A DNA stretch of 64,000 nt from contig NZ_LR027853.1 of the NCBI RefSeq assembly GCF_900607235.1, forward strand, positions 255,428 through 319,427. The letters run 5' to 3'. A program made the translations under genes and the position numbers. This document shows, one piece after another, positions 1-64,000 of this stretch. Origin of the DNA: Olivibacter jilunii (GTDB taxonomy: Bacteria; Bacteroidota; Bacteroidia; Sphingobacteriales; Sphingobacteriaceae). The notes beneath the pieces were generated by a model, which ran no database searches, had not been told where the DNA came from, and saw nothing but the letters and a program-made list of their open reading frames with translations. Within the stretch, counting starts at the first letter, position 1; each line of letters opens with the position of its first letter.

Positions 1-478
1 CACGACTTTCTACTTTCGTAATCTGCTGAGGGGGGACATTCTCCAGTGCACGCCATAGTTTTATTGTATTTTTCAAATCGGCAACTTTGGCTGAGTCTAA
101 AAAAGTGCTATAAGAAGCAAGGATTTGCTCGCCCACTTTTGCCGCTTTGCGATACGCATTCAATTTAACGAAATTGTCCATCTGTACGTTTAATAATGGA
201 GGTGCAGTCTGCGGTGTCAGTTCACTTTTATGGTATTTTAGTAGACTTTCAATTTTTTTCGCAGATTGTGTACATCGGTTTGAAGCATTGTCAATAAATG
301 CTCCGTAATATAGGCTATTGAGTTCAGAAAGCGTGTCCTTTTGTTGTCTGTAGCTTGCTTCTAGTTTTAAAAAGTCTTTCTCCTGAAGAAATTTTTCAAG
401 AACTGACGTTCCCGTCTGTTGAGCGAGTGCATAGTTACTAAGGGAGAGAAAAAAAATTGAGAGCCATTGTATTTTCAT
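1..478 (-). CDS. Secreted retropepsin-like protein, N-terminal part (partial)
   Basis: Read on the minus strand from an ATG at 478; the gene runs off the left edge, so only about 159 codons are visible. The first 20 residues (MKIQWLSIFFLSLS...) form a signal peptide with likely cleavage around ALA-QQ. What follows is alpha-helical, with a TPR-like pattern (LNSLYYGAFIDNASN, KAAKVGEQILASYS) ending in IKLWRALENVPPQQ. I recall this N-terminal pattern from Bacteroidota aspartyl-protease (retropepsin-like) proteins, where the protease domain lies further downstream; the catalytic part is outside the window, so the family call is an inference. It diverges from the TonB receptor at 762, with about 280 bases between them in which no clear promoter is seen. 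Confidence 0.55.
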   Translation of the reverse strand, partial: MKIQWLSIFFLSLSNYALAQQTGTSVLEKFLQEKDFLKLEASYRQQKDTLSELNSLYYGAFIDNASNRCTQSAKKIESLLKYHKSELTPQTAPPLLNVQMDNFVKLNAYRKAAKVGEQILASYSTFLDSAKVADLKNTIKLWRALENVPPQQITKVESR

Positions 479-761
479 TGCCTTGAATCGATGTTTTGAA
501 CTAATTGCCTTAAGACGTAGAAATACCCTAAAAGGTTGCATAACTCGCTAATTTTTCTGATACGAATTAGCTGAAAGTAAGAGGTTATCGGTTGAGAAAC
601 TAGGCAGCGGATCCTGCTGAGTGCTTGAGGGGTTATACTGATGTAAACAGCCAAAAGAGCTGACTCGTCTAAATCGCGCTGATGATTTGTTAATATAAAA
701 GCATTAAAGAATTAACACAGAGAGAATAGTTTTGTCGAATACTATATCGCAAAAAATTGAG

Positions 762-3700
762 ATGAAACAGCTAATTCTTCTACTATTTATTTTTTTAATT
801 GCTAAACAGCCGATCTTTTCACAGACTACGCAAGCCTCTATCGCCGGAAAAGTCAGTGACGAAACCGATCAACCCATAGCGGGTGCCTCGGTTCAGGTGC
901 GAAATGAATCAACCGGATTTACGACAAAAACGTCTACCAGCACGAGCGGTGATTTCAATTTTAAAGAACTGCCACTGGGAGGACCCTATACGGTACGTGT
1001 ACAATTTATAGGTTATGGCGAGCAAATCCGTACAGGGTATACCCTCAATCAGGGAGATGTGGTTCGTATTAGTGTAAAGATGGCTGAATCTTCCCAAAAC
1101 TTAGATGCGGTAGAAATAACTGCTGCCACCGGTTTGAAGGATAAGATTGAGAATCTTGGAGCGGCAACCGCGGTTAGTGCTAAGGATGTGACCCGCTTGC
1201 CGGTTAATGGGAGGAATTTTACTTCCCTTACCGATTTATCGCCCTTGGCAAGTGGAGGAAGCATCGCCGGGCAATTGGGCTCATCAACCAACTTTACAAT
1301 TGATGGGATGAATTCGAAGAATCCCACCTCGGCGGGATCTACAACCAGTCGAAGCGGTGCACCCTTTTCAATTTCCATTGAAGCGGTACGCGAATTTAAA
1401 GTTGTGACCAATCAATATGATGTTACATTGGGGCGCGCTGGAGGTGGTACTATCAGCGCTGTAACCAAAGCTGGTACGAATACACTGAGTGGTAGTGCCT
1501 GGAATTACATGCGTGCCGACTGGTTATCGAGTCCTTATGACATCCGTGGCAATAAACGCAATGATGATTTTTCTACTTATCAATATGGTTTTACCTTGGG
1601 AGGGCCCATTGTTAAAGATAAGGTTCACTTCTTTGTAGCTTGGGATCATCAGCGGGACGCAAGACCTTTAATTATTGCAGATATCAATTCCCCTACAGAT
1701 GAAAGACGTTTTAATGTTACACAATCGACATTGGATGAATTTGTCGAAATCGGTCGTTCAAAATACGGTTTAGGTGCTGGTCCACAATACGGTTCTTTCG
1801 GAAAAAAAAGAGGATCCGACGCTGTTTTTGCCCGTATTGATTGGCAGTTGAATGATCGTAACTTATTAACAATCCGTGATAACTATACCAACGACCGAAA
1901 TAAATTAGGTTTAGCCGATAACACGCGAATTAATTTGTATGAGTCTTATGGAGATGATAAGAATATTGATAATAGCTTTTTGGCTACTTTACGTACAACA
2001 CTAAGTCCTCGGCTCACCAATGAACTGAAAGTGCAACACTTATATACCTATCAAAAAAGTAGTCCGGGTAGTCAATTACCGGAAGCCAATATTCCACGTG
2101 CTATTGTTGAAAACGTGGCTTCCCAGGTTGGCGAAGACAACTTGTTCACCAACATTCAATTAGGTGGCCATCGCTTTGCGCAAGAAGGGTTTACAAATAA
2201 TGTGATTCAATTGATCGATAACATTTATTATAATACCGATAAAATCAATTATACATTTGGCGTCGACTTGATGTATACGCATGCCAAATCATTATATGGT
2301 AGTGAGGTGAATGGACGTTTCCAATTTAGGCCAACAGCGGCAACGGAGACTACCCCCGGAGCTACGGCTTTAGAGAACTTTAATAATCTCGCTCCTTATG
2401 CGTTCTACCGTGAAGTCCCTTTGGTAGCAGACCCAACTGTTGTTGGAAAGATTTTTAATGCAGGTATATACGGACAAATGCAAACAAAGTTAGCCACAGG
2501 TCTGGAAATGATGGCCGGTTTGCGTGTGGATTACGGGCATTATCCAAAATCACCTTTAAACCAGGAATTATACGATGCCTTAGGCGTACGTACCGATCAT
2601 AAGTTGAAATCTTTTGTAATACAGCCACGCTTCCAGTTTACCTGGGATGTTAATGAGGAACATAGGGATTATATTCGCCTAGGAGCAGGTGTCTTTGCTT
2701 CGGATATCAATAATTACATGACCATTAATAATTTAACATTTGATGGTCGACATTTTGCTACGGTGGATGTAAGGGATGCTTCTATATTAAGGCCCGATTT
2801 CATTGCCTATAGAAATGACCCGTCTACTATTCCGACTTATGCAGACTACCAGGTGCCAACCATTAATACCTATTCGTCGGATGCTAAAATTCCAATTGTT
2901 TACAAGGGGAACATCTCTTACACCCGTTTTATCACCGATAAACTGAAAGTAGGTGTGACAGGTTATGCTACATTAGGAAGAAACAACTATATGTATGTAG
3001 ATCGCAATATGGTAGCTGATCCGTTTTTTCGCTTAAGTAACGAAGATAACCGTGGCGTGTATGTACCGGCGAGGGCCATCGTTAATGGAGCTGCCGATTG
3101 GAAAGCCGGGCGAATTAGTGATCGCTTTGGCCGCGTGCTCGAATTGAATAGCGAAGGGAAAGTAAATCAATTTGCGGTGGTGGTTGACGGTACCTATCAA
3201 TACTTTAAAGATGGAGAGATATCGGTAAGCTATACATGGAATGACACCAAGGATAATACATCTTATAATGGAAATGTGGCAAATTCAGCGACCTTATCCC
3301 TTCCGGTGAAAGATGATCCGCGTGATCTTAGCGTGATGAGTTATTCGAACAGTCAGTTTAGGCATAAGGTGGTTTTCTATGGTACCTCACCTAGTTTCCA
3401 TGGTTTCAATATCGGCATTCGTTATTCCGGTGTTGCAGGTACCCGCTACAGTCTTCTGGCTGGTGGTAATACCAATGGTGACTTTGTTACCAATGACAAT
3501 GACTTAGCGTTCGTTTTCGATCGGAACGACCCGAGCACTGCCGAACAGATACGTACGGGTTTACAAGCTTTATTGGATAATCCGGAAGCAAGCCAAAGTT
3601 TAAAGGATTATATCAACAAGTATTCGGGTAAAATTGCAGAGAGAAATGGCGGTGTTAATGGGTTCTATGGAGTGATTGATTTAAGGGTAACAAAAAAGTT

Positions 3701-3932
3701 TATGCTCTACAAAACACACTCGTTGGAATTATCATGTGATATTTTTAATGTCGCTAATCTGTTTAAAAAGACTTGGGGAGCAAACGAATCTTTAGGAAAT
3801 CAAGCTTTGTATGCCTTGACTGGTTTTGATGCAGCAACGCAACAGTATAACTACCGTGTAAACAATACAGGCATTGTGAATCCTTCAGGAAATCCTTACC
3901 AATTCCAATTAGGTGTACGTTATGGATTTTAA
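762..3932 (+). CDS. TonB-dependent receptor, Oar-like, with carboxypeptidase-regulatory N-terminal domain
   Basis: Outer-membrane receptor of about 1056 residues. An upstream TTG at 732 keeps the frame open, but the ATG at 762 starts a normal signal peptide (MKQLILLLFIFLIAK, cleavage near FSQ-TT), so I use it. Order: signal peptide; a carboxypeptidase-regulatory-like beta-sandwich (IAGKVSDETDQPIAGASVQV); a plug with VNGRNFTSLTDLSP and TSRSGAPFSISIEAVREFKV; then a long beta-barrel ending in an aromatic residue (QLGVRYGF), as outer-membrane barrels do. The plug-barrel layout is that of Oar/TonB receptors. No SusD-like gene follows, and the substrate cannot be told. The gene ends before a strong terminator at 4026 and looks monocistronic. 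Confidence 0.88.
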   Translation: MKQLILLLFIFLIAKQPIFSQTTQASIAGKVSDETDQPIAGASVQVRNESTGFTTKTSTSTSGDFNFKELPLGGPYTVRVQFIGYGEQIRTGYTLNQGDVVRISVKMAESSQNLDAVEITAATGLKDKIENLGAATAVSAKDVTRLPVNGRNFTSLTDLSPLASGGSIAGQLGSSTNFTIDGMNSKNPTSAGSTTSRSGAPFSISIEAVREFKVVTNQYDVTLGRAGGGTISAVTKAGTNTLSGSAWNYMRADWLSSPYDIRGNKRNDDFSTYQYGFTLGGPIVKDKVHFFVAWDHQRDARPLIIADINSPTDERRFNVTQSTLDEFVEIGRSKYGLGAGPQYGSFGKKRGSDAVFARIDWQLNDRNLLTIRDNYTNDRNKLGLADNTRINLYESYGDDKNIDNSFLATLRTTLSPRLTNELKVQHLYTYQKSSPGSQLPEANIPRAIVENVASQVGEDNLFTNIQLGGHRFAQEGFTNNVIQLIDNIYYNTDKINYTFGVDLMYTHAKSLYGSEVNGRFQFRPTAATETTPGATALENFNNLAPYAFYREVPLVADPTVVGKIFNAGIYGQMQTKLATGLEMMAGLRVDYGHYPKSPLNQELYDALGVRTDHKLKSFVIQPRFQFTWDVNEEHRDYIRLGAGVFASDINNYMTINNLTFDGRHFATVDVRDASILRPDFIAYRNDPSTIPTYADYQVPTINTYSSDAKIPIVYKGNISYTRFITDKLKVGVTGYATLGRNNYMYVDRNMVADPFFRLSNEDNRGVYVPARAIVNGAADWKAGRISDRFGRVLELNSEGKVNQFAVVVDGTYQYFKDGEISVSYTWNDTKDNTSYNGNVANSATLSLPVKDDPRDLSVMSYSNSQFRHKVVFYGTSPSFHGFNIGIRYSGVAGTRYSLLAGGNTNGDFVTNDNDLAFVFDRNDPSTAEQIRTGLQALLDNPEASQSLKDYINKYSGKIAERNGGVNGFYGVIDLRVTKKFMLYKTHSLELSCDIFNVANLFKKTWGANESLGNQALYALTGFDAATQQYNYRVNNTGIVNPSGNPYQFQLGVRYGF

Positions 3933-4025
3933 TTGCAAATACAAATATTAAGAAGCTTTTATGGCCGATCGAGCCCATAGTTATAATGAGGGTCCGATTG
4001 GTCAAATCCCTATACATTTTACAGA

Positions 4026-4054
4026 AGCCACACTATAAAGTGATGGCTTTTTTT
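4026..4054 (+). terminator. Intrinsic terminator after the TonB receptor
   Basis: Stem AAGCCACACT / AGTGATGGCTT (one bulged A) with an ATAA loop, followed by a T-run. It separates the receptor from pnp. Confidence 0.8.
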
Positions 4055-4057
4055 ATT

Positions 4058-4065
4058 TACCTTTG
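4058..4065 (+). promoter_or_regulatory. -7 promoter box of pnp
   Basis: TACCTTTG is an exact match to the Bacteroidota -7 consensus TAnnTTTG, placed just after a terminator and before pnp. No TTTG is seen at the -33 distance. Expected transcription start is near 4069-4072. Confidence 0.6.
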
Positions 4066-4138
4066 TGGCAAAATAAGAGTCTAATAATTAAAAATGGATG
4101 CGTTTTTTAAGACGACCAACGCATCACTGAACGAAAAC

Positions 4139-6292
4139 ATGAGTTATAACGCAATTAAAAAAACATTCGATATTGGCGATGGCCGTCAGATCGAAATTGA
4201 AACCGGTAAATTAGCGAAACAGGCTGACGGTTCCGTTGTGGTTAAGATGGGGAACACCATGCTTTTAGCCACCGTGGTATCCGCTCAAGAAGCAAAACCA
4301 GGAACTGATTTTCTACCTCTATCTGTTGATTATCAAGAAAAATATGCGGCAACCGGTCGCATTCCCGGCGGATTTTTGCGAAGAGAAGCACGCTTATCCG
4401 ACTATGAAATTTTAATTTCACGCTTGGTTGACCGAGCGCTGCGCCCTTTATTCCCTGATGATTATCATGCAGATACACAGGTTATGATAACACTGATATC
4501 AGCTGATAAAGATATTATGCCGGATGCATTAGCGGGATTAGCGGCATCCGCAGCTTTAGCTGTTTCCGATATTCCTTTTAACGGACCCATTTCGGAAGTC
4601 CGCGTAGCAAAAATTGACGGTAAATTCGTAATTAATCCATTATTAAGTGACTTGGAGAGAGCTACGCTTGAATTTATTGTTGCAGGTTCGGCCAACGATA
4701 TTGTGATGGTAGAAGGCGAGGCTAAGGAGATTTCCGAAGAAGAAATGGTGGAAGCCATTGCTTTTGCCCATGAGGCTATTAAAGTGCAGGTACAAGCACA
4801 ACTCGAATTGGCAGAAATGGTTGGTAAACTTGAGAAAAGGGTTTACAACCACGAACCTAGTAACCTGGAATTAAAAGAACGTGTTTACGCAGCTACTTAC
4901 GACAGTGTGTATGCCGTTGCTAAATCCGGTTTGTCTAAAAAAGAGCGATCAGCCAAATTTGCTGACATTGCAGAGGCTTTTGCCCTTACATTGGGCGAAG
5001 ATGTGGATGAAGAAACCGTATTCTTAGCAAAGAAATATTTCCATGACGTACAATATGATGCTGTGCGAAACCTCATTCTTAATGAAGGTATACGGCTCGA
5101 CGGACGTGATGTGCGTACCGTGAGACCTATTTGGAGTGAAGTCGATTATTTACCTGCCGCACACGGATCGGCAATTTTCACCCGGGGTGAAACGCAGTCG
5201 CTTACTTCAGTCACACTAGGGGCGAAGGAAGATGAGCAAATGATCGATGGTGCATTTATTAACGGCTATAGCCGATTTATCCTACACTATAATTTCCCTG
5301 GTTTCTCCACCGGTGAAGTGAGACCAAATCGTGGCCCGGGTCGTAGAGAGGTTGGACATGGTAACTTGGCGATGCGTTCATTAAAACAAGTGCTGCCTAG
5401 TCAAGAGGAAAATCCTTATACGATACGAGTTGTTTCTGATATTTTGGAATCCAATGGTTCGTCCTCTATGGCTACCGTTTGCGCCGGAACATTGGCACTT
5501 ATGGATGCAGGTGTAAAAATCACAGCGCCTGTATCAGGAATCGCGATGGGACTTATTACGGATGAAAAAACAGGTAAGTATGCGGTATTAAGTGATATTC
5601 TTGGTGATGAGGATCATTTGGGAGATATGGACTTTAAAGTCACTGGAACTAGCAAAGGTATCGTTGCTTGTCAAATGGACTTGAAAATCAATGGGCTGAA
5701 ATGGGAGGTTCTAAAAGAAGCACTATATCAAGCTAAGGAGTCACGTTTACATATCTTAAACGAGATGCTCAAAACGATCGAAGCTCCTCGTGAAGATTTT
5801 AAACCACACGCTCCGCGCATTGTGAGCTTAACAATTGATAAAGAGTTTATTGGTGCTATTATCGGCCCCGGAGGCAAAATCATCCAGGAAATGCAAAGGG
5901 AAACCGGTACTACCATTTCGATCGAGGAGATTGAAGGTAAGGGCATCGTACAAGTCTTTGCAGACAATAAAACTTCTATCGATGACGCTGTTAGGCGCAT
6001 TAAAGCGATTGCAGCAAAACCGGAAGTAGGCGATGTTTACGAAGGCAAAGTGAAATCTATTATGCCTTTCGGTGCCTTTGTCGAAATCTTACCGGGTAAA
6101 GATGGATTGTTGCACATTTCTGAGATCGATTGGAAACGTTATGAAACCATGGAAGGAATTTTTCAAGTCGGTGAAATTGTTAAGGTTAAACTGTTAGATA
6201 TCGATAAACAAGGTAAATTGAAGCTTTCCAGAAAAGCACTTTTGCCTCGTCCCGAAAAAAAGCAGGAACCGGAAAATAAACAAGAACAATAG
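4139..6292 (+). CDS. pnp: Polyribonucleotide nucleotidyltransferase (PNPase)
   Basis: Phosphorolytic 3'-5' exoribonuclease of RNA decay, cytoplasmic, normally a trimer. Two RNase PH-like domains are visible (first: [18 protein letters not shown] and [19 protein letters not shown]; second: [13 protein letters not shown] and [14 protein letters not shown]), then a KH domain ([17 protein letters not shown]) and an S1 domain ([20 protein letters not shown]), with a charged tail. In-frame ATGs exist at 4094 and 4139; family members start with a short MxxNxIKKxFDxGDG stretch, so 4139 (717 residues) is preferred, but 4094 also lies downstream of the promoter. Monocistronic between two terminators. 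Confidence 0.96.
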
Positions 6293-6303
6293 TTAAATAC
6301 TAG

Positions 6304-6349
6304 AAGCCATTGCTTTCTTTGCGTTTGAGCATTTAGCAATGGCTTTTGC
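6304..6349 (+). terminator. Terminator after pnp
   Basis: Perfect 11-bp stem AAGCCATTGCT / AGCAATGGCTT with a 20-base loop and a TTTT start of tail, directly behind the pnp stop. Confidence 0.75.
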
Positions 6350-6387
6350 TTTTCTACCGTTTTGGTCCTTCACAAAAGATTTTACCA

Positions 6388-7059
6388 ATGAAACATTTAG
6401 TAGCTCCTTCAATTTTGTCTGCCGATTTTGCTAATCTTCAACGCGATATTGAAATGCTCAATAAAAGCGACGCTGATTGGATCCATGTAGATATTATGGA
6501 TGGTGTATTTGTTCCCAATATTTCTTTTGGGTTTCCTGTTGTAAAAGCCGTAAAGCAACACGCCCTTAAACCTTTGGATGTGCATTTGATGATCGTAGAT
6601 CCGGATCGTTACTTAAACGAATTTAAGGAGGCTGGCGCGAACAACATTTCCGTTCATTTTGAAGCCTGTATCCATTTGCATCGCACTATACAAAAGATTA
6701 AAGAATTGGGATGTCGGGCAGGGGTAGCGATTAATCCTCACACACCGATCGCCCAATTGAGCGATATTGTTGAAGATATTGATTTAGTCTGTATGATGTC
6801 CGTGAACCCGGGTTTCGGGGGGCAAAAATTTATAGAGAGCACCTACCGGCGCATTCGCGAATTGCGTTTGCTTGCTCAGGATAGAAATCCAAATCTGTTA
6901 ATAGAAATTGATGGCGGTGTAAACCATCAAAATTCGTTATCTTTATTGCAAGCGGGGGCCAATGTATTGGTGGCTGGTAATACTGTTTTTGGCGCAGATG
7001 ATCAAATGGCGTCCATAAAACAACTTAAAGACGTGTCGATAACAAGAAAAGCCGTTTAA
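6388..7059 (+). CDS. rpe: Ribulose-phosphate 3-epimerase
   Basis: Interconverts ribulose 5-phosphate and xylulose 5-phosphate in the pentose phosphate pathway. TIM-barrel protein of 223 residues. Visible motifs: APSILSADFANL at the first strand, VDIMDGVFVPNISFG (metal and substrate site), LDVHLMIVDP, VNPGFGGQKFI (phosphate loop) and IDGGVN plus AGNTVFG near the C-terminus. The reading frame is open from 6346, but the ATG at 6388 matches the family's start (MKHLVAPSILSADF). It stands alone between the pnp terminator and its own terminator at 7076. Confidence 0.96.
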   Translation: MKHLVAPSILSADFANLQRDIEMLNKSDADWIHVDIMDGVFVPNISFGFPVVKAVKQHALKPLDVHLMIVDPDRYLNEFKEAGANNISVHFEACIHLHRTIQKIKELGCRAGVAINPHTPIAQLSDIVEDIDLVCMMSVNPGFGGQKFIESTYRRIRELRLLAQDRNPNLLIEIDGGVNHQNSLSLLQAGANVLVAGNTVFGADDQMASIKQLKDVSITRKAV

Positions 7060-7075
7060 AGACAATACAAAATGT

Positions 7076-7100
7076 AAAGGGGGCCGATGGCCCCTTTTTA
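7076..7100 (+). terminator. Terminator after rpe
   Basis: GC-rich hairpin AAAGGGGGCC-gat-GGCCCCTTTTT with a single bulged G, followed by a T-run. Confidence 0.85.
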
Positions 7101-7189
7101 GTTTTTGGATAAAATACAGAATTTAATTTTGTTATCTATTTAAGCCAACGAAAAGATTGTCATTATTTTGACAATAAAACCTCAAAAAC

Positions 7190-7221
7190 TTTGAATTTTT
7201 TTTATAAAAAGTTTACATTTG
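7190..7221 (+). promoter_or_regulatory. Promoter of serC
   Basis: TTTG at 7190-7193, exactly 20 bases, then TACATTTG at 7214-7221: a full match to the Bacteroidota -33/-7 consensus. Expected start near 7225-7228, giving a 5' leader of about 185 bases before serC. Confidence 0.75.
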
Positions 7222-7290
7222 CCAAACATAGATGAATTCGTTTATATGCAGTATCTACTGCATTGACATGTAAAATGAATCTGTTTAATT

Positions 7291-7357
7291 CTCCTCTGCC
7301 ATTGAAGGCATTTTTATAGAGGAATAAAATGATTTATTGCTATACCAGTATAAAAAG
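7291..7357 (+). promoter_or_regulatory. Leader RNA element of serC, also found before trpB
   Basis: In the serC leader, CCTCT (7293) pairs with AGAGG, enclosing CCATTG, a small TGCC/GGCA stem and TTTTTATAGAGGA; about 20 bases on follows CAGTATAAAAAG (7346-7357). The same blocks in the same order occur before trpB at 19479-19527. The base after CCTCT is G here and A there, and both can pair with the U before AGAGG. Reading frames across the two copies differ, so conservation is at RNA or DNA level, not peptide level. A regulatory role is inferred. Confidence 0.5.
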
Positions 7358-7413
7358 CTATTTTAAGTGAAATTGTTAATTAATGCTCATTTTTTAAATC
7401 TATAGAAAGAATA

Positions 7414-8481
7414 ATGAAACACAATTTTGGTGCGGGGCCATGCATACTTCCTTCAGAGGTCTTCCAAGAAGCTTCTCAAGCAATAATTGATTTTAATAAT
7501 TCCGGTTTATCCATTTTAGAAATTTCCCATCGTTCCAAAGCCTTTGAAGCCGTTATAGAAGAAACTGAGGCGTTAGTAAAGGATTTATTATCTGTCCCCG
7601 ATGGGTATTCGGTGTTGTTTTTGCAGGGGGGGGCTAGCCAACAGTTCGCAATGGTGCCGATGAATTTACTTCCTCAAAATGGAAAAGCAGCTTATTTAGA
7701 CTCAGGAACCTGGGCGTCAAAAGCTTATAAAGAAGCTCAGAAATTCGGAGCTATTGAGGTGGTCGCTTCGTCCAAAGATGCGAATTATACCTACATTCCT
7801 AAGGAGTATACGATACCGGCGGATGCGGCTTATTTTCATTATACTTCTAATAATACAATTTATGGAACTGAGCTCTTCGAAGCACCACAGTCGCCTATTC
7901 CATTAGTCTGTGACATGTCGTCCGATATCTTAAGTCGTAAGATTAACGTTGCTGATTACGGACTCATTTATGCAGGGGCACAGAAGAATATGGGGCCTGC
8001 GGGAGTGACGCTCGTTATTGTTAAAAACGATATTTTAGGAAAAACCGGTAGGGATATCCCATCAATATTTGATTATCGTAAACATGCGGAAGCCGGATCT
8101 ATGTATAATACACCGCCGGTTTATGCTATTTATGTCTCCTTATTAAATCTCCGTTGGCTGAAGGCGAAGGGGGGTATAGAGGAAATCGAACGTGAGAATA
8201 TTATCAAAGCAAGAACATTGTACGATGAAATCGATCGTAATCCATTGTTTAAGGGAACAGCCAAGCTAGAAGATCGCTCAAGAATGAATGTTACTTTTGT
8301 TATGGAAAACGCTGAACTGGAAAAATCATTCCTTGCCCTAACGGAAGAGCGCGGGTTAGTCGGGCTGAAAGGACATAGAAGCGTAGGTGGTTTCCGGGCA
8401 TCTATTTACAACGCGCTTACTATTACTAGTATTAATACACTAGTTGATTTGATGCAAGAGTTTGCTGAGAAAAATGCTTAG
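7414..8481 (+). CDS. serC: Phosphoserine aminotransferase
   Basis: PLP-dependent transaminase that turns 3-phosphohydroxypyruvate into phosphoserine with glutamate; it can also serve the pyridoxal phosphate route. 355 residues, the normal length. Visible: N-terminal [32 protein letters not shown] (cofactor phosphate region), [10 protein letters not shown], and the PLP lysine in [15 protein letters not shown]; the C-terminus carries [12 protein letters not shown] (substrate arginine). It is followed 155 bases later by serA, the preceding pathway step. Its long leader with a conserved element suggests post-initiation control. Confidence 0.96.
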
Positions 8482-8636
8482 TGAACATAACTGCCCGAAT
8501 TAATGATGAATGGCATATAGATAAAGGTTTTGATAAAATTGCTGCCAAATTCTTTATGCTATGTTTAAATTATTTCCTTGTTTGTCAACATGGACAGCAG
8601 GAGTTTTATGAATTTTTATAGATAGAATATCATAGT

Positions 8637-9584
8637 ATGAAACTATTAGCAAACGACGGTATAGATCCACTAGGAAAGGAATTGTTAGAAAAAGCTGGAT
8701 TTACTGTTGATACTAACCATATCCCTCAGGATGAGTTAGCTGTGAAATTACAGGCTTATGATGCCATAACGGTTAGAAGTGCAACCAAAGTCAGAAAGGA
8801 TTTAATCGACGCTTGCCCAAATCTAAGATTGATTGGTAGGGGGGGTGTAGGCATGGATAATATTGATGTCGAATATGCAAAATCAAAAGGGATTGCCGTT
8901 GTCAATACTCCTGCAGCGTCTTCACAATCAGTAGCGGAGCTTGTCTTCGCACATCTTTATAATGGTGTTCGATTTCTGTATGATGCTAATCGCAAAATGC
9001 CTGTAGAAGGAGATACGAATTTTGCCGGATTAAAAAAGGCTTATGGAAAGGGGGTTGAACTGAAGGGGAAAACGCTAGGTGTAATTGGTTTTGGCCGTAT
9101 TGGTCAGGAAACTGCAAAAGTAGCACTGGGCGTTGGTATGAATGTTATTGCCAGTGATTTTGTGGCTATACCCAAGGCGTTAACTTTAACGTTATCAGGT
9201 GGTATTTCTGTTGATGTGCCGGTAAAACAGGTAAGTACTGATGAACTGATCAAACAAGCAGATTTTATTAGCTTGCATGTGCCTTTCTTAGATAAGCCGG
9301 TTTTAGGTACAGCTGAATTTGCCCTGATGAAAAATGGGGTAGGTATTGTTAATGCCTCTAGAGGTGGTACGATTGATGAATTAGCTTTAATCGAAGCATT
9401 GAATAATGGGACGGTTTCGTTTGCAGGTCTTGACGTTTTTGATAGCGAGCCGACGCCAAGCAAAGAAATACTTACTCATCCAAGAGTATCGCTAACACCT
9501 CATATTGGTGCTGCAACAAACGAGGCGCAAGAAAGAATCGGAGAAGAATTGGCCAATATCATAATTGGATATTTTAAAGGGTAG
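8637..9584 (+). CDS. serA: D-3-phosphoglycerate dehydrogenase, short form
   Basis: First step of serine synthesis: oxidises 3-phosphoglycerate with NAD. 315 residues, so the catalytic core only; no C-terminal ACT domain, hence no obvious serine feedback domain. Visible: GRGGVGMDNID, the NAD-binding GVIGFGRIGQE at about residue 148, catalytic Arg in NASRGGTIDE (about 241), Glu in DSEPTP (about 270) and His in PHIGAAT (about 288). It sits behind serC; the 155-base gap contains TTTTTATAGA and AGTATGAAA, a faint echo of the serC/trpB leader element. Another 2-hydroxyacid dehydrogenase is possible, but the pairing with serC supports serA. Confidence 0.9.
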   Translation: MKLLANDGIDPLGKELLEKAGFTVDTNHIPQDELAVKLQAYDAITVRSATKVRKDLIDACPNLRLIGRGGVGMDNIDVEYAKSKGIAVVNTPAASSQSVAELVFAHLYNGVRFLYDANRKMPVEGDTNFAGLKKAYGKGVELKGKTLGVIGFGRIGQETAKVALGVGMNVIASDFVAIPKALTLTLSGGISVDVPVKQVSTDELIKQADFISLHVPFLDKPVLGTAEFALMKNGVGIVNASRGGTIDELALIEALNNGTVSFAGLDVFDSEPTPSKEILTHPRVSLTPHIGAATNEAQERIGEELANIIIGYFKG

Positions 9585-9614
9585 TTTAAACAACCATTCA
9601 TTCTTAATTATGAG

Positions 9615-9644
9615 AAGGGAAACTAAAAACGTTTCCCTTTTTTT
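9615..9644 (+). terminator. Terminator after serA
   Basis: Perfect 9-bp stem AAGGGAAAC / GTTTCCCTT with loop TAAAAAC and a long T-run. Confidence 0.9.
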
Positions 9645-9663
9645 GTTTGAAGCCTTCCTTCCA

Positions 9664-10020
9664 GGATTACCTCGCTTTGCTCGGTGATCCCCAGGAGGAG
9701 GGCTTCAAAGCAACATCAACGACTCTCTGCGTTCGTCACATTTTGTTGTTAATAGGCTTTTGTTTAAGCAAGCTCACAAAAGGGATTACCTCGCTTTGCT
9801 CGGTGATCCCCGGGAGGGGGGCTTCAAAGCAACATCAACGACTCACTGCGTTCGTCACACTTTGTTGTTAATAGGCTTTTGTTTGAGCAAGCTCACAAAA
9901 GGGATTACCTCGCTTTGCTCGGTGATCCCCGGGGGGGCTTCAAAGCAACATCAACGACTCACTGCGTTCGTCACACTTTGTTGTTAATAGGCTTTTGTTT
10001 GAGCAAGCTCACAAAAGCCT
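9664..10020. repeat. Three 119-bp tandem repeats beside tRNA-Ser
   Basis: Units start with GGATTACCTCGC at 9664, 9783 and 9902, a constant 119-base period, and differ at only a few positions (mainly the G-rich stretch after GATCCCC and single T/C or A/G changes). Each unit holds an imperfect dyad (GGGATTACC ... GGTGATCCC) and TTTGTTGTTAATAGGC. Open frames of 61-75 codons cross the units, but they are by-products of the repetition and not genes. The array lies directly 3' of tRNA-Ser, which is on the other strand. Confidence 0.9.
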
Positions 10021-10061
10021 ATTAACAACAAAACCCGGCTATTGCCGGGTTGATGTTGCTT
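9982..10061. repeat. Nested inverted repeats between the tandem array and tRNA-Ser
   Basis: TTTGTTGTTAATAGGC...TTTTG of the last unit is matched in reverse by CAAAAGCCTATTAACAAC, giving a stem of about 20 bp around a GAGCAAGCTC loop. Outside it, AAAGCAACATCAAC (from 9943) meets GTTGATGTTGCTTT (10049-10062). Between them, CCCGGC-TATT-GCCGGG (10034 onward) followed on the minus strand by TTTTGTTG is a good terminator for the tRNA. Confidence 0.75.
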
Positions 10062-10149
10062 TGGCGGAAAGTGAGGGATTCGAACCCCCGGTCCTGTTAC
10101 AGACAACGGTTTTCAAGACCGCCGCATTCGACCACTCTGCCAACTTTCC
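10062..10149 (-). tRNA. tRNA-Ser (anticodon TGA)
   Basis: Minus-strand gene of 88 bases. Acceptor stem GGAAAGT / ACTTTCC, anticodon loop CTTGAAA with anticodon TGA, a long variable arm (GTC...GAC) as in class II tRNAs, T-arm GGGGGTTCGAATCCCTC, discriminator G and an encoded CCA. The promoter is at 10154-10184 and a terminator hairpin lies at about 10033-10051. Confidence 0.95.
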
Positions 10150-10153
10150 GGGA

Positions 10154-10184
10154 CAAAAGTACAAACTCCATCCGTTTTAACAAA
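10154..10184 (-). promoter_or_regulatory. Promoter of tRNA-Ser
   Basis: On the minus strand, TTTG (10184-10181), 19 bases, TACTTTTG (10161-10154): an exact consensus promoter. The -7 box ends only 4 bases before the first base of the mature tRNA (10149), so transcription should start at or within a few bases of the mature 5' end. Confidence 0.75.
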
Positions 10185-10340
10185 TTTAATTTTACCTTTT
10201 TTCGTTCATTTAAAGTAACTCCTTCATTTCTTGTAAATTAATTTTATGTAAACAAATCGTGCCTAAAAGTAAACCATATAAAGGAAGATTTATATAAGGT
10301 CTATGATTGTCTAAGTCCGATCTTTTTACCGTTTTTTTTA

Positions 10341-10367
10341 TAAAGAAACGACCTCACAAAAAGGTCG
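10341..10367 (-). terminator. Terminator of the polyprenyl synthase transcript
   Basis: On the minus strand CGACCT...AGGTCG followed by TTTCTTTA. The remaining bases of 10185-10402 are AT-rich and show no other feature. Confidence 0.65.
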
Positions 10368-10402
10368 CTTAACCTATTTTTAACGAATTTCTAAGTAAAT
10401 TA

Positions 10403-11377
10403 TTAGTGCTCCCTAATCAACAGGGTTTCGGTAAATTCAATTAAAGAAAGTTTTTTCTCACGTGCGACCGCCATTGCTTCTAAGGCTTGATAGGCTTGCT
10501 CAGCAAAACTCATTTTTTTCTTATGAGCTAACTTTTCTATGCCAAGATCGTTGTATATGGCCGTTACGCGATCTATTTTTTGTTGCTGATCAAATTCGTT
10601 AATCTCAGTCCAATGGATTAACTCTTGTTTATCTGATCCTTTAGCTAATTGTAGCGCATTGATAAGTAAATAAGTTTTTTTATTTTCAATGATATCACCC
10701 CCAACCTGTTTCCCAAATTTACTAGGATCTCCATATACATCCAATATGTCGTCCTGTAGCTGGAAAGCGATTCCTATATTAACGCCAAAAGTGTAAATGT
10801 TCGATCGATCCTGCTTGTCTGCTCCTCCCAGAATGGCCCCAATTTCTAAAGCCGCACCCAATAATACGGACGTTTTTAGACGAATCATATGGAGGTATTC
10901 TTCTTCGGTTACCGTCGCTAGTTTTTCAAAATCCATATCCAGTTGCTGGCCTTCGCATACTTCCTGAGCCATTTTGTTAAAAACTTTCAGCAATTCAGCA
11001 AGCAACTCAGGTTTGCACTCAGCAAGCAATTGATATGCCCGAATCAAGGTTGCATCCCCGGATAAGATAGCGGTATTGATATCCCACTTTTTGTGGATGG
11101 TCTCCTGTCCTCGTCGCAGTGGGGCTTCATCCATAATGTCGTCATGCATTAAGGTGAAATTATGGAACATTTCGATAGCCAAGGCCGCTGGAAGGCCTTC
11201 TTTTATTGTTGCCCCAAATAATTCAGCTGCCAATAAAGTGAGAACCGGTCTTAAACGCTTGCCTCCGATTGCCAAAAAATATTTGATCGGTTCGTATAGG
11301 GTATTTGGATTGTCTGGAAAATTTCTTTCTGTTAAGGCCTCGCCAATAATAGTCTGTAATGCTGCTATAGAATGCAT
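10403..11377 (-). CDS. Polyprenyl diphosphate synthase (IspA/IspB family)
   Basis: Trans-isoprenyl diphosphate synthase that adds isopentenyl units to an allylic primer for quinones, carotenoids or wall carriers. 324 residues. Visible: GGKRLRP (38-44), first aspartate-rich motif DDIMD (79-83) with RRG after it, and second motif DDILD (209-213). There is no insertion in the first motif, and the fifth residue before it is Phe, which in studied enzymes limits chain length to about C15-C20; so a GGPP-type product is my guess. A near-consensus TATCTTCG ends five bases before the ATG. Last gene of a minus-strand run behind rnr. Confidence 0.9.
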   Translation of the reverse strand: MHSIAALQTIIGEALTERNFPDNPNTLYEPIKYFLAIGGKRLRPVLTLLAAELFGATIKEGLPAALAIEMFHNFTLMHDDIMDEAPLRRGQETIHKKWDINTAILSGDATLIRAYQLLAECKPELLAELLKVFNKMAQEVCEGQQLDMDFEKLATVTEEEYLHMIRLKTSVLLGAALEIGAILGGADKQDRSNIYTFGVNIGIAFQLQDDILDVYGDPSKFGKQVGGDIIENKKTYLLINALQLAKGSDKQELIHWTEINEFDQQQKIDRVTAIYNDLGIEKLAHKKKMSFAEQAYQALEAMAVAREKKLSLIEFTETLLIREH

Positions 11378-11461
11378 GACACGAAGATAGAAAAATTAGT
11401 TCACATCACCTTTCATGTATTACTATTAAAGAAATCTTTGCCTTAAAAGCGAAACTTCTGC

Positions 11462-13597
11462 TTAACTCATGAGTGTAAAGTCAATCTGACGTTTTGCTAA
11501 ATTGACCGTTTTCACTTTTATCTGTACCTCATCGCCTAGCTGATAGCGTTTCTTTTTGCGCTGGCCAATAATAGCATAATTCTTCTCGTCAAGCGAATAA
11601 AAATCATCTGTAATGTCTCGCAGTCGCACCATCCCTTCACATTTGTTTTCTTCGATTTCAACATACATTCCCCACTCTGTGACGCCTGAAATAATGCCGG
11701 AATAAACACTGCCGATCTGATCCTGTAAAAATTCCGCTTGTTTATATTTTACGGAAGTGCGCTCCGCATCTGCCGCTTTCTTTTCCATTTGTGATGCGTG
11801 GGTACACATCTTCTCGTACATTTCTTCATTTACAGCCTTTCCATCTGCTAGATAGTGCGCTAATAAACGATGTACCATCACATCCGGGTACCTTCTGATA
11901 GGTGAAGTGAAATGTGTGTAATAGTCAAAAGCCAGTCCGTAATGACTATGCTTTTTTGTAGTGTAAATGGCTTTTGCCATTGATCGGATGGCCAAGGTAG
12001 TAAGGACATTTTGTTCTTTGGTACCTTCAACGTCGTGCATTAACGTATTTAAAGATTTTGCAATCTCTTTTTCTGATTTAGTACTGACTTTGTATCCAAA
12101 GCGAGCGGCAAACTGTGCAAACGATGCCAAACTTTCTTCATTGGGCGCATCGTGACTCCGATAAACAAAAGGCAATTTATTCTTTCCTTTGCCTTGTTTG
12201 CCTATGAATTCCGCCACTTTTCTGTTGGCTAGAAGCATAAAATCCTCAATCAATTTATGGGCGTCTTTTCGCTCTTTGGTATAAACACCTAGTGGTTTGC
12301 CGTTTTCATCGAGTTTAAATTTAACTTCAGTTGATTCAAAATTGATCGCCCCCTGTTTAAATTTACGATCACGAAGAATATATGCGAGCTTGTTGAGAAT
12401 CAGAAGCTCTTCGCTAAACTGGCCTTCCTTGTTCTCAATAATCTCTTGTGCCTCTTCATAGGTAAAGCGTCTGTCCGAATGAATGATGGTTCTTCCGAAC
12501 CATTGCTCTTTCACGTGAGCTTGATCATCGATGATAAATACGGCAGAAAAACAGAGTTTATCTTCGTTAGGTCTTAATGAACACAAATTATTCGATAACC
12601 TTTCGGGTAACATAGGAATCACACGATCTACCAGATAAACTGACGTTCCTCTTTCATATGCTTCCTTGTCTAAGGCGCTGTCCGGTTGAACATAGTATGT
12701 TACGTCGGCAATGTGCACACCTACTTCGTAATTGCCATCCGGCATTTTTCGGAAAGAAATGGCATCATCAAAATCCTTAGCGTCGGCTGGGTCGATCGTA
12801 AAGGTTAGAACGCTTCGGAAATCTTTCCTTCTACTTATTTCGACTGGACTAATAACCTCTTCTATTTTGTCTGCTTCTTGCTCTACCGCTGTGGGAAATG
12901 CTAAAGGGAAACCAAAATCAGCAAGGATAGCATTCATTTCAGTGTTGTTTTCCCCTTGCTTCCCTAGTACATGCTTTACACGGCCAACGGGATTTTTGCT
13001 GCCCTGCGGCCAATCAGTAATAGTAACAACGACTTTATCCTGATCTTTCGCTCCATTTAAATCCTCAATAGGAATGTAGATATCATGAAGCATTTTTCGG
13101 TCATCGGCAATTAGGAAAGCAAATCGTTTGGATATGCTCAGTATACCGGTAAAATCACTTCTAAATCGTTCAATTATTTCTACAACTTCGCCTTCTTTTT
13201 TGCGGCCTCTACTTTTTTCATAAACGTAAACTTTTACGGTATCCCCATGCAGTGCATTCCGAAGCTTTCTAGGCGCTACAAAAATGTCCTCTTCGAATTC
13301 ATCTTCGGTAACAATATAAGCAGAACCATCGGCTGTCATATCTACTTTGCCAACGATGAAGGTATGCAACTCCCGCAAAGTAAATTTGCCTGTTTCAACT
13401 TCTTTAAATAGACCTGATTTTGATTTCGACTCTTCTTGAAGGATCGATAATATAGTGTTTTTTGAAGTTGGGTCTGCAATATTTAGTTTAGCAGACACTT
13501 GTTTATAATTTAAGGCTTTATTTCCTGACTTTTCGAACACATCGGCTATCAGTTGGGAAAGTACCTGCTTAATTGCATTTGCTTTTTTTGTAGACAT
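11462..13597 (-). CDS. rnr: Ribonuclease R
   Basis: Processive 3'-5' hydrolytic exoribonuclease that degrades structured RNA. 711 residues. Order: N-terminal helical region, cold-shock domains (HTFIVGKVDMTADGSAYIV, DIFVAPRKLRNALHGDTV), the RNB catalytic domain with aspartates in DPADAKDFDDAISFRK, YRSHDAPNEESL and HYGLAFDYYTHFTSPIRRYPD, and a C-terminal S1 domain (VYSGIISGVTEWGMYVEIEE). Starts at an ATG about 100 bases behind the Fur-family gene; 84 bases separate it from the polyprenyl synthase. With pnp at 4.1 kb, both classes of 3' exonuclease are encoded in this window. Confidence 0.96.
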   Translation of the reverse strand: MSTKKANAIKQVLSQLIADVFEKSGNKALNYKQVSAKLNIADPTSKNTILSILQEESKSKSGLFKEVETGKFTLRELHTFIVGKVDMTADGSAYIVTEDEFEEDIFVAPRKLRNALHGDTVKVYVYEKSRGRKKEGEVVEIIERFRSDFTGILSISKRFAFLIADDRKMLHDIYIPIEDLNGAKDQDKVVVTITDWPQGSKNPVGRVKHVLGKQGENNTEMNAILADFGFPLAFPTAVEQEADKIEEVISPVEISRRKDFRSVLTFTIDPADAKDFDDAISFRKMPDGNYEVGVHIADVTYYVQPDSALDKEAYERGTSVYLVDRVIPMLPERLSNNLCSLRPNEDKLCFSAVFIIDDQAHVKEQWFGRTIIHSDRRFTYEEAQEIIENKEGQFSEELLILNKLAYILRDRKFKQGAINFESTEVKFKLDENGKPLGVYTKERKDAHKLIEDFMLLANRKVAEFIGKQGKGKNKLPFVYRSHDAPNEESLASFAQFAARFGYKVSTKSEKEIAKSLNTLMHDVEGTKEQNVLTTLAIRSMAKAIYTTKKHSHYGLAFDYYTHFTSPIRRYPDVMVHRLLAHYLADGKAVNEEMYEKMCTHASQMEKKAADAERTSVKYKQAEFLQDQIGSVYSGIISGVTEWGMYVEIEENKCEGMVRLRDITDDFYSLDEKNYAIIGQRKKKRYQLGDEVQIKVKTVNLAKRQIDFTLMS

Positions 13598-13699
13598 ATA
13601 ACAGCTTTTAAATAGGATTGCCTTAGCTTAAGGTAAAATTTATGCTTATTAATTACAATAACATTCGAACTACTCGATAGTTCTAAAATTATATCAAAT

Positions 13700-14155
13700 T
13701 TAGGCGTCAGAAGCGTCCTTTAACGTTTTGCATTTATTGCATATGCCGATGGCATTAACCGATACCTGCTCTATCGTAAAACCTGATGGCGTACTGATGT
13801 TTGGCAACGTGATTTCCTCTAAGCAGTACACACTATTGCAATTCGAACAAGTGAAATGCACGTGTTCATCGTGATGCTCGTGACTCTTACACTGTGTTGA
13901 ACAAAGGGCATAGGTGGCTGTGCCATGTAAATCGAAAATTTTGTGAATAATACCTTTTTCTTCAAACGCGCTTAAAACCCGATAAAGCGTAACCCGATCA
14001 ATATCCTCTCCAATTGATCTTTCCAAATCGGGTTGGGAGGTCGCGGTGTCTTTGTTGAAAATCTTCTCCAATACTGATAGCCGCGGGTGGGTAACTTTCA
14101 GGCCATGTTTTCGCAAGATATTTTCAAACGTCTTTATTTTATCTTCTCTCATCAC
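13700..14155 (-). CDS. Fur-family metal-dependent transcriptional regulator
   Basis: 151 residues. N-terminal winged helix (ILRKHGLKVTHPRLSVLEKIF, DIDRVTLYRVLSAFEEKGIIHKI), then a metal-binding dimerisation domain with HEHHDEHVHFTCSNCNSVYCLE and a terminal CNKC pair, i.e. the two CxxC motifs of a structural zinc site. Whether it senses iron, zinc or peroxide cannot be decided from these residues. The second codon is also ATG, so the start could be 14152. It follows lgt by 31 bases and may share its transcript. Confidence 0.9.
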   Translation of the reverse strand: MMREDKIKTFENILRKHGLKVTHPRLSVLEKIFNKDTATSQPDLERSIGEDIDRVTLYRVLSAFEEKGIIHKIFDLHGTATYALCSTQCKSHEHHDEHVHFTCSNCNSVYCLEEITLPNISTPSGFTIEQVSVNAIGICNKCKTLKDASDA

Positions 14156-14186
14156 TGCTTGTATTGAATAATAGAAAAAACAACAC

Positions 14187-15020
14187 CTATTTAGTCTTTA
14201 AGCCTGTTTGGTCTCTTTTTCTAAAAATGAGATATAAACCAATAGCCACAAAAGGTAAGCTTAACAGTTGCCCCATATTGAATGCCATGCTGTTTTCAAA
14301 AGCTTCTTGATTTTCTTTGACGAATTCAACTATAAAGCGGAGCCCAAACACCAAGACCATGAAACAGCCAAACAAAAAAGCAGGTTTGACATGTTTCCCT
14401 TGTTTATACAAGTTTAATAATAAAATAAATATTATTAAATAACCTATTGCTTCGTAAAGTTGCGCAGGATGTCTAGGAATGTTGTCGACCTGCGAAAAAA
14501 TAACTGACCAAGGGAGTTGACTTGGTTTTCCAATAATTTCGGAGTTGAAAAAATTGCCGGTTCGAATAAAGGCGCCCGAAAGCGCAGCAACGATTACCAG
14601 GCGATCGGCTATCCACCAGAAATTTATTTTTGTTTTGCGGCAATAAAGCAATAAAGCTATTATGATACCAATAGCCCCGCCATGGCTTGCTAGACCCTGG
14701 AAACCTGTAAAAGTAATATGCCCGTTTACATTCCTAATAGGGAGTATCATTTCCAGTAGATGGTTTTTGTAGTAATCGAATTCATAAAATAAGCAATGGC
14801 CTAAACGAGCTCCTAATACCGTTCCTATAAACACATAAATGGTCAGCTGATCTAACAAGTCTTGTGGCTTTCCCTCTTTTTTGAAAATCCTTAGTAATAT
14901 TACATAACTAAAAAAAAACGCCAACATAAAGCATAACGTGTAATAACGGAGACCGAATCCACCGATGCGGAAAATCTCGGGTTCGATATTCCAATGTATG
15001 CTTGATAAAAAACCGAACAT
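14187..15020 (-). CDS. lgt: Prolipoprotein diacylglyceryl transferase
   Basis: Inner-membrane enzyme that moves diacylglyceryl from phosphatidylglycerol to the lipobox cysteine of prolipoproteins. About 277 residues with seven likely membrane spans. Signature region: GHCLFYEFDYY, FTGFQGLASHGGAIGIIIAL (His and Gly-rich loop), GAFIRTGNFFNSEIIGKP (the Arg-Asn-Asn motif), RHPAQLYEAI. The frame opens at an ATG at 15053, but that codon overlaps a perfect -7 box (TATGTTTG, 15054-15047), so the next ATG at 15020 (MFGFLSS) is the better start. Two lipoproteins in this window (27.4 and 56.4 kb) would be substrates. Confidence 0.93.
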   Translation of the reverse strand: MFGFLSSIHWNIEPEIFRIGGFGLRYYTLCFMLAFFFSYVILLRIFKKEGKPQDLLDQLTIYVFIGTVLGARLGHCLFYEFDYYKNHLLEMILPIRNVNGHITFTGFQGLASHGGAIGIIIALLLYCRKTKINFWWIADRLVIVAALSGAFIRTGNFFNSEIIGKPSQLPWSVIFSQVDNIPRHPAQLYEAIGYLIIFILLLNLYKQGKHVKPAFLFGCFMVLVFGLRFIVEFVKENQEAFENSMAFNMGQLLSLPFVAIGLYLIFRKRDQTGLKTK

Positions 15021-15046
15021 AGGGATCTGTGTGTTTATGTGATGTA

Positions 15047-15054
15047 CAAACATA
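15047..15054 (-). promoter_or_regulatory. -7 promoter box of lgt
   Basis: TATGTTTG on the minus strand matches TAnnTTTG exactly and overlaps the upstream candidate ATG, which argues for the start at 15020. Confidence 0.5.
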
Positions 15055-15154
15055 GATAAAATTGTTCAATATGCAACCTTGTTTCCTTGTTTGGAAACTC
15101 AATATTCGTTACCGATTATGGCAGGCAACGAATATAAAGCTTATAAGCTTCTCG

Positions 15155-15862
15155 TTAAAAGTTAGGTTTAAGTAAATACTTGTCGTAGAATTTGAATATA
15201 TGGCCCGCAGCTTCTTCAGCCGTATCCACCAAGCGATATAAATTAAGGTCTTCTGCACTGATTTTCCCCTCTTCCAACATTCTATCTTTTATCCAATTGA
15301 ACAAGCCGCCATAGTATGATTTACCAACCAAAACAATCGGGAAGCGAGCAATTTTGCCTGTTTGTATCAACGTAATGGCTTCAAATAACTCGTCCATGGT
15401 TCCAAAGCCTCCAGGTAACACAATATAGCCTTGGGAATATTTCATAAACATAACTTTCCTTACAAAAAAATAATTGAATTCCAGTAACTTATCTCGGTCA
15501 ATGTACTTGTTGTGGAATTGCTCAAAAGGAAGTTCAATGTTCAGGCCTACAGACTTTCCGCCGGCTTCGTAAGCACCTTTGTTGGCCGCTTCCATGATAC
15601 CTGGGCCACCACCGGATATTACACCGTAACCTCTTTCTGTAAGTAAACGGGCACACGCTTCGGCAATTTTATAGTCATTATGATCCCTCGAAGTCCGAGC
15701 GGATCCGAAAATCGAAACACAGGGGCCTATTTTTGCTAATTTTTCAAAACCTTCTACAAATTCGGCCATAATCTTAAAAATCTGCCAGGAATCTTTTACC
15801 TTAATTTCTTGCCAGGTTTTATTCTCAAACGCTTTTCTTATCTTGTCTTCACTTGTTATCAT
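15155..15862 (-). CDS. LOG-family (TIGR00730-like) Rossmann-fold protein
   Basis: 235 residues. Family members cleave nucleoside 5'-monophosphates at the N-glycosidic bond (LONELY GUY, cytokinin riboside monophosphate phosphoribohydrolase); a bacterial housekeeping role is less clear. Visible: VSIFGSARTSRDHNDY at the first strand, GYGVISGGGPGIMEAANKGA, and the hallmark PGGFGTMDELFEA with catalytic Arg and Glu context (KVMFMKYSQGYIVLPGG). About 134 bases separate it from lgt; recR is divergent on the other side. Confidence 0.88.
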   Translation of the reverse strand: MITSEDKIRKAFENKTWQEIKVKDSWQIFKIMAEFVEGFEKLAKIGPCVSIFGSARTSRDHNDYKIAEACARLLTERGYGVISGGGPGIMEAANKGAYEAGGKSVGLNIELPFEQFHNKYIDRDKLLEFNYFFVRKVMFMKYSQGYIVLPGGFGTMDELFEAITLIQTGKIARFPIVLVGKSYYGGLFNWIKDRMLEEGKISAEDLNLYRLVDTAEEAAGHIFKFYDKYLLKPNF

Positions 15863-15973
15863 ACGCTTATATTTCAGTAATAAATAGTCTCTTCATACGC
15901 TAGAAACTGTTTTCTGCTAATGTAATGAAATTTTTTACCTTTTTATCTATGAACTTTTCTGTCAGTTTTCGCT

Positions 15974-15981
15974 TACCTTTG
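15974..15981 (+). promoter_or_regulatory. -7 promoter box of recR
   Basis: TACCTTTG, exact consensus, ending 4 bases before the recR ATG at 15986. The transcript would begin at or next to the start codon. Confidence 0.6.
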
Positions 15982-15985
15982 TGTT

Positions 15986-16600
15986 ATGAACTTTTCTTCT
16001 AAGCTATTAGAGAACGCGGTTAATGAATTCAGTCGTTTACCTGGTATAGGACAAAAGACAGCTTTGCGTTTGGTATTGCACCTGCTAAATCAACCTGCCG
16101 ATGATGTTACTAAATTTAGTGACGCCTTAACTAAATTGAAATCAGAAATATGCTATTGCGCTGTTTGTCATAATATCGCTGACGAAGCGATCTGTGAAAT
16201 TTGCAACGCCCCCAAAAGGGATAAGGGATTGATTTGCGTGGTTGAAGATACGCGAGACGTAATGGCAATCGAAAATACGAATCAATTTAACGGAGTGTAT
16301 CATGTTTTGGGAGGGCTAATCTCACCAATGGATGGAGTTGGGCCTTCCGATTTGAGCATTGATAGTCTGATAAGCCGTTTACGTGAAAATGATGTCCATG
16401 AAATCATCCTAGCGCTGAGTGCAACGATGGAAGGCGACACGACGATTTTTTACCTCTATAAAAAGTTGAAGGATTTTAATGTTCAAATTAGCACAATAGC
16501 ACGGGGAATATCCTTCGGCGGTGAATTGGAATATGTTGATGAAGTTACACTGGGTCGATCCATCGTTACCAGAGTACCCTATGAACGTAGTATAGCGTAA
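15986..16600 (+). CDS. recR: Recombination mediator protein RecR
   Basis: DNA-binding clamp of the RecFOR pathway that loads RecA at gaps. 204 residues, normal length. Visible: helix-hairpin-helix [20 protein letters not shown], the four-cysteine zinc finger [18 protein letters not shown], and a Toprim domain ([43 protein letters not shown]). Family C-terminus [15 protein letters not shown] is present. The promoter box lies immediately before the start. Confidence 0.96.
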
Positions 16601-16665
16601 AATAATGTCATTTCCGTGATTATAAACTGAGTTTACAAAAAAGTGCCTACTGCCGTATAACGATA

Positions 16666-17481
16666 ATGATGACAAATAAAACGATTATTATAACCGGCGC
16701 CTCATCTGGTATTGGACTGGCTTTAGCGAGAGAAATGGCCAAACGAGGTGCTAACCTGGTGCTGGCTGCTCGAAAATATGTTGCCTTATGTCAGATTGCG
16801 CAAGATCTTGAGAAAGAATTTCATGTTCAGGTAGTTGCTATTCAATGCGATGTGGCTAATGAGGAGTCTTGTAAACAACTCGTCGCGCAAGCCTTATTAA
16901 CCTTTAAAAAAATAGATGTCCTGATCAATAATGCCGGATTGAGCATGAGGGCTTTGTTCAAGGACCTGGATTTATCCGTGTTACATAATCTAATGAATGT
17001 AAATTTCTGGGGTACGGTTTATTGTACGAAATATGCATTGCCTGCATTGCTAGAATCTAAAGGTTCAGTTGTAGCAGTCTCTTCAATAGCCGGTTATCGG
17101 GGTTTACCGGGACGCACGGGTTACTCAGCTTCTAAATTTGCGATGAATGGCTTTATGGAGTCGTTACGCGTAGAAAATTTAAAAACCGGGTTGCACGTAA
17201 TGCTTGCTTGTCCGGGTTTTACAGCCTCCAACATTAGAAATACGGCGCTTAATAAAGATGGCGTGCAATTCGGAGAAACAAGTATGGAGGAAGAAAAGAT
17301 GATGACCGCCGAGGAAGTGGCTACACTTATTGCAAATGGAATTGCCGCAAGAAAACGCACCTTGATTATGACAACTCAAGGAAAGCTTGCTGTATGGATG
17401 AATAAATTTTTCCCTGCTTGGGTGGATAAAAAAGTGTTTACTCTTTTTGCAAAAGAAAAGAATCCTCTAATCAAAGCTTAA
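16666..17481 (+). CDS. Short-chain dehydrogenase/reductase
   Basis: Cytoplasmic NAD(P)-dependent oxidoreductase of 271 residues; substrate not inferable. Visible: cofactor motif TGASSGIGLALAREM at the start, structural NNAGLS, catalytic Ser in VSSIAG, and YSASK at about residue 153. The C-terminal extension (IMTTQGKLAVWMNKFFPAWVDK) resembles classical SDRs annotated as DltE- or YqjQ-like. Start could be either of two adjacent ATGs. It precedes the trp leader but lies upstream of that promoter. Confidence 0.87.
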   Translation: MMTNKTIIITGASSGIGLALAREMAKRGANLVLAARKYVALCQIAQDLEKEFHVQVVAIQCDVANEESCKQLVAQALLTFKKIDVLINNAGLSMRALFKDLDLSVLHNLMNVNFWGTVYCTKYALPALLESKGSVVAVSSIAGYRGLPGRTGYSASKFAMNGFMESLRVENLKTGLHVMLACPGFTASNIRNTALNKDGVQFGETSMEEEKMMTAEEVATLIANGIAARKRTLIMTTQGKLAVWMNKFFPAWVDKKVFTLFAKEKNPLIKA

Positions 17482-17499
17482 AGTGTAATGCCAAAAATA

Positions 17500-17531
17500 T
17501 TTGCAAATATTAATCTAATTATTCATATTTG
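17500..17531 (+). promoter_or_regulatory. Promoter of the trp leader and trpDFBA
   Basis: TTTG (17500-17503), 20 bases, CATATTTG (17524-17531): one mismatch from the Bacteroidota consensus with ideal spacing. It ends 11 bases before the leader-peptide ATG. The -33 box lies inside a perfect 16-bp palindrome AATATTTGCAAATATT (17496-17511), which might be an operator. Confidence 0.65.
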
Positions 17532-17542
17532 CTTTAGAAAGT

Positions 17543-17590
17543 ATGAATACAACATTTGCTCATATAAATTGGTGGTGGCACGAGGGATAA
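17543..17590 (+). CDS. trpL: trp operon leader peptide
   Basis: A 15-codon frame, MNTTFAHINWWWHEG, with three consecutive Trp codons at 17570-17578 and a stop at 17588-17590. It starts about five bases after the predicted transcription start and is followed by alternative hairpins and a terminator before trpD. It is too short for an ordinary ORF scan. Three adjacent Trp codons in front of trp genes are what attenuation requires: a ribosome stalled there senses charged tRNA-Trp. The symbol is by analogy with other bacteria. Confidence 0.85.
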   Translation: MNTTFAHINWWWHEG

Positions 17591-17665
17591 TCGTGGCAAA
17601 ACCATTTTGTAGTGCATCTAAATAAGAAATAACAAAAAGGCTTGCCATATCGCAAGCCTTTTTTT
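17579..17665 (+). promoter_or_regulatory. trp transcription attenuator
   Basis: Three exclusive pairings are visible. Region 1, CACGA (17579-17583, right behind the Trp codons), pairs with TCGTG (17591-17595). Region 2, TGGCAA (17594-17599), can instead pair with TTGCCA (17642-17647), which lies in the 5' arm of the terminator. The terminator is AGGCTTGC / GCAAGCCT plus A/T pairs and a T-run. A ribosome stalled at the Trp codons would cover region 1 and free region 2 to block the terminator, allowing trpDFBA transcription when Trp is scarce. Confidence 0.8.
17634..17665 (+). terminator. Attenuator terminator before trpD
   Basis: Perfect 8-bp stem AGGCTTGC / GCAAGCCT with loop CATATC, extended by A/T pairs and followed by T7. 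Confidence 0.9.
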
Positions 17666-17773
17666 ATGGCTTAAAGCAAACTGATTTGGATTAGTTTCTT
17701 CACAAATAAAATTGCGCGAAACTATCTTTTAAAAAGGTAAAAATGGCGTGCAGTATATAAAAATTAACATTAG

Positions 17774-18778
17774 ATGAAAAGAATATTAACACATTTGTTT
17801 GAAAGTAAAACTTTTACAAAGGAAGAGGCTTACGAAATACTAACCAATATTACTTCCGGTAAATACAATTCATCACAAATGGCGGCATTTATGACGGCAT
17901 ATTGTATGCGCAATATTACGGTAGAGGAATTAGCCGGTTTCCGGGATGCCATGCTTGACTTATGTCTAAAAATAGATTTTAAAGACTATAAACTGATTGA
18001 CTTATGCGGAACGGGGGGAGATGGAAAAAACACTTTTAATATTTCAACGCTTGCTTCCTTCGTAGTGGCCGGAGCTGGGTATCAGGTTGCAAAACACGGC
18101 AACTATGGAGTATCTTCGGGATGCGGCTCCTCTAATGTCATGGAATTTTTGGGCTATCGTTTTACAAATGAACCTGGCGAAATTTATCGAAGCTTGGACG
18201 AAGCCGGCATTTGCTTTTTACATGCCCCCTTATTTCATCCGGCAATGAAAACTGTGGCTCCTATACGAAAAGAGCTAGGCGTGAAGACCTTTTTTAACAT
18301 GCTTGGGCCGCTAGTTAATCCAGCAGAACCAATTTACCAATCGGTTGGTGTATTTAGCTTGGAATTAGCTAGGCTTTACGGGTATCTTTATCAGAAGACC
18401 AACAAGAGATATTCAATACTGCACGCTTTTGATGGTTACGACGAGATATCATTGACAGGCGATTTTAAGGTGATTGGAAACAAGGGAGAACAGTATGTGT
18501 CTTTGGAATCTATTGGATTTGATAAGGTACGAGCCAATGAAATAAATGGAGGAGAAACGATTGAAGAGGCCGCACGTATTTTTATGGATGTTTTAAATGG
18601 TACGGCATCCTTTGCGCAAAAAAATGTAGTGTTGTGCAATGCGGCTATAGCGATACAAACCATTTGTCCAAGTAAGTCTTTTGCCGATTGCTATTATGAA
18701 GCAGAGGCATCTTTATTATCAAAAAAGGCGCTCCTTAGCTTTAATCGATTGGTTAAAAAAGAAAAAGCAATTTATTGA
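17774..18778 (+). CDS. trpD: Anthranilate phosphoribosyltransferase
   Basis: Second committed step of Trp synthesis: anthranilate plus PRPP to phosphoribosyl-anthranilate. 334 residues. Visible: N-terminal helical domain (MKRILTHLFESKTFTKEEAYEI), PRPP loop DLCGTGGDGKNTFNIS at about residue 75, VAKHGNYGVSSGCGSSNVME, and FNMLGPLVNPAEP. The start lies about 108 bases after the attenuator terminator. One base separates its TGA from the ATG of trpF, so translational coupling is likely. Confidence 0.95.
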   Translation: MKRILTHLFESKTFTKEEAYEILTNITSGKYNSSQMAAFMTAYCMRNITVEELAGFRDAMLDLCLKIDFKDYKLIDLCGTGGDGKNTFNISTLASFVVAGAGYQVAKHGNYGVSSGCGSSNVMEFLGYRFTNEPGEIYRSLDEAGICFLHAPLFHPAMKTVAPIRKELGVKTFFNMLGPLVNPAEPIYQSVGVFSLELARLYGYLYQKTNKRYSILHAFDGYDEISLTGDFKVIGNKGEQYVSLESIGFDKVRANEINGGETIEEAARIFMDVLNGTASFAQKNVVLCNAAIAIQTICPSKSFADCYYEAEASLLSKKALLSFNRLVKKEKAIY

Positions 18779-18779
18779 T

Positions 18780-19403
18780 ATGCAAGCTAAGCTGAAAATT
18801 TGCGGCATGAAATATCCTGCAAACATAGAGGAAGTCCTTTTGTTAAAGCCGGATTACCTAGGTTTTATATTTTATGAGCAATCGAAACGTTATATTGCTG
18901 ATTTATCACCTGAATTTTTGAGCGCTTTATCATCGGTCAAAAAGGTAGGTGTATTTGTCAACGATTCGACCGATCGGATAAGGGCAGCAAAAAATAGTTA
19001 CAACTTGCAGGCTATACAGTTACATGGAAATGAAAACCCTGCTTTTGTGAAGACCTTAAAAGATTTAAACGTGCCGATTATTAAGGCCTTCGGTATTTCG
19101 CAGGATTTTGATTGGCAACAATTGGACGCATACGAAGCTTTAGTTGATTTTTTTCTTTTCGACACGAAAAGCCAGGGATACGGAGGAACAGGACAACTTT
19201 TCGACTGGTCGCTAATCGAACAATATAAACTGGAAAAACCTTTCTTTTTGAGTGGTGGTCTTGGTCCGGAAAACATCGCGAGCGCCTTATCTTTAAACGA
19301 TCCGCGCCTTTATGCCCTTGATGTAAATTCAAAATTTGAAGAAAGTCCGGGACTCAAGGATTTAACGCTACTGCGATCAATATTCTCTAGTAGCCGCTGT
19401 TAA
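18780..19403 (+). CDS. trpF: Phosphoribosylanthranilate isomerase
   Basis: Third step of Trp synthesis, an Amadori rearrangement in a TIM barrel. 207 residues. The frame is open from 18681, but the ATG at 18780, one base after the trpD stop, starts the family motif KLKICGMKYPANI with the catalytic Cys. Other motifs: YLGFIFYEQSKRYI, VGVFVND, QLHGNE, the Asp in FLFDTKSQGYGGTG, and FLSGGLGPENI with ALDVNSKFEESPGLKD. It is followed by a 145-base gap holding the element shared with serC, unusual within an operon. Confidence 0.94.
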   Translation: MQAKLKICGMKYPANIEEVLLLKPDYLGFIFYEQSKRYIADLSPEFLSALSSVKKVGVFVNDSTDRIRAAKNSYNLQAIQLHGNENPAFVKTLKDLNVPIIKAFGISQDFDWQQLDAYEALVDFFLFDTKSQGYGGTGQLFDWSLIEQYKLEKPFFLSGGLGPENIASALSLNDPRLYALDVNSKFEESPGLKDLTLLRSIFSSSRC

Positions 19404-19478
19404 AATGTTGCAGTACATGCACCTTAATCAGACTTGTTGTTTATTACGATGAGTGCTTCCAACAAATCCAAATTGGTT

Positions 19479-19527
19479 CCCCTCTACCATTGTGGACTTA
19501 TTTTTATAGAGGATACAGTATAAAAAG
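19479..19527 (+). promoter_or_regulatory. Leader RNA element of trpB, also found before serC
   Basis: Second copy of the element at 7291. CCTCTA pairs with TAGAGG around CCATTG-TGG and TTTTTATAGAGGA; CAGTATAAAAAG (19516-19527) follows. Shared blocks with the serC leader: CCTCTnCCATTG, TTTTTATAGAGGA, CAGTATAAAAAG, and GAAAGAATAA just before the start codon. No promoter consensus is seen between trpF and this element, so an RNA-level role such as translation control or mRNA stability of trpBA is more likely than a new promoter. Confidence 0.5.
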
Positions 19528-19548
19528 AATGTAAATTGAAAGAATAAA

Positions 19549-20733
19549 ATGAGTAGTTATCAGGTCAATGAAAAAGGATATTATGGGGATTTCGGGGGGG
19601 CGTACATCCCGGAAATGATGTTCCCGAATATAGAGGAGCTACGGCTTCGTTATTTGGAAATTATGAACGAAGATGGCTTCAAAAAAGAATTCGAGCAGCT
19701 GCTGAAAGATTACGTTGGAAGACCTTCTCCGCTTTATTTGGCTCAGCGGCTTTCTGAAAAATACAGTGCCAATATCTTTTTGAAGAGAGAAGATTTGAAC
19801 CATACAGGTGCTCATAAAGTAAATAATACCATCGGACAGATTTTGCTGGCAAAGCGTTTAGGAAAGAAACGCATCATCGCTGAAACCGGAGCGGGTCAGC
19901 ATGGTGTTGCCACCGCCACGGTATGTGCACTGATGGGAATTGAGTGCGTGGTTTATATGGGCGAAATAGATATCAATAGGCAAGCGCCTAATGTAGCCCG
20001 CATGAAAATGATGGGAGCAGAAGTCCGTCCCGCAACGTCAGGAAGTAAAACCTTGAAGGACGCTACAAATGAAGCTATGCGCGATTGGATTAATAACCCG
20101 GTAGACACGCACTATATCATTGGCTCTGTAGTAGGCCCACATCCTTATCCTGATATGGTTGCAAGATTTCAAGCGGTCATCTCTGCCGAAACTCGTAGCC
20201 AACTCTTAGAAAAAACCGGTCGGGAAACACCTGATTATGCGATTGCCTGTGTAGGTGGAGGAAGTAATGCAATGGGAATGTTCTACCATTTTTTAGACGA
20301 TGAGCAGGTACAGTTGATTGCCGCAGAGGCTGCCGGGAAAGGGGTAAATAGCGGCCACTCGGCAGCAACTTCCGTGCTTGGAAAAGAAGGAGTTTTACAC
20401 GGTAGTCGAACTATTTTGATGCAGACTAGTGATGGGCAAGTGATTGAACCTTACTCTATTTCCGCTGGCTTAGACTATCCGGGTATTGGTCCTCAGCATG
20501 CATTTTTACATAAAATCGGCCGTGCAAAATATGTGAGCATAACGGATGATGAAGCGATGCAAGCAGGACTTTTATTAACCAGATTAGAAGGGATTATTCC
20601 AGCCATTGAAAGTGCTCATGCTTTGGCACAGTTGGAAAAAATGTCATTTAAACCTTCGGATAATGTAGTTGTATGCCTGTCGGGTCGCGGAGATAAAGAT
20701 TTGGACAATTATATGAAATATTTCAATTTTTAG
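19549..20733 (+). CDS. trpB: Tryptophan synthase beta chain
   Basis: PLP enzyme joining indole and L-serine to make Trp, in a complex with TrpA. 394 residues. Visible: [22 protein letters not shown] at the N-terminus, the PLP lysine in [15 protein letters not shown] (about residue 89), [18 protein letters not shown], the phosphate-binding [15 protein letters not shown] and SGRGDKDL at the C-terminus. It is 145 bases behind trpF and 23 bases before trpA. Serine is its co-substrate, which bears on the leader element shared with serC. Confidence 0.97.
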
Positions 20734-20756
20734 ATAAGCATAGAAAAAGCACTAGA

Positions 20757-21542
20757 ATGAACAGAATAAAACAATTATTTGATAACAAGGGCGATAAAAA
20801 ATTGCTTTCTATTTATTATACTGCCGGTTATCCGCATATAGATAGTACCATTGCGTTAGCTAAAATATTGGAAGCATCGGGTGTTGATTTTTTAGAGATA
20901 GGTTTCCCGTATTCTGATCCGGTGGCTGATGGTCCCGTAATTCAGCACAGTTCGGAAGAGGCTTTAAAGAATGGTATGTCACTTGATCTTTTGTTCAACC
21001 AATTAAAAGAGTTAAGGAAAGAGGTACAGATTCCGGTATTGTTAATGGGATATGTAAATCCAATGTTGCAGTATGGAGTGGAGAGGTTTTGTCGGGCTTG
21101 CGCGGAAGCGGGTGTCGATGGGGTTATTGTTCCCGATTTACCAATGTATGAATACGAAGAGCTTTATCAAGAAGTTTTTAAGAAATATAATATTAGTAAT
21201 ATCTTCTTGATTACACCACAAACCTCGGAAGAGCGTATTAGAAAAATCGATGAATTAAGCACGGGCTTCATCTACATGGTATCTTCATATGCCACTACAG
21301 GTAAAAATCTTGTAGTATCTGAACAAACGGCGCATTATTTTCAACGCGTCGACGCCTTGAATCTTCGCAATCCCTTGGTTGTTGGCTTTGGCATTACTGA
21401 TCAGGCAAGTTTTGATCATGCATTACAGTATGCAGACGCGGCCATCGTGGGCAGTGCTTTTGTTCGTTTGCTCAGTCAAAAGGATTATTTAGAACAGATT
21501 CCTTCATTTATAGGAGGTATAAAGGGAAATGTTGCTGTATAG
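20757..21542 (+). CDS. trpA: Tryptophan synthase alpha chain
   Basis: Cleaves indole-3-glycerol phosphate to indole and glyceraldehyde 3-phosphate and channels indole to TrpB. TIM barrel of 261 residues. Visible: YYTAGYPHIDSTIAL, catalytic Glu in FLEIGFPYSDPVADGPVIQ with the following catalytic Asp, VLLMGYVNPMLQYG, VDGVIVPDLP, VSSYATTGK and FGITDQASFDHAL. Last gene of the cluster. trpC, which makes its substrate, is not in the window. Confidence 0.96.
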   Translation: MNRIKQLFDNKGDKKLLSIYYTAGYPHIDSTIALAKILEASGVDFLEIGFPYSDPVADGPVIQHSSEEALKNGMSLDLLFNQLKELRKEVQIPVLLMGYVNPMLQYGVERFCRACAEAGVDGVIVPDLPMYEYEELYQEVFKKYNISNIFLITPQTSEERIRKIDELSTGFIYMVSSYATTGKNLVVSEQTAHYFQRVDALNLRNPLVVGFGITDQASFDHALQYADAAIVGSAFVRLLSQKDYLEQIPSFIGGIKGNVAV

Positions 21543-21566
21543 TCAAGCGCGGAGGTAGCAAACATC

Positions 21567-21598
21567 AATGAAGCGTTGTGTTTTTTCAACGCTTCATT
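21567..21598. repeat. 12-bp inverted repeat at the end of trpA and the MFS gene
   Basis: AATGAAGCGTTG and CAACGCTTCATT pair perfectly around TGTTTTTT. The right arm encodes the last codons (LMKR and stop) of the minus-strand transporter. Neither strand has a T-run after the hairpin, so it may stabilise the two convergent mRNA ends rather than act as a classical terminator. Confidence 0.6.
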
Positions 21599-22788
21599 AA
21601 CCGGAATACCCATAAAAACCCAATAGCTGTGATTACTGTCATTGCTCCGGTTCCCCACCACAAGGCAGTGAAACCATAAGTAGCAGCGATATGCGTTCCA
21701 ATGTAAGGAGATATAATATGCGCTCCCGAAAACGCCAAAGCATTTAATCCCATATACGCTCCCTGATTATTTTTGCCACTTCTATTGGCAGTAACCGTTG
21801 CCATAAAAGGAATAGCCAAAATTTCAGATAAGCAAAGAATGAAAATAGAAAAATATAATATCCACTGACCGGTGTGGTGATTTAAAAGCACGTAGGATAC
21901 ACCGCATAATAATGTGCCAACTATAATAACGCTTGCGGTCGATAGCTTTTTTTCGGCAATATGCACTACCAGCATTTCCAGGGAAAAAACCACTAAACCG
22001 CTAAAAGCGAGTATCCGTCCAATTTGTGATTCGCTCAATTGATAGACAGAACGGTAGAATAAGGGAAGCGTATTAAGCAATTGAAAGAAACAGATTGCGT
22101 AAAGCGTGCATAGAATGCTAAATAGCATAAAAGGTGTGTCACGATAAGGTGAGCGCCGAGGAAAAGTATGCTCAATGTTATTTTCTCTTTTCTTTTGGTG
22201 GCCCTTTTTTCCTTTGAAATAAAAGAAAAACAAAATACCGGCCACTAAACAGGTGATGCCATTTCCATAAAATAGAAGATCATAAGAAACGGAAGCCAGA
22301 AAACCACCTAGGGCAGGACCAATTGAAAAACCTAAATTAATAGCCATTCTATTGAGGGAAAAGGCTTTTGTAATGTTTTCGGACTTCGCATAATGGGTAA
22401 TGGATACTGAATTGGCAGGTCGGAAAGTCTCTGATATCAGACTCAATGAGAAAATTCCAAAAGCCAGTGATTCCATGGATTGTAATTGAGGCAAAATGAA
22501 AAAAAGTGGAGCGGTTAAGAATAAGCTGCACGTTTGTATCCTGAAATGCCCAAAACGATCGGTTAGCCACCCGCCAAGCCAAGAGCCACTAACCGCGCCG
22601 ATACCAAAACAACTTAAAATGATTCCTGCATCTTCTATAGAATAGTTGAGCTTGTTTGTCATATAGACACCTAAAAAAGGGAGTACCATGGCTCCACTTC
22701 TATTGATAAACATGACAAGTGCCAGCATCCAGGCCGGGCGGGATAAACCACGGTAGGCATCTAAATAAATTTGTAAGAAACGAATCAT
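21586..22788 (-). CDS. MFS transporter
   Basis: Inner-membrane transporter of the major facilitator superfamily, 400 residues and about 12 predicted spans. Visible: the loop 2-3 signature GSWLGGWLTDRFGHFRIQ, a basic central loop (KGKKGHQKKREN) between the two six-helix halves, and Gly-rich helices. Overall look is that of MdtH- or YdeE-like drug/proton antiporters, but the substrate is unknown. It converges with trpA and is divergent from the dipeptidase at 23217. A TAAGTTTG box on the minus strand (22875-22868) could be its promoter. Confidence 0.88.
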   Translation of the reverse strand: MIRFLQIYLDAYRGLSRPAWMLALVMFINRSGAMVLPFLGVYMTNKLNYSIEDAGIILSCFGIGAVSGSWLGGWLTDRFGHFRIQTCSLFLTAPLFFILPQLQSMESLAFGIFSLSLISETFRPANSVSITHYAKSENITKAFSLNRMAINLGFSIGPALGGFLASVSYDLLFYGNGITCLVAGILFFFYFKGKKGHQKKRENNIEHTFPRRSPYRDTPFMLFSILCTLYAICFFQLLNTLPLFYRSVYQLSESQIGRILAFSGLVVFSLEMLVVHIAEKKLSTASVIIVGTLLCGVSYVLLNHHTGQWILYFSIFILCLSEILAIPFMATVTANRSGKNNQGAYMGLNALAFSGAHIISPYIGTHIAATYGFTALWWGTGAMTVITAIGFLWVFRLMKR

Positions 22789-23190
22789 TACAATATGTAT
22801 ATGTTGTGATAAAAAACGCTTAAGAATATTCGGAGTTAGCCCTTTTAAGGGTTGGGAAGCGACAATGCAAACTTAATTAAAAGCAAGATGAGTTTACGAA
22901 ATATTTATACTTTAAATCCAATCCTTTGAATTTTGTAAATTGATAGAATTGGCTTAGATTCGTATTAGTCTCCCTGATCTAATCTTAAATCTTCTATCTC
23001 AATTTTCGAATCCACGTCAAGTCCACGTGAAGTCCACCTTATTTCCACGTCAGGCCCACCTGTCATTTAGTATGTATCCGCTTTCGCTTCTTGTTTTCCT
23101 GCATTTCTATATAGCCGATATAGTGTGAATATAGTACGGAACTAATATGGAGACATCGTGAGCTTACATGGGATTTTAACCGATTTTATG
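22789..23190. other. Divergent intergenic region with an 11-bp array
   Basis: About 430 bases between the MFS transporter and the dipeptidase. Apart from the possible minus-strand promoter at 22868 and the repeat array at 23011-23065, I see no ORF or RNA gene. The G+C content rises locally in the array. Confidence 0.6.
23011..23065. repeat. Five 11-bp phased repeats, core TCCACGT
   Basis: Units begin at 23011, 23022, 23033, 23044 and 23055, exactly 11 bases apart: TCCACGTCAAG, TCCACGTGAAG, TCCACCTTATT, TCCACGTCAGG, CCCACCTGTCA. The first seven bases are conserved, the last four vary. One unit boundary creates the palindrome CACGTG. Confidence 0.85.
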
Positions 23191-23198
23191 TAGGTTTG
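23191..23198 (+). promoter_or_regulatory. -7 promoter box of the dipeptidase
   Basis: TAGGTTTG matches TAnnTTTG; it ends 18 bases before the ATG at 23217. No -33 TTTG seen. Confidence 0.5.
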
Positions 23199-23216
23199 CA
23201 ACAAACACAATAAATT

Positions 23217-24587
23217 ATGTCACACATTAAAGACTATATTGAAGCAAACAAGCAACGATTTTTGGATGAATTGTTTGAATTGCTACGCTTTCCATCTGTT
23301 AGTGCCGATTCAAAGTATAAAAGCGATGTCTTAAAAACGGCCGATTATATTGCTGAAAAACTAAAGGTTGCCGGTGCGGACAATGTAGAAGTTTGCCCGA
23401 CAGCTGGCAATCCAATTGTTTATGGGGAGAAAATTATAGACCCAACTAAACCTACTGTTCTCGTATATGGACATTATGATGTGCAACCACCGGAACCACT
23501 GGAATTGTGGCACACGCCACCGTTTGAACCTACCGTGCGCGACGGCAAAATTTTTGCCCGTGGTGCTTGTGATGATAAAGGACAAATGTATATGCATATA
23601 AAGGCTTTCGAAGTTATGCAACAAACGAGTGGACTGCCTTGTAATATCAAGTTTATGATCGAAGGAGAAGAAGAGGTAGGATCTGAAAATTTAGACGTTT
23701 TTGTTAAAGCAAATAGAGAAAAATTAGCCGCTGATGTTATCCTAATATCGGATACCGCCATGATCAGTTTGGAAACCCCATCACTCGAAACCGGCTTAAG
23801 AGGACTTTCCTATTTAGAAGTAGAAGTGGTAGGTCCCAATAGAGATCTTCATTCCGGCGTTTATGGTGGAGCTGTGGCAAATCCGGCGACCATCTTAGCA
23901 AAAATGATCGCTTCACTTCATGACGAGAATAACCATATTACCATTCCCGGGTTTTATGACGATGTCATTGAATTAAGTGCGGAAGAACGAGAAGCACTAA
24001 ACCAAGCTCCTTTTAATGAAGATGAATATAAAAAAGATCTTGGAGTTGAGGAGCTATGGGGTGAAAAAGGTTATACAAGTATTGAACGCACGGGGATTCG
24101 CCCTACTTTGGAAGTTAATGGAATCTGGGGTGGTTATATCGGCGAAGGGGCAAAAACAGTTCTTCCATCAAAGGCATCAGCAAAAATTTCGATGCGACTG
24201 GTACCCAATCAGCAGTCTGCTGTTATTACGAGTTTATTTCAAAAGCATTTCGAAAGCTTAGCTCCGAAATATGTAAAAGTGAAAGTGACACCTCATCACG
24301 GTGGAGAACCGGCTGTAACACCAACAGATAGTACGGCCTACAAAGCTGCCGAAAAAGCAATTGAGGAGGCTTTTGGAAAGGCACCGATTCCATGTAGAGG
24401 TGGTGGCAGTATTCCAATTGTTGCCTTATTCGAAAAGGAATTAGGATTGAAGACGGTTTTAATGGGCTTTGGACTAGATAGTGATAATCTTCATTCACCA
24501 AATGAAAAGTATGATATCGCTAACTATTTTAAAGGTATTGAAACCATTCCTTTGTTTCATAAGTATTATGCGGAATTAAGCAAATAA
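23217..24587 (+). CDS. M20 family dipeptidase
   Basis: Zinc-dependent exopeptidase of the M20 clan, 456 residues, probably cytoplasmic since no signal peptide is seen. Visible: first metal His in VLVYGHYDVQPPEPLELWHTPPF, bridging Asp in ARGACDDKGQMYMHIKAF, general base and metal Glu in FMIEGEEEVGSENL, and a dimerisation domain with RDLHSGVYGGAVANPA. The C-terminal metal site lies around GFGLDSDNLHSPNEKY. This spacing fits the dipeptidase/CNDP-like branch rather than DapE or ArgE. Monocistronic, ending at a terminator at 24609. Confidence 0.92.
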   Translation: MSHIKDYIEANKQRFLDELFELLRFPSVSADSKYKSDVLKTADYIAEKLKVAGADNVEVCPTAGNPIVYGEKIIDPTKPTVLVYGHYDVQPPEPLELWHTPPFEPTVRDGKIFARGACDDKGQMYMHIKAFEVMQQTSGLPCNIKFMIEGEEEVGSENLDVFVKANREKLAADVILISDTAMISLETPSLETGLRGLSYLEVEVVGPNRDLHSGVYGGAVANPATILAKMIASLHDENNHITIPGFYDDVIELSAEEREALNQAPFNEDEYKKDLGVEELWGEKGYTSIERTGIRPTLEVNGIWGGYIGEGAKTVLPSKASAKISMRLVPNQQSAVITSLFQKHFESLAPKYVKVKVTPHHGGEPAVTPTDSTAYKAAEKAIEEAFGKAPIPCRGGGSIPIVALFEKELGLKTVLMGFGLDSDNLHSPNEKYDIANYFKGIETIPLFHKYYAELSK

Positions 24588-24608
24588 TCAATTTTGATTT
24601 TGTCTAGT

Positions 24609-24654
24609 AAGCTGTCTGGAAGCACATGGTAAGTGGTTTTTGGACAGCTTTTTT
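24609..24654 (+). terminator. Terminator after the dipeptidase
   Basis: AAGCTGTC pairs with GACAGCTT over a 26-base loop, followed by TTTT. Confidence 0.7.
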
Positions 24655-24695
24655 AATAAGAGCCGATTCTGTTAGCGATCGTGCTTGAAATAGCT

Positions 24696-24703
24696 TAACT
24701 TTG
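24696..24703 (+). promoter_or_regulatory. -7 promoter box of alaS
   Basis: TAACTTTG, exact consensus, about 46 bases before the alaS ATG. No clear -33 box. Confidence 0.5.
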
Positions 24704-24749
24704 TGCATCTTTAAGATAGCCGTTGGAACATATTTAATTATTCTAGTGA

Positions 24750-27365
24750 ATGACTAGTAGAGAAATAAGACAAGCATTTTTATTTTTTTTTAAAAGCAAG
24801 GGACATGAAATAGTACCTTCTGCACCGATCGTAGTAAAGAATGATCCAACCCTGATGTTTACCAATGCCGGGATGAACCAGTTTAAAGAACTGTTTTTGG
24901 GTGAGGCTCCCATTAAGTATTCAAGGGTTGTAGATACGCAACGTTGTTTGAGGGTGTCGGGGAAACATAATGATTTAGAAGAGGTTGGTATCGATACGTA
25001 CCATCATACTATGTTTGAAATGCTGGGCAATTGGAGCTTTGGTGATTATTTCAAAAAAGAGGCAATAGCCTGGAGTTGGGAGCTCTTAACCAATGTTTAC
25101 AAAATAGATAAAGACCGATTATATGTTACTGTATTTGAAGGAGACAGCGAGGAAGGTTTACCGGAAGATACCGAAGCCTATGGTTATTGGAAAGAACATA
25201 TTGATTCAACCCGCATCCTGAAGGGAAACAAAAAGGATAATTTCTGGGAAATGGGGGAGACCGGGCCGTGTGGGCCTTGCTCTGAAATACATGTGGATTG
25301 TAGAAGCGACGAAGAGCGTCGGATGATTGATGGGAGCACCTTGGTCAATGCTGATCATCCGCAAGTAATTGAAATATGGAATAATGTCTTTATGCAGTTT
25401 AATCGTTTAAAAGACGGTTCCTTGCAACCTCTTCCTGCAAAGCATGTGGATACGGGTATGGGCTTTGAACGCCTGGTACGTGTATTGCAGGGCAAAACTT
25501 CCAATTATGATACGGACATCTTTCAGCCGCTTATCCAGTTAATTGCGAAAGCGGCGAAGGTACAATATGGCGAAAACGAGCAGCAGGACATTGCGATGCG
25601 CGTAATGGCTGACCATATTCGTGCCATTTCGTTTGCTATTGCAGATGGACAGCTTCCGTCTAACAACAAAGCGGGATACGTAATTAGAAGGATCTTGCGG
25701 AGAGCCGTTCGTTATGCTTATACATTTTTAAATTTCAAAGAGCCCTTCTTAAATACATTAGTGATTCCGCTGGCTCAGCAGTTTGAAGGCGTATTTGATG
25801 AACTTTACAAACAGCAGGATTTCGTACAAAAAGTTGTTTTGGAAGAAGAGTTATCTTTTTTACGAACTTTAGTAACCGGTATCCAGCGCTTTGAAAGCTA
25901 TCACACTGATCAGGGGCTGGTTAGTGGGGATTTCGCTTTTGAATTATATGATACTTATGGATTTCCGATCGACTTGACTGATTTGATGGCTCGGGAAAAG
26001 GGATGGAAAGTAGATATGCCGGGATTCGAAAATGCGTTGAATAAACAAAAAGAGCGCTCACGAGCTGCGACTGCGATTGATACGGGCGACTGGGTTACCG
26101 TAAGTGAAGATGGAGAAACACACTTTGTAGGATATGATAACTTAGCAACCGAAACGAAGATACTTAAATATCGTAAAGTTTCAGCTAAGGGAAAGATTCA
26201 ATACCAATTAGTGTTGTCGCAAACACCATTTTATGCGGAAGGTGGTGGACAGGTGGGAGATACCGGAATTTTAATACATGAAACATCGAAAGAAACGATT
26301 CAGATTGTTGATACGAAAAAGGAAAATGGATTGATTATCCATTTTTCTGATGAAATCCCTTCGCATCTTGAAGGTGTTTTTTTTGCGAAGGTAGCTGAAG
26401 ATCGGCGTCGGGATATCCAAAGTAATCATTCAGCGACCCATCTGTTACACGCAGCACTAAAGCAAGTTTTGGGAGAACATGTAAATCAAAAAGGATCTTT
26501 AGTAAGCGAAGAGGTGCTCCGTTTTGATTTTTCCCATTTTGCTAAAGTTTCCGATGAAGAATTAAGAAGAGTTGAACAAGTTGTCAATGCAAAAATCAGA
26601 GAAAATTTAGCCTTGGATGAACGAAGGAATGTACCGTATAATGATGCTATTGATATGGGAGTGACAGCCTTATTCGGTGAGAAATACGGTGACTTTGTAC
26701 GGGTGATAATTTTCGATGAAAACTTTTCAAAAGAATTATGCGGCGGAACGCATGTCCAATATACCGGAAATATCGGCTTCTTCAAAATTTTGAGCGAGGG
26801 TGCCGTTGCCGCAGGTGTAAGACGCATTGAAGCTATTACCGGTAGACGGGCAGAAGAAATTATTGATAGGCAGGATGAGTTGATCAATGAGTTGAAAAAC
26901 TTACTTAAACATCCTAAAGATCTGAGTGCCGCTATTACCGGTCTTTTACAGGAAAACAGTAAACTGAAAAAAGAGGTAGAAAAATCATTGGTGGAAAAGG
27001 CCCAACAGTTAAGGCAGGTGCTTGTAGAAAAGGCAATTGACATTAATGGAGTGCGTTTTATCGGTGAGCAAGTGGAGTTACCAAATGCAGATGCTGTTAA
27101 AAATTTAGCCTTTGCTATAAAAAAGGCAATCGATAATGGTCTGTTTTTAGTATTAGCCGCTGATTTTGATGGTAAACCTAATTTAACTGTAGTATTATCG
27201 GATGATTTAGTGAGCCGTGGGCTGGATGCGGGAAAAATTGTTAGGGAGCTGGCAAAAGAAATAAAAGGCGGTGGTGGTGGTCAACCTTTTTATGCAACAG
27301 CAGGAGGAAAGGATTCTTCAGGTTTAACCGTTGCTCTTGAAAAAGCGAAATCTTTTGTTGGTTAA
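24750..27365 (+). CDS. alaS: Alanine--tRNA ligase
   Basis: Class II aminoacyl-tRNA synthetase, 871 residues. Order: catalytic core ([63 protein letters not shown]), tRNA-recognition helices, the editing domain with zinc ligands in [13 protein letters not shown] and [10 protein letters not shown], and the C-terminal oligomerisation domain ending in the Gly-rich [17 protein letters not shown] segment typical of AlaRS. A lipoprotein gene follows after 25 bases and may be cotranscribed. Confidence 0.97.
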
Positions 27366-27390
27366 ATGAATTTGAACTAAATATTTACGG

Positions 27391-28479
27391 ATGAAGAAGA
27401 TATTAGGAGCTCTAAGTATTTTTGTTTTGGCTGCTTGCAGTAATAAGGATCAGTTTGTCTTGAACGGCGAGCTTATCAACAACGATCAGGTCAAAAAAGT
27501 TTTTTTATATGAAGGAGGGGAGGTTGTAGATTCAGCTTTTTTGAATGACGATAATAAGTTTCGCTTTCGGAGAACGGCACCTATCCCGCAGTTTTACAAT
27601 TTAAAAGTTGGAGAAAATAATTACTTTTTTGTTCTTTCCAACGGCGAAGAGGTGAGCTTTAAGGCCAATATCAAAGATCCGAGTGGAAATTACGAAGTTA
27701 TTGGTTCCGAAATTTCTAGCAAAATAAAGGAGTTTAGTGAAATTAATACCCGTTATTCTGCCATATCCAGGGAAATAGAAGGCGAATTTCAAATGCGATT
27801 AAAAAGGGAGCCGTCAAAAGAAAAAGAGATTAGGGATGAACTGTTTGTGAAATATAAAAACAACCTGGACCAATTTTCAAAAGAGGTATTGGCCTTCGCT
27901 AATCGAAATGTTAACAATTTAGCGGGCTTCTATGCAATAAGTTCATTAGATCCCGCAGAGTACGAAGCGGAAATGATGGCCTATGCCGACACTATAAAGG
28001 ATAAATTTCCTAAAAATGCTGCCGTGCGAGATTTTGTTACCCATATGGCTGAATTGAAACCGCTAATGGTGGGGCAGAAAGCGCCCGATTTTGAATTAAT
28101 GGATCAAAAAGGGAAGACAGTCAAGCTGTCGGACTTCCGTGGTAAATATACCCTTGTCGATTTTTGGGCATCCTGGTGCGTGCCTTGCAGAGAGGAAAAC
28201 CCCAATATTGTAAAACAATACAATACTTATAAAGATAGAAATTTTACGATATTAGGGGTGTCCTTGGATAATAATCAAGCTGCTTGGCTGAAAGCAATAA
28301 AAGATGATCAGTTAACTTGGACACATGTATCAGATTTGCAGGCGTGGAATAGTAAAGCTGCAGAATTATACAAAATTTCAAGTATTCCTGCGTCTTTTCT
28401 GCTTAATCCGGAGGGTATTATTGTTGCTAAAAATCTAAGAGGACAAAAACTGGCAGATTTTTTGGAAAAAACGCTATAA
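27391..28479 (+). CDS. TlpA-like thiol-disulfide oxidoreductase lipoprotein
   Basis: 362 residues. Lipobox LAAC with Cys16 after a short signal sequence, so it should be anchored on the periplasmic face. The first part (NGELINNDQVKKVFLYEGGEV) resembles the DUF4369 beta domain; the second (from VGQKAPDFELMDQKGKTVKLSDF) is a thioredoxin/AhpC-TSA fold with the redox pair in WASWCVPCREE (about 262 and 265) and the cis-proline in SSIPASFLL. Proteins of this kind reduce or shuffle disulfides in the envelope, for example in cytochrome c maturation. It follows alaS by 25 bases. Confidence 0.9.
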   Translation: MKKILGALSIFVLAACSNKDQFVLNGELINNDQVKKVFLYEGGEVVDSAFLNDDNKFRFRRTAPIPQFYNLKVGENNYFFVLSNGEEVSFKANIKDPSGNYEVIGSEISSKIKEFSEINTRYSAISREIEGEFQMRLKREPSKEKEIRDELFVKYKNNLDQFSKEVLAFANRNVNNLAGFYAISSLDPAEYEAEMMAYADTIKDKFPKNAAVRDFVTHMAELKPLMVGQKAPDFELMDQKGKTVKLSDFRGKYTLVDFWASWCVPCREENPNIVKQYNTYKDRNFTILGVSLDNNQAAWLKAIKDDQLTWTHVSDLQAWNSKAAELYKISSIPASFLLNPEGIIVAKNLRGQKLADFLEKTL

Positions 28480-28583
28480 TTTTAACTAGATGTCAAGCAA
28501 TGGGTGATCATTAACAATTTGTTAATACTGTCTTAACTTTTATTTGCAATTAAGTACATAATTTAGACCTAAAATTATTGAAC

Positions 28584-29270
28584 ATGAGCAGTGCTAAATA
28601 CAAGATATTAGTCGTTGACGATGAGCCCGATATAGTCGAACTAATTGAATATAACTTAAAGCGTGAAGGATATTCGGTTTTTACGGCCACTAACGGACAG
28701 GAAGCTGTATCAACGGCACGGAAGATAAACCCGGATCTCATCATACTTGACATCATGATGCCGAAAATGGATGGTATTGAAGCTTGTCGGATTATGAGAA
28801 GCATGCCGGAGTTTAAAAACACTTTTATGGTATTTCTTACAGCAAGAAGTGAAGAGTATTCCGAAATTGCAGGCTTTAATGTTGGTGCTGACGACTATAT
28901 CGCGAAGCCTATTAAACCAAGGGCGTTGATTAGCAGGATTAATGCAATTTTGAGAAGAAACAGCAAAGGAGAAGAGACTTTAGAAAATAAAGTTGAAATC
29001 GCCGACCTTGTAATCGATAGGGAAACCTTTTTGGTATATAAGAACGATGAGAAAATTGTTCTTGCAAAAAAAGAATTTGAATTGTTATACTTATTAGCTT
29101 CTAAACCTGGAAAAGTTTATACTAGAGAAACAATATTGAAGAGTATTTGGGAAGATTCTGTTGTGGTAACTAACAGAACCATTGATGTGCACATTCGAAA
29201 GCTGCGAGAGAAGATAGGGGATGATTATGTTTCTACCGTAAAGGGAGTTGGGTATAAATTTGATGCCTAA
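28584..29270 (+). CDS. OmpR/PhoB-type response regulator
   Basis: 228 residues. Receiver domain: acidic pair DDEPD near the N-terminus, phospho-acceptor Asp in LIILDIMMPKMDG, Thr in VFLTARSEE, Lys in YIAKPIKP. C-terminal winged helix with REFELLYLLASKPGKVYTRETIL-like sequence (KEFELLYLL, VTNRTIDVHIRKLREKIG, VSTVKGVGYKFDA). A TTG at 28578 also opens the frame, but the ATG at 28584 is preferred. It resembles PhoB/PhoP regulators; no partner kinase is adjacent in the same transcript, and a terminator follows. Confidence 0.93.
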   Translation: MSSAKYKILVVDDEPDIVELIEYNLKREGYSVFTATNGQEAVSTARKINPDLIILDIMMPKMDGIEACRIMRSMPEFKNTFMVFLTARSEEYSEIAGFNVGADDYIAKPIKPRALISRINAILRRNSKGEETLENKVEIADLVIDRETFLVYKNDEKIVLAKKEFELLYLLASKPGKVYTRETILKSIWEDSVVVTNRTIDVHIRKLREKIGDDYVSTVKGVGYKFDA

Positions 29271-29284
29271 TTCATTATATTTCT

Positions 29285-29310
29285 AAAGGGGGTGCTTAGC
29301 CCCTTTTCCA
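29285..29310 (+). terminator. Terminator after the response regulator
   Basis: AAAGGGG ... CCCCTTTT hairpin 14 bases behind the stop. It separates the regulator from the histidine kinase. The remaining 230 bases before 29547 show only a weak promoter-like TATCTTGC near 29445. Confidence 0.75.
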
Positions 29311-29546
29311 TTTAATCTTTCTGTGGCGCCCTTTGAGATTTCGAATTTTACCTGATCCTTTTCATTTTCGGGATATATAGGAAGTAAAGTCATCCAAGCC
29401 TTACAAATTTTTCCTTTACCGAAAAGAGGTCGCCCATTTTTTGTATCTTGCAATTGTGTCAATAAAAAATCATCTTAAGGGATATCAATGATCTCAAAGA
29501 AGATAGTTGAAATTATAATTATAGTTTTACGACATAATTGCTACCT

Positions 29547-30752
29547 ATGGGAATCTATCGTCAGTGGCTCAATATAATTCCTCCGAACGAGCAGGACCGT
29601 TTGCGGAAGCTGTATAAGTATGATATTCTGAATACGCCGCCGGAAGACGCGTTCGATAAGATTGCGAAGTTGGCTATGGAGTTTTTTGAAGTTGCGGGCG
29701 CATTTATATCCTTTGTCGACGAAAAAACGGTATTCTTAAAATCAGATACTACAGGCCATTTTGAACGCTATACTAACCGTACTGATAGTCTTTGTTCTTG
29801 GGCGATTTTACAGGACACAGTAGCCGTGATTAATAATATAGAAGAGGCTTCGGAGATACTTGAAAATCCGGAACATTTAAAAGCGCTTGGTATCGGATTC
29901 TATGCTGCTGCGCCACTTCAGACGCCTGATGGGTATAAAATCGGCGCACTTTGTGTTAGTCATCCTACAGCTAAATATCCGTCAGAGAAGCAGTTGGAAA
30001 TGTTGAAGAGTCTTGCGTCCATAGTAATGGATGAGTTGAAATTTCGTTTAGCTACACGCAATGCGGTACGGGTACAAACTGATTTAATGAACGCAGCCGT
30101 TCATGACCTTAAAAATCCGCTAACATCCATCAAGCTTTACGCGCAGTTGATTCAGCGAGAGGCAAAGGAGAATAAAGGGACGCAGGCAATGACCGAGCGA
30201 ATTATCAAATCATCCGATTTTATCCTTTCGAGCTTGAACGATCTGTTAAATTTATCGCAGATAGAAGATGGCGAAATGAAGCTTAAGATAGAGCCGTGTG
30301 TGCTTGATTCATTGCTTAAAGATCTTTTGACGGATTTTGAGATTATTGCCAACCAAAAAAAACAGCGGGTAGTTTTCGAAAATACTATTCAACGGCCTGT
30401 CGCCGGTGATAAAGCACGATTACGCGAGATATTTGAAAACCTGTTAAGTAATGCTTCCAAATACGCATATGCTGATACAACGATTAATTTGATAGCTAAG
30501 GAGGTAGATAACAAGGCTTTAATTGAAATTCGAGATCAAGGGCAAGGCCTTTCTGAACAGGATATGAAGAAACTGTTCAAAAAATTTGCCCGTCTAAGTT
30601 CTGTGCCAACGGGCAAAGAAGGAAGTAATGGCTTAGGACTATCGATCGTTAAAACCTTGGTGGAACTTCATAGTGGAAAGATTTGGGCAGAAAGTCAAGG
30701 GAAGGAAAAAGGATCCTCTTTTTTCATTGCTTTACCTTTGGCGGAACTTTAA
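29547..30752 (+). CDS. GAF-domain sensor histidine kinase
   Basis: 401 residues from the ATG at 29547 (an upstream TTG at 29538 is less likely). No membrane segment is seen, so it should be cytosolic. N-terminal GAF domain (LYKYDILNTPPEDAFDKIAK, VAGAFISFVDEKTVFLKSD, DSLCSWAILQ, YAAAPLQTPDGYKIGALCV), a layout common in cyanobacterial and Bacteroidota kinases. Then the phospho-acceptor His in NAAVHDLKNPLTSIKLY, and the ATPase domain with N box IFENLLSNASKYA, G1 RDQGQGLS and G2 GSNGLGLSIVK. Signal unknown; no adjacent regulator downstream. Confidence 0.92.
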   Translation: MGIYRQWLNIIPPNEQDRLRKLYKYDILNTPPEDAFDKIAKLAMEFFEVAGAFISFVDEKTVFLKSDTTGHFERYTNRTDSLCSWAILQDTVAVINNIEEASEILENPEHLKALGIGFYAAAPLQTPDGYKIGALCVSHPTAKYPSEKQLEMLKSLASIVMDELKFRLATRNAVRVQTDLMNAAVHDLKNPLTSIKLYAQLIQREAKENKGTQAMTERIIKSSDFILSSLNDLLNLSQIEDGEMKLKIEPCVLDSLLKDLLTDFEIIANQKKQRVVFENTIQRPVAGDKARLREIFENLLSNASKYAYADTTINLIAKEVDNKALIEIRDQGQGLSEQDMKKLFKKFARLSSVPTGKEGSNGLGLSIVKTLVELHSGKIWAESQGKEKGSSFFIALPLAEL

Positions 30753-30773
30753 GCCTAAAGTAAATGATCGCTC

Positions 30774-30808
30774 TTTGACGAACATGTCGTCCTCTTTTTA
30801 TACCTTTG
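30774..30808 (+). promoter_or_regulatory. Promoter of the RluA-type gene
   Basis: TACCTTTG (30801-30808), exact -7 consensus, ends 7 bases before the ATG. TTTG at 30774-30777 lies 23 bases upstream, slightly too far for an ideal -33 box. Confidence 0.55.
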
Positions 30809-30815
30809 CACTTCT

Positions 30816-31553
30816 ATGGAAGAAAAAGCGCTTAATTTTAAATTTCCGAAGTTCAATCAGCTCATCATTTTCGAAGATGATAATCTAATCGTCGTAAATA
30901 AACCACCATTTATTGCATCGCTGGATGAAAGAGAGGGGCGAGAAATTAACATACTTCGAATGGCGAAGTCATACCATGCGGACGCGCAAGTTTGTCATCG
31001 TATCGACAAAGAAACTTCCGGTTTATTATTAATTGCTAAAAATCCTGATACCTATCGCTCTGTTTCTATCGAGTTCGAGAAGAGAAGAGTGAAAAAGATT
31101 TATCATGCTATTATTGGGGGAACTCACATCTTTGAGGACCTAAAGGTGGACCTTCCAATTCTGAATCTGGGTAATAAAAACGTTACCATTGATAAAGCGA
31201 ATGGCAAATTAGCCGAAACGTGGTTTAAGTCGCTTGCTTATTTTAAGCATTATACTTTGGTGGAGTGTAGGCCAATAACGGGTCGCATGCACCAAATTAG
31301 AATTCACCTCGCTACGCAACATGCATCTATTGTAGGAGATAGTCTTTATAAAGGCAAACCCGTTTATCTCTCACAGATTAAACGGGGCTATACATTAAGT
31401 AAAGGACAAGAAGAACTCCCAATTATGAAACGATTTGCTTTACATGCTAGAGCATTGAGTTTCTCTATAAATGGAAAAGACTATAGTTTTGAGGCCCCGT
31501 ACCCTAAAGATTTCGCAACTTTATTAAAACAGTTGGAGCGATTTGATAGCTAA
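30816..31553 (+). CDS. RluA-family pseudouridine synthase
   Basis: Converts uridines to pseudouridine in rRNA or tRNA. 245 residues, no S4 domain in front. Visible: IIFEDDNLIVVNKPPFIAS, the catalytic Asp in CHRIDKETSGLLLIAKN, KKIYHAIIGG and RPITGRMHQIRIHLATQH. Which RNA and site it modifies cannot be told. The ATG lies only 7 bases after the -7 box, so the transcript should have almost no leader. Confidence 0.93.
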   Translation: MEEKALNFKFPKFNQLIIFEDDNLIVVNKPPFIASLDEREGREINILRMAKSYHADAQVCHRIDKETSGLLLIAKNPDTYRSVSIEFEKRRVKKIYHAIIGGTHIFEDLKVDLPILNLGNKNVTIDKANGKLAETWFKSLAYFKHYTLVECRPITGRMHQIRIHLATQHASIVGDSLYKGKPVYLSQIKRGYTLSKGQEELPIMKRFALHARALSFSINGKDYSFEAPYPKDFATLLKQLERFDS

Positions 31554-31640
31554 ACTGATGAGCCAGCCGTTGACAGAACGCACTACCTTTCAACAATCTA
31601 AAGGAGTGAAGAATTTATAAGTCAGTGAATCAGGAAAATA

Positions 31641-32543
31641 TTAGAATCTCGAATTCGAAAACCTGCTAGCAACTATAAGTTCCTTGGCATCAGATTGTCG
31701 ATAATCATAAAATCCAATAGTTGATTTTTTTCCCAGATGGCCCGCAGCTACCATATTGGTCAATAGCGGACATGGCGCATATTTAGAATTTCCGAAACCT
31801 TCGTGTAATACCTTTAGAATAGCTAAACACACATCCAAACCTATAAAATCTGCTAATTGCAGTGGGCCCATTGGATGCGCCATACCGAGCTTCATAACCG
31901 TATCAATTTCCATCACACCGGCAACGCCTTCATATAGGCTGTAAATTGCTTCATTAATCATCGGCATGAGGATTCTATTGGCTATAAAACCAGGGTAGTC
32001 TTGTACAATGACAGGTGTTTTTTGAAGTTTGGCTGCCAAAGTAAAAATTGTAATGGTAACTGCTTCACTCGTACGATAACCCCTTATCACTTCAACCAAT
32101 TGCATCATTGGAACCGGATTCATAAAATGCATACCAATGACTTTATCCGGTCTTTTTGTGTTAGAAGCGAGTTGTGTAATGGAAATAGACGAAGTATTAG
32201 AAGCTAAAATGGTAGCATCAGCACAAAGGTCGTCCAATTCATTAAAGAGGCGCGATTTGACAGCCTCATTTTCTGTTGCCGCTTCAATGACCAGATCCGC
32301 CTCGGCAACGGCTCCTTTTAAATCTGTAAACGTCGTTATATTATTTAAAGTAGCGATTTTTTCATTTTCAGTTAGTTTACTTTTACTAATCTGCCTATCT
32401 AAATTTCTTTGTATAATATCTATGGCTTTTGTTAAGGCCTGCTCATTTAGGTCTACAAGAGATACCGAATAGCCATGAAGAGCAAAGGTGTGCGCAATAC
32501 CGTTACCCATGGTTCCTGAACCAATTACCGTTATGTTTTTCAT
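31641..32543 (-). CDS. 3-hydroxyacyl-CoA (3-hydroxybutyryl-CoA) dehydrogenase
   Basis: Oxidises 3-hydroxyacyl-CoA with NAD in fatty acid breakdown or butanoate metabolism. 300 residues, the stand-alone short form. Visible: NAD loop VIGSGTMGNGIAHTF at the N-terminus, VIEAATENEAVKS, SNTSSISITQLA, catalytic His in GMHFMNPVPMMQLVEVI with its Glu partner, and PGFIANRILMPMINEAI. C-terminal helical domain has PMGPLQLADFIGLDVCLAIL. The start lies 36 bases behind the stop of the XRE/S24 regulator, so both may be on one transcript. Confidence 0.93.
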   Translation of the reverse strand: MKNITVIGSGTMGNGIAHTFALHGYSVSLVDLNEQALTKAIDIIQRNLDRQISKSKLTENEKIATLNNITTFTDLKGAVAEADLVIEAATENEAVKSRLFNELDDLCADATILASNTSSISITQLASNTKRPDKVIGMHFMNPVPMMQLVEVIRGYRTSEAVTITIFTLAAKLQKTPVIVQDYPGFIANRILMPMINEAIYSLYEGVAGVMEIDTVMKLGMAHPMGPLQLADFIGLDVCLAILKVLHEGFGNSKYAPCPLLTNMVAAGHLGKKSTIGFYDYRQSDAKELIVASRFSNSRF

Positions 32544-32579
32544 CTGTTATATTGTTTTTTCGGTTTGATGAACAGTATT

Positions 32580-33350
32580 TTATTCGGTTTTCATACCACT
32601 TATTGTTTTTTGCATTTGTGCCATCATGGTGGTAAGAGTTTCTAAGCTTGGCTCTGCCGTCGGTTCTGGAAATTCTGTACTAATAAATGCTTTGGCTTTC
32701 CATATTTCTAAAATATCCGGTGTTTCTACCCAGTAAGGTTCATATACTTTGTTGTCCGAAAGCAATTTCAATCCTTTCTCTTCCTTAAATTTATGCGCTA
32801 TCCTTTTATAAACAATTCCATCGGATTTCGAAATAATGACGTAAGTCTGATTGGGTTTAACATCAAACCAATCTTCAACGTACTCGCAAATAACAACCGT
32901 ACCAGGTTGTAAAGGAAGCATGGAATCTCCCTTCAATTCAAATGCGCGGTAAGTTCCTTGTTTAAAGAAAGGCAATCTGAATTTTGGCAATTCACTAATA
33001 TAGTCCGGATCGGCATAGCCATTTAGATAACCTGCGCTCGCTTTAACCGGTACAAGCTCAATATTTTCACGATCATCCTCATTGACCGTAATACTTAAAA
33101 CACGGACACTGGATGAATCACCCTTCGGAGTAGGCTTCCATTTATCGTCAATTTTTTCATTGACAAGTTCGTCCATAGTTAACTCATAATAGGATGCGAA
33201 TTTTTTTAGCAACTCGTATTTCGGTTCCGCACGATCTTCCTCATAAGCGCCAACAAGAGAACGCTTAATTTCCATTAAATCAGCGAATTGCTGTTGTGTA
33301 TGCCCCTTTTTTCTTCTGAGGTATTTAAGATTTGATGCGATATTGCTCAT
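32580..33350 (-). CDS. XRE-family regulator with S24-like C-terminal domain
   Basis: 256 residues. N-terminal helix-turn-helix (LKYLRRKKGHTQQQFADLMEI, RSLVGAYEEDRAEPKYELLKKFA). The C-terminal half (FELKGDSMLPLQPGTVVICEY, QTYVIISKSDGIVYKRIAH) has the Ser-containing GDSM motif of S24/LexA-CI peptidase folds and a possible Lys further on, so a latent self-cleaving repressor is conceivable. Such proteins are frequent in Bacteroidota without phage context. A dyad at 33371-33387 in front of the gene is a likely operator. Confidence 0.85.
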   Translation of the reverse strand: MSNIASNLKYLRRKKGHTQQQFADLMEIKRSLVGAYEEDRAEPKYELLKKFASYYELTMDELVNEKIDDKWKPTPKGDSSSVRVLSITVNEDDRENIELVPVKASAGYLNGYADPDYISELPKFRLPFFKQGTYRAFELKGDSMLPLQPGTVVICEYVEDWFDVKPNQTYVIISKSDGIVYKRIAHKFKEEKGLKLLSDNKVYEPYWVETPDILEIWKAKAFISTEFPEPTAEPSLETLTTMMAQMQKTISGMKTE

Positions 33351-33370
33351 TTTTAAAATAATTTTGTTTT

Positions 33371-33410
33371 TACTAAAATTGTTAGTATCATTGTGCCAAT
33401 AAAGTTAGTA
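33371..33410. promoter_or_regulatory. Candidate operator of the XRE/S24 regulator
   Basis: Perfect dyad TACTAA-aattg-TTAGTA (33371-33387), with a further half-site TTAGTA at 33405-33410 and TTAGTG at 33436. It lies between the regulator and the divergent GIY-YIG gene and could control both. Confidence 0.5.
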
Positions 33411-33450
33411 AATAAAATTCAATTAGCGAAAAATATTAGTGTATTTTGTT

Positions 33451-33795
33451 ATGAAGCGATTTGTATATATATTGACAGACTGTAACCGACAATATTTACA
33501 TGTAGGATTAACCGATGATTTGTTTAAAACAATGACATTTTATAAGGAGCATAGGCAACTTTTTTTTGATACAGCTGCCAAGGTTTCCAGATTGGTTTAT
33601 TTTGAGGAAATTGATACAGAGGAGTTAGGTATTGCTCGCTTCAATGTGTTATCTGCTTTTACGCGTTCTCAAAAAGAACGTCTTATTAGAGCAAAAAATA
33701 AAGATTGGCAGGATCTAAGTTTATGTTTAGGCATAGATAATTTAGTTGCTAATCCACAACAACCTCTTCGCTTTTCCTCGATGAGAGCTTGGTGA
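33451..33795 (+). CDS. Small GIY-YIG-like protein
   Basis: 114 residues from the ATG at 33451 (GTG at 33439 is possible). The start KRFVYILTDCNRQYLHVGLTDD aligns with the GIY-YIG nuclease core, but the pattern is VYI...LHVG, and the later part (RLVYFEEIDTEELGIAR, FTRSQKERLIRAKNKDWQDL) matches the rest of the fold. The Tyr of YIG is replaced by His, so nuclease activity is doubtful. Proteins of this type are widespread in Bacteroidota with no known function. Divergent from the XRE/S24 gene. Confidence 0.75.
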   Translation: MKRFVYILTDCNRQYLHVGLTDDLFKTMTFYKEHRQLFFDTAAKVSRLVYFEEIDTEELGIARFNVLSAFTRSQKERLIRAKNKDWQDLSLCLGIDNLVANPQQPLRFSSMRAW

Positions 33796-33843
33796 TGATG
33801 AGTGTGCATGAAGCCGGTGTAAGGTCAAATCAATTAAAACAAT

Positions 33844-36800
33844 TTACCATCCCGGCGCGAAGTTAAGACCAAAAGTACCAAATTTTAGATCCTTTCTGTT
33901 AAAAGGAACAGCATAATACGGTTCTAAAACAAAGTAACCAAAGATGTTAACCCGTAAAGAGACTCCGGCACTCATAGCAGGAACTCGTTCGTAGATGTCA
34001 ACAGTTGATCCATCTGGGTTAACCTGTTCGCCAATTTTATCCGGATTACTTTTGAAAGCAATCTTATCTCCGGCACTCCAAGCGAGTCCCATATCAAAAA
34101 ATACATTTAAATCAGAGAATAGTAGCCCGGATTTAATGGCTGCCAGCTTTTCCGGGCCTGTAAATGGTAACCTTGCTTCTAGATTCACTACCGCTATTCT
34201 GGAACCCATCAATTGATTCACATTGTACCCTTGATAAACGTTGCCGTTATTATTGTAGAATGACGCAGATTCATAGCCCCTGATGAGAAATGGATAGCCT
34301 ATATAGAGCGGATATAATTGATCCTCACCACTACCAACACGCATGTATGTGTAAGCACGCGCAGCCAGGGAGATAGGCTTAATACGGTGATACTTGCGCA
34401 GGTCAGCGGTGTAGGCGGTAAAATTAAAATCGCCGAAATACTTTTCGGCAGCTAATCTATACCGATAACCACTTAAAGGGGCAGCTACACCAAAATAAGA
34501 ATTATCACCAACAAAGGCCGCATTTAGTTGCTGCAAGGTAAAAGAATTAAAATTACCTCCATAGGTTCTGCTCGCTTCTTCTTTTGATAATTTTCTTCTG
34601 TCACTGCCTAAGAAATAGAATGTATTGGGGTCGTAATAATTAGAGAATCGATCAATCCGATAGCTGTAGCGGGCTACTGCGCCCCCCAGTTCAAATCTAG
34701 TTGTTCTCGATAGGGGGTAAGCGGCAAAAGCGTCTATCTGTGTTTGGAAAGTACGTATAATATCCGTATTCTCCGTAAAATAGGTGTTTCCGTTAATTTC
34801 CTCATTCCCATAGCTCATCAATCCGGACATAAAAGGAATATGAGAAATAGACCCTCCCCAACTGATTCTTCCCTTTTGATTGATATAGGCAAATTGACCG
34901 CCAAAATCATATACCTCCCCATTAATAGCAACCCCGGCAAATAATTGATTTCGTCCTAAAATATCGGAGAAAATACCTTGGATCCCACTGGATAAGCCCG
35001 CGCCATATCTACTGCCAACGGCTACGCCGACACCACTTCCCTGTAAATAGTCTAATTGAAATTTTGGTTTGTATGGTACCGGTTTTATGAGCGACTTACC
35101 AATACGCTGAAAAATATTGTAGTTTCGAAGGTTACTATTAACTACATCTACACCCAGTGATTGAGGAGGTGGCAGTAGCGCTGCGTTAAAATTTACTTCG
35201 TTATTTGGTACCTCCTTCGCCGTAAAGTCGCTTGGTTTAGCATTGTAGATGGTATATTTTTGCGAACGGTAATATGAGTAGAGAATATCATCGTTTGCAG
35301 ATACACTTAAAGCAGGTGAATATTCGGTGATTCCGCTAATTCCTGTAAAATAATCGGTAAGCTGTTCAGTTTTTCCGGACGAAAACGTGTAACGGTATAG
35401 ATTCCTGAAACCATCACGGTTTGACAGGAAATAAAGTTGCTTATCATCTGCCGAGAACTGGGGGTTCAGGTTATTGGCGCCCGGAAAGATATCGATCTTC
35501 CGGATTTCTTTTGTACTTATATCGATAATGGCTAAGCCCAATGGAATATCAACTCCTTCGTAACCACTTTCTAAGCTTAAACGATCGGTACTGAAAACAA
35601 TTTTTTTACCATCTCTTGAAAAACTAGGATGGTAATCGGAATACCAGTCGTTGGTAAGTTGGGTCGAGCTCTTATTTGACAAATCATATAAGTAGATATC
35701 ACTATATCCGTTTTTAAGTCCCGAGAATGCCACGAGGTTTCCATCGGGCGACCAGGTTATGTTAGCAAACTCACCGATATCTCCCATACTTTCTGTAGCA
35801 AGTGTTTTACCGGTCTCCACGTCGACTATCAACAATTTCGTGCGCCCTTGGCTAAACACACTAAACGCAAATTTCTTGCTGTCATGGGAAAAGGATCCTG
35901 CACTTTCTATATAACTGAACTCATCAATGTGCGAATTATTCTGTCGACTACTCAGCTTTCGTATGATTTTACCTGTTCCGGCATCTGCTAAGAATAAATC
36001 AATACTGAAGAGATCTTTTTCTGATAAGAAAGCGACGTATTTACCGTCGGGGGAAATGGTTGGGGAAACATTCATATTACCCCCGTTTTTATTATTAATG
36101 ATCATTTGCCCCCTTGGTACTTGAGCCGTATCGATTAGAAGCGGTTTATAGGCATTTTCGATACTTGTACGCCATAAATTTGACAGCGTAGGTTCGTCAT
36201 ATCCAAAGGTGTATTTAATCGCCGCTTGATATCCGTACTTAGCGGTGTTTTTGAAGAAAGGCACAATCACTGTATCCCCGTAAGTAGAACCGATGTAAGC
36301 CCAGAATGCTTGACCATAGCGGTAAGGGAAATACTTATTGCTTTCTGTTAAGTCTCTAAGGCTCGGAATATCCTTATTTAAATAAGCATCTCGCATCCAC
36401 ATGGCGGTAAAAGCATCCTTTTTTCCGACGGATAAATATTCGGCCATTCCTTCCACCATCCAAAGAGGGAGATTTCCTATATTTTCCAGCTTGGTTGAAT
36501 CGCCTTCAATAAGGGAATGATATTGAAAGGCGTGGACCAACTCGTGCCCCAGAACATGGCGTGTCTGGTTATTGATTTGCATAATCGGCATTACTACGCG
36601 ATTCTTGAGCCCTTCTGTAACACCTCCCGTACCTATACTTATTTCTCCGCCAATAGCAGTAGTTTGTTGAAAGTCCGGATGGTTATTATAAAGTATGAGG
36701 GGATTCTTCCGAAGAAATGTATCTCTAAAAACTTGCTGATGCAGTTCGTACCAAAGCTCACTTTCTTGCATGAAACGAGTTAATAGACTATCGTTTTTTA

Positions 36801-36975
36801 GATAAGTATAGAAATCGAAATGGGGTGATTGCTTTACTTTAAAATCCAATGCTTTATATCGCATCTTATTTTGGCCAAAATATTGTCCAAAAACGGTAGG
36901 TATGAAACAAAATGTAAAGGCTATTGCCCAAATAGTTTTGTAAAATCTCTTTTTTGCCGGAATAAGGTGCTTCAT
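33844..36975 (-). CDS. Three-part envelope protein: zinc metallopeptidase, PD40 propeller, outer-membrane barrel
   Basis: 1043 residues with a signal peptide (cleavage near VFGQ). Residues about 45-200 carry a gluzincin-like site: HELVH at 144-148 and WMVEGMAEYL about 26 residues later. Residues about 295-560 hold at least five PD40/TolB-type repeats (ISPDGKYVAFLSE, FSHDSKKFAF, WSPDGNLVAFSGL, FSRDGKKIVFST, FSADDKQLYFLSN). From about 640 the sequence is a beta-barrel like surface antigen/BamA C-terminal domains (NLEARLPFTGPEKLA, FFDMGLAWSAGD), ending FGLNFAPGW. It would put a protease and propeller on the cell surface or periplasmic face. Substrate unknown. Confidence 0.8.
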   Translation of the reverse strand: MKHLIPAKKRFYKTIWAIAFTFCFIPTVFGQYFGQNKMRYKALDFKVKQSPHFDFYTYLKNDSLLTRFMQESELWYELHQQVFRDTFLRKNPLILYNNHPDFQQTTAIGGEISIGTGGVTEGLKNRVVMPIMQINNQTRHVLGHELVHAFQYHSLIEGDSTKLENIGNLPLWMVEGMAEYLSVGKKDAFTAMWMRDAYLNKDIPSLRDLTESNKYFPYRYGQAFWAYIGSTYGDTVIVPFFKNTAKYGYQAAIKYTFGYDEPTLSNLWRTSIENAYKPLLIDTAQVPRGQMIINNKNGGNMNVSPTISPDGKYVAFLSEKDLFSIDLFLADAGTGKIIRKLSSRQNNSHIDEFSYIESAGSFSHDSKKFAFSVFSQGRTKLLIVDVETGKTLATESMGDIGEFANITWSPDGNLVAFSGLKNGYSDIYLYDLSNKSSTQLTNDWYSDYHPSFSRDGKKIVFSTDRLSLESGYEGVDIPLGLAIIDISTKEIRKIDIFPGANNLNPQFSADDKQLYFLSNRDGFRNLYRYTFSSGKTEQLTDYFTGISGITEYSPALSVSANDDILYSYYRSQKYTIYNAKPSDFTAKEVPNNEVNFNAALLPPPQSLGVDVVNSNLRNYNIFQRIGKSLIKPVPYKPKFQLDYLQGSGVGVAVGSRYGAGLSSGIQGIFSDILGRNQLFAGVAINGEVYDFGGQFAYINQKGRISWGGSISHIPFMSGLMSYGNEEINGNTYFTENTDIIRTFQTQIDAFAAYPLSRTTRFELGGAVARYSYRIDRFSNYYDPNTFYFLGSDRRKLSKEEASRTYGGNFNSFTLQQLNAAFVGDNSYFGVAAPLSGYRYRLAAEKYFGDFNFTAYTADLRKYHRIKPISLAARAYTYMRVGSGEDQLYPLYIGYPFLIRGYESASFYNNNGNVYQGYNVNQLMGSRIAVVNLEARLPFTGPEKLAAIKSGLLFSDLNVFFDMGLAWSAGDKIAFKSNPDKIGEQVNPDGSTVDIYERVPAMSAGVSLRVNIFGYFVLEPYYAVPFNRKDLKFGTFGLNFAPGW

Positions 36976-37049
36976 ATGATGCTTAGGTACAATTTGGGAT
37001 ACTAATTTAGCGTTTAGAATTTATTTGCGCAACTTAAACTCGGTTTCTT

Positions 37050-39380
37050 CTATTCATTCGGCTGTTGTTTAAGCTGTTCATTGATTCGTTGAAGCTCATC
37101 TTCACTGTGCGGTTCCAAAATCGGACTCAGAATGGGAGGGAGGCTATCTGCTCGTGTGCTGTCCGGAATCCGTATCCGCGGGCTTGGGCACTTATATTCG
37201 CGTGTAATCGCCACAGTTGGCTCGGGAAGAGGGCCGTAAGTATAGCCGCTTTCCGGGTCGTGGTATAATTTTTCCATAAACTTAGCAAAGATTGGAAGGG
37301 CCGTGCGCGAACCTTCTCCGGTTGCCGAATTTCGGAAGTGTATGCTGCGTTCATCATTTCCAACCCAAACACCGGCCACTAAGTCTTTCGTGATACCCAT
37401 ATACCATCCATCCACATAGTCGGAAGAGGTTCCCGTTTTTCCGCCTATTTGATTACCCTTTTTCCACAGATCCCATTCCCATAAGGCTTGCGATGTCCCT
37501 CCCGGTTCTTCCATCGTCCCGCGAAGCATATAAGTCATCAACCAAGCGATTTCTTCACTAATGACCCTTTTTGTCTTTGGTTTAAATTCTGCTAAAGAAT
37601 GACCATCTTGGTCTGTGATACGCTTGACCAAAATGGGTTCTGCATGATTCCCTTTATTCAAAAAGGTAGCATAGGCGCTTACCATCTCATAAACCGTTAC
37701 GTCATTTGATCCTAAACTTACCGACGGCACCGATTCTAAATGGCTGGTTATGCCGCATTTGTGGGCAGTCTTTACCACATTATCCCAGCCAACTTTTTCT
37801 GTTATTTGGGCCGTTACGGAATTAATGGACCTACCCATAGCCCAGCGTAAAGACATATTGATGCCCGAAAAGGTCCAATCGGCGTTTTTCGGTTCCCATG
37901 TTTTTGCTTCACCGTTCTCAACATAATTGATTTTTACCGCCTTGTCCTGAAATTTATCACAAGGTGACATCCCCTGTTCCAGGGCGGTTAAATAGGCAAA
38001 TGGTTTAAATGTCGACCCCGCTTGGCGCTTCGCTTGATTAACATGGTCATATTTATAAAATTGATGGTTAATACCACCCACCCATACTTTTATCTCCGAA
38101 CTATAAGGGTCCATTACCATCATGCCGGTGTTAAGCATTTTCGCATAATGTGCAAGCGAATCCATCGTGGAATACTCAACTTCGTTCATACCGTCCCAAG
38201 TGAAAACTTTCATCGGTTTTGGTTGATTCAGGTAAAAAAGAATACTGTCTTGGTTGTGCTTGAATTTCTTGTCAAGAAAAGAGTAAATTGGAAGCCTTTT
38301 TGCCAAATTTTCCAAAAAGTTTTCAATTACTTCTCCTTTGGAATCGCGCCATGGTAGCTCTTTCCCCCAAGTATTTTCCAACCTTTTTTGTAGAACAGCC
38401 ATTTGATCGTAGGCTGCTTCCTCCGCATAGCGCTGCAATCTGGAATCAATGGTTGTATAAATCTTAAGCCCATCTTCGTAAAGGTCATAACCGTTCTCAT
38501 CGCACCATTTTTCGATAAACCGCTCTACCGCACCACGCAGATAAGAATCTTCCTTCCCCACTTCATCTACTGTACCTAAGCTTAGATCAATAGGTGATTG
38601 CCTGTATTGTTTAAGTTGTGAAGGTGAAATGAAGCCTGCCTTTTGCATTTGAGATAGGACGATATTCCGTCTTTCTAAAGAGCGTTTGGGATTTCGTACC
38701 GGATTATAAAGAGTGGTTGCTTTGAGCATGCCTATTAAAAGGGCTGCCTGGGGCGGCGTAACATCATTGGTGTTTTGATTGAAGTATCGTTTTGCCGCCG
38801 TTTTGATACCATACGTATTATTGCCAAATGACACCGTATTTAAATACATTGTCAGGATTTCCTCTTTGCTGTAGCGACGCTCCAATTTGATAGCTGTAAA
38901 CCATTCTTTTATTTTAATGATTAGCATTCGAACACCCGGAATATTACCTAATAAACCGGCCGATTGATTATAACGAGTCCGAAAGAGATTCTTTGCCAAC
39001 TGCTGGGTAATGGTACTGCCTCCGCGTTTATCTCCTTGTGCAGTAGATAATAGACTGGATGCTACTGCAATAAAGTCGACACCGTTATGTTTAAAAAATC
39101 GTATATCCTCTGTGGCGACTAAAGCTTGTGTAATGCTTTTTGAAATACTATCATAAACTACGGGGGATCGGTTTTCTTTAAAATAACGACCGATTAACTT
39201 ACCATCCGCTGTATATAATTCGGAGGCTACGTGAAGCGTAGGTGCTTTAATATCTTGTGCAGTAGGGGAATAGCCGAAAAGACCTAAAAAATTTAACTCG
39301 ATCGCACATAAGAAGATTATGACGAAATAGATGAAAATCAATAAGTAACGAAGAAACCTACTCTTAATTCTTCTAAACAT
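37050..39380 (-). CDS. Class A penicillin-binding protein (PBP1A type)
   Basis: Bifunctional peptidoglycan synthase of 776 residues, anchored by one N-terminal span (YLLIFIYFVIIFLCAIEL). GT51 transglycosylase: ATEDIRFFKHNGVD with the catalytic Glu, RGGSTITQQLAKNLF, RRYSKEEILTMYLNTVSFGN. Transpeptidase: active Ser in AGSTFKPFAYLTALEQG, SxN in RSINSVTA, and KTG in GGKTGTSSDYVDGWYMG. Both catalytic centres are complete. The C-terminal tail is Pro- and charge-rich. Flanking genes are unrelated, so it seems to be its own transcript. Confidence 0.95.
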   Translation of the reverse strand: MFRRIKSRFLRYLLIFIYFVIIFLCAIELNFLGLFGYSPTAQDIKAPTLHVASELYTADGKLIGRYFKENRSPVVYDSISKSITQALVATEDIRFFKHNGVDFIAVASSLLSTAQGDKRGGSTITQQLAKNLFRTRYNQSAGLLGNIPGVRMLIIKIKEWFTAIKLERRYSKEEILTMYLNTVSFGNNTYGIKTAAKRYFNQNTNDVTPPQAALLIGMLKATTLYNPVRNPKRSLERRNIVLSQMQKAGFISPSQLKQYRQSPIDLSLGTVDEVGKEDSYLRGAVERFIEKWCDENGYDLYEDGLKIYTTIDSRLQRYAEEAAYDQMAVLQKRLENTWGKELPWRDSKGEVIENFLENLAKRLPIYSFLDKKFKHNQDSILFYLNQPKPMKVFTWDGMNEVEYSTMDSLAHYAKMLNTGMMVMDPYSSEIKVWVGGINHQFYKYDHVNQAKRQAGSTFKPFAYLTALEQGMSPCDKFQDKAVKINYVENGEAKTWEPKNADWTFSGINMSLRWAMGRSINSVTAQITEKVGWDNVVKTAHKCGITSHLESVPSVSLGSNDVTVYEMVSAYATFLNKGNHAEPILVKRITDQDGHSLAEFKPKTKRVISEEIAWLMTYMLRGTMEEPGGTSQALWEWDLWKKGNQIGGKTGTSSDYVDGWYMGITKDLVAGVWVGNDERSIHFRNSATGEGSRTALPIFAKFMEKLYHDPESGYTYGPLPEPTVAITREYKCPSPRIRIPDSTRADSLPPILSPILEPHSEDELQRINEQLKQQPNE

Positions 39381-39567
39381 GCGGTAAATATCTAAAATGA
39401 ATAGTTAAAATAAATGTAAAAAAATGTTAAATAGCTTTTCCGGTTAGCGTGTCGAGCGTTAATACTAGACCTGTCAAGCAAATCTCTATAAAAAATCTGA
39501 AGTTTTATTGTGGCAGCGTAAACTTTATTAACATTAAAAACAGATGCTAAACAGGGAATTCTTTACA

Positions 39568-40179
39568 TCAAATTTTGTCAATTCGGACCCAATCCATGCC
39601 GGCAGCTTCTGCAGCGGCTACTCCAGGATCACCATCTTCGAAAACAATGCAGTCTTTAGGCGCCACTCCTAATTTTTCGGCGGCGGCGAGAAAAGGATCC
39701 GGAAAGGGTTTTCCATTAGGCGTTTCGCCGGCACAAACAAGCACTTCTATGTAGTCTGTCAAACCGAGTACTGATAGCGTCCGCTGTACGGTAGTGCGCG
39801 TACCTCCTGATACAACACCGATGTGTACATTGCCTGCATTTGCTTTTAAGTGCTCAGTAACGTAAGCGATAGGTTCGGTTGTATCAATGTATTTTTCGAA
39901 GAATACTGCCGTCTTTTCTTTGGAGAACGTATCCGGCAACATCACATTATAACGTCTACTGATTTCATCGGCAACAAGTCTGGTTGGCCAGCCGGCCAGT
40001 TCATCGATAATGTCGGTGTCCAAATTTATTCCATATTTAGCTGCGGCCTCTTTGTATGACAATTTATGAGCAAGCATATTGTCTGCTAAAGTTCCATCGC
40101 AATCATAAAGGAGCGCTTTATATTTACCGCTTGTTTTTTCATTAAGTATGTTTAGCTTATCGAGCGTTTCTTGATTCAT
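39568..40179 (-). CDS. HAD-family phosphatase (beta-phosphoglucomutase-like)
   Basis: 203 residues. HAD motifs: nucleophile pair in LLYDCDGTLADN, motif II Ser/Thr in GVVSGGTR, Lys in NGKPFPDPF, and motif IV acidic residues in CIVFEDGDPGVAAAEAAGM. The helical cap sits between motifs I and II (HKLSYKEAAAKYGIN), as in class I enzymes such as phosphoglycolate phosphatase, YqaB or sugar phosphatases. The exact substrate is not inferable. Confidence 0.9.
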   Translation of the reverse strand: MNQETLDKLNILNEKTSGKYKALLYDCDGTLADNMLAHKLSYKEAAAKYGINLDTDIIDELAGWPTRLVADEISRRYNVMLPDTFSKEKTAVFFEKYIDTTEPIAYVTEHLKANAGNVHIGVVSGGTRTTVQRTLSVLGLTDYIEVLVCAGETPNGKPFPDPFLAAAEKLGVAPKDCIVFEDGDPGVAAAEAAGMDWVRIDKI

Positions 40180-40278
40180 CTATATAGTGTTCAAAATAAA
40201 TAGCGCAAAGTTGTCCTTTATTTATTTTGTTTCCTAATGGAATTGCAAAAATGACAAAACTAGCGTTCGAAAAAGCGT

Positions 40279-41604
40279 TCAACCTTTGTACCTAAACCAT
40301 TTGAATAGTTCTTTATAGCTTGCCTTTTTACCATACATTAAAATTCCAACGCGGTAAACCCTCGCGGCTGCATAAGTTGTTAACAAAAAGCCAATAACCA
40401 ACAAGGCGATTGACAGCAATAGTTGCCAAACGGGGACTCCAAATGGAATTCTAACCAACATACCGATAGGTGAGGTGAAGGGAACCATGCTTAACCAAAA
40501 GGCCAAGGAACCATGTGGATTATTGATTAGTACGGAAAAAGAAAGCATATAGGTAAACAATAGCGGCATGATAATGGGCAGCATAAATTGTTGGGTTTCC
40601 GTTTCGCTATCTACCGCTGATCCTACCATGGCGAATAGGGCACTGTATAGCAGATAACCGCCAATGAAATAGATCAAAAAACAACCTAATACGTAAGGAT
40701 AATCAATGGCTTTGATCTGTTGTACAATAGCCTCCATTTTTGACTGCCTTTCTTGATTGTTCTGCTTTACCTCACCGTTACCAACCCCATCTTGCATCTT
40801 AACGGACGTATGCATTTCGGGTTTAGAATTGATCATTACGGCAGAGGTTGCGGCCATGAAGCTTACAGAGAGAATAATCCAAAGAACAAATTGGGTAACT
40901 CCGACCAGGCCAACGCCGATAATTTTACCCATCATCAGCTGAAAAGGTTTTACTGAGGAAATAACTACTTCGATAATCCGGTTACTCTTTTCTTCTATAA
41001 TGCCACGCATTACCTGATTTCCATATAAAAACAGGGATATGTAGATTAGGATTGATAAGCCAAAGCTAATTCCGATGGCCGTCCCAACATGGCTGTCCTT
41101 TTCTCCATCCACCGTAAGTTCTTTTGATTTGATGGACACAGCCGGCTTTATACCGTTTAAGGTATTTATGTCAATTCCTGCGTCAGCTAGAGCTTTCGCT
41201 CTTAGTATGTCATTTAATTTTGACTCAAGCGTGTTGATGGTACCTATACCTTTTTTTTCGGTGTCGTATAGCTCAACAGTTTGGGAGGTCGCCACACCGG
41301 CCGGGACAACCAGGAGTAGCGAGCTTGTTTCACCACGTTCCATTTTCTTTTTCAAGCTAGCAATTGATTCATCTGTGCTTAGAAATAACAGATGTTCCGT
41401 GTCTTCTAATTTGTTCGCCACAAAGCCTGACTGATCTACTACATAAACCGTTGTAATAGGTTCTCGATTGTTTAATGCGACATAAAAAATAAGCGCGTAC
41501 ATAGCGATAAACAAGAAGGGAACGAGGAAGGTCGTCACTAAAAATGATTTCTTTTTTACACGGCTTAAATACTCTCGTTGTATAATAAGAACTATTTTAT
41601 TCAT
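40279..41604 (-). CDS. ABC-2 type transporter permease (NatB-like)
   Basis: 441 residues. One membrane span at about 18-40 (SFLVTTFLVPFLFIAMYALIFY), a long extracytoplasmic domain (about 45-180), then five or six spans beginning at IGISFGLSILIYISLFLYG. IIEEKSNRIIEVVISSVKPFQLMMGKIIGVG is the conserved coupling region of the Na+-efflux/ABC-2 export family. It starts 7 bases behind the stop of its ATPase gene, so the two form one exporter. Cargo unknown; NatAB exports sodium, others export drugs or lipids. Confidence 0.9.
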   Translation of the reverse strand: MNKIVLIIQREYLSRVKKKSFLVTTFLVPFLFIAMYALIFYVALNNREPITTVYVVDQSGFVANKLEDTEHLLFLSTDESIASLKKKMERGETSSLLLVVPAGVATSQTVELYDTEKKGIGTINTLESKLNDILRAKALADAGIDINTLNGIKPAVSIKSKELTVDGEKDSHVGTAIGISFGLSILIYISLFLYGNQVMRGIIEEKSNRIIEVVISSVKPFQLMMGKIIGVGLVGVTQFVLWIILSVSFMAATSAVMINSKPEMHTSVKMQDGVGNGEVKQNNQERQSKMEAIVQQIKAIDYPYVLGCFLIYFIGGYLLYSALFAMVGSAVDSETETQQFMLPIIMPLLFTYMLSFSVLINNPHGSLAFWLSMVPFTSPIGMLVRIPFGVPVWQLLLSIALLVIGFLLTTYAAARVYRVGILMYGKKASYKELFKWFRYKG

Positions 41605-41611
41605 TATGCTG

Positions 41612-42529
41612 CTAGTTGGCGTTGATAGACGTTACTTCTTTTATAAAAATCTCATGGATGGTAGGAATGATTTCTTCTACATGTTGTATTTCAACCTGGG
41701 CGATTAGGTAGGAGAGCATATGATTGATCGTTTTTCCCTCTGCTATTTTTAGATACAGTGTGGTTACATGATTATCCGTAAGTCGTTTTTCCACGGTAAA
41801 TAGCGTATCATTTGGATCGATAACCTGCGCGCCTATATATGTTATTTTATATTTGTTTTCCCGATAACTGTTTTTTATGTCAATAACCGGGCCATCCAAG
41901 ATTTTTCTGGACTTATTAATGAGCGCAATATTATCGCAAAGTTCTTCTACTGATTCCATACGATGAGTAGAAAAAATAATGGTGGTGCCATTGCTATGTA
42001 GTTCCAGTATTTCTTTTTTTATAATTTCAGCATTTACCGGGTCGAAACCGGAAAAAGGCTCATCCAAAATCAGTAGCTCCGGTTGATGAAGTACCGTTGC
42101 AACAAATTGTACCTTTTGTTGCATTCCTTTGCTTAGGTCTTCCACTTTCTTACTCCACCAAGACTGCATTTCCATCTTCTCGAACCAATGTTTGATTCGC
42201 TTTTTCGCCTCTTCTTTTGACAAACCTTTTAGTTGAGCTAAGTAAAGCAATTGATCACCGATCTGCATTTTTTTATAAAGTCCGCGTTCTTCCGGTAAAT
42301 AACCTATCTTGCTAATGTGTTCCGGTTGGAGCACATCACCATTGAACATTATATATCCACTATCAGGAGCGGTAATCTGTGTGATAATTCGAATAAGAGA
42401 AGTTTTTCCTGCACCGTTCGGACCGAGTAATCCAAAGATGGTGCCCTTTTCAATATGCATGGACACGTCATCTAAGGCTCGATGCTCCGCATATTGCTTT
42501 ACGATGTTGTTGATTGACAGCATGAGCAT
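41612..42529 (-). CDS. ABC transporter ATP-binding protein (NatA-like)
   Basis: 305 residues. Walker A GLLGPNGAGKTSLIR, Q-loop region IGYLPEERGLYKKM, signature LSKGMQQKVQFVATVL, Walker B LLILDEPFSGFDP and switch His in STHRMESVEELC. The GYLPEERGLY sequence and the extended C-terminal domain are typical of NatA-type exporters. Partner of the permease encoded directly downstream. Confidence 0.93.
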   Translation of the reverse strand: MLMLSINNIVKQYAEHRALDDVSMHIEKGTIFGLLGPNGAGKTSLIRIITQITAPDSGYIMFNGDVLQPEHISKIGYLPEERGLYKKMQIGDQLLYLAQLKGLSKEEAKKRIKHWFEKMEMQSWWSKKVEDLSKGMQQKVQFVATVLHQPELLILDEPFSGFDPVNAEIIKKEILELHSNGTTIIFSTHRMESVEELCDNIALINKSRKILDGPVIDIKNSYRENKYKITYIGAQVIDPNDTLFTVEKRLTDNHVTTLYLKIAEGKTINHMLSYLIAQVEIQHVEEIIPTIHEIFIKEVTSINAN

Positions 42530-42586
42530 TTTATCTTGTACCGTTTAGATAGGCGAGGTGCTTATTTGTTACAACATATGATATAT

Positions 42587-42618
42587 AAAAAAAGGGATGT
42601 GCTTTGCACATCCCTTTT
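42587..42618 (-). terminator. Terminator of the outer-membrane barrel gene
   Basis: On the minus strand AAAAGGGATGTGC-aaa-GCACATCCCTTTT followed by a T-run; very stable. Confidence 0.9.
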
Positions 42619-42637
42619 GGTTTCGCTGCGTAAAAGT

Positions 42638-43240
42638 TTAGAAATAAAATTGTACTCCTAATTGAGGTGCAAAGAAATCACTAGCTAAACCAAAAGAATT
42701 GGTAATTTGTTTAGATCCGGTCGCCTCATCTTTAATCCTGTCATTACCGTAGTAAAGACCACGTACACTTAATTCAATACCTACATTTTTATGTGGAAAG
42801 AATGCTAAACCGGGAGAAAGCTGTGCTCCGAAACTAGTTGTGCTAGACACTTTTGTGCCATCTACTTTTGTGCTTCCAAAAGCCATGGGAACAGAAAGTT
42901 GACCAAAGAATTTGAACATTTCATTTCCTTTATAGGCACGAGCAAAAGGTGCGACTACAAAAGCTCCTTGCTTAACTTTCAAATCCACATCATTTGCACC
43001 GTCAGTGTAGTACTGACCATAGCGATAACCGACACCGGTACCAATTGCGAAATTATCGCTGATAAAGTATCCTACATTAGGAACAATGTTGAAACTCTGG
43101 TTTGAATGGTCCGTGCCATTCACTTTGTTGTAATTATAACCAACAGATCCTCCTAGGAAGAGTTTACCTTTTTCAGTTTGTGCGTTGGCTGTAAAAGCTA
43201 GTGCTACAGCGGCAGTTAGAGTTAAAAATAATTTTTTCAT
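42638..43240 (-). CDS. Outer-membrane beta-barrel protein (porin-like, PF13568 type)
   Basis: 200 residues. The frame is open to 43291, but the ATG at 43240 begins a clean signal peptide (MKKLFLTLTAAVALAF, cleavage at ANAQ). The mature part has alternating hydrophobic strands with Gly/Asn turns (FLGGSVGYNYNKV, YFISDNFAIGTGVGYRYGQY, FFPHKNVGIELSVRGLYYG) and ends in QLGVQFYF, i.e. a C-terminal Phe. Probably an eight-stranded barrel of the OmpA/porin-like class. Function unknown. A sigma-54-like sequence lies about 65 bases upstream. Confidence 0.85.
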   Translation of the reverse strand: MKKLFLTLTAAVALAFTANAQTEKGKLFLGGSVGYNYNKVNGTDHSNQSFNIVPNVGYFISDNFAIGTGVGYRYGQYYTDGANDVDLKVKQGAFVVAPFARAYKGNEMFKFFGQLSVPMAFGSTKVDGTKVSSTTSFGAQLSPGLAFFPHKNVGIELSVRGLYYGNDRIKDEATGSKQITNSFGLASDFFAPQLGVQFYF

Positions 43241-43567
43241 GTTTAATATAAATTTGTTAACGTTATAGTCAGTGCTTCGACTGACTTTCACCGTGCATTA
43301 GTCAACTTATGTGCCAAATATGACGTAGAGCTTGTATAAAGTTGTATAAGCAACCAATCTTAAACTTCTATGACAATTAAAAGAAAGTGCAATTTTATTT
43401 GCTTTTTACAATAATTATATAACTTACTCGTTTACTGATCGTATGTTTTTTAAATGACAAAATCGATTATGCGGTATAAACTGACTATTTGTCTATTTTT
43501 GTCAACATTGACAATGACAGTATAGAGATTGGCAGGCATAAGTTAAAATAGGTGGTTACCAAGAAGC
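43241..43567. other. Intergenic region between the barrel gene and dnaJ
   Basis: About 330 AT-rich bases upstream of the barrel gene. Besides the sigma-54-like site there is a short dyad TTGTCAACATTGACAA at 43499-43514. No ORF or RNA gene recognised. Confidence 0.5.
43302..43317 (-). promoter_or_regulatory. Sigma-54-like promoter before the barrel gene
   Basis: On the minus strand TTGGCAC, five bases, TTGA: matches the -24/-12 consensus TGGCAC-N5-TTGC in all but the last base, which is a key position. The start would be near 43290. Confidence 0.35.
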
Positions 43568-43605
43568 AAAAAAAAACGTCGAACCATTGCGTTCGGCGTT
43601 TTTTT
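43568..43605 (-). terminator. Terminator after dnaJ
   Basis: On the minus strand AAAACGCCGAAC ... GTTCGACGTTTT with one G-U pair and a T-run of nine. Confidence 0.85.
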
Positions 43606-43621
43606 ATTTTATGCTAACATC

Positions 43622-44767
43622 TTATTCGAAGAATTCTTTTACACGTTCGAAAAAGCTTTTTTCATTTTTCCCGGGTTGGGGCTTGAAATTCGGCGATTCT
43701 CTTAATTTTTCTAATTGCTCTCTCTCTGTTTGGGAAAGCGCTTTTGGCGTCCACACATTTACGTATATTAGCTGATCTCCTTTGTGATAAGAATTTACCT
43801 CTGGAATGCCTTTGCCTTTTAGACGAAGAATTTTACCTCCCTGCGTGCCAGGATCTATTTTTATTTTCGCTTTACCGTCGATAGTTGGTACTTCTATACT
43901 GGCGCCAAGCGCGGCATCTACGAAACTTATATAAAGATCATATATAACATTATTTCCGTCACGTTTCAAAATCTCATGCGGAATTTCCTCTATCAATATG
44001 ATGAGATCGCCCGGTACACCTCCGCGAGGAGCGGCATTTCCTTTACCGCTCATCGATAACTGCATGCCTTCGCTTACACCTGCAGGGATATTGATGCTGA
44101 TGGTTTCTTCTCCACGTACCAATCCTTCGCCGTGGCAGGTAGTACACTTAGCTGTGATCTCAACTCCTTCACCGTTACAGGTAGGGCAAGTACTTGTTGT
44201 TTGCATTTGCCCTAATATGGTGTTAGTCACCCGCCTTACACTCCCCGTACCGCCGCATGTGCGGCAAGTAGAAGTTGAAGACCTATCTTTAGCACCGCTG
44301 CCATCGCAAGTTTTACAAACAACTTGCTTGTTTACCTTGATTTTCTTCTCAACGCCTTTTGCGATTTCCTCCAAGGTAAGCTTTACCTTTATGCGAAGAT
44401 TCGTTCCTTTTACAGCTCGCCTTCCTCCGCGTGATTGCCCCCCTCCAAAGAAACTTTCAAAGGGGTTGCCTCCTCCAAAGATATCCCCAAAATTACTGAA
44501 GATATCTTCCATATTCATACCTCCTCCATAACCGCCGCTCGCACTGTTCCCGGCATGACCAAAACGATCATAGCGTTGACGTTTCTCCGGATTACTTAAC
44601 ACTTCATAGGCCTCGGCAGCTTCTTTAAATTTCTCTTCCGCTTCCTTGTTGTTTGGGTTTTTATCAGGGTGATATTTTATTGCCAGTTTTCTATAAGCTG
44701 ATTTTATTTCAGCTTGTTCTGCATTTTTTGATACACCTAATACGTCGTAATAATCTCTCTTTGCCAT
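43622..44767 (-). CDS. dnaJ: Chaperone protein DnaJ
   Basis: Hsp40 co-chaperone that delivers clients to DnaK and stimulates its ATPase. 381 residues. J domain with HPD in [16 protein letters not shown], a Gly-rich linker ([20 protein letters not shown]), the zinc domain with four CxxCxGxG-type repeats ([36 protein letters not shown]), and the C-terminal client-binding domain. Two bases separate it from grpE; dnaK is not in the window. Confidence 0.97.
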
Positions 44768-44769
44768 CT

Positions 44770-45384
44770 TTATAATGATTCGCTACCTACTACTACTTTG
44801 GCGTAGCGCAGAACTTTATCGTTAAGGAAATAACCTTTCTCTACCTCATCGATTATCTTTCCAACCAGCTCGGGTGTTGGGGCAGGAATTCGCGTTATTG
44901 CTTCATGTAGATCAGCATTAAATTCTTGTCCAACTGACTCCATTTCTTTTAATCCTTTTCTGTTAAGGATAGACTTAAGCTTTTGATAAACGAGTTCGAC
45001 ACCTTCTTTTACAGAAGGGATGTCCTGCGCATTTTCCATTGATTTACGTGCACGCTCGAAATCGTCCAATACCATCAATAAGTCGCCGATAACTTCTTTA
45101 CCCGCTGTTTGCAATAGCTCCACTCGCTCCTTGGAGGTCCGGCGCTTATAATTATCAAACTCTGCGTACAAACGAAGATATTTATTGTTGGCTTCTGTCA
45201 ATTCTTGCTGAAGTTTTTCCTCTTGCTCCACTTCTACATCCGCTTCGGCCTCTTCTACATCATCGTTAAGACCTGCTTTCGTATGTTGGCGCGCTTCATT
45301 CACTGATTCCAACTCTTCCGCGATATCCTTGTTCTCGAGATTTTGATTTTCCTCAATATTTTCCTTTTTGCGTTGTTCTTCCAT
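44770..45384 (-). CDS. grpE: Nucleotide exchange factor GrpE
   Basis: Exchanges ADP for ATP on DnaK. 204 residues from the ATG at 45384; a longer frame to 45441 would add residues unlike the family. The first 60 residues are highly charged and disordered, then a long coiled coil ([30 protein letters not shown]) and the beta domain ([25 protein letters not shown]), the GrpE signature. Operon with dnaJ. An upstream inverted repeat and sigma-54-like sequence may control it. Confidence 0.95.
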
Positions 45385-45417
45385 AATTCTAAAAAGCAGT
45401 TCAAAAATATTTTTTTC

Positions 45418-45459
45418 AGCACAAAACCTCTGCCAATGCATAGCAGACAGCCAGTCTGT
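45418..45459 (-). promoter_or_regulatory. Possible stress-type promoter and dyad before grpE
   Basis: On the minus strand GACAG-actgg-CTGTC is followed by TTGGCAG, five bases, TTGT (45436-45421). The spacing fits a -24/-12 promoter, but two consensus bases differ. Candidate only. Confidence 0.3.
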
Positions 45460-45536
45460 CAGTCTTTGTTACTCAATACGAACATAATGACGCATTATGT
45501 CAACGATTGTCAGTAGGCAGCTAAAGCAAAATGTCG

Positions 45537-46220
45537 CTAGGAAATGGTTACGTTATCATGTAGTATACCGGATTCTGTTTTAACAATGCGGGAAGGCATG
45601 TTGCGGATAATCTGATAATCATGGGTAGCCATTAAAACGGCTGTACCTGCCCGACTGATTTCTTTTAGCAATAAGACAATTTCTTCTGATGTATTAGGAT
45701 CTAAATTACCTGTAGGTTCGTCGGCAAGAATGATTTCCGGATCGTTCAGTAACGCACGGGCGATTACTACCCGTTGCTGTTCACCGCCGGATAATTCATG
45801 GGGCATCTTCTTCAACTTTGAACGTAAACCAACTTTATCTAAGACATCAAACATACGTTCTCTTATTAAGTTCTTGTCTTTCCAACCAGTGGCTCGCATT
45901 ACAAATTCCAGATTCTTTTCAACTGTGCGGTCAGTCAGTAAATGAAAATCCTGAAAAACAATCCCTAGTTTTCTTCGTAAGAATGGAATGTCTCTGTCAT
46001 GTAATCGACCAAGGTCGAAGCCGGCAACTAATCCGTCTCCTGTCGATATGGGAAGATCGCCATAAATAACTTTCAGTAGGCTACTCTTTCCCGAGCCGGT
46101 TTGACCGATCATAAAAACAAACTCGCCCGAATCAATCTGTAAATTTACATTTGACAGTACAAGATGCTTCTGTTGATAGATATCTATATTTTTAAGTTTG
46201 ATAACGGTACTTGGAATCAT
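45537..46220 (-). CDS. ftsE: Cell division ATP-binding protein FtsE
   Basis: ATPase that, with the membrane protein FtsX, activates septal peptidoglycan hydrolases. 227 residues. Walker A MIGQTGSGKSSLLKVI, VFQDFHLLTDRTVEKNLEFVM (FtsE-like Q-loop region), signature ELSGGEQQRVVIARAL, Walker B ILADEPTGNLDP and switch ATHDYQII. ftsX is not in the adjacent DNA. It starts one base behind the stop of a 67-residue protein, so the pair is cotranscribed. Confidence 0.9.
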   Translation of the reverse strand: MIPSTVIKLKNIDIYQQKHLVLSNVNLQIDSGEFVFMIGQTGSGKSSLLKVIYGDLPISTGDGLVAGFDLGRLHDRDIPFLRRKLGIVFQDFHLLTDRTVEKNLEFVMRATGWKDKNLIRERMFDVLDKVGLRSKLKKMPHELSGGEQQRVVIARALLNDPEIILADEPTGNLDPNTSEEIVLLLKEISRAGTAVLMATHDYQIIRNMPSRIVKTESGILHDNVTIS

Positions 46221-46221
46221 G

Positions 46222-46425
46222 TTACAGTTCTATTTCTTTTATTTTTCCAAAAGGTAACTCCTCAACTATTTTCATTATGTACGATGCTTTATCTCCCAGT
46301 CCTATTTTTTCTAACGACTTATCCGGTCGGTCTACACGAAAATATGCTAAGAGCGTAAAATTTTCATCTCGCAGCTGTACATAGTCCGGAATTTTTGCTA
46401 CACCTTTTACCTTAATGATATACAT
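46222..46425 (-). CDS. Small conserved-looking protein cotranscribed with ftsE
   Basis: 67 residues, no signal peptide or membrane span. Sequence begins MYIIKVKGVAKIPDYVQLRD and has an alternating pattern that predicts beta strands then a short helix (EKIGLGDKASYIMKIVEELP). No family recognised. It is likely real: a perfect -7 box TAACTTTG ends 7 bases before the ATG, and its stop lies one base from the ftsE start, so translational coupling is plausible. Confidence 0.7.
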   Translation of the reverse strand: MYIIKVKGVAKIPDYVQLRDENFTLLAYFRVDRPDKSLEKIGLGDKASYIMKIVEELPFGKIKEIEL

Positions 46426-46432
46426 GGTACGC

Positions 46433-46440
46433 CAAAGTTA
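46433..46440 (-). promoter_or_regulatory. -7 promoter box of the small gene and ftsE
   Basis: TAACTTTG on the minus strand, exact consensus, ending 7 bases before the ATG at 46425. The rest of 46441-46715 holds no recognisable feature. Confidence 0.55.
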
Positions 46441-46715
46441 GTACATTCTACGAAATATCATCTTTTTTCAACGCACATTTTCCCTTTATCGTGTGTTGCA
46501 CTGATTTGTTGAAAGAAGATTCGTTGGGAAAGACAGGGATTACAAACGAGAGGAAGCACGGGATTTCAGTATGTTATAGCCGCTGCTGCTAGTTCTGAAA
46601 TATCTTTTAGAAGTTTATATTTTCAATTTACAGGGGAATGCAGGTGTAACGCCAATAGGACGCTATGAGCAATTTGTTGTCCATTCATTTTTTGAATAAA
46701 AAATGGGCGGCCTAA

Positions 46716-47201
46716 TTATTTGCCGGACCTATCGTACCGGCTCCGTTCATAAAGCGCGTTTACAGAATCGGCTATGCGAGCAATTTGCGCCTCTTCGTTT
46801 TTTGTTTCATTGATCCAATCGAGATATGACTGCTTTTCCGTGTCCGCTAGTGCAGCATAAAACCGGAATGCAGCCGGCTCATCCGCTAAAATTTCTATGA
46901 AATCCGTTTCTGTTATCCGAGCGGATTTGTTCAAATAGATTTTGAGCTGTACGGTGTCGCCTACTTGCTTCTGCAGCTGTTTGCGAATACCGGCATTAAG
47001 TGGTAGAAATAATTTGCCGTCGCCCATAGGCATGAGGATCACTTTGTCAAGCATGTAACTGTCAATAGATCCGCTTACTTTTACTTGTCCGAAATGATTA
47101 CGATAATCGGGCGATATCTCCGGAATCAAAATATATGACCATCCTCCTTTGCCGGGAAACCGTTCAATTAAAGCCTCTCGATTTATCTGTATGCTTTCCA
47201 T
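46716..47201 (-). CDS. DUF1905 / YdeI-OmdA fusion protein
   Basis: 161 residues. The N-terminal half (FPGKGGWSYILIPE, GQVKVSGSIDSYML, LFLPLNAGIRKQL, DTVQLKIY) is a DUF1905 small barrel. The C-terminal half (FRFYAALADTEKQSYLDWINETKNEE, RIADSVNALYE) is the helical YdeI/OmpD-associated domain, linked in enteric bacteria to resistance against bacteriocins and polymyxin. The fused arrangement is common in Bacteroidota. Biochemical role unknown. Confidence 0.85.
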   Translation of the reverse strand: MESIQINREALIERFPGKGGWSYILIPEISPDYRNHFGQVKVSGSIDSYMLDKVILMPMGDGKLFLPLNAGIRKQLQKQVGDTVQLKIYLNKSARITETDFIEILADEPAAFRFYAALADTEKQSYLDWINETKNEEAQIARIADSVNALYERSRYDRSGK

Positions 47202-47366
47202 AGTGGTGATCGCAATAACAAACGCTAACTTGTATTACCTAAAAAGGGTTTTCCTATCCTTAAAATTTAAGGGCATCTTTAGCAATGCCAAATTTTCAGC
47301 TAAAATAGAAAATATATTGGTTTGCATAAAATGTGTTGAAAACGGACAGACAGATAAAAATGCGGG

Positions 47367-47834
47367 TTAGTTTTTTTGTTCGGTATACTGTACTATATCG
47401 ACTCCGATACCATTGGGATCCTGAATTGCAAAATGTCGATCACCCCACGGCTCTTCACGCAAGTCTATTTTTATTTCTACCCCCTTGCTCTTCAATTGTC
47501 GATACATCTCCTCAACATTATCTACTTCTATCGTCAGGTAAAGGCCTTTGCCATTAAATGGATCATGAAATAACGGTTGTTGACTGGCGTGATAAGGTTT
47601 TAAAAAGCTTATTTCTGCTGATTCATTTGGGGTATGCAACAAAAGATAAAAATCGTTTTCAAAAGTAATTCCAAATTGAAGAATTTCAGTGTAGAACGTT
47701 TTGCTCTCTTGAATCTTGTCTGTAATAATACCGGCGTTCAGTTTCATTGTTTTCAGATTGGTTTCTTTTGTTTGACCATTAATTGAAGATAAACCGCTTA
47801 GGCTTATGAAAATAGCTGTCATAAAGAATTTCAT
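47367..47834 (-). CDS. VOC (glyoxalase/bleomycin-resistance fold) protein
   Basis: 155 residues from the ATG at 47834, which begins an apparent signal sequence (MKFFMTAIFISLSGL, INGQ). If instead translation starts inside, at MKLNAGIITDKIQES, the protein would be cytosolic, as most of this family are. The remainder is one betaalphabetabetabeta pair: FYTEILQFGITFENDFYLLL, LYLTIEVDNVEEMYRQLKSKGVEI, and FAIQDPNGIGVDIVQYTE, typical of the VOC superfamily. A metal-binding Glu/His set is not complete, so activity is uncertain. Confidence 0.82.
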   Translation of the reverse strand: MKFFMTAIFISLSGLSSINGQTKETNLKTMKLNAGIITDKIQESKTFYTEILQFGITFENDFYLLLHTPNESAEISFLKPYHASQQPLFHDPFNGKGLYLTIEVDNVEEMYRQLKSKGVEIKIDLREEPWGDRHFAIQDPNGIGVDIVQYTEQKN

Positions 47835-47906
47835 ATCGTCTCTTTTTAACAAAGATGCGAACTGTCTTCATATAGTCATTGTAAAAAACGGACATTTAAC
47901 GGACAT

Positions 47907-48752
47907 TTATTTGAATGCTTTAGCCGGTGTGAAACCACACATTCTTTTAAATTCTTTAATGAAATGGGCCTGGTCGTAATACCCCAACTCATAGAAAAAC
48001 TTTTCCGTCTTTAGTGTCTCCACAGTAGGATTGAGGCTCAATAAACTTTGAAAACGCACTATTTTACTAAACGCTTTAGGCGATTCGCCAACATAGAACT
48101 TGAATAAGCGCCGTAAATGTCTTGAGCTTACCGGTACATTTAGGTGTTCAATATCAATGATACCTCTTGTATTTACTATTTTATCGAAAGCCAGTTTAAA
48201 CCGAAAGTCGACTTCAGTCGCTTGCCTTGCTATTTGATTGAAAAAGGCGTTAAATGGTTCGATAAGTTGATGGAGATTAAAAACCATGTCGGGTTGGCGA
48301 TAAGCTGCCTCCCAATGCCGAGCGATCAAATTGTTCAGACGCTTATGCAGTTCTCGGTTTACAAAATTTAACGGCTCGCAATAATCGGTTAATTCGCTCG
48401 CGTTGAACTTAAATAGGGATGAGAAAGCTGCGGGTAAAAACCGGATGCCAATGTAATGGAAATCGTGGGAGAGCGAAAAAGCATGGTATTTGTTGGAAAG
48501 TCCCATAATATCTATGTCCGACAGGGTATGTACATCAATGAAGATGTCAATACATCCATCTGAAACAACATAGTAGGGAAGAGGTGTCGACAATCTTTCA
48601 AGGCTTTTTAATTCCCAATAGCAATATATATACCCCCGTAAGCTCGGGGCCGGCATATATTCCTTATAAGAAATGTCAGCCCATTCATGTAAACTGCTCG
48701 GTTGAATCGGTTTAAAGCAATATGTCTTAGGGCCTTGTAGCATATTCGTCAT
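47907..48752 (-). CDS. AraC-family transcriptional regulator
   Basis: 281 residues. N-terminal sensor half resembles the DUF6597 domain (YKEYMPAPSLRGYIYCYWELK, DGCIDIFIDVH, GIRFLPAAFSSLFKF). C-terminal double helix-turn-helix with VSSRHLRRLFKFYVGESPKAFSKIVRFQ and ELGYYDQAHFIKEFKRMCGFTPAKAF, the AraC hallmark. Divergent from a DinB-family gene; a strong inverted repeat lies between them at 48773-48799. Confidence 0.9.
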   Translation of the reverse strand: MTNMLQGPKTYCFKPIQPSSLHEWADISYKEYMPAPSLRGYIYCYWELKSLERLSTPLPYYVVSDGCIDIFIDVHTLSDIDIMGLSNKYHAFSLSHDFHYIGIRFLPAAFSSLFKFNASELTDYCEPLNFVNRELHKRLNNLIARHWEAAYRQPDMVFNLHQLIEPFNAFFNQIARQATEVDFRFKLAFDKIVNTRGIIDIEHLNVPVSSRHLRRLFKFYVGESPKAFSKIVRFQSLLSLNPTVETLKTEKFFYELGYYDQAHFIKEFKRMCGFTPAKAFK

Positions 48753-48772
48753 GCGCTTTGGACATAAAATTA

Positions 48773-48799
48773 ATCCTTCGCATCCTAAAATGCAAGGAT
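48773..48799. promoter_or_regulatory. Inverted repeat between the AraC and DinB genes
   Basis: ATCCTTCGCAT and ATGCAAGGAT form 10-bp arms with one inserted base, centred between two divergent genes. Candidate operator. Confidence 0.45.
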
Positions 48800-48919
48800 G
48801 TAAGGAAAATACGGTCTACCTATTTGTAGCAGTTTAAAATTACAATTGACGGAAACTTCGAAATAAATTGGTTGATCGTATTAGAATGTTCATTTTTGTT
48901 ATCTGTAAAAAAATAATAT

Positions 48920-49390
48920 ATGATGAAAATGTCAGCCTATTTTATCAAACTTTTTGGTTATGACAAGGCTACCAATTTAAAACTTATTGAATTGCTGAAA
49001 ATAGCGAAGGAATGTGATGAAGCTATCGGACTAATGGCACATTTACTGGTTGCACAGCAAATTTGGTTAAAAAGATGTAAGGGGGAAAATACCGTTGGAG
49101 GGAGTTTATGGCCAGACTGGGACATCATGGAGATGGAGGCCATTGTGCTTAGGAATAATACCGATTGGGTAAACTTTTTAAATACATTGAACGAGCAGGA
49201 TTTTGTTAAATCCGTTAGCTACAAAAATTCAAGAGGCACGGCCTTTGCCAATCGACTGGAGGATGTTCTTGCCCATGTCATTAATCATGGCACACATCAT
49301 CGTGCCCAAATTGGACAGCATTTGAAATTATGCGGACATAACTTGCCAAGCACCGATTATATCTTTTATATACGGGAACAAGATGCTTAA
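48920..49390 (+). CDS. DinB-family protein
   Basis: 156 residues, four-helix bundle of the DinB/YfiT metalloenzyme fold. Likely metal ligands are a His in the second helix (IGLMAHLLVAQQIWLKRC) and the His pair in HVINHGTHHRAQIGQHLKLCG. Members include thiol-dependent transferases and DNA-damage-induced proteins; the reaction here is unknown. Two adjacent ATGs at the start. It is divergent from the AraC-type regulator, which may control it. Confidence 0.88.
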   Translation: MMKMSAYFIKLFGYDKATNLKLIELLKIAKECDEAIGLMAHLLVAQQIWLKRCKGENTVGGSLWPDWDIMEMEAIVLRNNTDWVNFLNTLNEQDFVKSVSYKNSRGTAFANRLEDVLAHVINHGTHHRAQIGQHLKLCGHNLPSTDYIFYIREQDA

Positions 49391-49403
49391 CTATAACAAT
49401 CAA

Positions 49404-49847
49404 TCAAAACAATGAGCGTTTTCTGTGTTTGCCCATTCTGTGTCGATAATAATCAACGGACAGTCTCCCCGCGCCACTAAAGAAGAGAGAAAGCGAGGCA
49501 GCGAGCATAAATAGCGCGGGAAAAGTATCGGAATAAGCATCCCCTATATGTGCAATCAAGATGGCTGAAATAAAGTTAACGACCATAAAAGCAGCGGCAA
49601 AGCGTTGATAATATCCGAGCACGAACAAGCACCCACTGATAAACTGAGCATATACTGATACATATGCTGCCCATGGATAGGGAAACTGATGCGCATTTAG
49701 AAAGGAAATAAACTCCTGCATCCGCGCCTGGCTGAGTATATTATCAATTACGCCCTGTACTAAGTGATACCCGGCAACCAGTCTTATAAACAGAGGAGCC
49801 CATTGTCCATGTTTTTTAAAAAGAAGATTAGGCCTGTCGTATAACAT
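49404..49847 (-). CDS. DoxX-family membrane protein
   Basis: 147 residues with four predicted spans (APLFIRLVAGYHLVQGVI, AAYVSVYAQFISGCLFVLG, AAAFMVVNFISAILIAHI, FPALFMLAASLSLFFSGAG) and a basic tail. The LFIRLVAGYHLVQG start and SGAGRLSVD end match DoxX/DoxD-like proteins. Family function is uncertain (quinone- or redox-linked). Convergent with the DinB gene. Confidence 0.85.
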   Translation of the reverse strand: MLYDRPNLLFKKHGQWAPLFIRLVAGYHLVQGVIDNILSQARMQEFISFLNAHQFPYPWAAYVSVYAQFISGCLFVLGYYQRFAAAFMVVNFISAILIAHIGDAYSDTFPALFMLAASLSLFFSGAGRLSVDYYRHRMGKHRKRSLF

Positions 49848-49982
49848 AATAGAGGTTACCGTCCTGATTTAGCTATTCAAACATAGAAAAAATAAAGTTT
49901 TTCTCCAATTGGATGATAAATGATATTAATCGATTAACTGTCAGTTTACTATCTCAATATTTAAATAAGAGGTGTTTTTATG

Positions 49983-50014
49983 ATTGCATATGATAACAAT
50001 TTTATCTATGTTTG
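49983..50014 (+). promoter_or_regulatory. Promoter of tRNA-Arg
   Basis: ATTG (49983-49986), 20 bases, TATGTTTG (50007-50014). Expected start 6-9 bases before the tRNA. Confidence 0.6.
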
Positions 50015-50026
50015 CCGAATATTTTT

Positions 50027-50098
50027 TCACCCGTAGTTCAATGGATAGAATGTCAGATTCCGGTTCTGATGATGGGGGTTCGAATCCCTTCGGGTGAA
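50027..50098 (+). tRNA. tRNA-Arg (anticodon CCG)
   Basis: 72 bases. Acceptor TCACCCG / CGGGTGA, anticodon stem TCAGA / TCTGA with loop TTCCGGT (anticodon CCG), T-arm GGGGGTTCGAATCCCTT, discriminator A. CCA is not encoded (CAA follows). The 3' end is copied in the tandem repeats downstream. Confidence 0.95.
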
Positions 50099-50369
50099 CA
50101 AAGAAAGCCTTTCGAAAGAGAGGCTTTTTGTGTATAAGAAGGGATGAGAACAGTAGGGCAGGCAGGGTTCGAACGCTCTCTTGGCGGCCTTAAGTGCGGG
50201 GAGGGTGCGACGCCAACAATCCCTTCGGGTGAACAAAGAAAGCCTTTCGAGAGAGAGGCTTTTCGTGTATAAGAAGGGATGAGAACAGTAGGGCAGGCAG
50301 GGTTCGAACACTCTCTTGGCGGCCTTAGGTGCGGGGAAGGTGCGACGCCAACAATGTCTTCGGGTGAGC
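50085..50369. repeat. 135-bp tandem repeats carrying the tRNA-Arg 3' end
   Basis: Units begin with TCCCTTCGGGTGAAC at 50085 (inside the tRNA) and 50220, and a divergent third start at 50355, all 135 bases apart. Units 1 and 2 differ at about five positions. Each contains a 10-bp terminator-like stem AAAGCCTTTC / GAGAGGCTTT; the tetraloop is GAAA in one and GAGA in the other, both GNRA. Open frames of about 110 codons on the minus strand are by-products of the repetition. Confidence 0.9.
50104..50131 (+). terminator. Terminator of tRNA-Arg
   Basis: AAAGCCTTTC-GAAA-GAGAGGCTTTTT, six bases after the tRNA; copied in the next repeat unit at 50239. Confidence 0.8.
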
Positions 50370-50406
50370 AAAAAAGGCTATCTCGCAAATGGGGATAGCC
50401 TTTTTT
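50370..50406. terminator. Bidirectional terminator between the tRNA repeats and ychF
   Basis: AAAAAAGGCTATC / GATAGCCTTTTTT with T-runs on both strands, 25 bases behind the ychF stop. Confidence 0.85.
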
Positions 50407-50431
50407 ATTGGGAGGGTCCGGTCTTCAATTC

Positions 50432-51532
50432 TTATACATTAAACCTAAAGTGCATGATATCACCATCTTCCACTATATAAGTTTTTCCTTCTACACTTAG
50501 CTTTCCGGCCTCTTTACAGGCATTCTCTGAACCGTACTTAACAAAATCGTCATACTTGATGACCTCGGCTCGGATAAAACCTTTCTCAAAATCGGTATGA
50601 ATCACACCGGCAGCTTGCGGAGCAGTAAATCCCTTATTGATTGTCCAAGCGCGAACTTCCTGCACGCCTGCCGTAAAATAAGTAGCTAAGTTCAATAGTT
50701 TATAAGCAGCCCGTATAAGCTTATGTACGCCCGATTCTGTAAGGCCCAAATCTTCCAAAAACAATTGACGTTCCTCGTAACTTTCCAACTGGCTGATCTC
50801 TGATTCGATTTGCGCTGATATAACCAAAACTTCTGCTTTCTCGTCTTTTACTGCCTCTCTTACTCGATCTACATAAGCATTGCCGTTAACTACCGACGCT
50901 TCATCTACGTTACATACGTATAAAACAGGTTTTACGGTGAGGAGACTTAAATCACCGATATACTCAAAATCGTCTTCCGTTATGGGAGCGGTCCGAGCTG
51001 ATTTACCGGATTCGAGATGCACTTTTACGATGGATAAAATATCAAAGGTTTTTTTTGCGTCCTTATCACCACCGGTTTTAGCCATTTTCTCCACTTTCTG
51101 AATGCGCTTTAATACCGTTTCTAAATCTTTAAGTTGCAATTCAGTGTCGATAATTTCCTTGTCGCGAATCGGATCGACGGATCCGTCTACGTGAATCACA
51201 TTACCGTTATCAAAACAGCGTAATACGTGTATAATGGCATTGGTTGTTCGGATGTTACCTAAAAACTGATTTCCTAATCCCTCGCCTTTACTCGCTCCTT
51301 TCACCAAGCCTGCTATATCAACTATTTCGATTGTATTGGGAACCACGCGTTGGGGATTAACCAATTCAGCTAGTTTATTCAAACGTTCATCAGGAACAGA
51401 AATAACACCGACGTTCGGTTCAATCGTGCAGAACGGAAAGTTAGCGGCTTGTGCTTTTGCATTTGATAAACAATTAAATAAAGTAGATTTTCCGACGTTG
51501 GGTAAACCAACAATACCACATTGAAGTGCCAT
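50432..51532 (-). CDS. ychF: Redox-regulated ATPase YchF (Obg-like)
   Basis: Universal Obg-family P-loop ATPase associated with ribosomes and oxidative stress. 366 residues. G1 GLPNVGKSTLFNCLS, switch region ANFPFCTIEPNVGVI, G3 DIAGLVKGASKGEGLGNQFL, and the altered G4 (CNVDE rather than NKxD) that gives ATP preference. C-terminal TGS-like domain has TAGVQEVRAWTINKGFTAPQAAGVIHTDFEKGFIRAEV. A perfect -7 box lies about 38 bases upstream. Confidence 0.97.
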   Translation of the reverse strand: MALQCGIVGLPNVGKSTLFNCLSNAKAQAANFPFCTIEPNVGVISVPDERLNKLAELVNPQRVVPNTIEIVDIAGLVKGASKGEGLGNQFLGNIRTTNAIIHVLRCFDNGNVIHVDGSVDPIRDKEIIDTELQLKDLETVLKRIQKVEKMAKTGGDKDAKKTFDILSIVKVHLESGKSARTAPITEDDFEYIGDLSLLTVKPVLYVCNVDEASVVNGNAYVDRVREAVKDEKAEVLVISAQIESEISQLESYEERQLFLEDLGLTESGVHKLIRAAYKLLNLATYFTAGVQEVRAWTINKGFTAPQAAGVIHTDFEKGFIRAEVIKYDDFVKYGSENACKEAGKLSVEGKTYIVEDGDIMHFRFNV

Positions 51533-51569
51533 TTGATAAGTGCTTTTTTCTTTTTTGTTACAATTGCGG

Positions 51570-51577
51570 CAAAGATA
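51570..51577 (-). promoter_or_regulatory. -7 promoter box of ychF
   Basis: TATCTTTG on the minus strand, exact consensus. Confidence 0.5.
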
Positions 51578-51686
51578 GGAAATAAAAAGCGTTTTAAGAT
51601 ATCTTCGTTTTTGTTACAAAAAAAGCCATTTTTATTCTATTACCTATATAAGTATATTAAACTTTGATAAAAAAATTAATAAGTCT

Positions 51687-51718
51687 ATTGCTTTTTGATA
51701 TATACTTACTTATGTTTG
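51687..51718 (+). promoter_or_regulatory. Promoter of the ROK regulator
   Basis: ATTG (51687-51690), 20 bases, TATGTTTG (51711-51718). Inverted arms AAGTATAT (51650) and ATATACTT (51700) flank the region and might be operator half-sites. Confidence 0.55.
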
Positions 51719-51738
51719 CTACATCAATCTAAATTGTT

Positions 51739-52926
51739 GTGGAAGAAAAGCCTAAAAAGCAAAATGCATTAAAGCTAGATATTGTGCGGTATCTGTATTA
51801 TCGGGGACCGATGGCTATCAATGAGCTCAGTAAGCTTGCGGGTAAAAGCTTACCTCTGATTACAAGCAATGTCAACCTCCTGAAGGAACAAGGATTGATA
51901 ATAAATAGCCAATATGCACAGTCGACAGGTGGTAGGAGGGCTCATGAATATCAGCTTAATAGAGATTCAGGAAAATACATAATAGCGGTTTCTGTGGATC
52001 AGCTCATCACTAAAATAGCCGTATTCAACTTGCATAATGAAAAGATTAAAGAGCCTGACGAGAGGGTAATCAATCTTGAAAATGCCAGTGAATCGTTGAA
52101 TGATCTCATCAATTTTATCAAAGAATATATAGAAGGACTTCCCTTATCTCTGGTTGATATCCTGGGGATTGGAATTGCAATGCCTGGTTTTGTAAACGCA
52201 GAGAGGGGAATTAATAATACGCACTTCGGTTTGGGCGACAAGAGCTTAGCCGATTATATAGCAAGACGGATCGGTTGTGAAGTCTTTATTGACAATGATT
52301 CAAGCGCTATTGCACTGGCGGAATTAAATTTCGGCGTGGCCCGAGGAATGCAGGACGTGATGGTGGTAAACGTTGGCTGGGGGATTGGCTTGGGTATGAT
52401 TGTGAATGGGAAGTTATTTAGAGGACATAGTGGCTTTGCCGGCGAATTTAGCCATATCCCTTTAGCAGATAGTAATAATCTTTGCGTATGCGGGAAAAGA
52501 GGCTGCTTAGAAGTTGATGCTTCGCTGTTAGTGCTGACCGGAAAAGCCCGAAAAGAAATACAAAATGGGTATGCATCGAAAATGGAAGGCATGTTTTCCG
52601 GTGATGGTGCTTCCGATGTGGATGTTATTTTAAATGCCGCTAACGCAGGGGATCAATTAGCCGTTAATTTACTTTCGAAAGCAGGATTTCTTATTGGAAA
52701 AGGGATCGCTACGTTGATACACATCATGAACCCCCAAGGCGTCGTGGTAAGTGGTAGAGGAGCCGTTGCATCCCGGATTCTGATGGCGCCGATACAGCAA
52801 GCAGTAAATGAGTTTAGCATACCCATGTTAGCAGAGCAATGTACGATTTTGTCTTCATCGCTAAATAAAGAAGCCGAGTTATTGGGAGCAGCCACCTTGG
52901 TAATGGAAAGAACCGATCGATTTTAA
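51739..52926 (+). CDS. ROK-family transcriptional regulator
   Basis: 395 residues from a GTG start. N-terminal winged helix (IVRYLYYRGPMAINELSKLAGK, ITSNVNLLKEQGLI). Then a ROK sugar-kinase-like domain: GIGIAMPGFVNAERG, DNDSSAIALAELNFGVARG, NVGWGIGLGMIVNGKLFRG, and the zinc motif CVCGKRGCLEVDAS. Such proteins are NagC/XylR-type repressors that bind a sugar ligand. It precedes susC by 103 bases and is the obvious candidate controller of the susC-susD-GH3 locus; ligand probably a glucoside or its product (inference). Confidence 0.9.
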   Translation: MEEKPKKQNALKLDIVRYLYYRGPMAINELSKLAGKSLPLITSNVNLLKEQGLIINSQYAQSTGGRRAHEYQLNRDSGKYIIAVSVDQLITKIAVFNLHNEKIKEPDERVINLENASESLNDLINFIKEYIEGLPLSLVDILGIGIAMPGFVNAERGINNTHFGLGDKSLADYIARRIGCEVFIDNDSSAIALAELNFGVARGMQDVMVVNVGWGIGLGMIVNGKLFRGHSGFAGEFSHIPLADSNNLCVCGKRGCLEVDASLLVLTGKARKEIQNGYASKMEGMFSGDGASDVDVILNAANAGDQLAVNLLSKAGFLIGKGIATLIHIMNPQGVVVSGRGAVASRILMAPIQQAVNEFSIPMLAEQCTILSSSLNKEAELLGAATLVMERTDRF

Positions 52927-53029
52927 AAAGCTAAATAATTGCCTATGATATAAAGTCAAAACCAAATCTAAATTTAAAATTAATCAAGAATCAATCAACT
53001 AAGTCGAATTTTAACAAACCAATCAAATC

Positions 53030-56000
53030 ATGAAAGAAATCTATTTAAGAGCACTAGCTGCAGTGTTATTTTGTATGATAACTATCAGCAGCTTTGCACA
53101 GAAAGCGGTCACAGGAACCGTTTCGGATGCTCAAGGCCCCTTGCCGGGGGTCACCGTACGTGTAAAAGGAACCAGTAAGGCAGCCTCTACAGACGCAAAA
53201 GGTAATTTTTCCATTCAGGCGACTTCAGGCGAAACATTAACCTTTTCGATGATCGGTTATATCACGCAAGAAATAGCGATTACCAATCAAAGTAGTTTAA
53301 CCGTTTCCATGCAGAATGATGAAAATGCACTGGAAGAAGTGGTCGTAACATCACTCGGTATTAAAAAAGAAGCCAAATCACTGGGATATGCGACAAGTAC
53401 TGTAGGTGCGCAGGAACTAACAAAGACAGGTTCTCCCAACTTTGCTGGCGCATTATACGGAAAAGCACCAGGCGTGCGAATTTCAGCGGCACCAGGTGGA
53501 GCGACTTCAGGTATTAATATTAATATTCGGGGTATTAATTCAATCACAAAAAGTTCACAGCCCTTAGTGATCATTAATGGTGTCCCAATGCGCCAAACAG
53601 CTTTTAACAACTCCGATTATTGGGGCGATCAGCGAGCGAGAGGTAACGGATTGGAAGATTTAAATCCAGAAGATATTGAATCGATCACCATCTTGAAAGG
53701 CGCTTCGGCTGCAGCGCTTTACGGTTCGGAGGCGATGAATGGTGTTGTGCTAGTTACGACCAAATCAGGAAAAGGAGCTGAAGGTTTCACTGTTGATTTC
53801 AATGCTACCTATACTGCGGATAGAATCGCCTATTTGCCTAGATTTCAGGATGTGCGCGGGCCAGGATATGATGTTTCCTACGCAGATATTGGACAAGCAG
53901 AGGATATGTTTTTTTATTATCCTGATGGTGTAAGAGGTGTCGCTAATACTAGTTTAAACTTTGGACCTAAATTTGATGGTCAGCCTATTCGTTCTTGGGA
54001 TGGCGAGATTCGCCCCTATAATGCCCAAAATGCTTATAGTAAATTCTTTAATAATCCAAATAATACCATCTTCAACCTTGCTTTGGGACATACAGGAAAA
54101 AGCTCAAATACGCGTTTTTCCTTAACGCGCCAAGACAATCAGATGACATCTTTGGAATCCTATAATAAACGGAATATTGCCAGTCTTAATACATCCTTCA
54201 AACTTTGGGATAAATTAACCACCGACGTGGTAATCAACTATGTCAATCAACATACGCATAATCGGCCATTCTTGACAGATCGTTTAATTAACAATTTTAC
54301 AGGAATGATTTCCACTTTCGATAATCCTGAGTGGTATATGAATAAGTACAGAACTAGTCAAGGTTATAAGTATGTGACAGGGACCAATCCAAGCCTGACA
54401 CCAGAGGAAAACCTTACTTATAATGGTTATAAAACCGATGTATTGGATTATATGTGGAACACTTTGGCCAATCAGTCGGATGAGTATTCCAATAGGGTAA
54501 TCGGATCGTTTACTAATACATGGCAAGTAACACCTGATTTATCTCTTAGAGCACGAATTTCAGCGGACATGACCTCTATGAAACGAGAAGATAAAAATCC
54601 GACAGAAAGGCCAATTTCAATAGATCCAAATACAGGTTCCTATTTCTTAGGAAACCAAAACGCCAATGTATACTATACCGATTTATTAGCGAGCTATAAC
54701 AAGCAAATAACGAGTGACGTAAAATTAGGAGCTATGCTCGGCTATACCGCTTCTAAAACGGAGGATACCTATGTACAAAGGAGAACAGATGGCGGTTTAA
54801 GTGTAAGAGATTGGTTCGACTTGAACGCTTCGGTAAATCTAGCTAGATGGGATGATCGATATAACTATAGAAGAAATATGTTGAGAGATGCGTTATTTGG
54901 AACCTTAAATTTTAACTTAAAGGATTACTGGTTCGTGGAAGGAACATTACGCAGGGAACGCATTTCTACAATGCATCCGGATGATAATGTATTATATTAT
55001 CCGTCAGTAAATTCGAGTCTAATTCTAAACGAGGCCTTTAAGTTGCCTGAGGTTTTTGACTATGCCAAATTAAGGGGATCATGGGGTATAGTAGGTAATT
55101 ATCCTGACATCTATCAAAGTGCTCTTAGTTTAACGCAAACAAGTTTGGGCATTCAGGCAGAGGGGGGGCGACCTGTAACATATACTTTAGTGCCTACCTC
55201 AGCATTTGGTAATGAAGGAATAAAGCCAGAAACAAAATATGAATTTGAGTTTGGATTAGAAACTCGCTTACTAAGTAACCGATTAGGATTTGACATTACT
55301 TACTACAATGGTCAGGTTCGCGATCAAATCTTGAATTATACTTTACCTATAACTTCGGGGGCTTCTTCCATTTTAGCCAACGTAGGTACGTTGCGTAATT
55401 CAGGCTGGGAATTCGCAATCACAGGAGTTCCTGTGCAAACGGATAACTTCCGTTGGAATTCGGTATTGAATTTTTCGATGAATAAAAATAAGGTCGAGGC
55501 CCTGCCTGGGGGTGCTGATAGGTTAACGCTGAGAGACTATGACGGTGCCGCAGCTCAATTGGTAGCCAACGTAGGACAACCTATTGGCGATATTATGGTG
55601 CATCCTGTTGCAACGGATGCTAATGGGAATAAGATTGTTCAGGATAACGGTCTGTATCAATTAGACGCCGACACCTGGGTTAAAGCAGGGAACGCTATGC
55701 CAAAGGTCGTAGGAGGTTTAACCAATACGTTTACGTATAAAAACTTCACATTAGACGCCCTGATTGATTTTCGTTGGGGAGGGCATGTAATGCCAACAGG
55801 TATCAATTGGATGATCAGTCGTGGCTTATTGGAAGAAAGCTTAAATTATATGGATGCCGAACATGGAGGTCTTAGCTATTACATAGATGGTGAAAGAGGA
55901 GTTGCCTTCGAAGGGACTGTTGGTCCTAATGGTCAAAAGATATACCACGACGGAATGCTAATGGAAGGTGTACTGGCTGATGGTACACCTAATAGCAATG

Positions 56001-56338
56001 TGATTTCGCAAGTTACTTACTATGCAAATACGTACAACTGGGGCGGTCCACAATATTCGAATTCTCGCTATGAATTATATGTACAGAAAAACAATTATAT
56101 CAAAATGCGAGAGCTATCGTTAGGTTATAGGCTACCAGCGTCTATTGCATCTAAATTGAAAGCAAAAAATCTCCAGCTTTCAGTATTCGGTAGAAATTTG
56201 TTTTTCATCTATAGATCTATTAAAGATCTGGACCCTGAACAAATGACTGGAGGATCCTTTTGGATGGATCAGGTAACCAATGCGGGAACAAGTCCAGCTA
56301 CCAGAACTTATGGTTTAATGTTACGTGCAAGTTTTTAA
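53030..56338 (+). CDS. SusC/RagA-family TonB-linked outer membrane receptor
   Basis: 1102 residues. Signal peptide (cleavage near SSFAQ), carboxypeptidase-regulatory-like domain (VTGTVSDAQGPLPGVTVRVKGT, FSMIGYITQEI), the SusC-type ALEEVVVTSLGIKKEAKSLGYA linker, plug with INIRGINSITKSSQPLVIINGVP and the hallmark LKGASAAALYGSEAMNGVVLVTT, and a 22-strand-like barrel ending LMLRASF. It imports glycans together with the SusD lipoprotein encoded 11 bases downstream, powered by TonB. Substrate suggested by the neighbouring beta-glucosidase. Confidence 0.95.
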   Translation: MKEIYLRALAAVLFCMITISSFAQKAVTGTVSDAQGPLPGVTVRVKGTSKAASTDAKGNFSIQATSGETLTFSMIGYITQEIAITNQSSLTVSMQNDENALEEVVVTSLGIKKEAKSLGYATSTVGAQELTKTGSPNFAGALYGKAPGVRISAAPGGATSGININIRGINSITKSSQPLVIINGVPMRQTAFNNSDYWGDQRARGNGLEDLNPEDIESITILKGASAAALYGSEAMNGVVLVTTKSGKGAEGFTVDFNATYTADRIAYLPRFQDVRGPGYDVSYADIGQAEDMFFYYPDGVRGVANTSLNFGPKFDGQPIRSWDGEIRPYNAQNAYSKFFNNPNNTIFNLALGHTGKSSNTRFSLTRQDNQMTSLESYNKRNIASLNTSFKLWDKLTTDVVINYVNQHTHNRPFLTDRLINNFTGMISTFDNPEWYMNKYRTSQGYKYVTGTNPSLTPEENLTYNGYKTDVLDYMWNTLANQSDEYSNRVIGSFTNTWQVTPDLSLRARISADMTSMKREDKNPTERPISIDPNTGSYFLGNQNANVYYTDLLASYNKQITSDVKLGAMLGYTASKTEDTYVQRRTDGGLSVRDWFDLNASVNLARWDDRYNYRRNMLRDALFGTLNFNLKDYWFVEGTLRRERISTMHPDDNVLYYPSVNSSLILNEAFKLPEVFDYAKLRGSWGIVGNYPDIYQSALSLTQTSLGIQAEGGRPVTYTLVPTSAFGNEGIKPETKYEFEFGLETRLLSNRLGFDITYYNGQVRDQILNYTLPITSGASSILANVGTLRNSGWEFAITGVPVQTDNFRWNSVLNFSMNKNKVEALPGGADRLTLRDYDGAAAQLVANVGQPIGDIMVHPVATDANGNKIVQDNGLYQLDADTWVKAGNAMPKVVGGLTNTFTYKNFTLDALIDFRWGGHVMPTGINWMISRGLLEESLNYMDAEHGGLSYYIDGERGVAFEGTVGPNGQKIYHDGMLMEGVLADGTPNSNVISQVTYYANTYNWGGPQYSNSRYELYVQKNNYIKMRELSLGYRLPASIASKLKAKNLQLSVFGRNLFFIYRSIKDLDPEQMTGGSFWMDQVTNAGTSPATRTYGLMLRASF

Positions 56339-56349
56339 ACTAACAGAAA

Positions 56350-57924
56350 ATGAAAAAATATTTTATCATAGGGCTATGTACAGCCACATTATCGATCTCT
56401 TCATGCAAAAAGTCATCTTTCGATGAATTTTACAGAGATCCTTCAAAAGTAACAGAAACAACGGTAGATAAACAATTTGCGGGCATGATATATGGTTACC
56501 GACAGCTTATAGTTCCGGATTACCGTAATTATTTTGTAACCATACTTCCTACTATAGCACGGTATATCCAAATAGATGGTTGGGCAAATGAGGCAAATCA
56601 ATTAACACCTGGCGCGGCAGCTATTGACGACCGATGGTCAAGATACTATGAAGGTCTTGCACAATTTAGAGAACTGGAAACAACCTACAATAATTCAGAT
56701 CCTTTAATACAGGGAGAAACACGAATTTTCTATTTAACAGCTAAGATCTTGTTCTATGATCAGACGCAACAAATTGTTGATTTGCATGGTGACATCCCAT
56801 GGAGCCAAGCAGGTAAGCTAAGTTCAAACGGAGGTGATTATTCGATTTCTTATGCGCCATACGACACGGCGATAGACATCTACACTGCCATGTTGGATGA
56901 TCTTGCGACCATTGAAGAAGAGTTGAATAGTCTCACAGTCCCGAGTACTTCAAACTTTTCTTCTCAAGATCTGGTCAATAATGGAGATGTAGAACTTTGG
57001 AAAAAATATTGTAATTCTTTACGTTTGAGAATGTTAACTAGAGTTTCGGCATCTTCGCAATTTAGCTCTAGAGCACAATCGGAAATCGCAGAAATTGCGA
57101 ATGATCTTTCATCATTGATCTTAACCAATGCCGATAATGCACAGCTAGACGTCTTTGATGCGTCGACTGGAATTAATGCTACTGGTTTTCAAGATGCACT
57201 AGAAAGTTGGAATGGAAATATTGCTGGAAAAGTAATGATAGACCATATGCTGGCCAATCTTGATCCTCGACTTCCCTTTATTTTTGAACCTGGAGCTGAG
57301 GCTGATGGAAGATATATTGGATTGGATCAGTCATTGACTGGATCCGTTCAATCAAATTTGATTACTGGACCAGCTGCTAGCGGGGGTGGAACGATAGCCA
57401 TCTATAACCGGTCAACATTTTCAAGAAACGATTATTTCCCTGGTATGCTGATTTCAGCTTCAGAAGTGAACTTTCTTTTGGCAGAATACTTCTTGAAAGC
57501 GGGCAATATGGCTTCCGCCAAGACCTTTTTTGAAAACGGTATTAAAGAGTCTATCGCGCTTTTTCAACAAATTAGGGCAGTAAGTAATGATATTCTTGTT
57601 CCTGCAGCGGCAGCTCCAACTGCGACACAAATTAATACATATATTAATAATGTTAATTGGGATGGCAATACAAATAAAATTGAGCTCATAGCCTATCAAA
57701 AATGGTTGCACTTCAATATGATGCAACCCGTTGAGAATTGGGCTGAAGTAAGACGCTTGGATTATCCAACGTTTTTATTTCGAGTGCAAAATTCGGATAT
57801 TCAGAAAACTGTTCCTGTTAAATTTAATTTACCCTCATCAGAGCAAGTATATAATTCGACGAATTACCAAGCTGTTGCAGGACAAGACAATGTTAACACT
57901 AAACTGTTTTGGGACGTAAATTAA
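56350..57924 (+). CDS. SusD/RagB-family glycan-binding lipoprotein
   Basis: 524 residues. Lipobox SISSC with Cys19, so a surface or periplasmic lipoprotein. The helical TPR-like core matches the SusD-like_2 group (FAGMIYGYRQLIVPDYRNYF, RWSRYYEGLAQFRELE, IFYLTAKILFYDQTQQIVDLHGDIPWSQA, LISASEVNFLLAEYFLKAGN). It forms the lid of the SusC pore and binds substrate. It pairs with the preceding gene by 11 bases and ends the transcript at the terminator at 57971. Confidence 0.93.
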   Translation: MKKYFIIGLCTATLSISSCKKSSFDEFYRDPSKVTETTVDKQFAGMIYGYRQLIVPDYRNYFVTILPTIARYIQIDGWANEANQLTPGAAAIDDRWSRYYEGLAQFRELETTYNNSDPLIQGETRIFYLTAKILFYDQTQQIVDLHGDIPWSQAGKLSSNGGDYSISYAPYDTAIDIYTAMLDDLATIEEELNSLTVPSTSNFSSQDLVNNGDVELWKKYCNSLRLRMLTRVSASSQFSSRAQSEIAEIANDLSSLILTNADNAQLDVFDASTGINATGFQDALESWNGNIAGKVMIDHMLANLDPRLPFIFEPGAEADGRYIGLDQSLTGSVQSNLITGPAASGGGTIAIYNRSTFSRNDYFPGMLISASEVNFLLAEYFLKAGNMASAKTFFENGIKESIALFQQIRAVSNDILVPAAAAPTATQINTYINNVNWDGNTNKIELIAYQKWLHFNMMQPVENWAEVRRLDYPTFLFRVQNSDIQKTVPVKFNLPSSEQVYNSTNYQAVAGQDNVNTKLFWDVN

Positions 57925-57970
57925 TGCGAACCATTAGCAGAAAATATTAAAATTGGTCTATAAATGTTTG

Positions 57971-58005
57971 AGGGGTGGACACATCAGTCCACCCTCTCTT
58001 TTTAT
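57971..58005 (+). terminator. Terminator after susD
   Basis: GGGTGGAC-acatca-GTCCACCC followed by TCTCTTTTT. Confidence 0.85.
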
Positions 58006-58013
58006 AGAAAGGA

Positions 58014-60401
58014 CTACAAGTTATAATCCTTATTCAATTCAACATCCGTTGTCAATAGGATATTGTCCGAAGAAGAACCGATCATAATCTTAAATCTACC
58101 TTTTTCGGTAACCCATTTCATCTGCGCATTTAATAACTTTAAATCTTCCGCATGAAGAACAAATTCCATCTTTTTTTCTTCTCCTGCCTTCAGATGAATC
58201 CGTTGAAAGTTTTTCAGTTGTAAAATAGGCGTTACTACGCTTGAGATCTCATCGCGCACGTAAAGTTGAACCACTTCATCACCAGCATATTTGCCTGTAT
58301 TTTTTACTTTAAAGGATATGCTTAAATTAAAATCATCCGGTGTTTCTGTTAATTGATGTCTAATATCGGTGTAAGCAAAAGTGGTATAACTTAATCCGTA
58401 ACCAAACGAATAAAGGGGCTTAGCGTCTACTTCTACATAATCGTGTTTTGTGGGGTTTTTATAATTGTAATAAACCGGTAGCTGACCAACAGATTTAGGA
58501 ACAGAAACGGAGAGGCGGCCCGCAGGATTGTAATCGCCAAACAGCACATCTGCAATGGCGTTTCCACCTTCTTGTCCCGGATACCATGCATCTATAATGG
58601 CATCTACATGCTCTTGTGGCCAATTTAAATTTAGCGGACGTCCTTTAATGGTAACCAGCACCACCGGTTTGCCCGTCGCTTTAACTGCTTTTAGTAATTC
58701 TAATTGCTTTCCTAACAAATCTAGCGTCGCACGATCAAAACCTTCACCGCTTTCCATGTCACTTATTTTTCCTTGTGTGGCAGTTACCTGCGCCGCCCCT
58801 GTTTCCTGATAAGAAGTTTTAAAATCACGTGCACTGGAGCCCCCTAAGACAATAACGACTACTTCGGCAGCTTCGGCAGCTTGAACTGCTGTACTGATAG
58901 CTATTTCCGATGTATCTCGAATATCACAGCCTTTTACATAATCAATCCTGGTGCCGGCTCCTAATTTAGCTTGTAGGCCTTCTAATACCGTCACAATGTT
59001 TTCTTCCGCTTGCGGAGCCGTATAATCTCCTAGTTGATTATATATATTGTCGGCATTAGGACCGATAAGGGCCAATTTTTTTATAGACTTGCTCAGGGGT
59101 AAAAGATTTCCATTATTTTTTAATAGAATAATTGATTGTTGCGCCACTTTTCGCGCCAACTCAATATGGTTGGGAATTCGTACTGTTCTACTTACTTGTT
59201 TTATGTCTACGTAAGGGTTTTCAAAAAGACCTAAAGCGAATTTCTGATATAAAACCCTGCTCACAGCGGTGTCTAAGGTTGCCTCCGTAACTTTTCCTTC
59301 CTTAATTGCTGCCAAAAGGGCCCGGCCATAGCCGTAACCACTCAAATCAGCGTCGAGCCCGGCGTTGATAGCTTGGCTTGCAGCTTCTGCGGCATTGGCT
59401 GCTACATGATGACTGCCTACTAAACCGGAGATACTTCCGAGGTCGGATACGACAAAACCTTTGAAATTCCACTGATTTCTTAATAAATCTTTTAATAACC
59501 AGGGGTTGGCAGAACAAGGAATACCATCTATCGAGTTATAGGCGGTCATAACGGATAAAGCACCCGCTTTAACTGCTTCCCCGAAAGGAGGGAGGTAGCT
59601 TTGATAAAGTTCTCTTTGACCTACGGTAACACTACCGCCATTGTGGCCGCCTTCGGGTACTCCATAGGCAGTAAAATGTTTTAGCGTTGAGATTATATTT
59701 TTTCCACTGCTCAAATCGGTTCCTTGGAAACCGGTAACCATTGCCCTTCCCATTTTTGCATTCAAAACAGGATCTTCCCCGTAAGTTTCTTCCAGGCGTG
59801 ACCAGCGTGGCTCTCGCGCCAAATCGAGGATAGGCCCATAACCCACATGTCCACCAACAGCGCGAGTTTCCGCCGCGATTGCCTGCGCCATCTCTTGTAT
59901 TAGCGTCGGATTCCATGTGCTAGCTTGTCCGATAGCAGTTGGGAAAACAGTGGTTCCGATTGCCATATGACCATGAGGACATTCTTCGGATAGTAAAAGT
60001 GGTATTCCCAAACGTGTACTATCGACCATATATTTTTGCAAAGCATTGGTAGCCATCGCCGCTTCTTGAGGCGACAATCCTGTTTCTAATGTCTTTTTAG
60101 TCCATGGATCAGCACGTAGGGTAGCCCAAAGCATGCCGATGTGCTCTCTTTGCACGGCTTCTTTAAATTTAGTACTGACAGTAACGCCTTTACCGCTCTT
60201 TGTATACATTTCCCAACCTAATAAAGTAGCAAGTTGTCCTACTTTCTCTTCCACTGTCATTTTATTAAGCAAATCTTTGACGCGTTCGCTGATCGGCTTT
60301 CGAGGATCTTTATAGATGGGTTGCGGTTTAACATACTTAAAAGAGAGGAGTGGGCAAATAATAATGAGTATTAAAACTAAGTTGATCTGTCTTTTTATCA
60401 T
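58014..60401 (-). CDS. bglX: Periplasmic beta-glucosidase, glycoside hydrolase family 3
   Basis: 795 residues with a signal peptide (INLVLILIIICPLLSF). GH3 N-terminal TIM barrel: VEEKVGQLATLLGW, GYGPILDLAREPRWSRLEETYGEDP, LKHFTAYGVPEGG, and the nucleophile Asp in FKGFVVSDLGSISGL. C-terminal alpha/beta domain (IALIGPNADNIYNQLGDYT-like stretch, LGGSSARDFKTSYQETG) and a fibronectin III-like end (VKNTGKYAGDEVVQLYVRD). It removes terminal beta-glucosyl residues; convergent with susCD and likely part of the same utilisation system. Confidence 0.93.
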   Translation of the reverse strand: MIKRQINLVLILIIICPLLSFKYVKPQPIYKDPRKPISERVKDLLNKMTVEEKVGQLATLLGWEMYTKSGKGVTVSTKFKEAVQREHIGMLWATLRADPWTKKTLETGLSPQEAAMATNALQKYMVDSTRLGIPLLLSEECPHGHMAIGTTVFPTAIGQASTWNPTLIQEMAQAIAAETRAVGGHVGYGPILDLAREPRWSRLEETYGEDPVLNAKMGRAMVTGFQGTDLSSGKNIISTLKHFTAYGVPEGGHNGGSVTVGQRELYQSYLPPFGEAVKAGALSVMTAYNSIDGIPCSANPWLLKDLLRNQWNFKGFVVSDLGSISGLVGSHHVAANAAEAASQAINAGLDADLSGYGYGRALLAAIKEGKVTEATLDTAVSRVLYQKFALGLFENPYVDIKQVSRTVRIPNHIELARKVAQQSIILLKNNGNLLPLSKSIKKLALIGPNADNIYNQLGDYTAPQAEENIVTVLEGLQAKLGAGTRIDYVKGCDIRDTSEIAISTAVQAAEAAEVVVIVLGGSSARDFKTSYQETGAAQVTATQGKISDMESGEGFDRATLDLLGKQLELLKAVKATGKPVVLVTIKGRPLNLNWPQEHVDAIIDAWYPGQEGGNAIADVLFGDYNPAGRLSVSVPKSVGQLPVYYNYKNPTKHDYVEVDAKPLYSFGYGLSYTTFAYTDIRHQLTETPDDFNLSISFKVKNTGKYAGDEVVQLYVRDEISSVVTPILQLKNFQRIHLKAGEEKKMEFVLHAEDLKLLNAQMKWVTEKGRFKIMIGSSSDNILLTTDVELNKDYNL

Positions 60402-60478
60402 AAGGTATTGTGCTGATAATTTGATTCTAATTTACCAAAAGTACCAGAAAGTGTAGGTATGACCATTAAAGAATTTAT

Positions 60479-60511
60479 AAAAAAAATGCCGCCCTTTTTA
60501 TGGGGCGGCAC
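60479..60511 (-). terminator. Terminator after rpsA
   Basis: On the minus strand TGCCGCCC ... GGGCGGCA followed by a T-run of more than six. Confidence 0.9.
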
Positions 60512-60532
60512 ATACTTTTATTGAAGGGAAGC

Positions 60533-62473
60533 TTATTTAGATTTCTTAGAACCTTCTTCGTCTTCCATTTGCTCTTTTAACTGAGCCAATACATCTAAAT
60601 CACCTAAGGTAGATTTTTCAACAGAATCTTTTACCTTTTTAACGGCATTTGATGCAGCTTTCGCTTCTTTCTTACGATTATTGAATTCTTCAATACGGGC
60701 TTCTGCTCTTTCATCTTCCCAAATACGAGAATGTGAAATTACAATACGCTTCGCTTCTTTATTGAATTCGATAATTTTAAATTGAGCGGATTCTTCTGCT
60801 TTTAAAGCTTTACCATCTTCTTTGATGCTGTGCTTACTAGGGCAGAAGCCTTCAACTCCATAAGGAAGTGCTACGATGTCACCTTTATCAGTTACTTTTA
60901 ATACGGTACCTTCGTGAATAGAATCAACCGTAAAGATCGTTTCAAAAGTATCCCAAGGATTTTCTTCTAATTGTTTGTGTCCTAAACTTAATTTACGATT
61001 TTCTTCATCAAGTTCCAATACAACTACATCTAGTTCTTCACCTACTTTTGTGAATTCATTTGGATGGTTGATTTTCTTAGACCATGATAAGTCAGAAATG
61101 TGAATTAAACCATCAACTCCCTCTTCAATTTCAACAAACACACCAAAATTAGTCATGTTTTTAACCACTGCTTTATGCTTGCTTCCGATAGGATAGCGTT
61201 CAGCAATGTTTTTCCAAGGGTCTGGAGTTAATTGTTTAATACCTAAGCTCATTTTACGCTCTTCGCGATCCAAGGTTAACACCTCTGCCTCGATTTCGTC
61301 ACCTACTTTCAGGAATTCCTGCGGGCTGCGTAAATTTTGAGACCATGACATTTCAGATACGTGAATCAAGCCCTCAACACCGGGAGTGATTTCTAAGAAT
61401 GCACCATAATCTGCAACAGTAACAATTTTACCCTTTACTTTAGAACCTACCGCTAATGCCGGATCTAAGGATTCCCAAGGATGAGGAGTCAATTGTTTTA
61501 AACCTAATGCAATACGTTTTTTCTCGTCATCAAAATCAAGAACAACCACGTTGATCTTTTCGTCTAATGACAATACTTCTTTTGGATGCTCGATACGGCC
61601 CCAAGAAATATCTGTGATGTGCAATAAACCATCAACACCACCAAGATCGATGAATACACCGAAATCTGTGATGTTTTTAACAGTACCTTCCAGTACTTGT
61701 CCTTTTTCAAGTTTTGCAACGATTTCTGATTTTTGGTTTTCTAAATCATCCTCGATCAGCACTTTGTGTGAAACCACCACGTTCTTGAACTCATGGTTAA
61801 TTTTAACTACCTTGAATTCCATTGTCTTACCCACATAGATGTCATAATCACGAATGGGTTTGATGTCAATTTGAGAACCTGGTAAGAAAGCTTCAACACC
61901 TTTGATATCCACGATCAAACCACCTTTTGTACGGCTTTTTACGTAACCGTTGATGATGGTGTCGTTTTCTAAAGCTTCATTGATTGCTTCCCAAGATTTT
62001 TGTGTTTTAGCACGCTTGCGGGAAAGAACTAATTGTCCGTTCTCGTCTTCGCGTGATTCAACGAACACGTCTACCTTATCACCTACTTTCAGGTCAGGTA
62101 GATCGCGGAATTCAGAAAGAGATACCAAGCCATCTGATTTAAAACCGATGTTAAGTACCACGTCTTTGTTGTTAATGGAAACCACGGTTCCTTCAACAAT
62201 TTCTCCTTTATTGACGGAGTTAAAAGTACCAGCGTATTGCTCTTCTAATTTAGCACGCTCGTCTGCGCTGTAATTTCCGAAACCTTTTTCGTCTTGATCC
62301 CAGTCGAAGTCGCCTTCAGGTGTGATCCAAGTATTGGATTTGATTTCGTCGATGAACGTCGAATCAGCTTCTGATTCAATGTTTTCTCTTTCCTTAACTG
62401 ATTTTAAATCAGCATCTTGGATTTCAGCTTGTTTAGCTTTTAATTCTTTTTCTGCTTCTTGTTTTTTTGCCAT
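60533..62473 (-). CDS. rpsA: 30S ribosomal protein S1
   Basis: 646 residues, with an acidic N-terminal extension of about 80 residues before the first S1 domain, as usual in Bacteroidota. At least six S1 repeats are visible, e.g. VEGTVVSINNKDVVLNIGFK, INGYVKSRTKGGLIVDIKG, LEGTVKNITDFGVFIDLGG, VKGKIVTVADYGAFLEITPG, HKAVVKNMTNFGVFVEIEEG and HEGTVLKVTDKGDIVALPYG. It brings mRNAs lacking a strong Shine-Dalgarno to the ribosome. This gene itself has an AGGAG about 12 bases before its ATG, and a hairpin just upstream. Confidence 0.97.
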   Translation of the reverse strand: MAKKQEAEKELKAKQAEIQDADLKSVKERENIESEADSTFIDEIKSNTWITPEGDFDWDQDEKGFGNYSADERAKLEEQYAGTFNSVNKGEIVEGTVVSINNKDVVLNIGFKSDGLVSLSEFRDLPDLKVGDKVDVFVESREDENGQLVLSRKRAKTQKSWEAINEALENDTIINGYVKSRTKGGLIVDIKGVEAFLPGSQIDIKPIRDYDIYVGKTMEFKVVKINHEFKNVVVSHKVLIEDDLENQKSEIVAKLEKGQVLEGTVKNITDFGVFIDLGGVDGLLHITDISWGRIEHPKEVLSLDEKINVVVLDFDDEKKRIALGLKQLTPHPWESLDPALAVGSKVKGKIVTVADYGAFLEITPGVEGLIHVSEMSWSQNLRSPQEFLKVGDEIEAEVLTLDREERKMSLGIKQLTPDPWKNIAERYPIGSKHKAVVKNMTNFGVFVEIEEGVDGLIHISDLSWSKKINHPNEFTKVGEELDVVVLELDEENRKLSLGHKQLEENPWDTFETIFTVDSIHEGTVLKVTDKGDIVALPYGVEGFCPSKHSIKEDGKALKAEESAQFKIIEFNKEAKRIVISHSRIWEDERAEARIEEFNNRKKEAKAASNAVKKVKDSVEKSTLGDLDVLAQLKEQMEDEEGSKKSK

Positions 62474-62483
62474 TAATTATTTT

Positions 62484-62521
62484 GTCTCCTTTTCCTGAAA
62501 TTCATCAGGACTGCAAAGGTG
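62484..62521 (-). promoter_or_regulatory. Leader of rpsA: -7 box, hairpin and Shine-Dalgarno
   Basis: CACCTTTG (62521-62514) is one base off the -7 consensus. Then CCTGA-tgaatt-TCAGG (62509-62494) forms a small hairpin next to AGGAG (62490-62486). Possible autoregulation site; inferred. Confidence 0.4.
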
Positions 62522-62775
62522 CAAAAATTATTTCTAAATAAAGCAAAAATTATGAGTTTTATTAGCAAAAAGTGGTGATTATCAGGTAACTTAACCAAGA
62601 GAGTTTGTCCATTATGCGTTGCAAAGGCGATTCATAAGAAAGTCTGTATTACTGCTCGGTGTTTTTAGGTTTTTCGTCTTAGCACTAATGGTGCTGCCAC
62701 TGGTTAACCACTTAAGTGCTTCCCTGCGTAACGTCTCCGAAACGAGCAACCAACTCTGCTCTTTCTTCTAAACGT
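62522..62775. other. Intergenic region between cmk and rpsA with several palindromes
   Basis: Contains AGCAC-taatg-GTGCT (62681-62695), GGTTAACC (62702-62709) and CACTTAAGTG (62709-62718), which could fold into adjacent hairpins. No ORF seen. The 11-bp array follows directly. Confidence 0.45.
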
Positions 62776-62841
62776 TATCGGGATTTTATCGGGGCGGTAT
62801 CGTGGCCTGATCGGGAAATTGCCGATAAAAAGCCGATCAGG
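62776..62841. repeat. Six 11-bp phased repeats, core TATCGGG then GCCGAT
   Basis: Units at 62776, 62787, 62798 and 62809 (TATCGGGATTT, TATCGGGGCGG, TATCGTGGCCT, GATCGGGAAAT), then TGCCGATAAAA (62820) and AGCCGATCAGG (62831), whose core is the reverse complement. All steps are exactly 11 bases. CCTGATCGG and CCGATCAGG at the two sides also form a 9-bp inverted repeat. Confidence 0.85.
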
Positions 62842-62955
62842 AGTAAGTAAAAAGCAAATAGAACGCAGCATTTAGTTAGAAGTTGATCAGGCTATCTTGC
62901 GTTCGCTAACGATCAGTAATTTAACTACCCACAACGCATAACGTTTAACTTATAA

Positions 62956-63633
62956 CTAACTTTTCGCTTTCCCCACTTTATCTAGTACAAAGTCGAGCTG
63001 TTGTTCCTCAGTCATATCGGTATTATCTAAAATAATAGCATCTTCGGCTCGTACCAGCGGGCTTTCTTTTCGCGTAGTATCTTGATAATCACGATGGGCG
63101 ATATTTTCGAAAACCTCTTCCAGTGTGATGTTTTCACCTTTGTTCTTTAGTTCCAAGTACCGGCGTTCAGCTCGTATTTTAGGGTCAGCGGTCATGAAAA
63201 TTTTAACCTGCGCATGTGGAAAAACAGCAGTTCCTATATCTCGTCCGTCCATCACCACATTTTTTCGTGCACCCATTTTCTGCTGCTGTTTTACCATTGC
63301 CTGTCGGACCGATTTTATAGCGCTTACGGTACTCACATTTTCAGAAACAGGCATTTGTCTGATTTCGTCGGAGACGTCCTCCTCATTTAAAAGGACATGG
63401 GTTACCCCTTCTTCTTTATGAAAATCGATGTGGATGTGTTCAAGCGCATTTTGCACCTGCTCTTCATTAGTCACATCAATGTTGTTTCGCAAAAAGTATA
63501 AGGTTACAGCTCGGTACATGGCACCACTGTCTACATATACATAATGAAGTTTATTTGCTAAAGCCTTTGCGACCGTGCTTTTCCCGCAGGATGAATAACC
63601 ATCAATCGCTATAATAATATTCTTCTTTGTCAT
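62956..63633 (-). CDS. cmk: Cytidylate kinase
   Basis: Phosphorylates CMP and dCMP. 225 residues. P-loop IDGYSSCGKSTVAKALA near the N-terminus, YVDSGAMYRAVTLYFL (substrate region), VVMDGRDIGTAVFPHAQVKIFMTADPKIRAERR with the CMP-binding Arg/Asp set, and lid HRDYQDTTRKESPLVRAEDA. A perfect -7 box ends 7 bases before the ATG. Nearly 500 bases separate it from rpsA, with which it is often linked. Confidence 0.95.
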   Translation of the reverse strand: MTKKNIIIAIDGYSSCGKSTVAKALANKLHYVYVDSGAMYRAVTLYFLRNNIDVTNEEQVQNALEHIHIDFHKEEGVTHVLLNEEDVSDEIRQMPVSENVSTVSAIKSVRQAMVKQQQKMGARKNVVMDGRDIGTAVFPHAQVKIFMTADPKIRAERRYLELKNKGENITLEEVFENIAHRDYQDTTRKESPLVRAEDAIILDNTDMTEEQQLDFVLDKVGKAKS

Positions 63634-63640
63634 GGGTGCA

Positions 63641-63648
63641 CAAAACTA
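63641..63648 (-). promoter_or_regulatory. -7 promoter box of cmk
   Basis: TAGTTTTG on the minus strand, exact consensus, 7 bases before the ATG. Confidence 0.5.
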
Positions 63649-63747
63649 GAGAAAATGCTTGGTATTCACGAACAGTAATAAGTAGTTTAATGTCTGTTAT
63701 TACTTAACTCTATGGTAGTAAAACCACTAGATTATTTATTACATGCT

Positions 63748-63755
63748 TATCTTTG
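63748..63755 (+). promoter_or_regulatory. -7 promoter box of arfB
   Basis: TATCTTTG, exact consensus, 17 bases before the ATG at 63773. Confidence 0.5.
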
Positions 63756-63772
63756 TGGTTTAATGGGTAATT

Positions 63773-64000
63773 ATGCACAGTATAGATGAATTAAGTCCTT
63801 ATATTCAATATAAAACTTCAAGAAGCGGAGGAAGCGGTGGCCAGCATGTGAACAAGGTTTCTTCGAAGGTTGAGTTACAATTTGATTTCGAAGCTTGTAA
63901 ATTATGGAATGAAGAAGAAAAAACGCACCTACGGCAAAAATTGAGTAATCGATTGTCATCCGAAGGTAAGTTGCAAATTATTAGCCAAAAGGATCGATCC
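63773..64000 (+). CDS. arfB: Alternative ribosome-rescue factor ArfB, N-terminal part (partial)
   Basis: The gene runs off the right edge; 76 codons are visible. The motif SRSGGSGGQHVNKVSSKVEL contains the GGQ loop that hydrolyses peptidyl-tRNA in class I release factors, placed close to the N-terminus as in ArfB/YaeJ rather than in the middle as in RF1 and RF2. ArfB frees ribosomes stalled on mRNAs without a stop codon. The basic C-terminal tail that enters the mRNA channel lies outside the window, so a mitochondrial-ICT1-like or other RF-like protein cannot be fully excluded. Confidence 0.88.
   Translation, partial: MHSIDELSPYIQYKTSRSGGSGGQHVNKVSSKVELQFDFEACKLWNEEEKTHLRQKLSNRLSSEGKLQIISQKDRS

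Follow-up and report, generated by a model that had tools for sequence, protein, structure and literature searches.

Putative ribosome-stalling attenuators before both halves of a split tryptophan pathway in Sphingobacteriaceae

The stretch of DNA analysed here (64 kb, hereafter the window) belongs to a 6.7-Mb genome of the family Sphingobacteriaceae and carries four tryptophan biosynthesis genes on the plus strand: trpD (17774-18778; PF00591 and PF02885), trpF (18780-19403; PF00697), trpB (19549-20733; PF00291), and trpA (20757-21542; PF00290). Judged by trpD, it is closest among named relatives to Olivibacter sp. XZL3 (92% identity). The named relatives share the gene order trpD, trpF, trpB, trpA, and the adjoining trpB is mostly 77-94% identical to that of the window; no match to trpE, trpG, or trpC was found in their trpD stretch. 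In the genome under study, trpE-trpG-trpC sit on a different contig from trpDFBA. The split of the trp genes is a trait of Sphingobacteriaceae, because other families of the class mostly keep the two parts together, with trpE within a few kb of trpD in most genomes where both were located. Upstream of trpD lies a short leader ORF and, before it, a short-chain dehydrogenase (SDR) gene (16666-17481, same strand), which ends 62 nt before the leader ORF. An SDR gene, often preceded by recR, was found directly upstream of the trpD leader in many relatives.

The leader ORF (17543-17590, plus strand) encodes a peptide of 15 codons, MNTTFAHINWWWHEG, with the codon sequence ATG AAT ACA ACA TTT GCT CAT ATA AAT TGG TGG TGG CAC GAG GGA TAA; homologous ORFs are present in 111 distinct trpD-side leaders. 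Codons 10-12 (17570-17578) are three Trp codons, the putative sensor, and the position of this run is common to most of the relatives. Region 1, TGGCACGA (17576-17583), pairs with TCGTGGCA in a fold of -8.2 kcal/mol. The original prediction had placed region 1 at CACGA; this motif is present at 17579-17583, but the region is longer, includes the last Trp codon, and is extended by an outer stem. Region 2, TCGTGGCAA (17591-17599), a partner in either the 1:2 or the 2:3 helix, was recognised by constrained folds and comparison of leaders. Region 3, TTGCCAT (17642-17648; core TTGCCA, 17642-17647), is located in the 5' arm and loop of the terminator and is indicated by constrained folds and by type-specific pairing. 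The terminator has 12 pairs (17634-17663; -16.7 kcal/mol) between the 5' arm AAAAAGGCTTGC (17634-17645) and the 3' arm GCAAGCCTTTTT (17652-17663), which together with the T tail reaching 17666 forms region 4. The leader peptide, its three Trp codons, and the T-tailed terminator are all where they had been predicted. About 110 bases separate the attenuator from trpD.

This attenuator is not a chance find. Its ORF is the only one of 7-30 aa with WWW on both strands of the window, the RNA fold of 17543-17668 (-41.2 kcal/mol, z -5.7) was equalled by none of 200 shuffles, and the Rfam family RF01692 matches the site. In principle, the hairpin could merely terminate transcription between the SDR gene and trpD, with the short ORF preceding it by chance, as would fit the SDR gene ending so close upstream on the same strand and the frequency of terminator-like sites per se, which equals that in shuffles. 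We regard this as very improbable: besides the uniqueness of the WWW ORF, the arrangement is repeated in about 75 of 80 named relatives, also in those without an upstream SDR gene, and the helices covary as described below.

The match to RF01692 (Bacteroid-trp) covers positions 17523-17646 (model positions 1-131); its score of 49.6 bits exceeds the cut-off of 49 by a narrow margin, and the gene context, trpDFBA downstream in a Bacteroidota host, agrees with the family. Bacteroid-trp was listed as a likely cis-regulatory RNA of Bacteroidetes (Weinberg et al., 2010, Table 1; PMC2864571). It is named before the trp operon of Flavobacterium psychrophilum and compared with E. coli attenuation in a later paper (PMC6414381), and another paper reports leader-peptide attenuators inferred in this species by RNA-seq (PMC9723704). 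The match and the published family together make the window element a member of a known family; as to how widely such a system is described in the phylum, a question raised by the original prediction, it has been catalogued as RF01692 since 2010 and is poorly detected by Rfam. The cut-off was passed in 3 of 100 related genomes, though nearly every trpD of the family Sphingobacteriaceae has a leader. The model is too narrow, and many true relatives score below the cut-off. It shares with the window element the phylum and the gene class and spans the promoter box, leader ORF, Trp codons, and terminator 5' arm, inside which it ends; its fold encloses the Trp codons in a single long hairpin and lacks the 2:3 antiterminator, which is worked out here for the window leader. 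F. psychrophilum shares the family and the proposed mechanism and offers clues from transcript data within the phylum, whereas it belongs to a different bacterial order, and dual attenuators are not described in the accessible text of either paper (PMC6414381, PMC9723704).

The E. coli type of leader, RF00513 (Trp_leader), gave no covariance-model match in the window even at E up to 1. The E. coli trp attenuator has in common with the window leader the Trp codons in region 1, the mutually exclusive 1:2, 2:3, and 3:4 helices, and a ribosome at the stop codon covering region 2. In contrast, it has no sequence relation to the window leader and contains two Trp codons instead of three, and the window leader lacks a ribosome binding site, has a predicted 5' UTR of 7 nt, and would control trpDFBA only.

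Comparison was based on 157 distinct leaders, all with a Trp run and a terminator: 111 from the trpD side, 37 from the trpE side, and 9 located before trpE in other families. WWW was found in 100 of 111 trpD-side and 24 of 37 trpE-side leaders, shares that are conditional on a detection procedure demanding WW or W.W; some relatives carry only WW, W.W, or one Trp. The run begins at codon 10 in 90 of 111 and 26 of 37 leaders, respectively. The leader peptide varies freely outside the Trp run, as expected of a codon sensor. In nearly all leaders, region 2 begins 12-20 nt past the last Trp codon, immediately beyond the reach of a ribosome halted at that codon; in most of them, region 2 would be covered by a ribosome standing on the stop codon. 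Order and spacing, which the original prediction had considered suitable for ribosome-stalling attenuation, are borne out by these distances and by the constrained folds. One genus has decayed leaders, a natural loss of the sensor: on the trpD side (L218, L220) promoter box and terminator are present without a Trp run, and on the trpE side (L166, L173, L174) one Trp codon is left.

Other phyla regulate trp by a T-box, a TRAP-type protein, or a riboswitch. Direct sensing of this kind, in which the leader peptide has no part, is hardly credible for the window despite that general precedent. A T-box or another trp riboregulator was not found in the Rfam scan, and neither the conserved Trp run at a fixed codon nor the ribosome-footprint spacing would be needed for it.

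The three helices of the attenuator were tested for pairing and covariation. Plain MAFFT moves region 1 or 2 by one base in some rows, so that pair counts within a type underrate the helices, and alignment-free duplex tests were therefore used as well. In these tests the 2:3 duplex was better than in shuffles (mean z -2.2 on the trpD side and -2.1 on the trpE side). Region 2 of the trpD side paired with trpD-side arms at -12.0 kcal/mol vs. -7.4 kcal/mol with trpE-side arms, and that of the trpE side with its own arms at -13.2 kcal/mol vs. -8.5 kcal/mol with trpD-side arms. Within each type, a leader's own 2:3 pairs exceeded permuted ones with p values of 0.003 (trpD side) and 0.0002 (trpE side), which are optimistic, related sequences being non-independent. 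Examples of co-variation are TGGCAA/TTGCCA in the window, GCATCGGG/CCCGATGT in L150, TGCGACAAG/CTTGTCGCA in L177, and GAACAGCA/TGCTGTTC in L014. For helix 1:2 in 31 trpD-side leaders, the covariation score was 0.246 compared to 0.154 in shuffles (0 of 500 as high) and exceeded all slid versions. For helix 2:3 in 36 trpE-side leaders, 15 double changes were counted compared to 8.4 in shuffles (1 of 500); on four measures 1-12 of 500 shuffles did as well, and a fifth measure was not significant. Covariation of helix 2:3 within the trpD-side leaders alone was not significant (72.6% paired, and equalled on most measures by 102-192 of 500 shuffles), a consequence of the near-invariant terminator arm in this set, and the single-sequence score of the window 2:3 helix had p 0.09-0.12. 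Terminator pairs (3:4) covary across leaders. Mutually exclusive 1:2, 2:3, and 3:4 helices thus appear to be conserved, 2:3 mainly by the comparison across types; close relatives, in which a Trp run and alternative stems were looked for, have both, with compensatory changes.

Constrained folds of the window leader were calculated for a transcript extending through region 3 only, with varied ribosome position. Without a ribosome, 1:2 and the outer stem formed (-23.9 kcal/mol). When the ribosome was placed on a Trp codon, whichever of the three it was, GTGGCAA (17593-17599) paired with TTGCCAT (17642-17648) at -14.7 kcal/mol. When it was placed on the stop codon, neither 1:2 nor 2:3 formed, and region 3 remained available to the terminator. 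The alternative pairing of region 2 with region 1 or with TTGCCA of region 3, as originally proposed, is reproduced by these folds. At full length, with region 4 present, the terminator was formed in every equilibrium fold, so the switch has to operate kinetically, which is also the accepted view for E. coli.

For the start of the leader transcript, the sequence CATATTTG (17524-17531) was assigned as the -7 promoter box, with TTTG (17500-17503), 20 nt before it, as a tentative -33 element. In F. psychrophilum, the TAnnTTTG box spans -12 to -5 (PMC9723704); applied to the window, this placement puts the predicted start at 17536 and gives a 5' UTR of 7 nt. The original estimate was about five bases; this published box position lengthens it slightly, and the near-leaderless start itself is supported by comparison of 146 leaders with ordinary genes. 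Exact CATATTTG occurs 5-19 nt before ATG in 86 of 109 trpD-side leaders. The median distance from box to AUG is 10 on the trpD side (predicted 5' UTR of ~6 nt) and 6 on the trpE side (~2 nt; 35 of 37 between 4 and 8), whereas in a small sample of 39 ordinary genes that have a strict box in this genome the median was 27, and 4 of them had a distance of 9 or less. The values for ordinary genes agree with the published shares of short 5' UTRs in two members of the phylum, 3.7% and 5.5%. A Shine-Dalgarno-like motif was seen in almost none of the leaders. Because promoter boxes sit so close to the leader AUGs compared to ordinary genes, the leader ORFs are probably translated from leaderless or near-leaderless messages, for which trpL of S. 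meliloti is a precedent (PMC7298713). Three other searches were discarded: a scan for sigma-70 type promoters, which is not applicable to Bacteroidota; bare TGGTGGTGG runs, not enriched in the genome (96 vs. 92 in the reversed control); and a looser pattern, TTTG..ATG..TGGTGG, with 187 uninformative matches.

Taken together, a transcription attenuator very probably controls trpDFBA by ribosome stalling at the Trp codons, a mechanism strongly supported by comparison of the leaders. RNA polymerase would start near 17536, and a ribosome would load on the nearly leaderless AUG at 17543. With ample Trp-tRNA, it would reach the stop codon at 17588 and cover region 2; region 3 would be free for region 4, and the 3:4 terminator would end transcription at about 17666. 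With scarce Trp-tRNA, the ribosome would halt at 17570-17578 and cover region 1, so that 2:3 could pair, block the terminator, and allow read-through into trpDFBA. If no ribosome loads, 1:2 and the terminator would both form.

The same genome contains a second leader with WWW and a terminator upstream of trpE, on the minus strand (L104 8700-8834; G000:C1, ~401700-401833). Its peptide is MTIDTTIRNWWWPVKEQRREHI, the candidate 1:2 hairpin is GGCCTGTT/AACAGcGCC, region 2 is GCGCCGGG, and the terminator is ACCCGACG-catata-CGTCGGGT followed by a T tail. By this divergent attenuator, trpEGC is probably controlled in the same way as trpDFBA. Automatic detection gave a Trp leader and terminator on both trp halves for at least 36 of the 44 family genomes in which both genes were located; in several of the remaining 8, a leader with a GTG start or a single Trp is visible by eye. 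The trpE-side leaders L148, L155, and L225 apparently begin with GTG instead of ATG. An alignment of trpE-side leaders also revealed a conserved AATCAACC(A/T)AAAACC between region 2 and the terminator, which fits none of the three attenuator helices.

The two attenuators differ in sequence. RF01692 found only the window copy in its own genome at E up to 10, leaving the trpE-side leader unmatched, and it matched neither L104 nor any of 20 trpE-side loci; no Rfam family recognises this type. A covariance model of the trpE-side leader returned, in the same genome, itself (94.8 bits) and then the window leader at 30.1 bits, near noise, with all remaining matches lacking a Trp ORF. As a guide to spread across the class the model was rejected, as matches below ~50 bits were mostly sites without a Trp ORF, and no distribution is claimed. 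The trpE-side leader is plausibly an undescribed variant: no description of this type or of paired attenuators was found in the open-access papers searched, which does not prove that it is unpublished.

In S. meliloti, which likewise has a split trp pathway and, before trpE(G), a trpL ORF at or next to the transcript 5' end, the attenuator RNA acts in trans on trpDC mRNA (PMC7298713). In addition to attenuation as proposed, the terminated RNA or the leader peptide could act in trans on the trp operon elsewhere in the genome, as rnTrpL does in Sinorhizobium meliloti; a split pathway with a leaderless leader is the precedent, and the window leader has a near-leaderless start. We consider this addition improbable, as cis attenuators on both halves make a trans link unneeded and the peptide is unconserved outside the Trp run.

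Attenuation in cis on each half is thus the preferred reading. It seems fairly likely that Sphingobacteriaceae have a split trp regulon in which trpEGC and trpDFBA each carry a ribosome-stalling attenuator, of two sequence types, the trpE-side one representing an undescribed RNA family, with both leaders leaderless or almost so in a phylum without Shine-Dalgarno initiation. The window family is already known; new are the occurrence of one attenuator on each half of the split pathway and the trpE-side type, found in no RNA family. Covariation now backs a mechanism that was little more than catalogued for Bacteroidota and most members of which the Rfam model misses. With 5' UTRs this short and no Shine-Dalgarno site, one may ask how a ribosome loads on the leader quickly enough, and the arrangement of two attenuators is a natural test of the balance between half-pathways after an operon split.
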